In this document: positions 1-39,582 of the stretch, piece by piece | Numbering within the stretch: the stretch's first letter is position 1 | How the letters are laid out: every line of letters starts with the position of its first letter | DNA from: an uncultured Eubacteriales bacterium | Lineage (GTDB): Bacteria; Bacillota; Clostridia; Lachnospirales; Lachnospiraceae | DNA length: 39,582 nucleotides | Direction: 5' to 3' | Assembly (NCBI GenBank): GCA_900315665.1 | Contig: OMZX01000033.1 | Span: forward strand, 1-39,582 | Translations under genes and position numbers: made by a program | The notes under the pieces: model-generated | Databases searched by the model: none | What the model saw: the letters and a program-made list of their open reading frames with translations, nothing else | What the model was told of the DNA's origin: nothing

Positions 1-42
1 AATCAACAGCCAGCCAGCGATAATCAAAATTTTTTTCTTCAT
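1..42 (-). CDS. N-terminus of a secreted or membrane protein, cut by window edge
   Basis: The minus strand from position 42 reads MKKKILIIAGWLLI with no stop before the window ends. Three lysines followed by a hydrophobic run look like the start of a signal peptide or membrane anchor. No Shine-Dalgarno sequence precedes the ATG. An extended -10 box (TGC TATACT) sits only a few bases upstream, so the transcript could be leaderless if this is a real start. Only 14 codons are visible, so function cannot be judged. Confidence 0.35.
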   Translation of the reverse strand, partial: MKKKILIIAGWLLI

Positions 43-197
43 ATGGTTAGTATAGCAAATTCATTTAAGAATAAGAAGTTATAGAAGGATACGCCAATAT
101 GCGTATTCCTGGAGATGCTTATTTTATTTGTCTATTTCATCTTGTCCTACGCCGTAAAGCGTAATAAATTTGAAAGAAATTGTTAAAGTATAGGAAG

Positions 198-226
198 TTG
201 TGTAAGTATTTTTCGAATGTTATAAA
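198..226 (+). promoter_or_regulatory. putative promoter for the 276-566 gene
   Basis: TTGTGT at 198-203 and TATAAA at 221-226 are separated by 17 bases, with a TG just before the -10 box. The -35 box matches the consensus in only three positions. This is the best sigma-A-type match upstream of the small gene. Confidence 0.35.
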
Positions 227-275
227 TAACATATAGGAAGTCAAATTTTCGATTATTTTTAAAAGTGAGGTGCTT

Positions 276-566
276 ATGGATAATTTTCTGGAACTTGAGG
301 AATCCTTCGTAAGCTTATTTGATTTTAGACACATTAAAGACGATGATTCCATTCATTATTACATGGATAACCACAATATTATTTTTGCGAAGAGTCTGCC
401 TTACTTTATTCTGCAGGGCTTTAACCTGAACCAGGTAAAGAATATTATCATCAAGGATCGTATGATTTTTGATCCTGAGTTTATCGCAAGATTTAAGCTC
501 ACGCATGCAAACCGGAAGATGTTTGCCTATGAGCCGGGTAATGATGCCTACATCTGCAAATACTGA
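276..566 (+). CDS. small hypothetical protein, 96 aa
   Basis: I do not recognise this protein. The start is taken as ATG at 276 because GAGG lies five bases upstream; an in-frame GTG at 270 overlaps that site and is less likely. The product is soluble, with no signal peptide or membrane segment. It has an acidic N-terminus rich in Asp, Glu and Phe and a more basic C-terminal half ending in AYICKY. It stands alone on the plus strand, has its own promoter-like sequence, and ends at a strong hairpin shared with the convergent carboxypeptidase gene. Confidence 0.6.
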   Translation: MDNFLELEESFVSLFDFRHIKDDDSIHYYMDNHNIIFAKSLPYFILQGFNLNQVKNIIIKDRMIFDPEFIARFKLTHANRKMFAYEPGNDAYICKY

Positions 567-597
567 TATTTCTTAGTATACTCTTATACCCTCCATA

Positions 598-642
598 AAA
601 ATCCGCCTACAGGTACAGAAGTCGTAGCTGCAGGCGGATTTT
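598..642. terminator. bidirectional terminator between convergent genes
   Basis: A 15-base arm at 598-612 pairs with 628-642 with one mismatch. The arms are AAAATCCGCC-type sequences, so each strand ends in a run of T after a GC-rich stem. It lies between the stop of the 276-566 gene and the stop of the M32 peptidase, so it can serve both. Confidence 0.8.
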
Positions 643-647
643 GTGTT

Positions 648-2168
648 TTATATTTCATAAAGTGCAGAGTATTTTTTCTCTAGATATGCGAGAAAATCCT
701 CCGGTGTAAAATCACGACCGGTTACCTGACGAATCCAATCCTTCGGGGCCAGGCGATTTGCTTCCTTGAAGACGTGCTCCGCCATCCAACTGTTGATAAT
801 ATCAAATCTTCCAGCCCGGATGGTTTCTTCAATGTTAAGGTCCTGTGCCATACGATTATAATACATCGCGTTATACATATTGCCGATGGCATAGGTTGGG
901 AAATAACCGAAGCCGGATGCCCAGTGCACATCCTGGAGGATACCCTCGCGGTCATTTGCCGGCGTCACACCGAGATACTTTTCATAGAGGGTGTTCCACT
1001 TATCGGGAAGCTCACTGTCTACTTCGAGTTCACCATTCACAATCCGTTTTTCAAGCTCATAGCGGATGATAATATGAAAGGTATAGGTAAACTCATCCGC
1101 CTCTGTGCGTACTAGTGACGGCTCAACGACATTGACAGCTTCATAGAATTCCTCTTCAGACACATCCGTGAAAACCTGTGGAAAAATCTCACAGCACTTC
1201 GGGTAGATCAGCGAAATAAAAGCCCTTGAACGCCCGATACGGTTCTCATAAAAGCGAGAAACCGATTCGTGCATGCCCATCGTCTGGAGGTCATTGATAT
1301 CATGATCATAGTCCTCCGCCGGCTGCAGCTGCATAAAAAGTGCATGGCCACATTCATGAATGATGGAAAACATGCTTGACAGAAAATTCGTCGGATAATA
1401 ATGCGTCGTCACGCGGGCATCATCTTTCCCGATATTATCCGTAAAGGGATGCTCCGTCGTGGTCCAGGCGCCACGCTCGAAATCAAATTTAAGAAGATGA
1501 AGCAAATAATCCGCCATCTCCTGTTGCTGAACATCCGTCACCTCACGCGTTAGAAAATCCGTTCGAATCTTTTTCCCATGTGTCTTAATCTCCCGAAGCA
1601 TCGGTGTCATGCGCTCTGCAAACGCACCAAACGCTGCATCAAGGTCCTGCTCGGTCATGCCTTCCTCATAGTCATCGAACAAAGCATCATACTTGGTCTT
1701 CGGCTTCTCACCATCATATTCCCGTAGTGACAAATCCTCGAGATTTGCATCCCGCACCTTTGCAAGTGACTTTTCGAACAGCGAAAAGTCTGCATGCTTC
1801 TTCGCATTGATCCAGTCGACGAAGCCTTGATTGTAAATCTTCTGAAATTCCAAGTTCTTATCCGGTGTAATATTCTTTGACTTGCTATAGTCCCGATGAA
1901 GATGTTTTATCAACGCCCTGTCCAGCGGATCAAGGTCCTCTTTTTCTTGATACAATGCCTCCACCGCCGCTGTAAACTGTGGTTCCTTCGTAAGTCGAAA
2001 GGACTGGTTCTCGAGCATCGCGAGCACTTCGCCCTGATCCGCCATCCCCTTCGGCGGGCAGATCGTCTCCTGGTCGAAATTCACAATCTTCGCAGCATGA
2101 TCAAACTGTCGCGATGCGGCAAGTGTAGTCATTATGAGTTCTAGATTTTTCTTTTGTGCTTCGTTCAT
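648..2168 (-). CDS. M32 family metallocarboxypeptidase (Taq type)
   Basis: This 506-residue protein has normal length for the M32 family of zinc carboxypeptidases, which remove C-terminal residues from peptides in the cytoplasm. All family signatures are visible in order: HPFT, DARVTTHY, the zinc site HECGH near residue 270, HESVSRF, IRYELEK and GILQDVHW. There is no signal peptide. The start is supported by AAGGAG six bases upstream of the ATG. It lies 63 bases downstream of the SNF2 helicase gene on the same strand and may be co-transcribed with it. Nothing looks broken, and family assignment is secure. Confidence 0.95.
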   Translation of the reverse strand: MNEAQKKNLELIMTTLAASRQFDHAAKIVNFDQETICPPKGMADQGEVLAMLENQSFRLTKEPQFTAAVEALYQEKEDLDPLDRALIKHLHRDYSKSKNITPDKNLEFQKIYNQGFVDWINAKKHADFSLFEKSLAKVRDANLEDLSLREYDGEKPKTKYDALFDDYEEGMTEQDLDAAFGAFAERMTPMLREIKTHGKKIRTDFLTREVTDVQQQEMADYLLHLLKFDFERGAWTTTEHPFTDNIGKDDARVTTHYYPTNFLSSMFSIIHECGHALFMQLQPAEDYDHDINDLQTMGMHESVSRFYENRIGRSRAFISLIYPKCCEIFPQVFTDVSEEEFYEAVNVVEPSLVRTEADEFTYTFHIIIRYELEKRIVNGELEVDSELPDKWNTLYEKYLGVTPANDREGILQDVHWASGFGYFPTYAIGNMYNAMYYNRMAQDLNIEETIRAGRFDIINSWMAEHVFKEANRLAPKDWIRQVTGRDFTPEDFLAYLEKKYSALYEI

Positions 2169-2231
2169 AGTTCTCCTTAAATACTTGGGTTATATGTGTT
2201 TTTTGATATTAGAATCCTGCTTTCAATTGGC

Positions 2232-5200
2232 CTAATTCAGTATTGAAAGAATCTCATCGTCTGATAACGCTGCCAGGGACTCTCCCTTCCCGGACAGAAT
2301 TTCATCGGCAAGGTCTGCCTTCGCTTTTTGCAGATTCATGATTTTCTCTTCAATTGTACCGGATGCGACCAGCTTTACGACATTGACCTTTTTGGTTTGT
2401 CCGATACGATGTGCCCGGTCAGTTGCCTGGTTCATGACAGCAACATTCCACCACGGATCATAATGAATGACAACATCCGCACCGGTCAGATTAAGGCCAG
2501 TTCCACCTGCTCGAAGCGAGATTAAAAATACTGGTGTATCATCTGTGTTGAATTTATCCACAAGCTCCAAGCGAAGCTTTTTATCCGTCGCCCCTGTAAT
2601 TTCATAATACCTTATGTTTCGATCGTCAAGATCTTGTTTAAGAAGATCAAGCATCGATGTAAACTGCGAGAAAAGAAGCATCCTGTGTCCGCCATCAATG
2701 GCACGTTCAATCAGTTCCAGACAAGCTTCCCGCTTTGCACTTTCCCCTGTATAATTCTCAAATAAAAGCGATGGATCACAGCAGATTTCCCGAAGACGGG
2801 TGATACCAGCAAGAATCTTAAAGCGGCTTTCTCCCGAATTGTCAGTTTTCTCTGCAATAAGCCGCTTAATACGAACAACCTCAGCATCATAAAGCTTCTG
2901 CTGTTCTTCGGAAAATACAGCAGTCTGCACCTCCTCCAGCTTTTCCGGAAGATCCTTCAGTACCTCCTCCTTTTTACGACGCAGAATAAACGGCTTTGTC
3001 ATTTTTGAGAGAATTTCCTTAGCCGATGCATCGTTATTCTTCATGATTGGTGTCTCAAACCTTTCTCTAAATTCTGATGCCGTATAGAGAAAACCAGGCA
3101 TCAGAAAATCAAAAATGCTCCAGAGCTCAGAAAGTCTGTTCTCGATCGGTGTTCCTGTCAAAGCAAATCGTGCGCTTGCCTTCAGCGTTTTGATCGCCTT
3201 CGTGACTTGAGCATTTTGGTTTTTGGCAAACTGTGCCTCATCCAGCACGATCGCAGCGAAGGAAACATTATCATATAAAACCACATCTCGTTTCAAGGTG
3301 TCGTAGGATGTTATATATACATCCGTGCCGGCCCCTTCCTTTAATGCTTCCATCAGCTGTCTTCGCTCTGATTTTGTGCCGGCAAGAATCGTCGTTGAAA
3401 GAGAAGGAGTGAATTTTTTTGCCTCTTCCTTCCAGTTATAAACGAGTGATGCCGGGCAAATAATAAGACTCGGCTTTTTCTCTCCGTCCTGCTTCATGCC
3501 AAGCAAGGTGCTCAGCATCTGAAGTGTTTTACCAAGACCCATTTCATCCGCAAGGATTCCGCCGAAGCCGTTTGCTTCAAGCGTACGAAGCCATCGGTAG
3601 CCATAAAGCTGATATGGCCTTAGTATATCAGAAACCTCCTTTGGCACCTCGTAATCGGCATCCTGTATTGTTCGGAACGAACGAATCAATGACTTAAATG
3701 CCCGATCCCGCGAAGCTGCTAACTGATCATGCTCCTCCAGCAACTTATCGATATAAACCGCCCGATACCTCGGTATTTCTATAGTTCCTTCCAATGCTTC
3801 CTTCGGAGACACTCCGAGGGCATCGGTAAAACCGGTAAATTCATCAAGGCTGTTTTTACTATCCTCCAGCGAAACATAGTCTCCGCTTCTCAATCGATGC
3901 CATTTTTTTCTTTGCTTATAGCTGTTCAGAATATCAAGCAGCTCCTCTTCATCGATATCCTTTGTTTTGATCGACAGATCAAGAAGACCAGAGGACAAAG
4001 AAATGGAAACTCTTGGCGGCTCAAATCTTTTGATATGGATATTTTGAAACCGATCGCTCCCCTTTACCACACCATAACGGGAGAGCGTATTGACACCATA
4101 TAAAAGAATCCATGGAAGGATCGTATCATTATTTTTATTCTCAAATCTCGATTTCTCTGCATTGAATTTCGGGAAGAATTTCGCAACCTCGTCTGCGATT
4201 CTATCCTCCTGTCGATAGTCTGTTGAAGGATCTGCCTTCGCATGCTGAAGGAGTGTATGGACTGCATCACCCATCTTTACTTCACCACGACAGGTGATGA
4301 TATCATCCTCGAGGTCCAGAAAGAATGTAAATTGTGCTTCTGCCGGCAGGTAATCATTTGCCAGATCGCCGGTTTGATCTGAGAGCTCAACATTGCCTGA
4401 TTCCCGCATTGCCGGAAGAATCCGATAGTAGAGGTCTGCAAGATGCTTCGTTCCGATGCGAACAGTAAAGAAATCAGTATTTCCGAAAAGCTGTTGATAC
4501 GGGGCCAAAGCTTTCCTATCATCTGCTTCAATCCGGCTAATCACATTGTCAGTGACCATATACTGACTTTCCCTACCTTTTAAGATACGAGGAAGATTTC
4601 CTGTGACAGTTACAGCCTGTAGCACATGAGCTTTCTCCTCCGGTGCGATCTTCACATAAATAGTCACCTTTTTATGCTGAAAATAGATGCTTCGAATTTC
4701 ATTTTCTGTAAGGTATGGAACCTCCTGCCCTTTAAGTAGATTATAAACACGATCCAGCAAAGAATTTTTCAGAATAATGTTTTCACCAATCATGACTGGA
4801 GCGGGACGGTTCCATGAGACTCTGTTTCTTCGTGTTGAATATTCTTCTTGTACACGTTCAATGATTTCGAGCCAAACCTGTGAAGCATCCGTCAGTTGTT
4901 CTTTTGAAAAATCGATAGAAAATCTTTTGGTGAGAGTGAAAATATTCTTGTTCTCAATGGCATCCGGAAGATGGAGCGTATTCTTCATCACATAGTCTTT
5001 TTCACCTTGTCGCCGAATCAAAAAGCCCAGGCAGAGACCAGCATCACCCTCATCTACGATTCTGGGATATAAATCTATGTTTTTATTTAAAATAATAGCC
5101 TCATCCTCAGCTTCAGGGACTTCATCTGTATGCAGGCTTTCCTTGGCGAAAAGAGAAAGAAACTTATCACCGCTTGAACTTGTTTCATCACCGGGATTCT

Positions 5201-6041
5201 CTTCTTCAATTCTATGAATTATTTTTTTCCAGACTATCAAAGCATGATTACAGAAAAAAGTTTCATCGGTTTTCCCATTTGAAGTAAAATATGACATACG
5301 CTTTTTGCCATCTAAAGTATGTCCGCAGGAACAATGACATTGTGAAAGCTCATTTTGCGAAAGTTCAAATGAAACTTCATTATTCTGAACATTGGCTTCC
5401 GCTCGCAAATGCTGATGTCCATCTGATGAATAAATAATTTTAAATTTAGCCCAGGAAAAGGATTTATTCGCAATATCATTCGCTTTTTTTATTTCGTAAG
5501 CGTTGGTTTTATAATTCTGCACCATATGGTGTAAGTCAAAATACAGATTCAGTGAAGGATTCGGTATCCCGGTATAATCCTCAATCGGATGAATATCGTT
5601 TTTCAATTTTTCACGAAGCTCTTCCTGACGTCTTTCCTCAGCTTCTTTCTCAGCCTTTTCTTTTTCGTATTGTTCTTCTTCCTGCGTTTCCTCGAAAATA
5701 AAAGGGCCTCCATGAAGCTTTTCGAGATGCAGTAAGAGACATGTAACATGCCGGCAAGGATATCCATCGGAGCCTCTTTTACAAGTGCATTTAAAGCGAA
5801 ATGGATAGGTAAATCCATACCAGGTATACGGATGATAAAAATTCCCTTCTTTTACTTCCAAATAAGTTTCTGGCAGCGATACACTCGCAAAGTATTTATT
5901 CAGATAAGACAACTTTCCGGATAAACCATCCTCACTGACCCATGCGTTACTGGTGATTCCCTTTTCTTCATCTTTTTCAGCGCCTTCGATAAATTGACAA
6001 TCAATATAAGGGCGCCAATCAAGCACAATTTTCTTTCCCAT
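2232..6041 (-). CDS. SNF2-family DNA translocase/helicase with two SWIM zinc fingers
   Basis: This 1269-residue protein is a Swi2/Snf2 ATPase of the long bacterial type. Near residues 84-105 is a SWIM finger (CTC...CRH); a second, CHCSC...CNH, follows around residues 235-270. A long middle part fits the bacterial SNF2-associated region. The ATPase core begins near residue 820 with DEMGLGKT, then DEAQ as the Walker B box, LTGTPIENR, and the C-terminal helicase lobe with RAGGTGLNL and DRAHRIGQ. It should move along duplex DNA and remodel DNA-protein complexes; its target is unknown. No nuclease domain or defence neighbour is seen. The ATG is fixed from the 5' side by an in-frame TGA four codons upstream, but the only GGAG lies about 17 bases away. 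Confidence 0.93.
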   Translation of the reverse strand: MGKKIVLDWRPYIDCQFIEGAEKDEEKGITSNAWVSEDGLSGKLSYLNKYFASVSLPETYLEVKEGNFYHPYTWYGFTYPFRFKCTCKRGSDGYPCRHVTCLLLHLEKLHGGPFIFEETQEEEQYEKEKAEKEAEERRQEELREKLKNDIHPIEDYTGIPNPSLNLYFDLHHMVQNYKTNAYEIKKANDIANKSFSWAKFKIIYSSDGHQHLRAEANVQNNEVSFELSQNELSQCHCSCGHTLDGKKRMSYFTSNGKTDETFFCNHALIVWKKIIHRIEEENPGDETSSSGDKFLSLFAKESLHTDEVPEAEDEAIILNKNIDLYPRIVDEGDAGLCLGFLIRRQGEKDYVMKNTLHLPDAIENKNIFTLTKRFSIDFSKEQLTDASQVWLEIIERVQEEYSTRRNRVSWNRPAPVMIGENIILKNSLLDRVYNLLKGQEVPYLTENEIRSIYFQHKKVTIYVKIAPEEKAHVLQAVTVTGNLPRILKGRESQYMVTDNVISRIEADDRKALAPYQQLFGNTDFFTVRIGTKHLADLYYRILPAMRESGNVELSDQTGDLANDYLPAEAQFTFFLDLEDDIITCRGEVKMGDAVHTLLQHAKADPSTDYRQEDRIADEVAKFFPKFNAEKSRFENKNNDTILPWILLYGVNTLSRYGVVKGSDRFQNIHIKRFEPPRVSISLSSGLLDLSIKTKDIDEEELLDILNSYKQRKKWHRLRSGDYVSLEDSKNSLDEFTGFTDALGVSPKEALEGTIEIPRYRAVYIDKLLEEHDQLAASRDRAFKSLIRSFRTIQDADYEVPKEVSDILRPYQLYGYRWLRTLEANGFGGILADEMGLGKTLQMLSTLLGMKQDGEKKPSLIICPASLVYNWKEEAKKFTPSLSTTILAGTKSERRQLMEALKEGAGTDVYITSYDTLKRDVVLYDNVSFAAIVLDEAQFAKNQNAQVTKAIKTLKASARFALTGTPIENRLSELWSIFDFLMPGFLYTASEFRERFETPIMKNNDASAKEILSKMTKPFILRRKKEEVLKDLPEKLEEVQTAVFSEEQQKLYDAEVVRIKRLIAEKTDNSGESRFKILAGITRLREICCDPSLLFENYTGESAKREACLELIERAIDGGHRMLLFSQFTSMLDLLKQDLDDRNIRYYEITGATDKKLRLELVDKFNTDDTPVFLISLRAGGTGLNLTGADVVIHYDPWWNVAVMNQATDRAHRIGQTKKVNVVKLVASGTIEEKIMNLQKAKADLADEILSGKGESLAALSDDEILSILN

Positions 6042-6067
6042 ATTAATTCAAAAATACTCCAAAACAA

Positions 6068-6544
6068 TTATGCTTCATGCACGAGTTTGCCAGTCATGTG
6101 ATCGATTACCAGTGCTATGACATTAGCTCGATTTCCATCCTTCAAAACTTCTTTCGTGGCGGCTTCTTTGGATGGATAGTATTTTTCCGCCAGTGCCTGT
6201 AAAGATCGATTCTTCTCTTCAGGTTCTATCACATCCTCAACTCTTCCGAAAATAATTACACTGATCACGGAATACGCCCAGTCATTCTCCTTCTTGAAGC
6301 CCTGATTCATGACGGTGAAGCAGACATGATTATTCTTTTTGATAGCATCAACCTTATGACCTTCTCTTGCGCCGTGAAAGTAGATTTTCCCGATTGCTTC
6401 GTCATAGTAAAAATTGATTGGAAAGCAATACGGATAATCATTTTCGCCGTGAACAGCTAAAACACCACGTAGTTCTTCCTGCAGAATCTTGATGCACTCC
6501 TCTTCACTGACCTGTTGTTTAAATCTTCGCATCGGTCTGAACAT
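6068..6544 (-). CDS. Nim-like pyridoxamine 5'-phosphate oxidase-fold flavoprotein
   Basis: This protein of about 158 residues belongs to the split-barrel flavin-binding family that includes the 5-nitroimidazole reductases (NimA type). The N-terminus MFRPMRRFKQQ, followed by YPYCFPINFYYD and IYFHGAREGHK, is typical. The start at 6544 is preferred over an ATG nine codons upstream because GGAGG lies about seven bases before it and homologues begin with MFRPMRR. Likely cofactors are FMN and a nicotinamide donor; the natural substrate is unknown. Only 26 bases separate it from the downstream helicase gene. Drug resistance should not be inferred from sequence alone. Confidence 0.85.
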   Translation of the reverse strand: MFRPMRRFKQQVSEEECIKILQEELRGVLAVHGENDYPYCFPINFYYDEAIGKIYFHGAREGHKVDAIKKNNHVCFTVMNQGFKKENDWAYSVISVIIFGRVEDVIEPEEKNRSLQALAEKYYPSKEAATKEVLKDGNRANVIALVIDHMTGKLVHEA

Positions 6545-6664
6545 ACCGGTTCCTCCATCTATTATTTGCATCCATATATTGATGACAATTTTATATGATT
6601 TATCAACTTCTTTGCTGCGGCATAGGATTTGTGCAGAAGCTCAATATACTATGCTTCGAAAATC

Positions 6665-7612
6665 TTAATTCTCAAATATTTCATTGATTGCGGCATCAAT
6701 CTTCTGAATATCAGCATCAGTGAGCGCCCAGTCTAGTGCATTAACATTCTCGATAACCCGTTCCCGATGCTGTGTCCCGAACAAAGCTGTCGAAACAAAC
6801 GGCTTCTGAATTGTCCAGTTGACTGCAACCTCTGATACGGGCACATTTCTCTCCGCTGCAACCCGATCCAGTACGGCCAGAAGCGCCTGCGCCTTCGACC
6901 AGCCTGGCTCGTGGAAGAATTTATAGAAGCGGTTCCGGTTATCCATCGTCTCATAGGTTTTCAGCGTCCGATAGCGACCGCTCAGCATGCCGCCGCCGAG
7001 GATTCCATAGCCCATGACGCCCATGCCATGCGCCTTCGCAAACTTCATCTCCTCTTCATGCTCTCGGATCAGCATCGAATACTGCACCTGGATAAAATCG
7101 ATATCCGCATACTTTTCCGCTTCCTCGATCTGTGCGATGCTATGATTTGAAAGCCCGAGGAACCGCACCTTACCTGCCTTTTTGAGCTCCATCATCGCAC
7201 TTAATGTCTCCTCCGGTGAGGCATCCTTCTGCGGCCAATGCAGAATATAGAGATCGATATAGTCCGTCCGGAGGTTTTTCAGCGACTCATCGCACTCCGC
7301 AAGTATTTTCTCCCGCTTTCCGCTCTGCACGTACTGCCCGTCGATAAATTCATTGCCACATTTTGTCGAAATGATCACATCCTTGCGGCAATGCATACAC
7401 TCCAGCGCATCCCCGAGAAGTAGCTCGGCTGCACCACCATTGTAAGCCGGTGCCGTATCGAAGATATTGATGCCATTTTCCTTTGCTGCCTTAATAGCAT
7501 CCAGCTTCGTCTCATCCGTGTTATAATCCCAGCCGGCACCGCCGATACCCCAGGTACCGAGGCAAAGTGTAGAAACCTGAAGACCTGTTTTACCGAAAGA
7601 CTTATATTGCAT
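6665..7612 (-). CDS. aldo/keto reductase
   Basis: This 315-residue protein has the full aldo/keto reductase catalytic tetrad with classical spacing: Asp52, Tyr57 (in DTAPAYNGG), Lys84 (in STKCGNE) and His125 (in YILHWP). It should fold as a TIM barrel and reduce carbonyl compounds with NADPH in the cytoplasm. AGAGG about seven bases upstream supports the ATG at 7612. It is the first gene of the minus-strand group that continues with the Nim-like protein, 120 bases downstream. The substrate cannot be told from the sequence. Confidence 0.93.
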   Translation of the reverse strand: MQYKSFGKTGLQVSTLCLGTWGIGGAGWDYNTDETKLDAIKAAKENGINIFDTAPAYNGGAAELLLGDALECMHCRKDVIISTKCGNEFIDGQYVQSGKREKILAECDESLKNLRTDYIDLYILHWPQKDASPEETLSAMMELKKAGKVRFLGLSNHSIAQIEEAEKYADIDFIQVQYSMLIREHEEEMKFAKAHGMGVMGYGILGGGMLSGRYRTLKTYETMDNRNRFYKFFHEPGWSKAQALLAVLDRVAAERNVPVSEVAVNWTIQKPFVSTALFGTQHRERVIENVNALDWALTDADIQKIDAAINEIFEN

Positions 7613-7709
7613 AACTGAACCTCTTTCCTTTTGAATGATGATGATTTATCTTTTTACGATTCTGTAAGCATTGTAGCATAGAAAGTTAAAAATTTCGGAA
7701 ACGATACGA

Positions 7710-7737
7710 TTGAAATTTGCGAATGGCATGCTAAAAC
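7710..7737 (+). promoter_or_regulatory. putative promoter for the Dabb gene
   Basis: TTGAAA at 7710-7715 and TAAAAC at 7732-7737 lie 16 bases apart, with TGC directly before the -10 box (extended -10). The leader to the ATG at 7793 would be about 50 bases. A weak but plausible match. Confidence 0.3.
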
Positions 7738-7792
7738 TAGTAAGAGAACTGCATGTAAAAAATGTTTAGGGCAGTGTAAAAAGGAGGCATGT

Positions 7793-8083
7793 ATGATCAA
7801 GCATATTGTAATCTGGAAATTAGCCGGCGATGATGCCGCCAAGAAGGCTACGTTTGAAGAATTCAAAAAGGATACCGATCATCTTCGCGAGATCATTCCG
7901 GAGGTGAAGGATCTGAAGGTCGGACTCAACACAAACGGCGGAGCCTATCAGCTCGTGCTCGATGGTATTTTTGCAAATGAAGCTGATCTCAACACGTATG
8001 CCAATCATCCGGAACATGTCGCGATGAAGAACTCCATGAAGGGCAAGATGACTGACCGTATCGCCGTAGACTACGAATTTTAA
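7793..8083 (+). CDS. Dabb-family (stress-responsive A/B barrel) protein
   Basis: This 96-residue protein fits the Dabb dimeric alpha/beta-barrel family. The opening MIKHIVIWKL, the central strand GAYQLVLDGIFANEADL and the LNTYANHPEHV helix are typical. AAGGAGG six bases before the ATG gives a strong ribosome site. Members range from stress proteins of unknown role to small cyclases or decarboxylases, so no reaction can be assigned. It is a single-gene unit between divergent and convergent minus-strand genes, followed by two hairpins. Confidence 0.85.
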   Translation: MIKHIVIWKLAGDDAAKKATFEEFKKDTDHLREIIPEVKDLKVGLNTNGGAYQLVLDGIFANEADLNTYANHPEHVAMKNSMKGKMTDRIAVDYEF

Positions 8084-8088
8084 TGGTT

Positions 8089-8112
8089 CAGGAGACCTTT
8101 CAAAGTCTCCTG
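8089..8112 (+). terminator. hairpin after the Dabb gene
   Basis: CAGGAGAC at 8089-8096 pairs perfectly with GTCTCCTG at 8105-8112 around an eight-base loop. The following T run is short and interrupted, so termination may be partial. Confidence 0.4.
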
Positions 8113-8153
8113 CTTTGCTGAAATTTTTCGAATCGTCTGCATTATCATAGCAC

Positions 8154-8195
8154 AAAAGAGGCATCCGGCGATAAAAATCGGAATGCCTCTTTTTT
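8154..8195. terminator. bidirectional terminator between Dabb and TRAP genes
   Basis: AAAAGAGGCAT at 8154-8164 pairs with ATGCCTCTTTT at 8183-8193, and a run of six T follows on the plus strand. The A-rich left arm gives a T-rich end on the minus strand too. It lies 17 bases past the end of the TRAP small-permease gene. Confidence 0.8.
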
Positions 8196-8211
8196 CTATG
8201 TCCTATAACTT

Positions 8212-8688
8212 TTATTTCTTCAGCTCTCCGCACTCGAGGATGAAATCGTGGCAGAGATAGAACAGCATCAGCGCGCAGTTGATCGGGATGCTGGAGTACG
8301 GGAATTTCGTCGGTACCTTCATGATCGGTGAGAACTGATCCGTACTCTTCACCATGAGAACGCCATAATAAAACAGCGATGCGATGAATATGATGCTTAG
8401 AATCGTGATGAGCATCCGAAAAAATACACCGGCTTTCTTGCCCTCGAGCTTCTTCACAAGGAGATCTACCTGGAAATGTGAATGATCTCGGAAAATCAGT
8501 GTCGACGCGGTGAAGATCATCCAGGCCATCATCCATTCGACGACCTCATCGGTCCAGCTAAGCTCGATCGTCAGCGGGGTAAAGCGAATGATGACACGGA
8601 TGAACAGGATGATTGCGATCCCGATACAGCAGAACATCACGATAAACTGAAGGATCGGTGCGATAACCTTATCAATTTTCTTAAACAT
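8212..8688 (-). CDS. dctQ: TRAP transporter small permease (DctQ-like)
   Basis: This 158-residue protein has four hydrophobic helices and the family signature DEVVEWMMAWMIFTAS in the second. It is the small membrane subunit of a tripartite ATP-independent periplasmic-type transporter and pairs with the large permease encoded just upstream. AAGGAGG about seven bases before the ATG is a strong ribosome site, and only 12 bases separate the two genes. The order binding protein, large permease, small permease differs from the common P-Q-M order. Confidence 0.92.
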   Translation of the reverse strand: MFKKIDKVIAPILQFIVMFCCIGIAIILFIRVIIRFTPLTIELSWTDEVVEWMMAWMIFTASTLIFRDHSHFQVDLLVKKLEGKKAGVFFRMLITILSIIFIASLFYYGVLMVKSTDQFSPIMKVPTKFPYSSIPINCALMLFYLCHDFILECGELKK

Positions 8689-8700
8689 AACCGCACCTCC

Positions 8701-9978
8701 TTAGATCAGCGCCGGCAGCGTCATGGAAAACGCCGGGATAAATGCGCAGAGAAGCAGAACCACTGTGATACCAATGACATACGGAATAACCTCCTTCGAG
8801 AGGTCAATCAGGGAGACATTGGTGATACTTGATACGGCATACAGACTCATACCAACCGGCGGAGTCAGAAGACCGATCATTGAAGCCAAGATCATGATGA
8901 CACCGAACTGGATATAGTCCATACCGATTGCATCGATGATCGGCAGGAAGATCGGTGCGCAGATCAGGATGACGGCCGTGCCTTCCATGAACATGCCGAG
9001 GATAAACAACACGAAGATGATCAGGAGAATCAGGATATACGGGTTATTCGTGATACCGAGAAGTCCTGTGATGATCTGATTCGGCACCTTCTGATGAATC
9101 AAGAAGTATGCAAGGAAGTTTGCAATCGCAATGATGAACAGCGTCTTACAGCTCGTGATGATCGAATCATAGATGATCTTCATGAGGCTCTTCCAGGTCA
9201 GCGACTTATATACGATACCCGAAAGGAACAGTGCATAGAAGGTCGCGACGATGGCTGCCTCGGTCGGTGTGAAAAGGCCGCCCCAGATACCACCGATGAT
9301 AATGACTACAGTAAGTAAGGAAGGGATGGCTTCAAGGAAATATTTGCCTCTTGTCTTCCATGGCATCTTCGGCTGTACCGGGAAATGCTTCCGGACGGAA
9401 GTGATATAAACCGCAATCGCCATCGCAATCGCCATCATGGCACCGGGAACGAAGCCGGCCGCGAAAAGCTTCGCAACGGACGCACCAGTACAGGATGAAT
9501 AAACGACAAATGGAATAGACGGCGGGATAACCGGACCGATCGTCGAGGAAGCTGCTGTGATACCGGCACTGAACCTATGATCATAACCCGCATCATCCAT
9601 GGCCTTCATCTCGATGACACCGAGACCCGCTGCATCCGCAACCGCTGCGCCCGACATACCAGAGAAAATAACCGATGAAAAAATGTTTACCTGGCCAAGT
9701 CCTCCCGGCCAGTGTCCGACACACGCCTGTGCGAAGTTAAAGATTCTGTCCGTGATACCGCCAGTATTCATGAGATTGCCGGCGAGAATAAAGAAAGGAA
9801 TCGCCAGCATCGTGAAACCGGTGGTACCATTATAGATTCTCTGTGCCATAACTGCGAGAATCTTCGAATAACCAAGTGCCGAGAAGATACCCGCACTGGT
9901 GATGCCCATGGCGATACATACCGGCACGCCGATCAGCATGAGTCCGATCAGCACTACAACTACGATAAACGCAACCAT
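8701..9978 (-). CDS. dctM: TRAP transporter large permease (DctM-like)
   Basis: This 425-residue membrane protein has about a dozen hydrophobic helices and the DctM hallmarks GMSGAAVADAAGLG, IPPSIPFVVYSS and LTPPVGMSLY. It forms the transport channel and is driven by a cation gradient. AAAGG about nine bases upstream of the ATG supports the start at 9978. It is separated from the binding-protein gene by about 120 bases containing a perfect palindrome, an arrangement that would let the binding protein be made in excess over the permeases. Confidence 0.95.
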   Translation of the reverse strand: MVAFIVVVVLIGLMLIGVPVCIAMGITSAGIFSALGYSKILAVMAQRIYNGTTGFTMLAIPFFILAGNLMNTGGITDRIFNFAQACVGHWPGGLGQVNIFSSVIFSGMSGAAVADAAGLGVIEMKAMDDAGYDHRFSAGITAASSTIGPVIPPSIPFVVYSSCTGASVAKLFAAGFVPGAMMAIAMAIAVYITSVRKHFPVQPKMPWKTRGKYFLEAIPSLLTVVIIIGGIWGGLFTPTEAAIVATFYALFLSGIVYKSLTWKSLMKIIYDSIITSCKTLFIIAIANFLAYFLIHQKVPNQIITGLLGITNNPYILILLIIFVLFILGMFMEGTAVILICAPIFLPIIDAIGMDYIQFGVIMILASMIGLLTPPVGMSLYAVSSITNVSLIDLSKEVIPYVIGITVVLLLCAFIPAFSMTLPALI

Positions 9979-10014
9979 AAACGTAACCTTTCTATAAGGA
10001 AGTTTGATATAGAT

Positions 10015-10041
10015 AGAGCATCATGCAGTGCATGATGCTCT
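10015..10041 (-). other. perfect 13-bp stem palindrome between dctP and dctM
   Basis: AGAGCATCATGCA at 10015-10027 and TGCATGATGCTCT at 10029-10041 are exact inverted copies around a single G. No T run follows on the minus strand, so it is not a classical terminator. In transcripts it would give a very stable hairpin between the binding-protein and permease cistrons, a usual place for mRNA processing or stabilising elements. Confidence 0.7.
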
Positions 10042-10099
10042 AAAATGCTGTTCACCAGTGAAGGAGACTTTTATCACCGGTGAGCCGCTGGTGTAGGCA

Positions 10100-11233
10100 T
10101 TAGACCTTGGTATCAGCTACCATCTGAAGGAACTTGTCCATATCGTCCTTGGAGCCTTCATACTCTGCGATCTTGTCCCATGCCGGCTGCATCGCTGCCT
10201 TGAAGGCATCCATATCAACCTCGGTTACGGTCATACCAGCTTCGCCGAGCTTCTTGATGTAATCAGCTTCGCCGTTCTGAACCTCTTCACGCATCTGCTT
10301 CTTCGCAACGTCTGCAGCGGAGGTTACCCAGCCCTTCTGCTCATCCGTGAGACCTTCCCAGAAATCGTTTGAAACGGTCAGGTTAACAGCCTCCCAGGTG
10401 TGACGGTCAAGTGTCAGATACTTCTGATTTGCTTCCCACATCTTGTTGTTATAGATTGTAGAAAGCGGGTTCTCCTGGCCATCTACAGTGCCCTGCTTAA
10501 GAGCGGTGATGAGCTCGTTAAATGCAATCTGCTGTACGTCTGCGCCGAGTGCTTCGAAGCAGGCAACCTTCTGTACCTCGTTCGGCGTACGGATCTTGAG
10601 GCCCTTTACATCCTCCGGAGCCTTAACCTCACGTTTTGAGTTCGTGAGGCATCTGAAACCATAGTCCCAAGGACCAATATTGTGGAGTCCCTTGCTCTCA
10701 AGAGTGCCATCGCTTACCCAGTCATTGAACGGTCCGTCAACTACAGCGTAGGCCTGCTCGTAGGATGTGAAAACATACGGTGCAATCGGCAGTGCATAAC
10801 GAATATCATACTTATCGAGTGAACCCTGAGAGATGAGGCATGCCTGAATCGCATTGATAGCGGTCTGCTCTGCCATTTCCTTTGCGTTACCGAGCTCTGA
10901 GTTCGGGTGAATCTCTACGGTCATAGCGCCGTTTGAAGCCTTTTCAAGCTCTGACTTAAAGGTCTCAGCTGCGTTGGTTACCGGCTCACCAGGTGCACCG
11001 AAGTGTCCGAGAACGATCGTGATTGCGTCGGCTGCAGGAGCGGCTGCCTCTGTCGCTGCAGCTGTAGTTTCTGCTTTTGCTTCTGCCGCTGCTGCGGTTG
11101 TCTCAGCGGCTGCCGCTGCTGTCGTCGCTGCCGGTGCGGCTGTCGTGGTCGTCGGTGTGTTGTAGCTTCCGCAGGCTGCCAGTGAAACCAGCGTTGCTGC
11201 ACTCAGAACTACCGATAAAGCTCTTCTTTTCAT
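10100..11233 (-). CDS. dctP: TRAP transporter substrate-binding lipoprotein (DctP-like)
   Basis: The likely start is ATG at 11233, with GGGAGG eight bases upstream, giving 377 residues; an ATG 17 codons earlier lacks such a site. A lipoprotein signal ends in LAAC with Cys21. A linker of about 50 residues rich in Ala, Thr and Glu precedes the ligand-binding domain. The DctP signatures KGLKIRTP, FNELITALKQGTVDGQENPL and the C-terminal helix are clear. The Arg in KIRTP usually binds a substrate carboxylate, so an organic acid is likely; which one is unknown. A CCGGT-centred palindrome and a promoter-like pair lie upstream. Confidence 0.93.
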   Translation of the reverse strand: MKRRALSVVLSAATLVSLAACGSYNTPTTTTAAPAATTAAAAAETTAAAAEAKAETTAAATEAAAPAADAITIVLGHFGAPGEPVTNAAETFKSELEKASNGAMTVEIHPNSELGNAKEMAEQTAINAIQACLISQGSLDKYDIRYALPIAPYVFTSYEQAYAVVDGPFNDWVSDGTLESKGLHNIGPWDYGFRCLTNSKREVKAPEDVKGLKIRTPNEVQKVACFEALGADVQQIAFNELITALKQGTVDGQENPLSTIYNNKMWEANQKYLTLDRHTWEAVNLTVSNDFWEGLTDEQKGWVTSAADVAKKQMREEVQNGEADYIKKLGEAGMTVTEVDMDAFKAAMQPAWDKIAEYEGSKDDMDKFLQMVADTKV

Positions 11234-11318
11234 AAGAAATGCCTCCCTTTTGTTGGAAATGACCGATTTTTTGAGAATTTGCATTCATTTTTATGCAAGA
11301 TTCCCAATTGCTGCTATC

Positions 11319-11346
11319 ATGTTAGCACTTGTCGAAAATTTCGCAA
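11319..11346 (-). promoter_or_regulatory. putative promoter of the TRAP operon
   Basis: On the minus strand TTGCGA (11346-11341) and TAACAT (11324-11319) are 16 bases apart, with TGC before the -10 box. The leader to the dctP ATG would be about 80 bases. Both boxes are imperfect. Confidence 0.35.
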
Positions 11347-11354
11347 TAAGGGAT

Positions 11355-11366
11355 TTAACCGGTTTA
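11355..11366. promoter_or_regulatory. CCGGT-centred palindrome upstream of the TRAP promoter
   Basis: TTAACCGGTTTA is a 12-base dyad with one mismatched pair and a central CG, as in LacI/GntR-type operators. It ends eight bases upstream of the putative -35 box. A perfect version of the same pattern lies in the same position before the reductase gene at 36390-36403. The regulator is not in this window. Confidence 0.4.
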
Positions 11367-11450
11367 CCAAGAAAGACGTGCACTATTTTGCGAAGTTCGT
11401 TCCGGTATGAACTGTGGGTATATTATATTTATCTAATATATTTTTATATT

Positions 11451-11543
11451 ATGTGACAATGGGGACGGTTCTCTCTGTCAGCTTTTGGATGTCCCTTGGA
11501 CATGTAAAAAGCTGACAGAGAGAACCGTCCCCATTTGTCACAT
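11451..11543. repeat. long interspersed palindrome with GGGGACGGTTCTC arms
   Basis: The arm at 11451-11486 pairs with 11507-11543 over 36 positions with a single extra A. The centre holds a second stem, ATGTCC (11489-11494) with GGACAT (11498-11503). Arms carrying the core GGGGACGGTTCTC recur in many Firmicutes genomes and resemble REP-type elements mobilised by IS200-like (RAYT) transposases; that link is from memory. The right arm touches the stop codon of the deacetylase gene, so the element may also terminate its transcript. Confidence 0.75.
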
Positions 11544-12688
11544 TATGAAATCTTGTCGAGTGTACTGAAGGTGTATCCCTGCTGCTCCCAGCCCGTCAGG
11601 AGTTCGTCGAGGATGGAGGCATTGGTCGAGGAAACACAGTGGAGGAGGACGATGGCGCCGGGGTGAATCCGCCGGTTTAGCGTAGCCAGGGCTGTCTCCC
11701 GGGACGGCTGCTTCTTCACGTTCCAGTCGAGATGGGCGACACTCCAGAGAATCGTCCGATAGCCCATGGCCTGGGCTTCCTGTAGCTGTGCTGTGCTGAC
11801 AGAGCCCTCCGGCGGACGATAAAAGCGTGGCATCTGATAGCCGGTCGTCTGATAAAAGAGATCAGAATTTGATTTGAGCTGGTTCCAGAAGGCTTCATGC
11901 GTTGTGATTGTCGCCATGGATGGATGCTTCATCGTGTGATTGCCGACGATATGTCCTTCTGCGACCATCCTCTTCACAAGGTCAGGCTGAGATTTTAGAT
12001 AAGAGCCGGTCACGAAAAACGTTCCATGGATGCCATGTTTTTTTAGTACATCAAGGAATGTCGGTGTGTAGCCATTTTCATAGCCTTCATCGAAGGTGAG
12101 ATAGATGACCTTCGAGGTGGTGTCAGACGAACGTGAATAGCCGCTGTAGGTATGCATTGTCGCCTCATCGATATTACCAAGCGGGATGGAATTCGCACCG
12201 CTGTAGGAGTTACCCCAGCCGCCCTTGTTGCCGCCGCCCGCGGGCGCCTTCTGAAGATCTGCCCAGGCTTCGTCATCCGATTTCACCGGTGTGGTGTAGT
12301 CATAGCTGCCGTCGAAGTCCGTAACCGTCTTGTCATTACCAATTTCACTTGTAGTCGTGACAACAGTTTTATAGGCATCGTTGATTGTGTCAGTTGTTGA
12401 GAGACTTGCAACATTGTCAATCGAGGATTCGCTCGCCGCGTTTGCATTGACAGTCTTATGATCATTGACGGCATAAGTAGATGTTGTATCTCCTGAAGCA
12501 GCTGAGGTTTGAGCTTCCTCGGATACAGTCACATAGCCGGGGCCAAATCCGTTTTCAGCATGTACGGCCGCCGCTACACCATGCCGGATGGTCGCAGCAT
12601 ATGTTGTGAAAATGTAGAAGCTTGAACCCAGCATAGCCGATGCCATGACCGCCATTATTCTTAAAGTTGCCGCTCTCTTTCGTTTCAT
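11543..12688 (-). CDS. pdaA: PdaA-like polysaccharide deacetylase
   Basis: This 381-residue protein has an N-terminal membrane anchor or signal (residues 8-32), a Ser/Thr/Ala-rich linker to about residue 145, and a C-terminal NodB deacetylase domain. The motifs LTFDEGYENGYTP, GNHTMKHPS and RPPEGSVS match B. subtilis PdaA, where the first motif reads TFDNGYENGY, rather than ordinary TFDDG enzymes. The two His of HTMKH should bind the metal. PdaA acts on N-acetylmuramic acid to make muramic delta-lactam in spore cortex; a vegetative wall role is possible here. GGGAG nine bases upstream supports the start. The stop overlaps the long palindrome. Confidence 0.85.
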   Translation of the reverse strand: MKRKRAATLRIMAVMASAMLGSSFYIFTTYAATIRHGVAAAVHAENGFGPGYVTVSEEAQTSAASGDTTSTYAVNDHKTVNANAASESSIDNVASLSTTDTINDAYKTVVTTTSEIGNDKTVTDFDGSYDYTTPVKSDDEAWADLQKAPAGGGNKGGWGNSYSGANSIPLGNIDEATMHTYSGYSRSSDTTSKVIYLTFDEGYENGYTPTFLDVLKKHGIHGTFFVTGSYLKSQPDLVKRMVAEGHIVGNHTMKHPSMATITTHEAFWNQLKSNSDLFYQTTGYQMPRFYRPPEGSVSTAQLQEAQAMGYRTILWSVAHLDWNVKKQPSRETALATLNRRIHPGAIVLLHCVSSTNASILDELLTGWEQQGYTFSTLDKIS

Positions 12689-12736
12689 ATTTTCATACTC
12701 CCTGAAATGTCATGATTCAACACTTCATATGCGTGC

Positions 12737-13021
12737 TTAAAAATTATACCCGTACGACAGTACCGGCTTCACGGTGCCCTTCAGAAGCTTCTTCGCTGCA
12801 TCTCCGTCCACCGGCTCCACCTCGATATGAAAAATTCTCGTCGGAATCGGCTCCTTCCGTCCGAACTTCCGGATGTCCAGCTTCGCGCCGCACCCGCAGG
12901 CACCGACCTCTTCTGATGCCCAGTCATGGAAGCCTATGCCTCCTTCAGCCAAAATTCCCTTGGCTTTTTCCCAATCCTGTTCGTCTTTCGACTGATACAC
13001 CAGAACCTTCTTTACCGCCAT
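12737..13021 (-). CDS. small hypothetical protein with a CGCG motif, 94 aa
   Basis: The start at 13021 (MAVKKVLVYQ) is preferred because GGAGG lies about six bases upstream; an ATG six codons earlier has no such site. The protein has a strand-helix opening (VLVYQSKDEQDWEKAKGIL), a central ACGCGAKLDI segment with two Cys that could bind a metal, and a second strand-helix unit (FHIEVEPVDGDAAKKLL). This would suit a small alpha/beta ferredoxin-like fold such as DUF2007, but I do not recognise the family with confidence. It is a single gene between the deacetylase and the peroxidase. Confidence 0.7.
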   Translation of the reverse strand: MAVKKVLVYQSKDEQDWEKAKGILAEGGIGFHDWASEEVGACGCGAKLDIRKFGRKEPIPTRIFHIEVEPVDGDAAKKLLKGTVKPVLSYGYNF

Positions 13022-13177
13022 ACTGTACCTCCACTTCATCTAATTTCCTTTTTATTAAATGCATCATACCATAAAACCCATTATAAACAATCGCCACCAC
13101 TCCTAAAGTGTGTGGTTTTTTTGTATCATCAGAGGAAAAGCATCCCTGATGATATGGACTAAAGTCACTAAAAGAAA

Positions 13178-13208
13178 AGCCGGATAGATGCATCACACAT
13201 CTATCCAG
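13178..13208 (-). terminator. terminator of the glutathione peroxidase gene
   Basis: GGATAGATG at 13182-13190 pairs with CATCTATCC at 13198-13206. On the minus strand the stem is followed by CTTTTCTTTTAG. It lies about 85 bases beyond the peroxidase stop. Confidence 0.6.
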
Positions 13209-13292
13209 CTATATACAAACCTACATCATCAGAAATATCAGTATGTCACGATAACTCAGCATTGCAACGCCAGTAAGTATTCATACCATGCC

Positions 13293-13838
13293 TTACAGCA
13301 GTGCTGCTACCTGCTTCTCGACATCCTTCATGTCATGCGTCGGCTCAAAGCGTGCTACGACATTGCCGTCCCGGTCGACAAGAAACTTCGTGAAATTCCA
13401 CTTGATCTCCGGATTGTTCTTATAATCCTTGTCGATCTTTGTAAGCATCGCACTCATCATGAGCGCCGTCGGACCCTTGCCGAAGCCCTCGAAGCTCTTC
13501 TGACTCTTGAGATATTTGTAAAGCGGCAATGCTCCCTCACCGTTTACTTCACTTTTCTTATACTGCGGGAACCGTGTGTTGTACTTGAGCTGGCAGAACT
13601 CGTGAATTTCCTCATCCGTACCCGGCGTCTGTCCTGCAAACTGGTTGCACGGCACATCGATGATCTCAAGTCCCTGCCCATGATACTTCTCATACATCTC
13701 CTCAAGCGGCTTATAATGCGGTGTGAACCCGCAGCCCGTCGCTGTGTTTACGATAAGCATTACCTTTCCCTTGAAATCAGCCATCGAAACCTCAGAGCCA
13801 TCCGGCTTCGGTAATGTGTAATCATAGATTGTCGCCAT
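13293..13838 (-). CDS. glutathione peroxidase (Cys type)
   Basis: This 181-residue thioredoxin-fold peroxidase has Cys36 in NTATGCGFT as the peroxidatic residue. Gln70 in CNQFAGQ and the Trp and Asn in WNFTKF complete the catalytic tetrad. The codon at position 36 is an ordinary Cys codon, not UGA. Bacterial members usually use thioredoxin and reduce hydroperoxides in the cytoplasm. AGGAGG seven bases before the ATG supports the start. It stands 65 bases downstream of the RsiV-like gene and may belong to the same minus-strand transcript, which would suit a stress response. Confidence 0.95.
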   Translation of the reverse strand: MATIYDYTLPKPDGSEVSMADFKGKVMLIVNTATGCGFTPHYKPLEEMYEKYHGQGLEIIDVPCNQFAGQTPGTDEEIHEFCQLKYNTRFPQYKKSEVNGEGALPLYKYLKSQKSFEGFGKGPTALMMSAMLTKIDKDYKNNPEIKWNFTKFLVDRDGNVVARFEPTHDMKDVEKQVAALL

Positions 13839-13903
13839 ATCAAACCTCCTCGGTGCTTTTAATTTTGTTTACAATTAGATTGTACGCAATACATCATTTT
13901 TTG

Positions 13904-14959
13904 TCAACGATCTTTTTCGATTACTGCCTGCACCTCTTTCAGCGGGAAGCTGAAGGTCTGCTCACCCATGTACATCGGTGCAACATTGCCCTGACCCATC
14001 GAGATCACGAGGTTTTCGTCCGCATCGATGTAGAATTCCTGATCGGCATCGATTGATTTGAAATCATCCTCCGGCATGTCAGAATCGAGGAAGTAGGTGA
14101 TGCTGCTGTCTGCGGCTTCACGTGCCTTCATTTCCTTCTTGATATCATCAGACAATACCTTTACATAATCGCCGGTCGGGAAGAGATCCTTTAAGTGCAT
14201 CTGCTTACCCGTCGTCCGGTCGATCGTATAGTAATGTCTCTCCGTGTAGCTGTCTGCGTTTTCCATGAAAGCTTCAAGGCAAATCGAATACCATTTGTCT
14301 GTATCTGTCACTGTCACTGTCTTTACATCGAGGGAACCATAGCCTTCGGACTTCAGACTCTCCTTGAACTCGCTGATTAGCCGGTCTGTCGTCGCCTGCA
14401 TATCCGCGGTGATATTCGTGATAGACTTATTCGCTGCCTTCAGATTCTGCTCCTGTGAGGAAGCTCCCGGGGTTACAGCACCCAGCATCATCTCCTCTGA
14501 TTGTCCATCCTGCGAGCCTTCCACTGCAGCATCACCACTATTGGCACTTGCCGCCGTATCGGAATCTGCATCATAAACGCCTGCTACAGCGCCATCCATA
14601 GCTGCTCCATCTATAGCTGCTCCATCCATTATGTTTTCACTGGCTTCATTGTTATAAACACCAGCCACGGGAGCAGAATCCGCATCATAAGCACCTGCGA
14701 CGGCAACATCCGTTTCATCGCCGATATTCGTTCCATCATTGGCGGAAAACATCGCCATCTCCGGCACATCGACATCCGCCGTATGGTTCCCGTCATCATA
14801 ATGATAATTCCGGATGGTCACGGCCTGGAAGAAGGCACCCACAACCGGCAGGCCCTGTGTCGCCCGTGCTACACCGGCGCCAGTGTTCGGCAGAATGATC
14901 ATCAGCACAAGTGCCGCCGCCACTGCACCCGGCCAGACGGACCTCTTCGTTCGCTTCAT
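13904..14959 (-). CDS. RsiV-like membrane protein with C-terminal DUF3298-type domain
   Basis: This 351-residue protein starts almost directly with a membrane helix (AVAAALVLMIILP). An extracellular acidic, Ala-rich region with repeated VAGVYDADS-like segments follows (about residues 85-150). The C-terminal part (YYTIDRTTGKQMHLKDLF, then FYIDADENLVISMGQG) resembles the DUF3298 domain of RsiV, which binds lysozyme. It directly follows an ECF sigma gene, as RsiV follows SigV. The cytoplasmic part is only about ten residues, too short for a normal anti-sigma domain, and no well-spaced ribosome site precedes the ATG. An in-frame TGA four codons upstream rules out extension. It may be a partner or sensor rather than a true anti-sigma factor. 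Confidence 0.65.
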   Translation of the reverse strand: MKRTKRSVWPGAVAAALVLMIILPNTGAGVARATQGLPVVGAFFQAVTIRNYHYDDGNHTADVDVPEMAMFSANDGTNIGDETDVAVAGAYDADSAPVAGVYNNEASENIMDGAAIDGAAMDGAVAGVYDADSDTAASANSGDAAVEGSQDGQSEEMMLGAVTPGASSQEQNLKAANKSITNITADMQATTDRLISEFKESLKSEGYGSLDVKTVTVTDTDKWYSICLEAFMENADSYTERHYYTIDRTTGKQMHLKDLFPTGDYVKVLSDDIKKEMKAREAADSSITYFLDSDMPEDDFKSIDADQEFYIDADENLVISMGQGNVAPMYMGEQTFSFPLKEVQAVIEKDR

Positions 14960-14988
14960 ATGGATAATTCATCTATCTCATCCCTTCC

Positions 14989-15630
14989 TTAAACAATTAT
15001 ATCCGATTTCAGAAGCTCCTTTCGGAGTCCCTCCCGCATGCGATGGAGGTTCACCTTTATGAAGCTTTCATTTCTACCGTATCGGTCGCAGATTTCTTCG
15101 ATCGAGTCCATATAGAAATACCTGCGCACGAAGATATTTCGTTTCTCCTCGGGGAGTGTCGAAAGGTAAGCATTGATCACTTCTGAAAGTGCTTTATGGT
15201 CGACAGATTCGGAAACATTGTCCTTTGACGGCACCATACAATCCGTGAGCTCGTCAAGCGCCACATTGTAGCGGGAGCCCTCGCGTTTTTTCGCTGTGTC
15301 GCGCCGATACATATTGATGGCGAGATTTCTGGTGATACAGCCGACATAGGACTTGAGGCACTGAGGGCGCTCCGGTGGAATCGAATTCCAGGTCCGAAGC
15401 CAAGTGTCATTCAGGCACTCCTCGGTGTCGCTCTCGTCCGCCAGGATATGAAAGCCGATCGTGAAGCAGTACTTCCCATACTTCTGCTGCAGATCTCCGA
15501 TGGCCTCTTCGATTCGCGCGAAGAATCGCTCGATGATGCTTTCATCGGATGGCTGCGCTTCTTCTTTATTTTCTATTTTTCTTTCATCTATCGTGCTCAC
15601 AAAAACCTCCCGCGGAATCTGATCGATCAT
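14989..15630 (-). CDS. ECF-type RNA polymerase sigma factor (SigV-like)
   Basis: This 213-residue protein has region 2 (DTEECLNDTWLRTWNSIP, then ITRNLAINMYRR), a short linker, and region 4 (LPEEKRNIFVRRYFYMDSIEE plus a helix-turn-helix ending in NLHRMREGL). An N-terminal extension of about 40 residues precedes region 2. AGGTG eight bases upstream supports the ATG at 15630. An RsiV-like membrane protein is encoded 29 bases downstream. Upstream is TGTAAC-N16-CGTC, close to ECF promoters, so autoregulation is likely. Its targets would be envelope-stress genes, by analogy with SigV. Confidence 0.88.
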   Translation of the reverse strand: MIDQIPREVFVSTIDERKIENKEEAQPSDESIIERFFARIEEAIGDLQQKYGKYCFTIGFHILADESDTEECLNDTWLRTWNSIPPERPQCLKSYVGCITRNLAINMYRRDTAKKREGSRYNVALDELTDCMVPSKDNVSESVDHKALSEVINAYLSTLPEEKRNIFVRRYFYMDSIEEICDRYGRNESFIKVNLHRMREGLRKELLKSDIIV

Positions 15631-15647
15631 TTCCGTTCACCTATAGG

Positions 15648-15673
15648 GACGCAATTCTTCCCATTGGGTTACA
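15648..15673 (-). promoter_or_regulatory. putative ECF-type promoter of the sigma factor gene
   Basis: On the minus strand TGTAAC (15673-15668) and CGTC (15651-15648) are exactly 16 bases apart. Known ECF sites of B. subtilis read TGAAAC-N16/17-CGTC, so only one -35 base differs. The transcript would begin about ten bases before the ATG, with AGGTG near its 5' end. Confidence 0.5.
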
Positions 15674-15772
15674 CCTTTTCTGCAATTTCTAGCTTTTCAT
15701 ATTAAATTTGGTGTGGCTGCAGTCTTTTTGACTCCTGCTTAAAAGCTTTCAATCTCGTCTGAAAAAACGAAA

Positions 15773-16216
15773 CAGATAATTTGGCCGCACCTCTTTTTCA
15801 TCTGCCGTTATAAAGCACGTCTGGCAGATGGATTGCGCTTCTACCCTTATCCGTCTGTCGTCATGAATTCACATCGGCAGATGGATTGCACCTCTACCTT
15901 TATCCGTCTGTCGTCATAAATTCACATCGGCAGATGGATTTCCGAGTTTCCCTTATCCATCTGCCTAATTTGATAATAGCTCCAATGAAATTATCGATAA
16001 CCAGCAGATGGAAAGCCCTTCTCCTCAAATCTATCTGCCTGCATATTAAAATTCAAGCAGATATATTAACCAAATCCCCTAATCCATCAGTCACATTTCA
16101 AAACTCCAGGCAGATGGAAACGGCTCACATCTAATTCCATCTTCCATTCAACGCATAGAGACCCTGAAAAGGCAAAAAAGCAGCAGATAGAATCATGAAA
16201 ACCATGATTTTATCTG
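15773..16216. repeat. array of eight 33-base palindromic units with 20- or 40-base spacers
   Basis: Units beginning CAGAT and ending ATCTG (or close variants) lie at 15773-15804, 15825-15857, 15878-15910, 15931-15963, 16005-16037, 16058-16090, 16111-16143 and 16184-16216. Seven are exactly 33 bases and one is 32. Spacers are 20, 20, 20, 41, 20, 20 and 40 bases. Most arms form 8-9 pairs (CAGATGGAT with ATCCATCTG), some kept through G-T pairs. The second and third units plus spacers are near-identical 53-base tandem copies; the rest have diverged. The right arm of one unit can also pair with the left arm of the next, giving two alternative folding registers. It fills most of the 747-base gap between the GltD-like and sigma genes. 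No cas gene is near. Confidence 0.85.
16171..16216 (-). terminator. terminator of the GltD-like gene (last array unit)
   Basis: The unit at 16184-16216 folds into 14 continuous pairs, including one G-T, around a five-base loop. On the minus strand it is followed by CTGCTTTTTT. This is the one array unit that forms a full rho-independent terminator. It lies about 160 bases past the stop of the GltD-like gene; the stretch between, 16217-16377, shows nothing else. Confidence 0.7.
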
Positions 16217-16377
16217 CCACCTATCATTGTTAAGCTTGCAGGGCACACATCTTCACGTATCAAATATTTGAAAAGCGTGCAACCTCATGCTATAACGCAT
16301 CACCAAGCGAACTTCTGCGTACATTGATATGCAGCGCTTTGCCCGTTTAGCGCCCGCAAGCATTTGGTCTCAACGTA

Positions 16378-17601
16378 TCACCCGTCCAGCCCCTGCATAT
16401 ACTTGTCCATGTCGTCTGCGATCATCTTCGAAACATTAACTGCCGCCACGACAGTCTTCGCACCGGTCACAACGTCACCCGAAGCAAACACACCCGGCAT
16501 CGTGGTTTCACCGTTTTCATCCGTTTCCAGCGTGCCACTTGCATTCAACTTGAGCTCCTTGTCCCGCTGTACAAGCCGGTCCTTCGGTACCTGCGAAATC
16601 GAAATAATCGTAAAATCATTCGGCACTTCAACTGCCGCACTCTTGTCTACGACCATCTGATGATCCTCCGTCCAGGAAACCGGCGCCGTCACCACCGCAT
16701 GATCCTTGATCTCGATCACGGTCTGAAGCATCTGGAAGGTCACACCATCAAGCTTTGCATACTCGACCTCCTTCGGTGAAGCTGCGGGTTCCTCCGTCAC
16801 ACAGTAGACATTGACCTCACGCGCGCCCTTCCGGATCGCCGTCCGTGCAACATCCATCGCCGCATTGCCGGCACCGACGACTGCCACCTTCTCCCCGATA
16901 TGATAAACATCAGGATTGTTCAGATAGTTGATTGCAAACGCAACATTACCGAAGGTCTCCCCAGGGATATGCAGACGACGAGGCCGCCATGCACCCGTAC
17001 CGATGAAGACTGACTTATAGCCATCATCGAACAGATCCTGAATGCTGACAGAACCGCCGATATTGAAGTTCGGTCTAAAGAGGATACCCATCTCGTAAAG
17101 CCGTTCCGCATAGCGGTCAAGGATCGTCTTTGGCAGACGGAAATCCGGGATACCGTACCGCATGACACCGCCAAGCTTTTCACGTCCTTCAAAGATTGTC
17201 ACCTGATAGCCCCGCTGCTGGAGAATCACTGCAATCGTGATACCCGCCGGGCCACCGCCGATGACCGCAACCTTCTTCCCGTTCCGCGGCTGCATCTCCA
17301 GCTTAATCCGCTCGAAGCAGGAGTCAGAAATATAGTTCTCAATCGCTGAAATATGTACCGGCGCGCCCTTGATACCCCGCACACAATGTCCCTCACACTG
17401 CTTCTCATGATCACAGACAAGCGAGCACACGATCGACAGCGGATTGTTTGCAAAGAGCATCATGGCCGCATCCATCACCTGCTCTTCCTTAAACAGACGG
17501 ATCATCTCCGGAATATTTGTATTGATCGGGCACCCCGTCCTGCACCGCGGATTCTTGCACTGAAGACACCGATTCGCCTCATCTACTACATGTACTGCCA
17601 T
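16378..17601 (-). CDS. GltD/NfnB-like NAD(P)-dependent FeS flavoprotein oxidoreductase
   Basis: This 407-residue protein matches the small-subunit fold of glutamate synthase and related enzymes. Near the N-terminus CLQCKNPRCRTGCP and CSLVCDHEKQCEGHC supply cysteines for iron-sulfur clusters. VIGGGPAGITIA binds FAD, VVGAGNAAMDVA binds NAD(P)H, and GVFASGDVVTGAKTVV closes the FAD site. It would pass electrons from NAD(P)H to a partner. No GltB, NfnA or dihydropyrimidine dehydrogenase partner lies beside it, so the acceptor is unknown. GGGAGG six bases before the ATG supports the start. It is a single-gene unit ended by the last hairpin of the palindromic array. Confidence 0.88.
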   Translation of the reverse strand: MAVHVVDEANRCLQCKNPRCRTGCPINTNIPEMIRLFKEEQVMDAAMMLFANNPLSIVCSLVCDHEKQCEGHCVRGIKGAPVHISAIENYISDSCFERIKLEMQPRNGKKVAVIGGGPAGITIAVILQQRGYQVTIFEGREKLGGVMRYGIPDFRLPKTILDRYAERLYEMGILFRPNFNIGGSVSIQDLFDDGYKSVFIGTGAWRPRRLHIPGETFGNVAFAINYLNNPDVYHIGEKVAVVGAGNAAMDVARTAIRKGAREVNVYCVTEEPAASPKEVEYAKLDGVTFQMLQTVIEIKDHAVVTAPVSWTEDHQMVVDKSAAVEVPNDFTIISISQVPKDRLVQRDKELKLNASGTLETDENGETTMPGVFASGDVVTGAKTVVAAVNVSKMIADDMDKYMQGLDG

Positions 17602-17824
17602 AAATATCCTCCCTTACACGCCTAAGCTGCTCTTTGCCAATGCATACAGCCGCAACATCCTCACCTTTTGAAATACGTTGGCTTCGGAAAACAGTGATTC
17701 ACCATATTTTGCAAATTCATTGATTGCCACTGCACTACAATTTAAATTACATTAATGGTAAATGCAGCTGTTTCCATCGTCAACAAAAGTTATTTATTTC
17801 ACGTTCATTTTTACATACATAATT

Positions 17825-17902
17825 CTACATATATACGTAGCTCTCAAATTTTGTATACATGCACAGTCCTCAAATTCTACATACATGCGAAGTCATCAAA
17901 TA
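17825..17902. repeat. three imperfect 26-base tandem repeats
   Basis: Units at 17825-17850, 17851-17876 and 17877-17902 share the pattern TACATAYATGC, then AG, then TCAAAT, at an exact 26-base period. They lie in the 480-base divergent gap between the GltD-like gene and the MATE gene (17602-18081). Apart from these, the cre-like site and the inverted repeat further on, I see nothing clear in that gap. Confidence 0.6.
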
Positions 17903-17948
17903 CCACTTGACAGAGGCGTCGAACACTCACTATATTGTTTTCGAGTTC

Positions 17949-17962
17949 TGTAAGCGTTTACA
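17949..17962. promoter_or_regulatory. cre-like site (CcpA-type operator)
   Basis: TGTAAGCGTTTACA is a near-perfect palindrome fitting the catabolite-responsive element consensus (TGNAANCGNNNNCA). It lies 120 bases before the MATE start and about 350 bases before the divergent GltD-like gene. The flanking C and G extend the dyad to 16 bases. Confidence 0.5.
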
Positions 17963-18005
17963 GAGTCGTATTTTTGTGCTTTTAACCTATCATTTTAATA
18001 GAATT

Positions 18006-18039
18006 ACGGAACGACTGTCTTGACAAACTGTAGTTCCGT
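18006..18039. promoter_or_regulatory. inverted repeat upstream of the MATE gene
   Basis: ACGGAAC at 18006-18012 and GTTCCGT at 18033-18039 are exact inverted copies enclosing TTGACA at 18020-18025. A repressor bound here would cover a -35 box. No convincing -10 box follows at the right distance, so the promoter itself is uncertain. Confidence 0.35.
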
Positions 18040-18081
18040 TGCAGAAGAACATCGTTCGTTTTCAAGACGAAAGGCTTATTT

Positions 18082-19422
18082 ATGACACATGATTTCACGA
18101 AGGGCAGCCTTCTCGGCCCGATGCTTCGTTTTACGATCCCCTTTATTCTCGCAAACTATCTCCAGCTCACTTATAACGCGGTCGATTCCATCATTGTCGG
18201 CCGATTCTTAGGTCCGGAGGCACTCGCTGCCGTCGGCACCTCGAACCCGCTCATGACACTACTCATCATGCTGCTCCGCGGCACGACACTCGGTGCCGGC
18301 ATCCTCATCGGAAGCTATTTTGGTGCAAAGGAATACGACAAGCTCCACCGCCAAATCTCGACCGCAATGCTTAGCGGTGCGGTATTTGCCCTATGTCTTA
18401 GTCTCATCATCTTCGTATTTGCGGACCCGATTCTCGGTCTTCTGCAGGTGGATCTCTCCATCCGCCCTATGGCTGCCGGCTACCTTCGTATCATCGCGTT
18501 CGGCCTCATTTTCACCTTCCTCTATAATTATCTCTCGTCCACGATGCAGGCACTCGGTGACGGCAAAACGCCGCTCATTTTTCTCGCAATCAGCGCAAGT
18601 GTAAACATTGTCGGGGATCTCCTGCTCGTCATGGTGTTCCGCCTCGGGATTGCCGGTGCTGCGATTGCTACCGTCGCGTCTGAAGCCGTGTCCTGCGCAC
18701 TCTGCATCAACTACATCCGTAAACACGTCCCGATTCTCAATATGGGTAAAGCATGGTTCGTATTCGACGCAAAGATGCTGAAGAAGACACTCCAGTACGG
18801 CTCTGTCTCCGCGATCCAGCAGGCGACCGTCCAGCTCGGTATCCTCGGCGTTCAGGGCGTCGTAAACTCTCTCGGCATGACGACAACTGCTGCCTTCGCT
18901 GCCGCAAACCGCATCGATGATTTTGCCCTGATTCCGACCCGCTCGATTGCCAATGCTATGACCGCCGTGCTGGCACAAAACTGGGGTGCTAACGACCAAG
19001 GTCGTGTCCGAAAGGGCTTTCGCACTGGCACACTTCTCGATTTCTGCTATGGTCTCGTCGCCGGACTTCTTCTCTATTTCGTCGCGACCTGGGCCGTACT
19101 TCTGTTTACGACGAACTCGTATGTCATTCATGAAGGAGAAAAATATCTCCGCCTCATTGCCTTTATGTACTGGGCACCCGCTCTCACAAACTCGATTCAG
19201 GCTTTCTTCCGTGGTACCGGCGACCTTAAAATCACACTCGTGAGCTCCATGGTCAATATGGGCATTCGTTTTCTCGCAACCTTCATCCTCGTCATGGGCT
19301 TTCATTTCGATATCGCTGCCGTGCCATGGGGTTGTCTCGCTGGCTGGCTCGGCATGATGCTCTGGGAGGTTCCCTTCCTCATTCATCGCTACCGCACGAA
19401 CCTTTTCGGAAATAATACATAA
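18082..19422 (+). CDS. MATE-family multidrug/cation antiporter
   Basis: This 446-residue membrane protein has about twelve hydrophobic helices in two homologous halves. The opening segment GSLLGPMLRFTIPFILANYLQ and VDSIIVGRFLGPEALAAVG are typical of the MATE (MepA/DinF) family. ALGDGKTPLIFLAI and AFFRGTGDLKITL mark equivalent positions in the two halves. It should export organic cations or drugs in exchange for Na+ or H+. AAAGG eight bases before the ATG supports the start. It is a single gene with a cre-like site and an inverted repeat upstream. The substrate cannot be predicted. Confidence 0.92.
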   Translation: MTHDFTKGSLLGPMLRFTIPFILANYLQLTYNAVDSIIVGRFLGPEALAAVGTSNPLMTLLIMLLRGTTLGAGILIGSYFGAKEYDKLHRQISTAMLSGAVFALCLSLIIFVFADPILGLLQVDLSIRPMAAGYLRIIAFGLIFTFLYNYLSSTMQALGDGKTPLIFLAISASVNIVGDLLLVMVFRLGIAGAAIATVASEAVSCALCINYIRKHVPILNMGKAWFVFDAKMLKKTLQYGSVSAIQQATVQLGILGVQGVVNSLGMTTTAAFAAANRIDDFALIPTRSIANAMTAVLAQNWGANDQGRVRKGFRTGTLLDFCYGLVAGLLLYFVATWAVLLFTTNSYVIHEGEKYLRLIAFMYWAPALTNSIQAFFRGTGDLKITLVSSMVNMGIRFLATFILVMGFHFDIAAVPWGCLAGWLGMMLWEVPFLIHRYRTNLFGNNT

Positions 19423-19632
19423 ATCATTCAAAGGTTCATGTCTCCCATAGCGAGATTATTTTGATCCTAACATTGAAATGATTCAGACAATTTTTAGAAA
19501 AAATCTCGATAAATTTGTCGAAAAATCTTTACATTTACCTCCATGTCCCGTTAAGCTATTCTCAAATCAAAAAAGCTGACAATATATGAAAATTCTTTTC
19601 GGTGAAAACGAATGAATAAAGGAGGTGACGGG

Positions 19633-21276
19633 ATGTCTGCGCAGAAATCTGCTAAAGAAATTCAAAAAACAGAAGCGCTTGAAGAGGATCTTCAGTATCT
19701 GAAGCTCTACCGCCGTCAGACACCCCGCGGCTATAAAACTGTCTGCCGTAGAGTCATGCAGGAGGCGAAGGCCTTAAACCGCATGGACGCCTATGGCGCC
19801 GCCTGCTACTACATGGCAGATTACCTCTATGGCTTTGGGAAGCCGATTGCGCACTATCTCCGTCAGGCCATCACAAACCTTCTGGACAGCGGCGATGATG
19901 TGCTCATTGCGCGGACCTACAATCTTCTCGGTATCGAAGCCTTCAATCACGGTGTCGATGAGGCTTCACTCGATTACCTTGTCCGTGCCTGCAGCTATGC
20001 AGACGCCCTGCATGATGACGAAATCGCCGCCGTAATTTATCTCAACATGGGTGCGCAGTATAACTGCATGGGTGACTTTCCGGATGGCAAGAAATACTGC
20101 CATCGGGCTGCCGCTGCCGCGCGTAAACTGCCGCCGGAAAACATGTACCATACACAGATTCAGTTCTGGGCACTGGTCGAAGAGTGCAATGCTTCCATCC
20201 AGAAAGATAACACCCATGATGCAGGATTACTTCTCCGCCGCGCACATATTATGCTGGCGGAAATGTCGCAAGAAGAGCGTGCTGAATACGCGAACTATTC
20301 ACTGTATCTCATTGTTCTTTGTGAATATCATCTTCTCCAGGGAAATGACAACGAATTTAAACAGACACTCGAAAAGGTCTACGAACTCCTGAAAGATAAG
20401 GATATGGTCATCGACGGCGCCCTTGATCTTATCCTGTTTGGTGATTTTCTGCTCCAGCATAGCCATGCAGATGCAGTAACGAAAATTGTCGATGTCATGT
20501 GGGATACGGTCGGTGAAACAAATATCACAAACCTGAAGCTCCGTTTTTACCGCATGGCTGTCAACTATTATCAGGCCATCACCAAACCCACGCGTGAACT
20601 CGAGGCTTCCCGCCTGTATTTTGATGCATATAACAAGCACCGCACAGAGGAGCTCAGTGATTACCAGACTTTTTTATCCACCTACCAGGCGATGGAACAG
20701 GCAAAGAAGGAGAATGAACGCCTGGCAAGATTAGCGCATTATGATGCGCTGACGGGGCTCCAGAACCGAAGCATCATGCGGAGGCGCATCGATGCAATCT
20801 TCGAAGAAGCCTATCAGCTGCATCAGTTTATGGCGGTCGAGATCCTCGATATCGACAATTTCAAACATTTCAATGACACCTACGGTCATACGACCGGCGA
20901 TCGCTGTCTTGTCGCGCTAGCAAAGGTTTTGTCTGACGTTTCCGGTGATCATGTCGAGGTTTTCCGTTATGGCGGTGATGAATTTGTCGTGCTGTATCAC
21001 GGACTCAGTGAGATGGATGTTCTGAACGTCGCAGATCAGCTGCAGAAGGGTATCCGCAACGCAACGATCAAAACCGAGACGGCATCTGTTATCTCCGGAC
21101 TCACGATCTCACAGGGCATCTGTGGCTTCGTTCCATCTGGTGGCAACAAAAACTGGGATCTCCTGTATGCAGCCGACATTGCACTCTACTCCGTGAAGAA
21201 CTCCCAGAAGGGCGGCATCCGCCTGACCCACGGCCTTGCCTTCACCGACCTCGCCCGCAATGGCATGAAGGATTAA
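19633..21276 (+). CDS. cytoplasmic diguanylate cyclase with helical TPR-like sensor region
   Basis: The start is ATG at 19633, preceded by AAAGGAGGTGA, an almost complete anti-16S match; an ATG seven codons upstream would overlap this site. The 547-residue product has no membrane helix. Residues 1 to about 345 are helical repeats rich in Ala, Tyr and Leu (for example YLNMGAQYNCMGDFPDGKKYC), like tetratricopeptide units. A coil leads to a GGDEF domain from about residue 369, with HYDALTGLQNR, the metal site DIDNFKHFND and the active site RYGGDEF at 447-451. It should make cyclic di-GMP. No RxxD inhibitory site lies before GGDEF, so product feedback is probably absent. The repeats may sense a protein or ligand. 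Confidence 0.9.
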   Translation: MSAQKSAKEIQKTEALEEDLQYLKLYRRQTPRGYKTVCRRVMQEAKALNRMDAYGAACYYMADYLYGFGKPIAHYLRQAITNLLDSGDDVLIARTYNLLGIEAFNHGVDEASLDYLVRACSYADALHDDEIAAVIYLNMGAQYNCMGDFPDGKKYCHRAAAAARKLPPENMYHTQIQFWALVEECNASIQKDNTHDAGLLLRRAHIMLAEMSQEERAEYANYSLYLIVLCEYHLLQGNDNEFKQTLEKVYELLKDKDMVIDGALDLILFGDFLLQHSHADAVTKIVDVMWDTVGETNITNLKLRFYRMAVNYYQAITKPTRELEASRLYFDAYNKHRTEELSDYQTFLSTYQAMEQAKKENERLARLAHYDALTGLQNRSIMRRRIDAIFEEAYQLHQFMAVEILDIDNFKHFNDTYGHTTGDRCLVALAKVLSDVSGDHVEVFRYGGDEFVVLYHGLSEMDVLNVADQLQKGIRNATIKTETASVISGLTISQGICGFVPSGGNKNWDLLYAADIALYSVKNSQKGGIRLTHGLAFTDLARNGMKD

Positions 21277-21300
21277 TATTGTATGTTTTCCAATAAACGA

Positions 21301-21356
21301 GCGTCCAGCATGTCTTCGACCTGTCCAATGGAGATGGTGGGAGACATGCTGGACGC
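21301..21356. terminator. long inverted repeat between convergent genes
   Basis: GCGTCCAGCATGTCT at 21301-21315 and its exact inverse at 21342-21356 form a 15-pair stem around a 26-base loop. It lies 24 bases past the GGDEF stop and 16 bases from the stop of the convergent permease gene. No T run follows on either strand, so termination, blocking of antisense transcription or mRNA 3'-end protection are all possible. Confidence 0.6.
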
Positions 21357-21372
21357 GTATTACGGGATCAAA

Positions 21373-22563
21373 TCACTCTGACCTAAGGGCGTCGATTGGG
21401 TTCAGGGCTGCGGCGCGGCGGGCCGGCATATAGCCGAAGATAAGACCGATCGCGACGGACACCGAGAAGGACACGATGACCGAACCAAAGGTCGGTGAAG
21501 CGTTGATGCTCATGATCCGGCCGGCGATATTGGTACCAATGAAACCGACGATAATGCCGAGCACACCGCCAAAGGAGCTTGTCACCGCTGCCTCGATGAC
21601 GAACTGTGAAAGAATCGTACTCTTCTTCGCGCCAAGCGCCTTACGTATACCGATCTCTCTCGTTCGCTCTGTAACGGACACAAGCATAATATTCATGACA
21701 CCAACACCGGCGACGAGCAAAGAGATCCCAGCGATACCACCAAGCATCATTGACATCGTACCGATCATCTCATTCATCGAATCCAGAAGCTCACTCATCG
21801 CGGTAACATTGTAGAAGTCATCACTCTTAAAAATTGTATAAAGGTAATCCTCGATATAGGTCTTGATGGTCGCCGCCTGCTTCACATAATCATCTCTGAC
21901 TGTAAAGGTATAGTTCGAAACGGTTCCATTACGACTTAATTTGATCGCTGAAGTGTATGGAATGTAGACAAAATCATCATCGCCGCCTTCTTCCATCGAC
22001 TCAGAGGTCGAGGTCTGCCGCTCGACGACACCGATGATTTTATACTTTTCGCCATTCACAGAGATATCTTCTCCAATCGCTTTTTCCGCTGATTCATAGT
22101 AGTTCGTCGCGACATAATAACCGATGACAGCAACCTTATGCCGGGCACTGAGATCCGCATACTGGATAAATCGTCCCTGTGAGAGATTTTCATCGAGTAT
22201 ACTGAGATAATCCTCGGAAACGCCTGTGACCGTCGTACTCGTGGAATTCTCGTTGCCGACCTTCACCGTAGCGGAGACCGTCACGTTCGGGGACATATAG
22301 GAAAAGTACTGGGTGTTGTCATTGAAAAAAGAATACATCTGGTCGACAGAAACCGACCGGGAACTCATATTCCGGACATTCACGGTGATTCGGTTGGTAC
22401 CCATCGACGCGAAGCTCTCCGTCATATAGTTCATTTCTCCGTTTACAATGCCTACAAGTATGATCACGGCCGCCACACCAATGATGATACCAAGCATCGT
22501 GAGGAACGACCGCATTTTATTGGCCCATATGCTTTTCAGTGCAAGCTTGTATGAATTCAGCAT
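21373..22563 (-). CDS. MacB-like ABC transporter permease (FtsX type)
   Basis: This 396-residue protein has one N-terminal membrane helix (about residues 18-40), a large extracellular domain to about residue 270, and three C-terminal helices. MRSFLTMLGIIIGVAAVI and ERTREIGIRKALGAKKSTIL are the standard MacB/FtsX motifs. It forms an exporter with the adjacent ATPase and adaptor genes. GGGAG about ten bases upstream supports the ATG. It is the last gene of the operon adaptor, ATPase, permease. Likely roles are peptide or drug efflux or envelope maintenance. Confidence 0.92.
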   Translation of the reverse strand: MLNSYKLALKSIWANKMRSFLTMLGIIIGVAAVIILVGIVNGEMNYMTESFASMGTNRITVNVRNMSSRSVSVDQMYSFFNDNTQYFSYMSPNVTVSATVKVGNENSTSTTVTGVSEDYLSILDENLSQGRFIQYADLSARHKVAVIGYYVATNYYESAEKAIGEDISVNGEKYKIIGVVERQTSTSESMEEGGDDDFVYIPYTSAIKLSRNGTVSNYTFTVRDDYVKQAATIKTYIEDYLYTIFKSDDFYNVTAMSELLDSMNEMIGTMSMMLGGIAGISLLVAGVGVMNIMLVSVTERTREIGIRKALGAKKSTILSQFVIEAAVTSSFGGVLGIIVGFIGTNIAGRIMSINASPTFGSVIVSFSVSVAIGLIFGYMPARRAAALNPIDALRSE

Positions 22564-22687
22564 TCTACTCTGTCTCCCTACGCCGGCTAAGTAATATTAT
22601 CTACAGCCTTATTACTATCGTTATTGATGAAGTTCTAAATTTCCTACCGTCAAGACAACACTTCTGGTTCTGCCATACTTTTTCCCA

Positions 22688-23575
22688 TCAAATGATCTTC
22701 GCATAATCCTCTGTCGCACCGTCAAAAACCACCTTGCCATCCGAAATCCGGACGACGCGCTTCGCTTCGAGCGCCAGGGAGTTATCATGTGTAATCATGA
22801 CAACGGTCGTACCATCCTGGTTGATACTTTGTAGAAATCCGAGCACCTGCCGGGAGGTTTTCGAATCAAGTGCGCCGGTCGGCTCATCGGCGAGAATCAG
22901 CTCCGGATCACCGGCAAGTGCGCGGGCGATCGATACTCTCTGCTGCTGGCCACCGGAAAGCTGGTTCGGATGCTGCATCCATTTATCCGCAAGGCCGACG
23001 CGCTCGAGCTGCTTCATCGCACGTTCCTTCTGCTCCGCCTTCGGGAGACCGGCATAGAGAAGTGGCAGGCAGACATTGTCGAGAAGATTGTCCTTCGGAA
23101 GCAGGTTGTACTGCTGGAAAATGAAACCGATCTTGTCGTTTCGGATTTCGCAGAGTTCATCATCTGTCATCTCGGAGGTATTACGGCCATTAATGAGATA
23201 TTCGCCGCTCGTCGGCACATCGAGTGCACCGATGATGTTCATAAGTGTAGATTTCCCGGAACCGGATTTACCGACGATTGCAACAAATTCTCCGTTATAA
23301 ATATTGATGGTGATGCCGTCATTGGCCCGGACCTCTTCATCACCGACCTGATAGATCTTCGTGATGCCATGCATCTCGAGCAGCGGGGTTTCACCTTCAT
23401 GCCCGGGCGGCGTGTATTGCGGTGCCTGCCCGTCCATGTTGTCGATGCCGGACCGCGCGGCCATCGCCGCCTGTGCGGCCTTCAGCCGCTCGACCTCCTC
23501 GTGATTCTCTGCATATTCATCCGGTTCATCATCGTCGTCTTTTGTTTCTATTTTTGTCTTTTCTTCATCCGCCAT
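22688..23575 (-). CDS. MacB-like ABC transporter ATP-binding subunit
   Basis: This 295-residue ATPase has Walker A GKSGSGKST, signature LSGGQQQR, Walker B LILADEPTGALD and the switch His in VMITHD. It pairs with the permease encoded 124 bases downstream. Unusually, about 65 residues precede the ATPase domain (which begins at PLLEMHGITKIY). This extension is strongly acidic at first (KDDDDEPDEYAE), then Ala/Gly/Pro-rich. Ordinary MacB/LolD-type ATPases lack it. AAAGGAG seven bases upstream supports this start. Confidence 0.93.
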   Translation of the reverse strand: MADEEKTKIETKDDDDEPDEYAENHEEVERLKAAQAAMAARSGIDNMDGQAPQYTPPGHEGETPLLEMHGITKIYQVGDEEVRANDGITINIYNGEFVAIVGKSGSGKSTLMNIIGALDVPTSGEYLINGRNTSEMTDDELCEIRNDKIGFIFQQYNLLPKDNLLDNVCLPLLYAGLPKAEQKERAMKQLERVGLADKWMQHPNQLSGGQQQRVSIARALAGDPELILADEPTGALDSKTSRQVLGFLQSINQDGTTVVMITHDNSLALEAKRVVRISDGKVVFDGATEDYAKII

Positions 23576-23593
23576 AAAAGGCTCCTTTCAGCC

Positions 23594-25351
23594 TTAGCCC
23601 ATCGGGCCGCCGCCACCGCCACGGTTACCGCCACCGCCTTCACCGCCACGGTTACCGCCGCCTTCACCGCCGGGGCCGCCGCCCATGTCACCGCCGCCAG
23701 GGCCGCCCATCATCATCTGGTCAGAGCTCGATGAAACGGTTGACTGAGTAATGTAAACGGTATCGCCTTCCTTTAGATCACCGGAAGTAATCTCTACGTA
23801 ATCATCAGAGGTAAGACCAGTTTCTACACTGACAGAATGGAAGCCATCCGGTACATTCTCACCCTTCTGATCATCGGTGTAGGTCTCGCCGTCGACATCC
23901 TTGACATAAACCTTATTTCCGCGCTGAAGAGCATCGACGGGTATCGCGAGTGCATCCTTCGATTCATCAAGAATGATCACACCGGTCACATTCATGCCGG
24001 GCAGGAGCCCTCCGAAGTCTGTGAGTGTGACCGTAACCGGATAGTATGTAACACCATTAGAGGCTGTGCCCTCCATGGAGACATTAGTGACAGAGCCCGT
24101 AAACGTCTGACCTTCGAAGGCGTCTGCGGTGACTTCAACGGACTGTCCGACCTTGACATTAGAAATATCCAACTCATCGATGTCCATCTGGAAGGTGAGC
24201 TCGGAGAGATCATAAATCACCGCAAGAGAAGTTGCGGAACTGCCGTTCTGGATGTTCTCACCGGCATTGACACTCTTCGTCACGACGGTGCCTGAAATCG
24301 GTGCCGTGATCGTGTAGTTATCGTAATTATCGTTTGTAGAATCAAGGCTGGACTGGGCGTTATCGACGGAGGACTGGGCCGAATCAACCTTGTCCTGATA
24401 CGAATCCAGGATATCCTGTGCGTCATCACTCGCCATCGTGAAGAGAGCTGTGCCGACCTCAACATGATCGCCAGCGGCCACGAGTAGCTTTGAAACCGTT
24501 ACACTGCTCGTAAGATCGGTTGCCATCAGATTAAGGTCCCTGGCCGGCTCGAAGGTGCCGTCACCAGCAGATTCGAGACCGCCGATATTTGCGGTCACTG
24601 CCGTATCGGTCGTGAGACCGCCCGGATTTGTCACCTGAACCGTCACGTAGCGGACAATTTGCCCGCCGGTAAGTGTCGTATCCATGGTTCCGACATTGGT
24701 GACTGATCCCTGGATTTCCTCCATCGTATCAGAAAGCGTCAGCGTCGCTGTCATACCAACCGAAATCGCCTGTGCTTCTTCGGATAGGAATGGGATGCGT
24801 ACCTTCATCGTACTATCATCGTAGATTTCTGCAATCTGCGTGTTTGCACCGACCTGATCTCCTTCCTTGATGTTTAGCTCTTTGATATAGCCGGCCATCG
24901 TGGACTTCACTGTGTTACCGCTGAACTTCGAAGCGGCTTCATTATAATCGCTGACAGCATCCGTATAATTCTTCTGTGCTCGGGTTAACTCGCTCTGTGC
25001 AGAGTTCAGCTTTGAGGTCATGGAAGAAGAATCGATTTGATAAAGTACTTGTCCCTCTGTCACCTCATCGCCTTCACTGAAGTCGGCGGAAACGACCTCA
25101 CCCTCAACCATAGAGGTGACAGTGTAGCTGTCCTTCGGCGAGATCGTACCAGAACCGGAAAGTTCTGAAGTGATATCCTGCTTTGAAACCGTACCGGTCT
25201 TCACCTCTGCTTCCGATGCCTTTGCCGAGGCCTGCTTCTTCTGATAAAAGTAATATCCGCCGCCGGCTATTGCTGCGAGAAGCATCACAGTTATGATAAT
25301 CTTCTTTACCGGGATTTTTCTCTTTCCTTTTACCTTCGCTCTAGACTTCAT
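23594..25351 (-). CDS. MacA-like efflux adaptor (HlyD family) with Gly-rich tail
   Basis: This 585-residue protein has an N-terminal membrane anchor (about residues 17-34) after a very basic start. Two biotinyl-lipoyl-like half-motifs (VVSADFSEGDEVTEGQVLYQI and SGTVVTKSVNAGENIQNG) flank coiled coil rich in Ser, Ala and Asp, and beta-barrel domains follow. It links the MacB-like permease to the cell exterior. The last 40 or so residues are almost all Gly with Met, Pro, Arg, Asn and Glu (MMMGGPGGGDMGG and onward), a flexible tail. GGGAGG about eleven bases upstream supports the ATG. It is the first gene of the three-gene operon. Confidence 0.9.
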   Translation of the reverse strand: MKSRAKVKGKRKIPVKKIIITVMLLAAIAGGGYYFYQKKQASAKASEAEVKTGTVSKQDITSELSGSGTISPKDSYTVTSMVEGEVVSADFSEGDEVTEGQVLYQIDSSSMTSKLNSAQSELTRAQKNYTDAVSDYNEAASKFSGNTVKSTMAGYIKELNIKEGDQVGANTQIAEIYDDSTMKVRIPFLSEEAQAISVGMTATLTLSDTMEEIQGSVTNVGTMDTTLTGGQIVRYVTVQVTNPGGLTTDTAVTANIGGLESAGDGTFEPARDLNLMATDLTSSVTVSKLLVAAGDHVEVGTALFTMASDDAQDILDSYQDKVDSAQSSVDNAQSSLDSTNDNYDNYTITAPISGTVVTKSVNAGENIQNGSSATSLAVIYDLSELTFQMDIDELDISNVKVGQSVEVTADAFEGQTFTGSVTNVSMEGTASNGVTYYPVTVTLTDFGGLLPGMNVTGVIILDESKDALAIPVDALQRGNKVYVKDVDGETYTDDQKGENVPDGFHSVSVETGLTSDDYVEITSGDLKEGDTVYITQSTVSSSSDQMMMGGPGGGDMGGGPGGEGGGNRGGEGGGGNRGGGGGPMG

Positions 25352-25383
25352 CCTCTACTCATCCTCCCAGTTTCTCTCGAATG

Positions 25384-25409
25384 CTTACATGCCATATCGC
25401 GCATGTAAG
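25384..25409. other. 9-bp hairpin upstream of the exporter operon
   Basis: CTTACATGC at 25384-25392 pairs exactly with GCATGTAAG at 25401-25409 around eight bases. It lies about 30 bases upstream of the adaptor start on the minus strand, with no T run, so an operator or leader hairpin is more likely than a terminator. Confidence 0.4.
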
Positions 25410-25483
25410 TTCTCCGATATCCGATACAGAATTTTCATATTTTCTTATTTTGTAACATTTCATAATTTCTGGTTTTACAACAA

Positions 25484-26587
25484 TCAGGAAAGTGCGATAA
25501 CCTGTTTCTTATTATCATTATCCAGAGTCCATACAATCGTAACTTCATCACCCTGATCCACAGAACCATAAACAGAGAACGCATACTGCATGTCAGAGGT
25601 TTCAATCTGATATTCTTCTCCTCCAATATATACAGAGGTCGGTGTCATCACAGAGCTTGACTGATAATAAATAGCGTCTACGGTACCATGCGCAGAACCC
25701 ATATCGCCAGAATTGTTGCTGTAGGAATATGCGTATACTGTCTTTGTGGAAGTATTGTAATAAACTGCAATTGCTCCATCATCGTCGGCAATGTCCTCAA
25801 TTTCATCATAGCTTGAAACTTCCCCGTTCAGATAGAAGACTCCCTTACTCTTGCTAAACGGTAATATACCATTCAGGTCGTGGTTCGCTTTCAAAGTATG
25901 TGGACCGCTAAGGTTCGCATTGAGCGTGCTAAGAAGATTCAACTCGTTGTCGTCAGATGAATAATCAAACCCAAGCAACGATCCATAAATTGTTTGACTA
26001 GATTTCGTCGCATTCTCCTGTGTCTTCGGATTTGTCTTCATAAGATTATAAAAAAGCTGGACGCAATCCGCATAGCTAAGTTCCTCATTCAAGCCTTTAT
26101 GGATATTCTCAAGAAGACCAATATTCGTAGCCTTTGCGTTTCGGTTCGCCGCGAGATTGCCGGCAAAATCATCATTGGTATACCCGAGGAGGGTCAGGCA
26201 CGCCTTCTCTGCTTCAGCAAGCTTTACACCCTGATCCGGTTTGAACAGACCGCCGAGATATGCGGTCATCCATCCCTTTTCAGCGGCGATGCGGATATAT
26301 CCTGCATATTCCGAATCCTTGAGTACATCCTTATAAACAGAAACGTTTGATTCCTGGGCAACATTGTTCGAATAGCTCGAGGCCTTCACGAGCATCTTTG
26401 CAAACTGTGCCCGCGTGAAGCTGACATCATTCAGTGTGACATCATAATTATCAATCACGTTTGCACTGACCAGCGCCTTTTTTCTCTGTTCCAGAGACGT
26501 GGAAGCCAATGCTGTCATCGGCATGTAGCTGACCACTGCCGCTACTGCTGTTGTCACCGCCGCTGCACCGTACCAGAATCTGTTCAT
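25484..26587 (-). CDS. S-layer-homology (SLH) domain surface protein
   Basis: This 367-residue exported protein has a signal peptide (about residues 1-29, ending in ALAS). SLH-like repeats follow: VSFTRAQFAKMLVKAS, then YKDVLKDSEYAGYIRIAAEKGWM with FKPDQGVKLAEAEKACLTLLGY, and a third weaker unit near LSYADCVQLFYNLM. SLH units bind secondary wall polymers. The C-terminal half, about residues 195-367, is an unrecognised beta-rich region (GAIAVYYNTSTKTVYAYSYS). AGGAGGAG about nine bases upstream supports the start. It lies between the wall-binding protein gene and the exporter operon on the same strand. Confidence 0.82.
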   Translation of the reverse strand: MNRFWYGAAAVTTAVAAVVSYMPMTALASTSLEQRKKALVSANVIDNYDVTLNDVSFTRAQFAKMLVKASSYSNNVAQESNVSVYKDVLKDSEYAGYIRIAAEKGWMTAYLGGLFKPDQGVKLAEAEKACLTLLGYTNDDFAGNLAANRNAKATNIGLLENIHKGLNEELSYADCVQLFYNLMKTNPKTQENATKSSQTIYGSLLGFDYSSDDNELNLLSTLNANLSGPHTLKANHDLNGILPFSKSKGVFYLNGEVSSYDEIEDIADDDGAIAVYYNTSTKTVYAYSYSNNSGDMGSAHGTVDAIYYQSSSVMTPTSVYIGGEEYQIETSDMQYAFSVYGSVDQGDEVTIVWTLDNDNKKQVIALS

Positions 26588-26679
26588 CTCTTTTTCTCCT
26601 CCTGTTGCTTTCTTATTTCATCAACTCTTTTAGATTTGAGCGTATAAAAGTTTTATGCATCTATTCATAAACCGGCTAA

Positions 26680-26706
26680 AGTGATCCCGGAAGTTCCGGG
26701 GTCACT
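26680..26706 (-). terminator. hairpin between the wall-binding and SLH genes
   Basis: AGTGATCCCGGAA pairs with TTCCGGGGTCACT over 13 positions with one G-T pair, about 18 bases past the wall-binding gene stop. The minus-strand T run after it is poor, so it may only partly stop transcription. Confidence 0.5.
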
Positions 26707-26723
26707 GTCTGAATGTTATTGAA

Positions 26724-27836
26724 TTATGCCGCTATTGTGGTCCAGACACCGGCGGCGTTTACATAATAGCCATCCGGAGTGTAGGCATTCGTAAGCATTG
26801 CACCATCAGCACCACAGTAATACCACTTGTTGTTCCAATAGATCCAACCGGATTTGCGATAGCCGTAGGCGTTGAAATAATACCACTTCCCGTCGATCTC
26901 CTGCCAGCCGTTCGATGTCCATGAGCCGTCTGAGTTACGATACCAGAAGCCGTACTGTGTCTGAATCCAGGTACCGTCTGTCGTATTGCCAGGTATCAGA
27001 CCGGAGCCGCTGTTTGTCACCGTGCTCGTAAGACTTCCTTCATAGCTGTTATAGGAAACGGTCGTCGAGTTATAGCTTGCGTTGTAGGTTGACGCAATCG
27101 CCGTCGCCTGTGAAGTCGTAACATAAAGATCATCTGAAGTTTCCCAATCGCCCTTGTATTTACTTGAATAAACCGCACGAACCTTGAAGCTATAGGTACC
27201 TGCCTGTGTGAAATAGTTTGCGAAATCGTAGGCAGTGCTGGTAGTCGTTACGCTCGTCAGCAAAGTGCTTCCGCGATACAGCTTCACTTCATATTTCTTT
27301 GCCGCTTCGGCGGCACTCCATTTGGCAATACCATAGCTAGAATTCCATGCTGTATCGTCGATATCGAGATCCATGTTCTCCTCCCAATCTGTATCGATCT
27401 CATCGAGATCCGCCAATGTATACACGATTGTCAGATACCCGTGGCCGCTGCCACCGGAAACGGAAGACACGGTACCAGAATCACCTGAAACGGATATATT
27501 CGATTTTGTAACCGACCACTGATAATCATCGCTGTCGCTTAGCTCAAGCTTGATCTGTACCTTCGGATTATCATCAGGATCCCATCCATCCGATGGTACA
27601 TTGGTGACGCTGACATTGTAGACATCATAAAGAGAATTATTTGACGTTACCTCCACATCCGAGCTCGTGCTGCCAACCTCGATCTCCGAACTGACGGTGA
27701 TTGATACTGAACCGATTGATGTACGGTTTGAAGCAAGTGAGGTCATCGGAAGTCCGAAAATCATAGCGGCTGTTGTGACAGCTCCAAGTACGGCTGTGAT
27801 GACTTTCTTTATTATTTTTCTTCCACCATTTAGCAT
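26724..27836 (-). CDS. secreted protein with fibronectin-like domain and choline-binding-type wall repeats
   Basis: This 370-residue protein has a signal peptide after a basic start (KKVITAVLGAVTTAAM, cut near TSLAS). A beta-rich domain comes first, with a fibronectin-III-like segment (about residues 160-235: KWSAAEAAKKYEVKLYRG, then YSFKVRAVYSSKYKGDW). The last 80 residues are aromatic wall-binding repeats (GWQEIDGKWYYFNAYGYRKSG, then WIYWNNKWYYCGADGAM) of the choline-binding type. It should sit on the cell wall; no catalytic domain is seen. AAAGGAG eight bases upstream supports the ATG. A conserved family of similar short Lachnospiraceae proteins exists, of unknown role. Confidence 0.85.
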   Translation of the reverse strand: MLNGGRKIIKKVITAVLGAVTTAAMIFGLPMTSLASNRTSIGSVSITVSSEIEVGSTSSDVEVTSNNSLYDVYNVSVTNVPSDGWDPDDNPKVQIKLELSDSDDYQWSVTKSNISVSGDSGTVSSVSGGSGHGYLTIVYTLADLDEIDTDWEENMDLDIDDTAWNSSYGIAKWSAAEAAKKYEVKLYRGSTLLTSVTTTSTAYDFANYFTQAGTYSFKVRAVYSSKYKGDWETSDDLYVTTSQATAIASTYNASYNSTTVSYNSYEGSLTSTVTNSGSGLIPGNTTDGTWIQTQYGFWYRNSDGSWTSNGWQEIDGKWYYFNAYGYRKSGWIYWNNKWYYCGADGAMLTNAYTPDGYYVNAAGVWTTIAA

Positions 27837-28067
27837 AACTTGACTCCTTTCGAAGCTACCATAATTAAATACGCAAATACGCGGATTTAGTTAAAATTCT
27901 CTGTGGTAAATTCGTTACGGATTTTTTACAAAATGTAACAAATTTCTATCTTTACTTGTCTTTCCTTTGTTTTCTGCCTCATCTTAACAGTGCATGCTGA
28001 AATGAAACTGAAAAACGTTGAAAAGACTTGTAACGAAATCTTTCTGCCATAAGGCACATTAAGGCAT

Positions 28068-28135
28068 AAAAAACGGAGCAGAGAATTTCTTCAGGTGACC
28101 TTCAAATGTTACCTGCTAAGAAATTCTCCACTCCG
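28068..28135 (-). terminator. long terminator of the HPr-lactate dehydrogenase gene
   Basis: A long, slightly interrupted stem spans 28074-28135: CGGAG with CTCCG, GAGAATTTCTT with AAGAAATTCTC, and AGGT with ACCT. On the minus strand it is followed by six T (28073-28068). The rest of the 359-base gap to the wall-binding gene start shows inverted GTAACGAA copies near 27912 and 28033 and little else. Confidence 0.8.
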
Positions 28136-28195
28136 CCTTTTTACGGTTGCAGCTTATTCGTGAGCTTCGCTCTCACACCTCTATTCTGTTATTTG

Positions 28196-29506
28196 TTAAT
28201 CCGGAAGCTTCACTTCGGCATCACCATATGGCTTGCCGGTGCTGAAATTCAGTGCATTCTCCATCGTCGTGGTTGCGATCGCCTGCAGTGCCTCTCTTGT
28301 GAAGAAGGCCTGGTGCGATGTTATGACAACCTGCGGATAGAACTGAAGTCTTGCTGTGATATCGTTTGTGATAACATCACCTGAGTGGTCGGTGTAGACA
28401 TTCTGCTCCTCGCCCTCGTATACATCAAGTGCCACCGCATGAAACTTGCCGGCACGAAGTGCTTCGAGAAGTGCGTTGTTATCGATGAGGCCGCCTCGGG
28501 CAGCATTGACAAGCATCACATCATCCTTCATACGGCTGATCGCTTTTTCATCGATAATATGATAGGTACCTCCCTCGCCCATGATAAGCGGCGCATGGAG
28601 AGAAATAAGGTCAGACTTTTCGAAAAGCTCCTCCTTCGTCACATAGGTGAGAAGTCCTTCATCCTCAAGCTTCCGGTTCGGATAAGCGTCCCAGCCAATC
28701 ACCGTCATACCATAGCCCTTGCAAATGCGTGCGAAGCATTGACCGATTCGGCCGGTGCCGACAATTCCGGCAACCTTGTTATGAAGATCCAGGCCGACAA
28801 GTCCGGACAGAGCAAAGTCATTATCGCGGATTCTGGAGTAAGCACGCTGAAGCCGACGGTTTGCCGCCTGCAGGATCGCCATCGCATGCTCAGCTACTGC
28901 ATACGGAGAGTAAGCCGGAACGCGAAGAACCGTCATGCCATATTCCTTCGCAGCCTTCAGATCGACGTTGTTAAATCCTGCGCAGCGGAGCAGAATCAGC
29001 TTCACGCCGCAATCATGCAAAATCTCGATCACCCGACGGCCGCAGTCGTCATTGACGAAGATGCAGGCAGCATCATAGCCCTTTGCAAGTCCTGCCGAAT
29101 CCTCTGTGAGACGAGCTTCGAAATAATGAATATGTGAGTTATAGGTATCGTCTCCCTTCGGATGAGAAAGCTGTGCAAAAAACGTCTTATCATAATCCTT
29201 CGTGCCGAAGAACGCGATCTTAAATACCTTCTGCTTATCGAGCTTCTCAACCGGGTGATCCCTAAAAAAGGCCTCCAACTTGTCTGCCGCTTCGAGCTCA
29301 TCCTCGCCTTCAATCATGAGATGAATTTCCTCGCCCTTCTTAATGTCGAGCGAAAGAATCTGCAGCACATTCTTTGCGTTGGCAAGCTTGCCGTCCTTCT
29401 CGATCGTAACCTGGCTCTTCACGCCACTCGCGATCTGTGCGACATGCGCCGCCGGTCTCGCATGAAGACCAAACGGAAGATTGATAGCATAGAAAAGTTC
29501 CTTCAT
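28196..29506 (-). CDS. HPr phosphocarrier domain fused to D-lactate dehydrogenase
   Basis: One uninterrupted 436-residue reading frame joins two enzymes. Residues 1-88 are an HPr domain with the phosphorylatable His15 in GLHARPAA; position 46, the regulatory Ser of Gram-positive HPr, is Asn (NAKNVLQ). A linker of only a few residues leads to FKIAFFGTKDYDK, which aligns with the first residues of ordinary LdhA. Residues 95-436 hold YSPYAVAEHAM, the NAD site GTGRIG (250-255), Arg337, Glu366 and His398. The spacing of the three catalytic residues (29 and 32) is that of D-lactate dehydrogenases. It should reduce pyruvate with NADH. AGGAGG upstream gives a clear start, and a long terminator follows. 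Confidence 0.92.
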   Translation of the reverse strand: MKELFYAINLPFGLHARPAAHVAQIASGVKSQVTIEKDGKLANAKNVLQILSLDIKKGEEIHLMIEGEDELEAADKLEAFFRDHPVEKLDKQKVFKIAFFGTKDYDKTFFAQLSHPKGDDTYNSHIHYFEARLTEDSAGLAKGYDAACIFVNDDCGRRVIEILHDCGVKLILLRCAGFNNVDLKAAKEYGMTVLRVPAYSPYAVAEHAMAILQAANRRLQRAYSRIRDNDFALSGLVGLDLHNKVAGIVGTGRIGQCFARICKGYGMTVIGWDAYPNRKLEDEGLLTYVTKEELFEKSDLISLHAPLIMGEGGTYHIIDEKAISRMKDDVMLVNAARGGLIDNNALLEALRAGKFHAVALDVYEGEEQNVYTDHSGDVITNDITARLQFYPQVVITSHQAFFTREALQAIATTTMENALNFSTGKPYGDAEVKLPD

Positions 29507-29530
29507 TGTGATTACCTCCTGTTTGTTATT

Positions 29531-29558
29531 ATTTTAACATGCCGTTAGTCAATTGCAA
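29531..29558 (-). promoter_or_regulatory. putative promoter of the HPr-lactate dehydrogenase gene
   Basis: On the minus strand TTGCAA (29558-29553) and TAAAAT (29536-29531) are 16 bases apart, with TGT before the -10 box. The leader would be about 18 bases and carries the AGGAGG site. Confidence 0.45.
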
Positions 29559-29592
29559 CCTGCTTTACGTCGTTTTTGCAGCAATTTTACTT

Positions 29593-31062
29593 TCACATCA
29601 TCCTGCTGTCATGGCAGGTGAAATACAAGACCTGATATTCCTTTGATATTGCAGAAAGAAACTTGAGTGCATCCGTCATCTTCTCCTGATCGAGGTTCAC
29701 GAAGGAATCATCAAACAGAAGGAAAGGCTTCTCTTCTTCATACATTGCATCAACCATCGCCATCCGGTGACAGAGTCCGACGAGATCCTGATAGCCCGCG
29801 CTAAGAAGCTTGACATTCCGCTGCTTTCCAAGCTCCGTCTTCGTCACCGACAGCTTTGCATCCAGCACAAAATCCGGATCCTTCGCACCAGTAAGAAGTG
29901 CATAATACTGATCAAACGCCGCCTGCATCGGCGCCATATAGTGCTTTAGGAAATTATCCTTTGCGGCCGTCAGATATTTCTCAGTGAGGCTGATCACATC
30001 AAAAAGCCTCTTTTTCTCATCACTGGTCTCCTGCAGATTCTCACGCTCGGCGGAAATCTCCGTGATGGCTTCAAATTTATCCGAATATTCCTCCGCCCGC
30101 TTCTCATATTCCCGAAGCGTCTGCCCCTTTTCCGTAGTATCCTTCTCTATAACAGAAATTGCTTTAGAAAGCGAATCGATGTCGTCCTCGGTTTCCGGCT
30201 TCCGGATTGTTTCAAACCTGGCAACATCATGCGCTTCTGTAAATGTCCGAAGTGCCTGTTCCCGCTCAGTAAGCGCCTCTTTCAACGGCTTAAGTGCCAA
30301 AACATGATCCCGCACTGTTGTGAGCTCCGTATCCTCCGGGAGTTGATACTTTATAAGAAAAGCCTCCCTCTCCTCATGAATCCTAGAAAGCTCCTTCTTA
30401 GCAGCTTCTGCATCCTTCGATCGTGAAAGAAGCGTCTGATACTTCTCTCCATCCTCACGAAGCGCTATGATATCTTCAAGCATATGCGCTTCCTCAAACA
30501 AAAGGCCAAATCTGTTGAAAAAATCCGTCAAATCTTTGATCAGCGCCTCTGCTTTTTCCTCATAATGCTTCTGCCGGTATTGTTTCTCCTTATCGGACAG
30601 CTTTGCAAAACGTACACTATCCTGTTGTAGCCGGTACAGCGTGTTCAGCACATTGTTTTCCTGAAACGGCATCTTCAATCTCTGGAAGAAGGCTTCCATT
30701 TGCCGAAGGATTTCAGTGGATTCCGCTGCATCATGTTCGATCTTTTTGCCAAGTTCAAGAAATGCCGGGGAAAAATTCTTTTGTGTGGAAGAATTATGAT
30801 TTCTGATGAAATAAAAGATAAAAAGTATCACGCCAGGAATCAAAAGTGACAGCATCCCTGTTTTCTTTGTCACCGCAAAGAGAATCACAGCCAATACAAA
30901 AAAACAAATTCCCACAAGAAGAATCGGTTGCCGATCTCTTCGTTCGCTTTCCTCTGCGGAAAGTTTCATCTGTTCGAAGCCCGCACGCCTTGCAGGCAGT
31001 GCGCTCTCGATGCCCTGTCGCTCCTGCCATGCACGGATGCCTGCAGAAATCTCCTCCTCGGA
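29593..31062 (-). CDS. YhaN/SbcE-like ATPase, C-terminal part after an in-frame stop
   Basis: This frame continues directly from the N-terminal part after a single TAA at 31063-31065. It carries two membrane helices (QPILLVGICFFVLAVILF and a second around LIPGVILFIFYF), long coiled coil, and the C-terminal ATPase lobe with KLLSAGYQDLVGLCHRMA and Walker B PFLLFDDSFVNLD. The first ATG in frame is at 30969 with no ribosome site. GAGGAGGAG lies just after the TAA but is followed in frame by ATT. Without the N-terminal Walker A half it cannot be a working ATPase alone. Either the gene is broken, or the stop is read through, or two chains associate. Confidence 0.75.
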   Translation of the reverse strand, partial: SEEEISAGIRAWQERQGIESALPARRAGFEQMKLSAEESERRDRQPILLVGICFFVLAVILFAVTKKTGMLSLLIPGVILFIFYFIRNHNSSTQKNFSPAFLELGKKIEHDAAESTEILRQMEAFFQRLKMPFQENNVLNTLYRLQQDSVRFAKLSDKEKQYRQKHYEEKAEALIKDLTDFFNRFGLLFEEAHMLEDIIALREDGEKYQTLLSRSKDAEAAKKELSRIHEEREAFLIKYQLPEDTELTTVRDHVLALKPLKEALTEREQALRTFTEAHDVARFETIRKPETEDDIDSLSKAISVIEKDTTEKGQTLREYEKRAEEYSDKFEAITEISAERENLQETSDEKKRLFDVISLTEKYLTAAKDNFLKHYMAPMQAAFDQYYALLTGAKDPDFVLDAKLSVTKTELGKQRNVKLLSAGYQDLVGLCHRMAMVDAMYEEEKPFLLFDDSFVNLDQEKMTDALKFLSAISKEYQVLYFTCHDSRMM

Positions 31063-32193
31063 TTACGTCCGTCGAAATCCATCGAGTGCTTCCTTCTCTT
31101 CATCTGTCAGCGCTTCTGCCAGCATATTCGTGCGAAGCTGCCGGAGCTTTTCTGCTTTCTCCTTCTCCGCACCAAGCTCTGCCTGATCCGGTATCCCGGT
31201 GCTAAATTCCTTTTCAAGATGAGAGAGCCTCTTCTCAAGCTCCGGTGTCAGCTGATTTTTCGAAAGGCTGTCTTCTATAGCAACCATATGCCCTGCATCT
31301 TTTATAAGGGGCTCAAGCTCTGCTTCAGTCGGTACCTCTCCCGAAAATGCATCTCGTTCTTCTTTGTATCGCTCCTCCGCTTTATCCTTTTCCTCCTGTA
31401 ACGCCGCATAGCTGTTTTTCTCCGTAAGAACAGCCTGATACGCCGTCAAAGCATCCCTAAGCGCGCTCTTTTGTTTTCTTTCCTCCTGCGCCTTCACAAG
31501 CTCTGCGCGAAGCATCTCCATCTCTGCATTTGTCTTATCAAGCGCTTCCTCGATATCATCCTTTTTCTGCAGCTCCGCATCAAGCTCTGCCAGCCGGTTC
31601 TGAAGCTTCTTCACCTCGCCCGTCGCTCGCCGCGGTGAGAGTGCATTAGCTTCATCTGTGAGCGTGGCCATCGCACGATCATAAGACATAAGATCACCCG
31701 TCTCATTGATCCCGCCGATTTTTGCGCTAATGCTGTCGGTCGGTGCTGTTACGACGTCCTGTTGTCCGATGAAAACGGTTTTTGTGAAGGATTCTCTGTC
31801 AATCCGGAACAGTGCTTCGCCGATATTCTCTCCGAAATCCGTGGAGGGCAGATTCGTCGTCTCATCATAGAGCATAAAGCTGTCATTTTTCTTTTCGAAT
31901 ACACGCTCAATCCGATAGGTCTTTCCCTTTGTTTCAAATACGAGCTGTCCGCCATAGACACCGCCCTGCCATGGTGTATACCGCATCCGCTCATTCTCGG
32001 TTTCGTCACGCTTCCGGTCATTAGAAAAGCCGTAAAACATCACGCGAATAAAGGCAGCCAGCGTGCTCTTGCCGGTTCCATTCTCCCGGAGGTAAGCATT
32101 GAGCCCATCCTGGAACTTGAGGTCAAGTCCCGATAGCTTCCCGAAATTTTCCACATGCAGTGAAATCAGTCTCAAAATATTTCCGCCTTTCAT
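31063..32193 (-). CDS. YhaN/SbcE-like ATPase, N-terminal part ending at a premature TAA
   Basis: This 376-residue frame begins RLISLHVENFGKLSG and has the Walker A ENGTGKST, then IGQQDVVTAPT, then coiled coil. It is the N-terminal half of the large SMC/Rad50-like ATPase that partners the YhaO nuclease. The frame stops at TAA 31063-31065 and would otherwise run on in the same frame to 29593, giving about 866 residues. The start may be the TTG at 32175, since AAAGGCGG lies before it and homologues begin MRLISL; the ATG at 32193 has only a weak site. It lies just downstream of the yhaO-like gene. Confidence 0.8.
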   Translation of the reverse strand: MKGGNILRLISLHVENFGKLSGLDLKFQDGLNAYLRENGTGKSTLAAFIRVMFYGFSNDRKRDETENERMRYTPWQGGVYGGQLVFETKGKTYRIERVFEKKNDSFMLYDETTNLPSTDFGENIGEALFRIDRESFTKTVFIGQQDVVTAPTDSISAKIGGINETGDLMSYDRAMATLTDEANALSPRRATGEVKKLQNRLAELDAELQKKDDIEEALDKTNAEMEMLRAELVKAQEERKQKSALRDALTAYQAVLTEKNSYAALQEEKDKAEERYKEERDAFSGEVPTEAELEPLIKDAGHMVAIEDSLSKNQLTPELEKRLSHLEKEFSTGIPDQAELGAEKEKAEKLRQLRTNMLAEALTDEEKEALDGFRRT

Positions 32194-32260
32194 AGATCAT
32201 CGTCTTCTATGCTCTTACTATGCTCTTACTCTACCCTATACACAGAACAAAAAAATGTAC

Positions 32261-33463
32261 CTACAGTTCTATCTGCTCACCGTTCAACGCCTGGAGGCCG
32301 ACGCGAATGATGGCAGACTTTTCATCCTCGGAAAGAGAGCTATCTTCTTCCAGGAGTCGAACGAGCTCACCCTTCAGTGATTTATCATTCCTGAAATCTG
32401 TATAATGCACGGCTACCTTCGTTTCATCCTTTACGCGGAGATAATAATATCGGTCCTTAAAACGACTAACGATAAGTACTGGATTTTTCTCACAGTTCAC
32501 ATCGACATTGCCGGTCAGGACGATCTTTACAAGATCCTTCGGATTCGCTTCACAATCATTGAGCGCCTTTTCCACGAGCGGAAGCATCTCTGTCGTTGAT
32601 AAGCAGGCAGAAACATCGACCGGGACAGCATAGAAATTCCGCTTTGCAAACGGGACAAATGTACGCTGCATCGTGAGGCTCTCTTCATTGATATCAAGCA
32701 GTACGAAGCCATGTTCTCCAGTTTCATCGAAACCACGCCCCTCGAGACAGCCCGGATAGCAGTACACACCGCGCGGTAACAGTTGCCCTTCTTCATAGCT
32801 ATGGACATGTCCGAGTGCAAGATAATCGATGCTCTTGTTGCGGAGTTCCCCTAAATTGATCACCTCTACATGATCCTTTGGTTTATATTTTGCAAGCTGT
32901 CCGTGGAGGGTCACAATGTTAAAGTCCTGCGGCCGGAGCAGAAGCGTTTCATAGATGGTGTTCTGGTTGTCGGCATTGAGCTCCACGCCTGTCAGGACAA
33001 TGTTTCCCTTTTCACTTGTTCCGAGGATATAACTCTGCCAGTGTTCACTAAAGGTGTAAAGATTCTTTGGAAGCTCTGAACCCTCTGTATCCTTTTCGAC
33101 AGCATTAACTATATTTTCAGCAGCATTTGTATCTTCAGTGGTATGATCTGCATCACGATTTGATTTTTCCTGATTGGAGATAAATCCGGAAAGATCATGA
33201 TTCCCCTGTAAATAATAGAAATTGATATCCGGATGCTGACGGATGGTATCCATCACAGTCTTTTTTGCATGCACCCCGATGACCTTTTTGTCGAAAAGGT
33301 CTCCAGCTATGAGAACTGCAGAAACGCCATTTGTCTCGGCATAATCCACCATATTCATATAAGTTTCCAAAAGCTCTGTTTTTCTTTGTTTCGCCTGTTC
33401 CTTCGAGAGATGCGACTCCATTTTCGAATCGAGATGCAGATCCGCACAGTGAATGAGTTTCAT
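32261..33463 (-). CDS. YhaO/SbcD-like metallophosphoesterase nuclease
   Basis: This protein of about 400 residues belongs to the Mre11/SbcD family. The metal motifs are MKLIHCADLHLDS, LIAGDLFDK, LQGNHDLSG, TLHGQLA and LGHVHSYE, in order. The start at 33463 is chosen because MKLIHCADLH is the conserved family N-terminus, GGTAGGGA lies upstream and TATAAT sits about 30 bases before it; the frame remains open further upstream through a terminator hairpin, which is not coding. A C-terminal region follows from about residue 290. It should process DNA ends together with the downstream YhaN-like ATPase, whose gene is interrupted. Confidence 0.88.
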   Translation of the reverse strand: MKLIHCADLHLDSKMESHLSKEQAKQRKTELLETYMNMVDYAETNGVSAVLIAGDLFDKKVIGVHAKKTVMDTIRQHPDINFYYLQGNHDLSGFISNQEKSNRDADHTTEDTNAAENIVNAVEKDTEGSELPKNLYTFSEHWQSYILGTSEKGNIVLTGVELNADNQNTIYETLLLRPQDFNIVTLHGQLAKYKPKDHVEVINLGELRNKSIDYLALGHVHSYEEGQLLPRGVYCYPGCLEGRGFDETGEHGFVLLDINEESLTMQRTFVPFAKRNFYAVPVDVSACLSTTEMLPLVEKALNDCEANPKDLVKIVLTGNVDVNCEKNPVLIVSRFKDRYYYLRVKDETKVAVHYTDFRNDKSLKGELVRLLEEDSSLSEDEKSAIIRVGLQALNGEQIEL

Positions 33464-33491
33464 CGAATTCCCTACCTTTCTATCTGCTCCT

Positions 33492-33497
33492 ATTATA
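33492..33497 (-). promoter_or_regulatory. -10 box of the yhaO-like gene
   Basis: A perfect TATAAT on the minus strand lies 28 bases before the yhaO start and directly downstream of the reductase terminator. No good -35 box is visible at 17 bases. Confidence 0.4.
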
Positions 33498-33521
33498 CGA
33501 ATTTCCTGTGCCGGATGCCAC

Positions 33522-33591
33522 AAAAAAGCGGAGCCTCCGGTGATATTCCGGAGGCTCCGCCTCAAGTTTCAACCGGCAAAGCCGGTGAAAC
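33522..33591 (-). terminator. double hairpin terminator of the reductase gene
   Basis: A first stem at 33566-33591 (GTTTCA plus CCGGC arms) is followed on the minus strand by a perfect 13-pair stem, 33528-33540 with 33548-33560, and six T. Two stacked hairpins isolate the reductase from the yhaO-yhaN genes. Confidence 0.85.
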
Positions 33592-33675
33592 ATTCTCAAA
33601 TTATCGTTTTGCCCTCATGCCGATTCAAAACAGAATACTTTATCTGCGAAAGCCCGGGGCCGATGAAATAAAAAC

Positions 33676-36267
33676 TTACTTGTTATCCTCGTCGATTGCA
33701 TTGGCTGCGGTACGGCCAGATACAAAGATCTCCGTGATCGCGTTACCGCCGAGACGGTTACCACCGTGGATACCACCGGTAACCTCGCCGGCTGCATAGA
33801 GGCCTTCGATTGCCTTGCCGCTCTCGTCAAGTACATGACGCTTTGTATCGACGACAACACCACCCATCGTGTGGTGCGTTGACGGAGCAAGAAGTCTGAT
33901 ACGAAGATTTACGCCATCCAGCTTATAGGTATCTGCCTTGTAGCTGCCGTCGTCATTCTTCTCGCAGGAGCCAACCAGTGCGGATACCTGCTTCTTGCCG
34001 ACATCCTCCGGCTGCTCACCGGCAATAGCTGCTTTGTCATACTTCTCGATCGTTTCCTTGACCGTCTCAGCATCCGTCTCGAGGCCAAGCTCCTTGAAGA
34101 GGTCTGCAAGCTGATCAACAGTTCTTACATACTGTCTCTTCTCGACATCCTCATCCTTATACGGATACGGTCCCGGAATCGGGGTCTCAGCATTGGCGAT
34201 TTCAATGAATACACCCTTTGCGCCATCCATCTCGATGCCGTTCTTAAACTCGTTGAGGGAAAGAACGTCACGCTCAGAGGTCTCATCGACGAAACGCTTG
34301 CCGGTTGTCGGGTTGATATATACCGCATAGTCACCACCGCCGAATGCGAGGTTACCATTGTCGATCCAGGAGATCGGCATGAGCTGTGTAAAGCCAAGGC
34401 CTGTTACTGCAGCGCCGGCTTCCTCAGCCATCTTAATGCCATCACCCTGAAGAGAGCTTCTGTTTGTGGTCTTCGTGCTGGTGCTGAGATACTCAGAAGA
34501 CCAGTACTTGTTCTCGTCTACAACCATCTTGATGTTTGCAGCATATCCACCGGTAGCGAGTACGACACCCTTTGTAGCATGTGCCGTAACCTTCTGTCCA
34601 TCATAGCCTGTTGCATTAACACCCGTTACCTTGCCATCCTCTACGATGAGAGACTCAGCCGTCGTTCTCACGAGAATCTGGTTCTTTTCATTAGCATTCT
34701 TAAAGGAGGTCATCGGTGCTACGAAGTAAGTGCCCCAGCGTCCCGGATATTCCTCTGTCTTGCCATCGCCGTCAGTGTCAACATTGGCACCGATGAACTG
34801 GTTCTCTCTGTACCAAAGGGCACCAATCAGTGTCGGCTGCGTATCCTCTACAAAGGTGGAGCCCATGGACTCGAGCCAAGGCTTAAGATCCTGTCCATCC
34901 TTGATGAACTGAGATACGAGATCTACATCGCCATAAATCCACTCGGACTTATCTGCGCTCTGACGAAGGCCACCATAGTAGGTCTGGAAAATATGAAGGT
35001 TAACCGTTGAGAACAGGGTTAACTTCGACTCCGGTGTGCCGGCCTTTAATTTCGGCTCTGCCCAGTCGAGATATGCCTTGATCTCCTTCTTCAGCTCCTG
35101 AAGAACCGGGAGATAATCTGCCACAACACCGTGCTTCGAAAGTTCATCGATGTCACCGGCAATATACTCATGATCCTTGTAGTAATCCTCATCAAACGGC
35201 TCCTCGGACCAGTTCTCGATGGTCTGGAGCTCCTTGATACAGCCAGGAACGGACATAACCTTGTTATATTCCTTGCCATCAAAGCCTGTACCGGTCGTCG
35301 CATCCGGGTTCTCCGGATCCCACACGAGGTACTTCATCACAGACTGATACTGACCGCCGGATACCAGTGTATTACCACCGATTTCAGCGTTCTTCTCGAT
35401 GACGAGAACGGTATCACCATTCTGTGCTGCCTGTGCAGCCGCCGCCATACCAGCACCGCCGGCACCGACTACGACAACATCCCAAGTGTCATCAATATCT
35501 GCTGCAGGTGTTACCTCAACCTTGTTTGACTTAAATGCATCAAGATCGGAAACCTTAGCTTCCTCAGCTGCTGCATTGACTGCATCCTTCAGTGCTCTTG
35601 ATGAGAAGGTTGCACCGGATACTGAATCAACGCCTGTGCCATTGCCTTCGATCATAGCCGGAATCAGGTCGTCAAAGGCTGGTGTACCGACATGCTCGGT
35701 TTCCTTCGAATCCTTAACCTCGATATCTGAAATTGCGCTATCTGTAAAGGTTACAGCTACGGTAACCGGGCCATTGTAACCTGTACCGGTTCCCTCATAC
35801 GTACCAGCTGTATAGGTAACAGCCTTGTTGCCGGATGCTTCCTCGCCGCCTGCTTCACCGCTCTGTGCCTTTGCAAGTGCATCAGCAAAAGCCTTCTTCA
35901 CAGCGTCAGATGTGATCGTTGATCCGGAAACGGCATCAACATCTGCGGATTGCTTCTCAAGAAGAAGTGGCTGCAGTGTCTTGATTGCTTCGCCGCCCTT
36001 TTCCGGTGTTTCCTTATCACCAGTGATCTGAACATCTGTAATCTTTGATACGTCTACGGTCAGTGTAACAGTAACATCACCACCGAAGCCCTGTGCTGTC
36101 GCGCTGTAGGTGCCCGGAACATAGGATCCGGAAGCCGCTGCCTCAGCAGCTGCAGCTGTCGTAGCAGCCTGTGTCGCTGCTGTAGTCTCCTGTGTTGAAG
36201 AACCGCAGCCGGCGAGTGTCGTCAGCACGATCCCTGCAACAAGCAGACCGCTCATCATTTTTTTCAT
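33676..36267 (-). CDS. extracellular flavinylated reductase lipoprotein (two FMN-bind domains plus fumarate-reductase-type FAD domain)
   Basis: This 863-residue protein has a lipoprotein signal with LAGC (Cys21) and an Ala/Thr-rich linker. Two FMN-bind domains follow (about residues 49-137 and 148-240), each with a covalent flavin motif, SGSTITS and SGATFSS. A FAD domain opens with VVVVGAGGAGMAAAAQ and ends with HHTMGG and GGNRLGGNA. The arginine of ETSERDVLS matches the proton-donor Arg of Fcc3-type fumarate reductases. The usual His of TQxHP is Met here (TQLMP), so the acceptor may not be fumarate. Flavin attachment needs an ApbE enzyme, not seen here. AAGGAGG upstream fixes the start; a CCGGT palindrome precedes the promoter. 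Confidence 0.9.
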   Translation of the reverse strand: MKKMMSGLLVAGIVLTTLAGCGSSTQETTAATQAATTAAAAEAAASGSYVPGTYSATAQGFGGDVTVTLTVDVSKITDVQITGDKETPEKGGEAIKTLQPLLLEKQSADVDAVSGSTITSDAVKKAFADALAKAQSGEAGGEEASGNKAVTYTAGTYEGTGTGYNGPVTVAVTFTDSAISDIEVKDSKETEHVGTPAFDDLIPAMIEGNGTGVDSVSGATFSSRALKDAVNAAAEEAKVSDLDAFKSNKVEVTPAADIDDTWDVVVVGAGGAGMAAAAQAAQNGDTVLVIEKNAEIGGNTLVSGGQYQSVMKYLVWDPENPDATTGTGFDGKEYNKVMSVPGCIKELQTIENWSEEPFDEDYYKDHEYIAGDIDELSKHGVVADYLPVLQELKKEIKAYLDWAEPKLKAGTPESKLTLFSTVNLHIFQTYYGGLRQSADKSEWIYGDVDLVSQFIKDGQDLKPWLESMGSTFVEDTQPTLIGALWYRENQFIGANVDTDGDGKTEEYPGRWGTYFVAPMTSFKNANEKNQILVRTTAESLIVEDGKVTGVNATGYDGQKVTAHATKGVVLATGGYAANIKMVVDENKYWSSEYLSTSTKTTNRSSLQGDGIKMAEEAGAAVTGLGFTQLMPISWIDNGNLAFGGGDYAVYINPTTGKRFVDETSERDVLSLNEFKNGIEMDGAKGVFIEIANAETPIPGPYPYKDEDVEKRQYVRTVDQLADLFKELGLETDAETVKETIEKYDKAAIAGEQPEDVGKKQVSALVGSCEKNDDGSYKADTYKLDGVNLRIRLLAPSTHHTMGGVVVDTKRHVLDESGKAIEGLYAAGEVTGGIHGGNRLGGNAITEIFVSGRTAANAIDEDNK

Positions 36268-36355
36268 TCATTTACCTCCTTATACACTAAACCAGCGTGC
36301 AAGCCATATAGTCAGATAAATACCGCTGCACGGCTGATTCTTCACAAGCGATAAC

Positions 36356-36385
36356 AATATAACATGTAACAATGAAAAATGCCAA
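36356..36385 (-). promoter_or_regulatory. putative promoter of the reductase gene
   Basis: On the minus strand TTGGCA (36385-36380) and TATATT (36361-36356) are 18 bases apart, with TGT before the -10 box. The leader to the ATG at 36267 would be about 80 bases. Beyond the promoter and operator, the 315-base gap to 36582 shows nothing else clear. Confidence 0.5.
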
Positions 36386-36389
36386 CAAG

Positions 36390-36403
36390 GTTTACCGGTA
36401 AAC
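36390..36403. promoter_or_regulatory. perfect CCGGT-centred palindrome upstream of the reductase promoter
   Basis: GTTTACCGGTAAAC is a perfect 14-base dyad with a central CG, like operators of LacI/GntR-type regulators. It ends four bases upstream of the putative -35 box. A close copy sits in the same place before the TRAP operon (11355-11366). Confidence 0.5.
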
Positions 36404-36582
36404 TGTTCACTTTTAATCTGAATTTTTAATTAATTTAGCAAAAGGCTAAAAAAGTGTGCAAAACTGTTTCAGATAGAAACAATTTCACACACTGTCTTTC
36501 TGCTTTTCATTAGGCCGGGTTCCATTTTAGCAAGGCTTCTACATTCGCAATGGATCCATTTTCAAATTGGCAGACGTAAATT

Positions 36583-36948
36583 TCAGGATTGCACCGTCAC
36601 ACCGGTTACCGTATACCCTGCCTTCATCACGGTATCCCGAAGGACATCCTCCGTGAGCGATTCCTTCATCAAAACATCGGCATTCTTTTTCTCTACATTT
36701 GCCCTGGCATAGACACCAGAGATCGAGTTTAAGGCATTTTCCACTCGTTTTTTGCAATTTTCGCAATGCATGCCATCAATCGAAATCACAGCTTCATGCT
36801 GATAATGCGAGGGATCCCGATCCGCTACCTTTACTGATTTAACCGTATCACCACCGCCACAACAGCCGCTGGTCAATCTCCTCTTTGTGCTTCGAAGTGC
36901 TGCTATGATGAGCAATGCAACCAAAAGCGCTATGATAAAGTTTCCCAT
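36583..36948 (-). CDS. membrane-anchored heavy-metal-associated (HMA) domain protein
   Basis: This 121-residue protein has an N-terminal membrane helix (residues 3-18) followed by a basic, Cys-rich stretch SGCCGGG, as in small FeoB-associated proteins. The C-terminal 70 residues form an HMA/CopZ domain with the metal site GMHCENC, NSISGVYARANVEKKNADV and the final AGYTV. It probably binds Cu+ or a similar ion at the inner face of the membrane. No metal ATPase or Feo gene is next to it. AGGA upstream of the ATG is a modest ribosome site. Confidence 0.8.
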   Translation of the reverse strand: MGNFIIALLVALLIIAALRSTKRRLTSGCCGGGDTVKSVKVADRDPSHYQHEAVISIDGMHCENCKKRVENALNSISGVYARANVEKKNADVLMKESLTEDVLRDTVMKAGYTVTGVTVQS

Positions 36949-37051
36949 ATATATCCTAATTTTATGATAATAGCAAGTTAGCTTTATATAACTACGATTA
37001 TCATATCATTAAGCTGTCGATTGTCAAGTTAATAAACCAAGGGCGGAATCT

Positions 37052-37639
37052 TTATTTAGCCTGTCTTATTCCCCAAATGTCCTTTACATTCGCATTTGCA
37101 TTCCCCATCGCAACGCCAAGCCCTGCTGCCTTTATCGAAGGAATATCATTATCCGCATCACCGACGGCGATCGTCTCTTCTACCGGAATATGCAAATACT
37201 TTGCAAAATCCAGCAATGCAGTCCCCTTATTCACTCCTGAAGGACTGAGCTCCAATGAAAACGTCTCCGCATATGCCTGCTCAATGCTCAGCCCCTCAAG
37301 TCTATCGTGTGTCCGGATGCTTGCGGCTCTATCCACATGATACAGATTGATCTTATCGATCTCCTGCGCCTTTGAAAGGACCAAGCCTTCCCAATCATCA
37401 GTGCAGGTCGCTACCTCCACGTAAAGCGAATAGTAAACACCCATACCGTAATGATCCATCCGATCAAGATCTCGCGTCCTGATATACGATTTACCGCCAA
37501 TCATCGCCTGTGGCATCACATCTTCCAACGCGATTACCTTCAGTATTTCAGGAATCGTCTCAGCAGGAAGACAATGCCGCTTTATAACACGACTTTCCTT
37601 AAATCTGAATCTGATAAGTATTGTGTCCCGCCGAAGCAA
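37052..37639 (-). pseudogene. Cof-type HAD phosphatase remnant
   Basis: The frame contains the middle and most of the C-terminal part of a Cof-type haloacid-dehalogenase phosphatase: the cap region (CLPAETIPEILKV), SGVNKGTALLDFAKYL and the metal loop GDADNDIPSIKAAGLGVAMGNA. The N-terminal nucleophile motif DxDGT and about 80 residues are missing. The end (VKDIWGIRQAK) departs from the family before the usual final helix. The open frame starts only by chance at a TTG inside the preceding Smr fragment. It is a gene remnant produced by deletion and should be inactive. Confidence 0.75.
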
Positions 37640-37715
37640 GTGCTCTTTCCACAGTCACCTCGGCTTCTTCCCGCCGCATGCCATGCAGATCTATCTTGAT
37701 AAATGCTTCATTCAC
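37599..37715 (-). pseudogene. N-terminal fragment of a small Smr-domain protein
   Basis: From a GTG at 37715 the minus strand reads 38 codons with the Smr hallmark KIDLHGMRREEAEVTVERAL and then SAGHNTYQIQI, followed at once by TAA. Complete small Smr proteins continue with an IHG-containing second half, which is absent. The GTG overlaps the stop of the carbonic anhydrase fragment, as in a former operon. The break lies close to the point where the HAD remnant becomes recognisable. Confidence 0.65.
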
Positions 37716-37798
37716 AACCAATCTACCTTCCCTGTCTCGATATCGTAAACAGCCCCAATAACCTTCATCGAAGACAGCTCCTGATTATTTCGCCTGCT
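37712..37798 (-). pseudogene. C-terminal fragment of a beta-carbonic anhydrase
   Basis: Twenty-eight codons end in KVIGAVYDIETGKVDWL, the usual C-terminus of clostridial beta-carbonic anhydrases, followed by TGA overlapping the Smr GTG. A TAG stands directly before the fragment, and the zinc-binding part is gone. CAGGAG lies nine bases before an internal ATG, so an 18-codon peptide could still be made. Confidence 0.6.
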
Positions 37799-38418
37799 CT
37801 ATCTGAACATTTTCATACAACCTATTATTCGAAATCTCTGAATCTCCATAGAATGCATTCAAAGCCCTCTGATCATTCTTTAGGTGAATGGCCTGTAATA
37901 CCGATATTATCAAAATCAATATGTCCTTTTAGTGGATTTGACGTTTTTTCATCATCATAGCTGTTAGCAAGCTCTAGATATCTGATTGAAAGCTCTGCAG
38001 CTTCTCCGTAAAAAGAATTATCTTCTTCGTTACCAATAGTTATGAATCCCCAGGAAGCCATATGCTTCTGAAGAGCCTGGTATTTTGAAGCAGGTGTACC
38101 TGTTCCATTTAGAAAAATCACGACTGGAACCTTCTCCATAGAATCGATAGCGCTTGGATAAAATATTTCAAATTTTTTCAACGATGACATCGTAGCACTC
38201 TCAGCATATGCTGTGTCATAGGGCCCCATAGTAAGATACATTTTTTCAATGTCGCCTCCGGTTTCAACCTTTGAAATATAATCATCGCTGACAACCGGAT
38301 TTTTCGAAATATTTTCTCCGACCTTTTTCAATAAAAAGCTTAATGCAATGTATATAAATAAAATAATCGCTATCAGCTTCCATCTATTACTCTTATGTAC
38401 TTTATTATCCATCATCAA
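37785..38418 (-). pseudogene. alpha/beta hydrolase with internal deletion
   Basis: The frame from 38418 has an N-terminal membrane anchor (LIAIILFIYIALSFLL), then PVVIFLNGTGTPASKYQAL (oxyanion region) and reaches the nucleophile elbow GITGHS, where a Gly-rich turn should follow. Instead it stops after three more codons at 37873. The next frame continues with LKNDQRALNAFYGDSEISNN to a TAA at 37785-37787, which matches the usual C-terminal end of this hydrolase type. So the segment with the acid and His of the triad is deleted, with a frameshift at the join near 37882-37888. The stretch is also richer in A and T than its surroundings. Confidence 0.7.
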
Positions 38419-38456
38419 ATCGTTTTCAAAAAAAGTTACAATCTCTCAATGTAAGG

Positions 38457-38792
38457 CTACTCAAAAATAACCTTCTGCCGTGCATTATATCCATCCTTCT
38501 TGAAATCCGTATCAAGGAATTCTGCTTCCACCGGCGTAATCTTGATGAGATGGATCGGCTCCGGCATTTTCCGAATCATTTCCTTCGGGATATGCTTATA
38601 CTGAAGAAGCTTCAAATATTCTTCCGAAAAAGGTTCTACTATCTCCGCGGCTCCACTGATCTGCGCGCTATGCAGTTCCCCAAATCCATAAACATTGTCC
38701 GGAAACAACGCCTCATCTGTTTTTCCGTCATCTCCGACCAGCACGATGGCTTCATCGTCTTCCCGATCTGATCCACAAGCTCCGTCATCCAT
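38457..38792 (-). pseudogene. C-terminal fragment, probably a flavin split-barrel protein
   Basis: This frame overlaps the end of the neighbouring gene in another frame. Its later part (AQISGAAEIVEPFSEEYLKLL, then MPEPIHLIKITPVEAEFLDTDFK) resembles the final strand, helix and strand of pyridoxamine-phosphate-oxidase-fold proteins. The first half of such a protein is missing, and the ATG at 38792 lies inside the neighbour. I treat it as a truncated remnant. The family call is tentative. Confidence 0.45.
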
Positions 38793-39217
38793 TCTCCGTA
38801 ATAGTCATACTCCGCTTCCGTCCACCAGCTAAACAGTTTATTGACCGTCTGCAAATCCTCCTCATCACTCGTACAGTAGTACTGCTTCGGATTTCGGTTC
38901 ACATGAACCCGCAGCACATGCCCCGGACAAAACTCCACGATATAGATGCAGATCCCCGTCCAGCTCCGGTGCGCATATAGCTTGTTCCCCTGCATGTACC
39001 AAAACCATTTGTCCTCCATCGCCTCCGGCACATGCCCTCGCCGCAGCACCTTCATCTGTTCCGCCGTGAAAGCCCGCTTAAAGGCCAATGCCTCCTGCTT
39101 CTTCAGCATTGGCTTTTTATCCCATTCATCGCCGGCTGCTACGGTATAGTCTGGTGCCACCTCCCGAAGCCTGTCGTAGGACATATTCCCCAGCTTCCGA
39201 ACCTTCATTTCGCTCAT
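38639..39217 (-). CDS. conserved protein of unknown function, RGHxPxxMEDKWF domain
   Basis: This frame encodes up to 192 residues. The core AEQMKVLRRGHVPEAMEDKWF, then LYAHRSWTGICIYIVEF, belongs to a small domain seen in many Firmicutes proteins, sometimes as I recall beside ADP-ribose-binding macro domains; its role is not known to me. The natural end is probably near WMTELVDQIGK; the last 35 or so residues run out of frame through the split-barrel fragment, so the tail is likely an artefact of a deletion. AGGAGG seven bases before the ATG at 39217 supports the start. Confidence 0.65.
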   Translation of the reverse strand: MSEMKVRKLGNMSYDRLREVAPDYTVAAGDEWDKKPMLKKQEALAFKRAFTAEQMKVLRRGHVPEAMEDKWFWYMQGNKLYAHRSWTGICIYIVEFCPGHVLRVHVNRNPKQYYCTSDEEDLQTVNKLFSWWTEAEYDYYGEWMTELVDQIGKTMKPSCWSEMTEKQMRRCFRTMFMDLGNCIARRSVEPRR

Positions 39218-39339
39218 CGTTCTACCTCCTGTTCCCGTCTACGGATATAGCGTAGCAGAAACAGAAGCCGAAAAGGTCAACTACGGATTGACATTTCGGA
39301 ATTCAAAACAGTAGATCCGACACTCAAGGGCTCTACGAT

Positions 39340-39582
39340 CTATTTGTTCACCGTCTCAAACTCTATGGTTCTATCAAAGCTAGATTGCGACTCTGTGATT
39401 CCATATCTGTTGTATATTTCCTTTTCTCTCTCTTTAATAGCTTTCTTGCCATCAAATTTGAAGTCATGCTTAGCCGCGATTTCATCGATCTGATCAACTG
39501 TGTCCTGTGTGATCGGGTTATCTCCCAGAAAAGCATAAAGAGCTTTTCCATCAATCAGTTCCTGGATGAATACGATATTCGC
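39340..39582 (-). CDS. C-terminal part of an unknown protein, cut by window edge
   Basis: The minus strand from the window end reads 80 codons to TAG at 39340-39342, beginning ANIVFIQELIDGKALYAFLG and ending SSFDRTIEFETVNK. The composition is that of a real soluble protein, with Asp/Ile helices and a Lys/Glu-rich helix (KKAIKEREKEIYNRYG). No start lies inside the window. I do not recognise the family. Confidence 0.6.
   Translation of the reverse strand, partial: ANIVFIQELIDGKALYAFLGDNPITQDTVDQIDEIAAKHDFKFDGKKAIKEREKEIYNRYGITESQSSFDRTIEFETVNK

Follow-up and report, generated by a model that had tools for sequence, protein, structure and literature searches.

An HPr phosphocarrier domain joined to an LdhA-type D-lactate dehydrogenase in gut and rumen Firmicutes

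The fusion gene and its dehydrogenase

The window analysed here is the whole 39,582-nt contig OMZX01000033.1 (assembly GCA_900315665.1) from an uncultured Eubacteriales bacterium of the Lachnospiraceae, and all coordinates refer to its forward strand. On the minus strand, positions 28196-29506 carry a single ATG-to-stop frame of 436 amino acids in which an HPr phosphocarrier is followed by a D-lactate dehydrogenase (LDH). A first-pass annotation had reported this two-domain frame at the same coordinates, with no mention of the strand, and Pfam bears it out with each domain above its cut-off. The PTS-HPr domain (PF00381; 84.4 bits, cut-off 23) covers residues 7-82 (29261-29488, minus strand); in the dehydrogenase part, 2-Hacid_dh (102.6 bits, cut-off 24.6) covers residues 112-426 and 2-Hacid_dh_C (151.6 bits, cut-off 25.1) residues 210-400. 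The NCBIfam HPr model TIGR01003 is also passed, at 75.7 bits against a cut-off of 47.9. Pfam finds no EIIA or Enzyme I domain in the protein, which consists of HPr and 2-hydroxyacid dehydrogenase domains only.

The fold predicted from 54 sequences (mean pLDDT 85.3, pTM 0.71) is confident in the HPr part, where block means run from 88 to 95 over residues 1-80 and the predicted strands and helices follow the HPr-like order. Confidence is lower for the relative placement of the domains and for the variable linker (residues 84-94; 29225-29257, minus strand), whose alignment columns are poorly conserved and around which mean pLDDT is 71 at residues 81-90. Residues 95-433 (28208-29224, minus strand) form the dehydrogenase domain by Pfam and PDB matches, and the presence of both Pfam domains together with the Arg/Glu/His triad makes it LdhA-type. 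The three catalytic residues that the annotation saw in place are Arg337 (28496-28498), Glu366 (28409-28411) and His398 (28313-28315), all on the minus strand; we take their role to be the one they play in the D-2-hydroxyacid dehydrogenase family. Like Asp273, each is invariant among the representatives compared, in 46 of 46 fusions and 47 of 47 stand-alone enzymes.

Which substrate does the dehydrogenase use? A PDB sequence search places the LDH part nearest the D-lactate dehydrogenases of Fusobacterium, Pseudomonas and E. coli, and the best Foldseek matches in the PDB are those of Pseudomonas aeruginosa and Fusobacterium nucleatum (43-46% identity over the LDH part). The fusion shares 43-46% identity and residues R337, E366, H398 and D273 with the fermentative LdhA enzymes of F. 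nucleatum (5z21), P. aeruginosa (5z20) and E. coli (5z1z), but differs from them in its N-terminal HPr, small clade-specific insertions and C-terminal tail. The fusion clade is marked by extra residues at 118 and 309-310, by Trp272 in all 46 fusion representatives versus Tyr or Phe in all 47 stand-alone ones, and by the tail itself (residues 428-436; 28199-28225, minus strand), which is mostly clade-specific, with E431 in 42 and V432 in 40 of the 46 fusions and a gap in all 47 stand-alone enzymes. The fusion stays below the curated cut-off of every NCBIfam LDH model, the best being vanH_gen (207.5 against 540) and PRK12480 (181.2 against 579), so the assignment of the substrate rests on homology: the enzyme would reduce pyruvate to D-lactate with NADH. 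If it acted mainly on another 2-oxo acid, the phosphotransferase system (PTS) would be linked to something other than lactate. The missed cut-offs and the clade-specific residues near the cofactor domain could be read in this way, but the closest PDB matches are fermentative D-lactate dehydrogenases and lactate permease genes adjoin the fusion at some loci, and we regard another main substrate as highly improbable. At three loci at least (L067, L066 and L070), a separate second 2-hydroxyacid dehydrogenase gene lies just downstream of the fusion.

A strong ribosome-binding site, AGGAGG (29515-29520, minus strand), can be seen ahead of the gene, together with a weak match to a sigma-70-like promoter (29531-29558, minus strand), TTGCAA-16-TAAAAT with TG ahead of the second hexamer; the region contains four promoter-type sites, where shuffled sequence contains 2.0 (sd 1.4). 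On the 3' side, a long hairpin with a T run (28062-28150, minus strand; RNA fold -41.2 kcal/mol, z -7.8) is a probable terminator, absent from the list of a simple terminator scan. Given the strong ribosome-binding site, the weak promoter match and the very stable hairpin, the fusion is probably a single-gene unit. A Rex-like palindrome, ATGTTAAAATAATAACAA, overlies the -10 hexamer (29523-29540, minus strand), with two mismatches to a Rex consensus. Sites within two mismatches of that consensus precede 12 of 80 fusion genes versus 4 of 300 other genes, several of the 12 being near-copies of one another. Sites of the cre type are not enriched upstream (36 of 80 at up to two mismatches versus 32.4 in shuffles).

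No conserved operon surrounds the 80 fusion loci, many of which have short flanks, and the neighbours vary. The only recurring one is a divergent gene for L-lactate permease, found at 8 of the 80 loci (the best 80 of 150 relatives; Pfam was applied to two of the eight, and BLAST clustering identified the others). The permease neighbours and the Rex-like sites fit a role in lactate fermentation. In the window, two adjacent frames at 29593-32193 (minus strand), one of 376 aa with an AAA_23 match and one of 458 aa that weakly matches the SMC C-terminal domain, have the appearance of a single SbcC-like ATPase split in two, with a possible SbcD-like gene next to them at 32261-33565. Positions 33676-36267 (minus strand) encode a lipoprotein-like protein of 863 aa that contains an FAD-binding (fumarate-reductase-like) domain as well as two FMN-binding stretches.

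Distribution and single origin of the fusion

Is the joining of the two domains an artefact? The annotation had named a frameshift or assembly error near 29215-29230 as a way in which it could be wrong, and the relatives of the gene exclude this. A scan of genome contigs yielded 150 confirmed relatives, of which the best 80 are 63-82% identical to the window's protein; both domains are in one frame at 79 of these 80 loci. At the remaining locus (L012), the contig's base 1 falls inside the HPr part. At another locus, L083, a natural stop lies just ahead of the end of the matched stretch. The search for the two-domain architecture that the annotation proposed thus returned many relatives in several families, and its remark that no HPr-LDH fusion is described needs qualification. 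It holds for the literature searched: open-licence PubMed Central papers, a set that leaves most subscription papers outside, contained no description of such a protein. The fusion is, however, common in public genomes, and so it is not unique to the window although apparently undescribed so far.

Among the best 80 of 150 relatives, the hosts are Lachnospiraceae, Erysipelotrichia and Selenomonadaceae. Named carriers include Mitsuokella multacida, M. jalaludinii, Selenomonas montiformis, Sharpea azabuensis, S. porci, two Faecalibacillus species, Floccifex porci, Lactimicrobium massiliense and several Lachnospiraceae strains. Of 392 genomes sampled in the window's order, 3 have the fusion, the window genome being one of them, and 140 have a stand-alone LdhA alone, 44-57% identical. 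No full-length match was found in 16 genomes of the same genus, and one was found in 20 other genomes of the family, some of these genomes being incomplete. A sample of the window's phylum gave matches at E <= 1e-120 in 3 of 398 genomes, namely the window genome and two genomes from a single genus, which by their coordinates correspond to the two Mitsuokella fusion genomes above. The order of Sharpea has the fusion in 42 of 196 genomes and a stand-alone LdhA in 7. One genome (G496) carries both forms. A search of 20 fusion genomes for another close LdhA found none in any of them, the next 2-hydroxyacid dehydrogenases being 29-39% identical. Plasmid records gave 62 matches at E <= 1e-60, of which 4 cover at least 80% of the query, and none of the 10 plasmid matches listed reaches the HPr domain. 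A divergent second HPr-LDH fusion, considered for two genomes (G649 and G352) with matches from query residue 46, was rejected: HPr is not matched in these frames, and what aligned in addition is sequence that lies outside or is unrelated.

Has the fusion arisen more than once? For the LDH tree, 173 LDH frames were collapsed at 88% identity to 95 representatives, 46 fusion and 49 stand-alone. All 46 fusion representatives form a single clade (SH-aLRT 100, stem 0.59) that adjoins stand-alone enzymes of the Lachnospiraceae. None of the 49 stand-alone enzymes is nested within it, and no loss or separation of the HPr domain is seen. A single LDH clade with no stand-alone enzymes inside it indicates one fusion event. 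Family labels are intermixed within the clade, many of them belonging to metagenome bins, and this mixing suggests horizontal spread after the fusion had formed. The fusion HPrs, for their part, lie on one side of a branch with SH-aLRT 96, in a tree of 83 columns that gave long-branch warnings. The fusion is thus real, conserved and of single origin.

Residues of the HPr domain and its PTS context

The codons at the two phosphorylation sites of HPr were counted on the sequence: His15 is CAT (29462-29464, minus strand), and position 46, the HPr-kinase site in other HPrs, is Asn, AAT (29369-29371, minus strand), as the annotation had read them. Crh (catabolite repression HPr) is without His15 and retains Ser46. 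Both Crh and the fusion HPr are paralogues with changed phosphorylation sites, but the combination of His15 and Asn46 is the opposite of that in Crh, as had been claimed, and the fusion domain is therefore no Crh. With Asn46, the window's domain also falls outside the HPr-kinase-regulated (Gram-positive) type, whose mark is Ser46.

Which parts of the domain have been kept? Comparison of 80 fusions (drawn from the window and the best 80 of 150 relatives; L012 and the HPr fragment L005 were left out) finds His15 in 80 of the 80 that cover the position, and the pair His15 and Arg17, used as a test of HPr-family membership, in 80 of 80. G13, A16, P18, G67 and D69 are likewise present in 80 of 80, and A20, A23, Q24, A42, V47, L48 and L53 in 78. 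The most conserved part of the fusion HPr is the face surrounding His15. At residue 46, the window and 80 loci (81 sequences) have N in 65, D in 8, S in 4, R in 2, G in 1 and E in 1, the Ser count falling to 3 of 80 once L012 is left out; residues found at position 45 in 80 fusions include N (31), K (13) and D (12). Free HPrs for comparison were drawn from the window's own genome and about a third of the HPr matches from 20 fusion genomes, leaving 26 after the removal of three proteins without His15. K45 is invariant in these (26 of 26), and Ser46 is missing from 10. Thus, the loss of Ser46 stands for the window and not as a hallmark of the fusion: Ser46 persists in 4 of 81 fusions, among which L009, L010 and L012 are close relatives of the window, 9 of 81 have Asp or Glu, and free HPrs, including the ptsHI-linked Lys46 form in the window genome, often lack Ser46. 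Since the surroundings of His15 are conserved and K45 and S46 are mostly changed, the Enzyme I side of HPr is kept and the HPr-kinase side relaxed. This pattern fits phosphorylation of the fusion HPr by Enzyme I with no action of HPr kinase on it. At residue 26, 75 of 80 fusion HPrs have Cys, whereas 24 of 26 free HPrs have Ala; the window has Ala26, and a redox switch at Cys26 was set aside on that account.

The HPr domain is under purifying selection, with a median pairwise dN/dS of 0.23 against 0.12 for the LDH part (medians from 170 of 1035 pairs, the others having failed a saturation filter). Per synonymous site it evolves about twice as fast as the LDH part, which implies that any tight fit to the dehydrogenase is confined to a minor part of its surface.

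The window genome has a gene for Enzyme I. Across fusion genomes, Enzyme I was detected in 40 of 41, against 315 of 393 genomes in the window's order; the samples differ in taxa, so this co-occurrence gives mild support to a PTS reading. The window genome (G000) holds further HPr paralogues on contigs C52, C21 and C31, of split phosphorylation-site type: the HPr adjoining Enzyme I has His15 and Lys46, another keeps both sites, His15 and Ser46, and a third, Crh-like, has Ser46 but no His15 and lies about 3 kb from HPr kinase. Phosphorylation duties are therefore already divided among paralogues, to which the fusion adds a further His15-only member. A search for HPr kinase gave matches in 14 of 20 fusion genomes. 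Bacillus subtilis has an HPr kinase, yet the same search gave no match in the B. subtilis control, so the absences are unsure, and absence of the kinase was set aside as weak support for the fusion reading.

Might the fused domain be an ordinary extra phosphocarrier for EII proteins, linked to the dehydrogenase for joint expression only? Its complete HPr active-site residues would serve such a function, but all of 20 fusion genomes searched have one or more HPr matches in addition to the fusion, free HPrs occur in the window genome also, and a link of mere convenience sits poorly with an LDH tree in which the fusion is never lost or separated. This explanation is very unlikely.

Elsewhere, HPr occurs as the input domain of a transcription activator. 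In the genome of the Mitsuokella multacida fusion carrier, a 560-aa protein (L219:1828-3510; G424, the genome of L014) adjoins ptsH and Enzyme I and combines HPr (57.5 bits), PAS, sigma-54 activator and helix-turn-helix domains. Similar HPr-activator frames with weak HPr matches are listed in three other selenomonad genomes.

A candidate PTS input to lactate fermentation

How does the fusion compare with known uses of HPr? It passes both HPr models, keeps His15, Arg17 and Pro18 and has the HPr order of strands and helices, but differs from free HPr in being joined to an enzyme, in its mostly Asn residue 46 and variable residue 45, and in forming its own tree group. Several PTS fusions (FruB/DTP, EI-HPr-EIIA and DhaM) join HPr to other PTS parts. 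These resemble the fusion in having HPr as one domain of a larger protein, whereas here the partner is a fermentation enzyme and not a PTS part. HPr also steers metabolism through its contacts with transporters and regulators and, in E. coli, with certain enzymes of glycolysis. Rodionova et al. reportedly showed in 2017 that E. coli HPr regulates PykF, PfkB, NagB and Adk by binding. Excerpts from two papers (PMC10305011, PMC8167557) describe allosteric effects of HPr on the same four E. coli enzymes. As in the fusion, HPr there acts on enzymes of central carbon metabolism, but as a separate protein and not a covalent one, and no LDH is among the targets in those excerpts (PMC10305011, PMC8167557). 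The fusion may be seen as a further variant of a familiar theme, in which metabolic enzymes are targets of HPr; its proposed function is attractive but putative.

On this precedent, HPr could be a constitutive allosteric or stabilising partner of the dehydrogenase, acting independently of phosphorylation in the way that free HPr acts on PykF or PfkB in E. coli when it binds them, but covalently attached, with His15 kept merely as a residue of the docking face. Besides the regulation by binding described in the excerpts (PMC10305011, PMC8167557), the clade-specific changes in the LDH part (118, 309-310, W272 and the C-terminal tail) look as if adapted to a partner. However, His15, Arg17 and Pro18 are invariant in 80 of 80 fusions amid a drifting surface, beyond what a docking face needs, and Enzyme I is nearly always present in fusion genomes. 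We consider a constitutive partner unlikely.

The reading that we favour, and hold to be somewhat probable, is that the protein is an NAD-dependent, LdhA-type fermentative D-lactate dehydrogenase with a built-in HPr as PTS input, phosphorylated by Enzyme I and tuning or positioning the enzyme. In established PTS chemistry, Enzyme I turns PEP into pyruvate while charging HPr, and does so reversibly. The charge of the fused domain would thus follow PEP and pyruvate, and pyruvate is the presumed LDH substrate. His15 would be charged by Enzyme I with PEP as donor, and the phosphate could return; His15~P would track the PEP/pyruvate ratio and drop when PTS sugars draw phosphate away. A change in the state of HPr, or its docking to pyruvate-releasing Enzyme I, would then alter the activity or the location of the dehydrogenase, the simplest outcome being increased lactate formation during sugar inflow.

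The two-domain architecture, its conservation and single origin, the intact active sites and the co-occurrence with Enzyme I are observed; pyruvate as substrate, phosphorylation by Enzyme I, any coupling of the domains and its direction are what we infer. Several lines of evidence favour the reading as a whole: a conserved fusion in one clade under purifying selection, the His15 face, the presence of Enzyme I, D-LDH matches in the PDB, the lack of another close LdhA, permease neighbours, Rex-like sites, and HPr allostery on E. coli enzymes as described in excerpts (PMC10305011, PMC8167557). Against a PTS input count the faster evolution of HPr, the short variable linker, a pTM of 0.71 with no inter-domain confidence, the mixed taxa of the Enzyme I comparison, the one genome of 41 with no Enzyme I match, the genome with both LdhA forms, the failure to reach any NCBIfam LDH cut-off, and the lack of cre enrichment.

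A related possibility is that HPr tethers the dehydrogenase to pyruvate-releasing Enzyme I, so that lactate is made at the source of pyruvate, phosphorylation itself having no regulatory role. The conserved patch A16, R17, A20, Q24, V47 and L48 lies at what, from solved complexes, we take to be the HPr-Enzyme I contact site, and a short variable linker suits a tether; pyruvate kinase, however, also supplies most of the cell's pyruvate, and a tether alone seems distinctly unlikely.

In its strongest form, the proposal of a PTS input is that Enzyme I, by phosphorylating the covalently attached HPr, lets the PTS mark a fermentation enzyme directly, making the D-lactate dehydrogenase a PEP/pyruvate sensor that gates the fate of its own substrate, free of HPr kinase and conserved in gut and rumen Firmicutes; this we put forward tentatively, as plausible. 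The single-origin, never-separated HPr-LDH of rumen and gut lactate producers would provide a natural, ready-made case for testing whether the PTS controls fermentation directly. Sharpea azabuensis is a marker of low-methane sheep, and the fusion is its only close LdhA (L037). Excerpts from Kamke et al. (2016; PMC5069950) report high expression of a Sharpea D-lactate dehydrogenase gene, with a 12-fold increase in low-methane animals, and this gene is presumably the fusion. If true, the coupling of PTS and LDH would be relevant to methane, to rumen acidosis and to the build-up of lactate.
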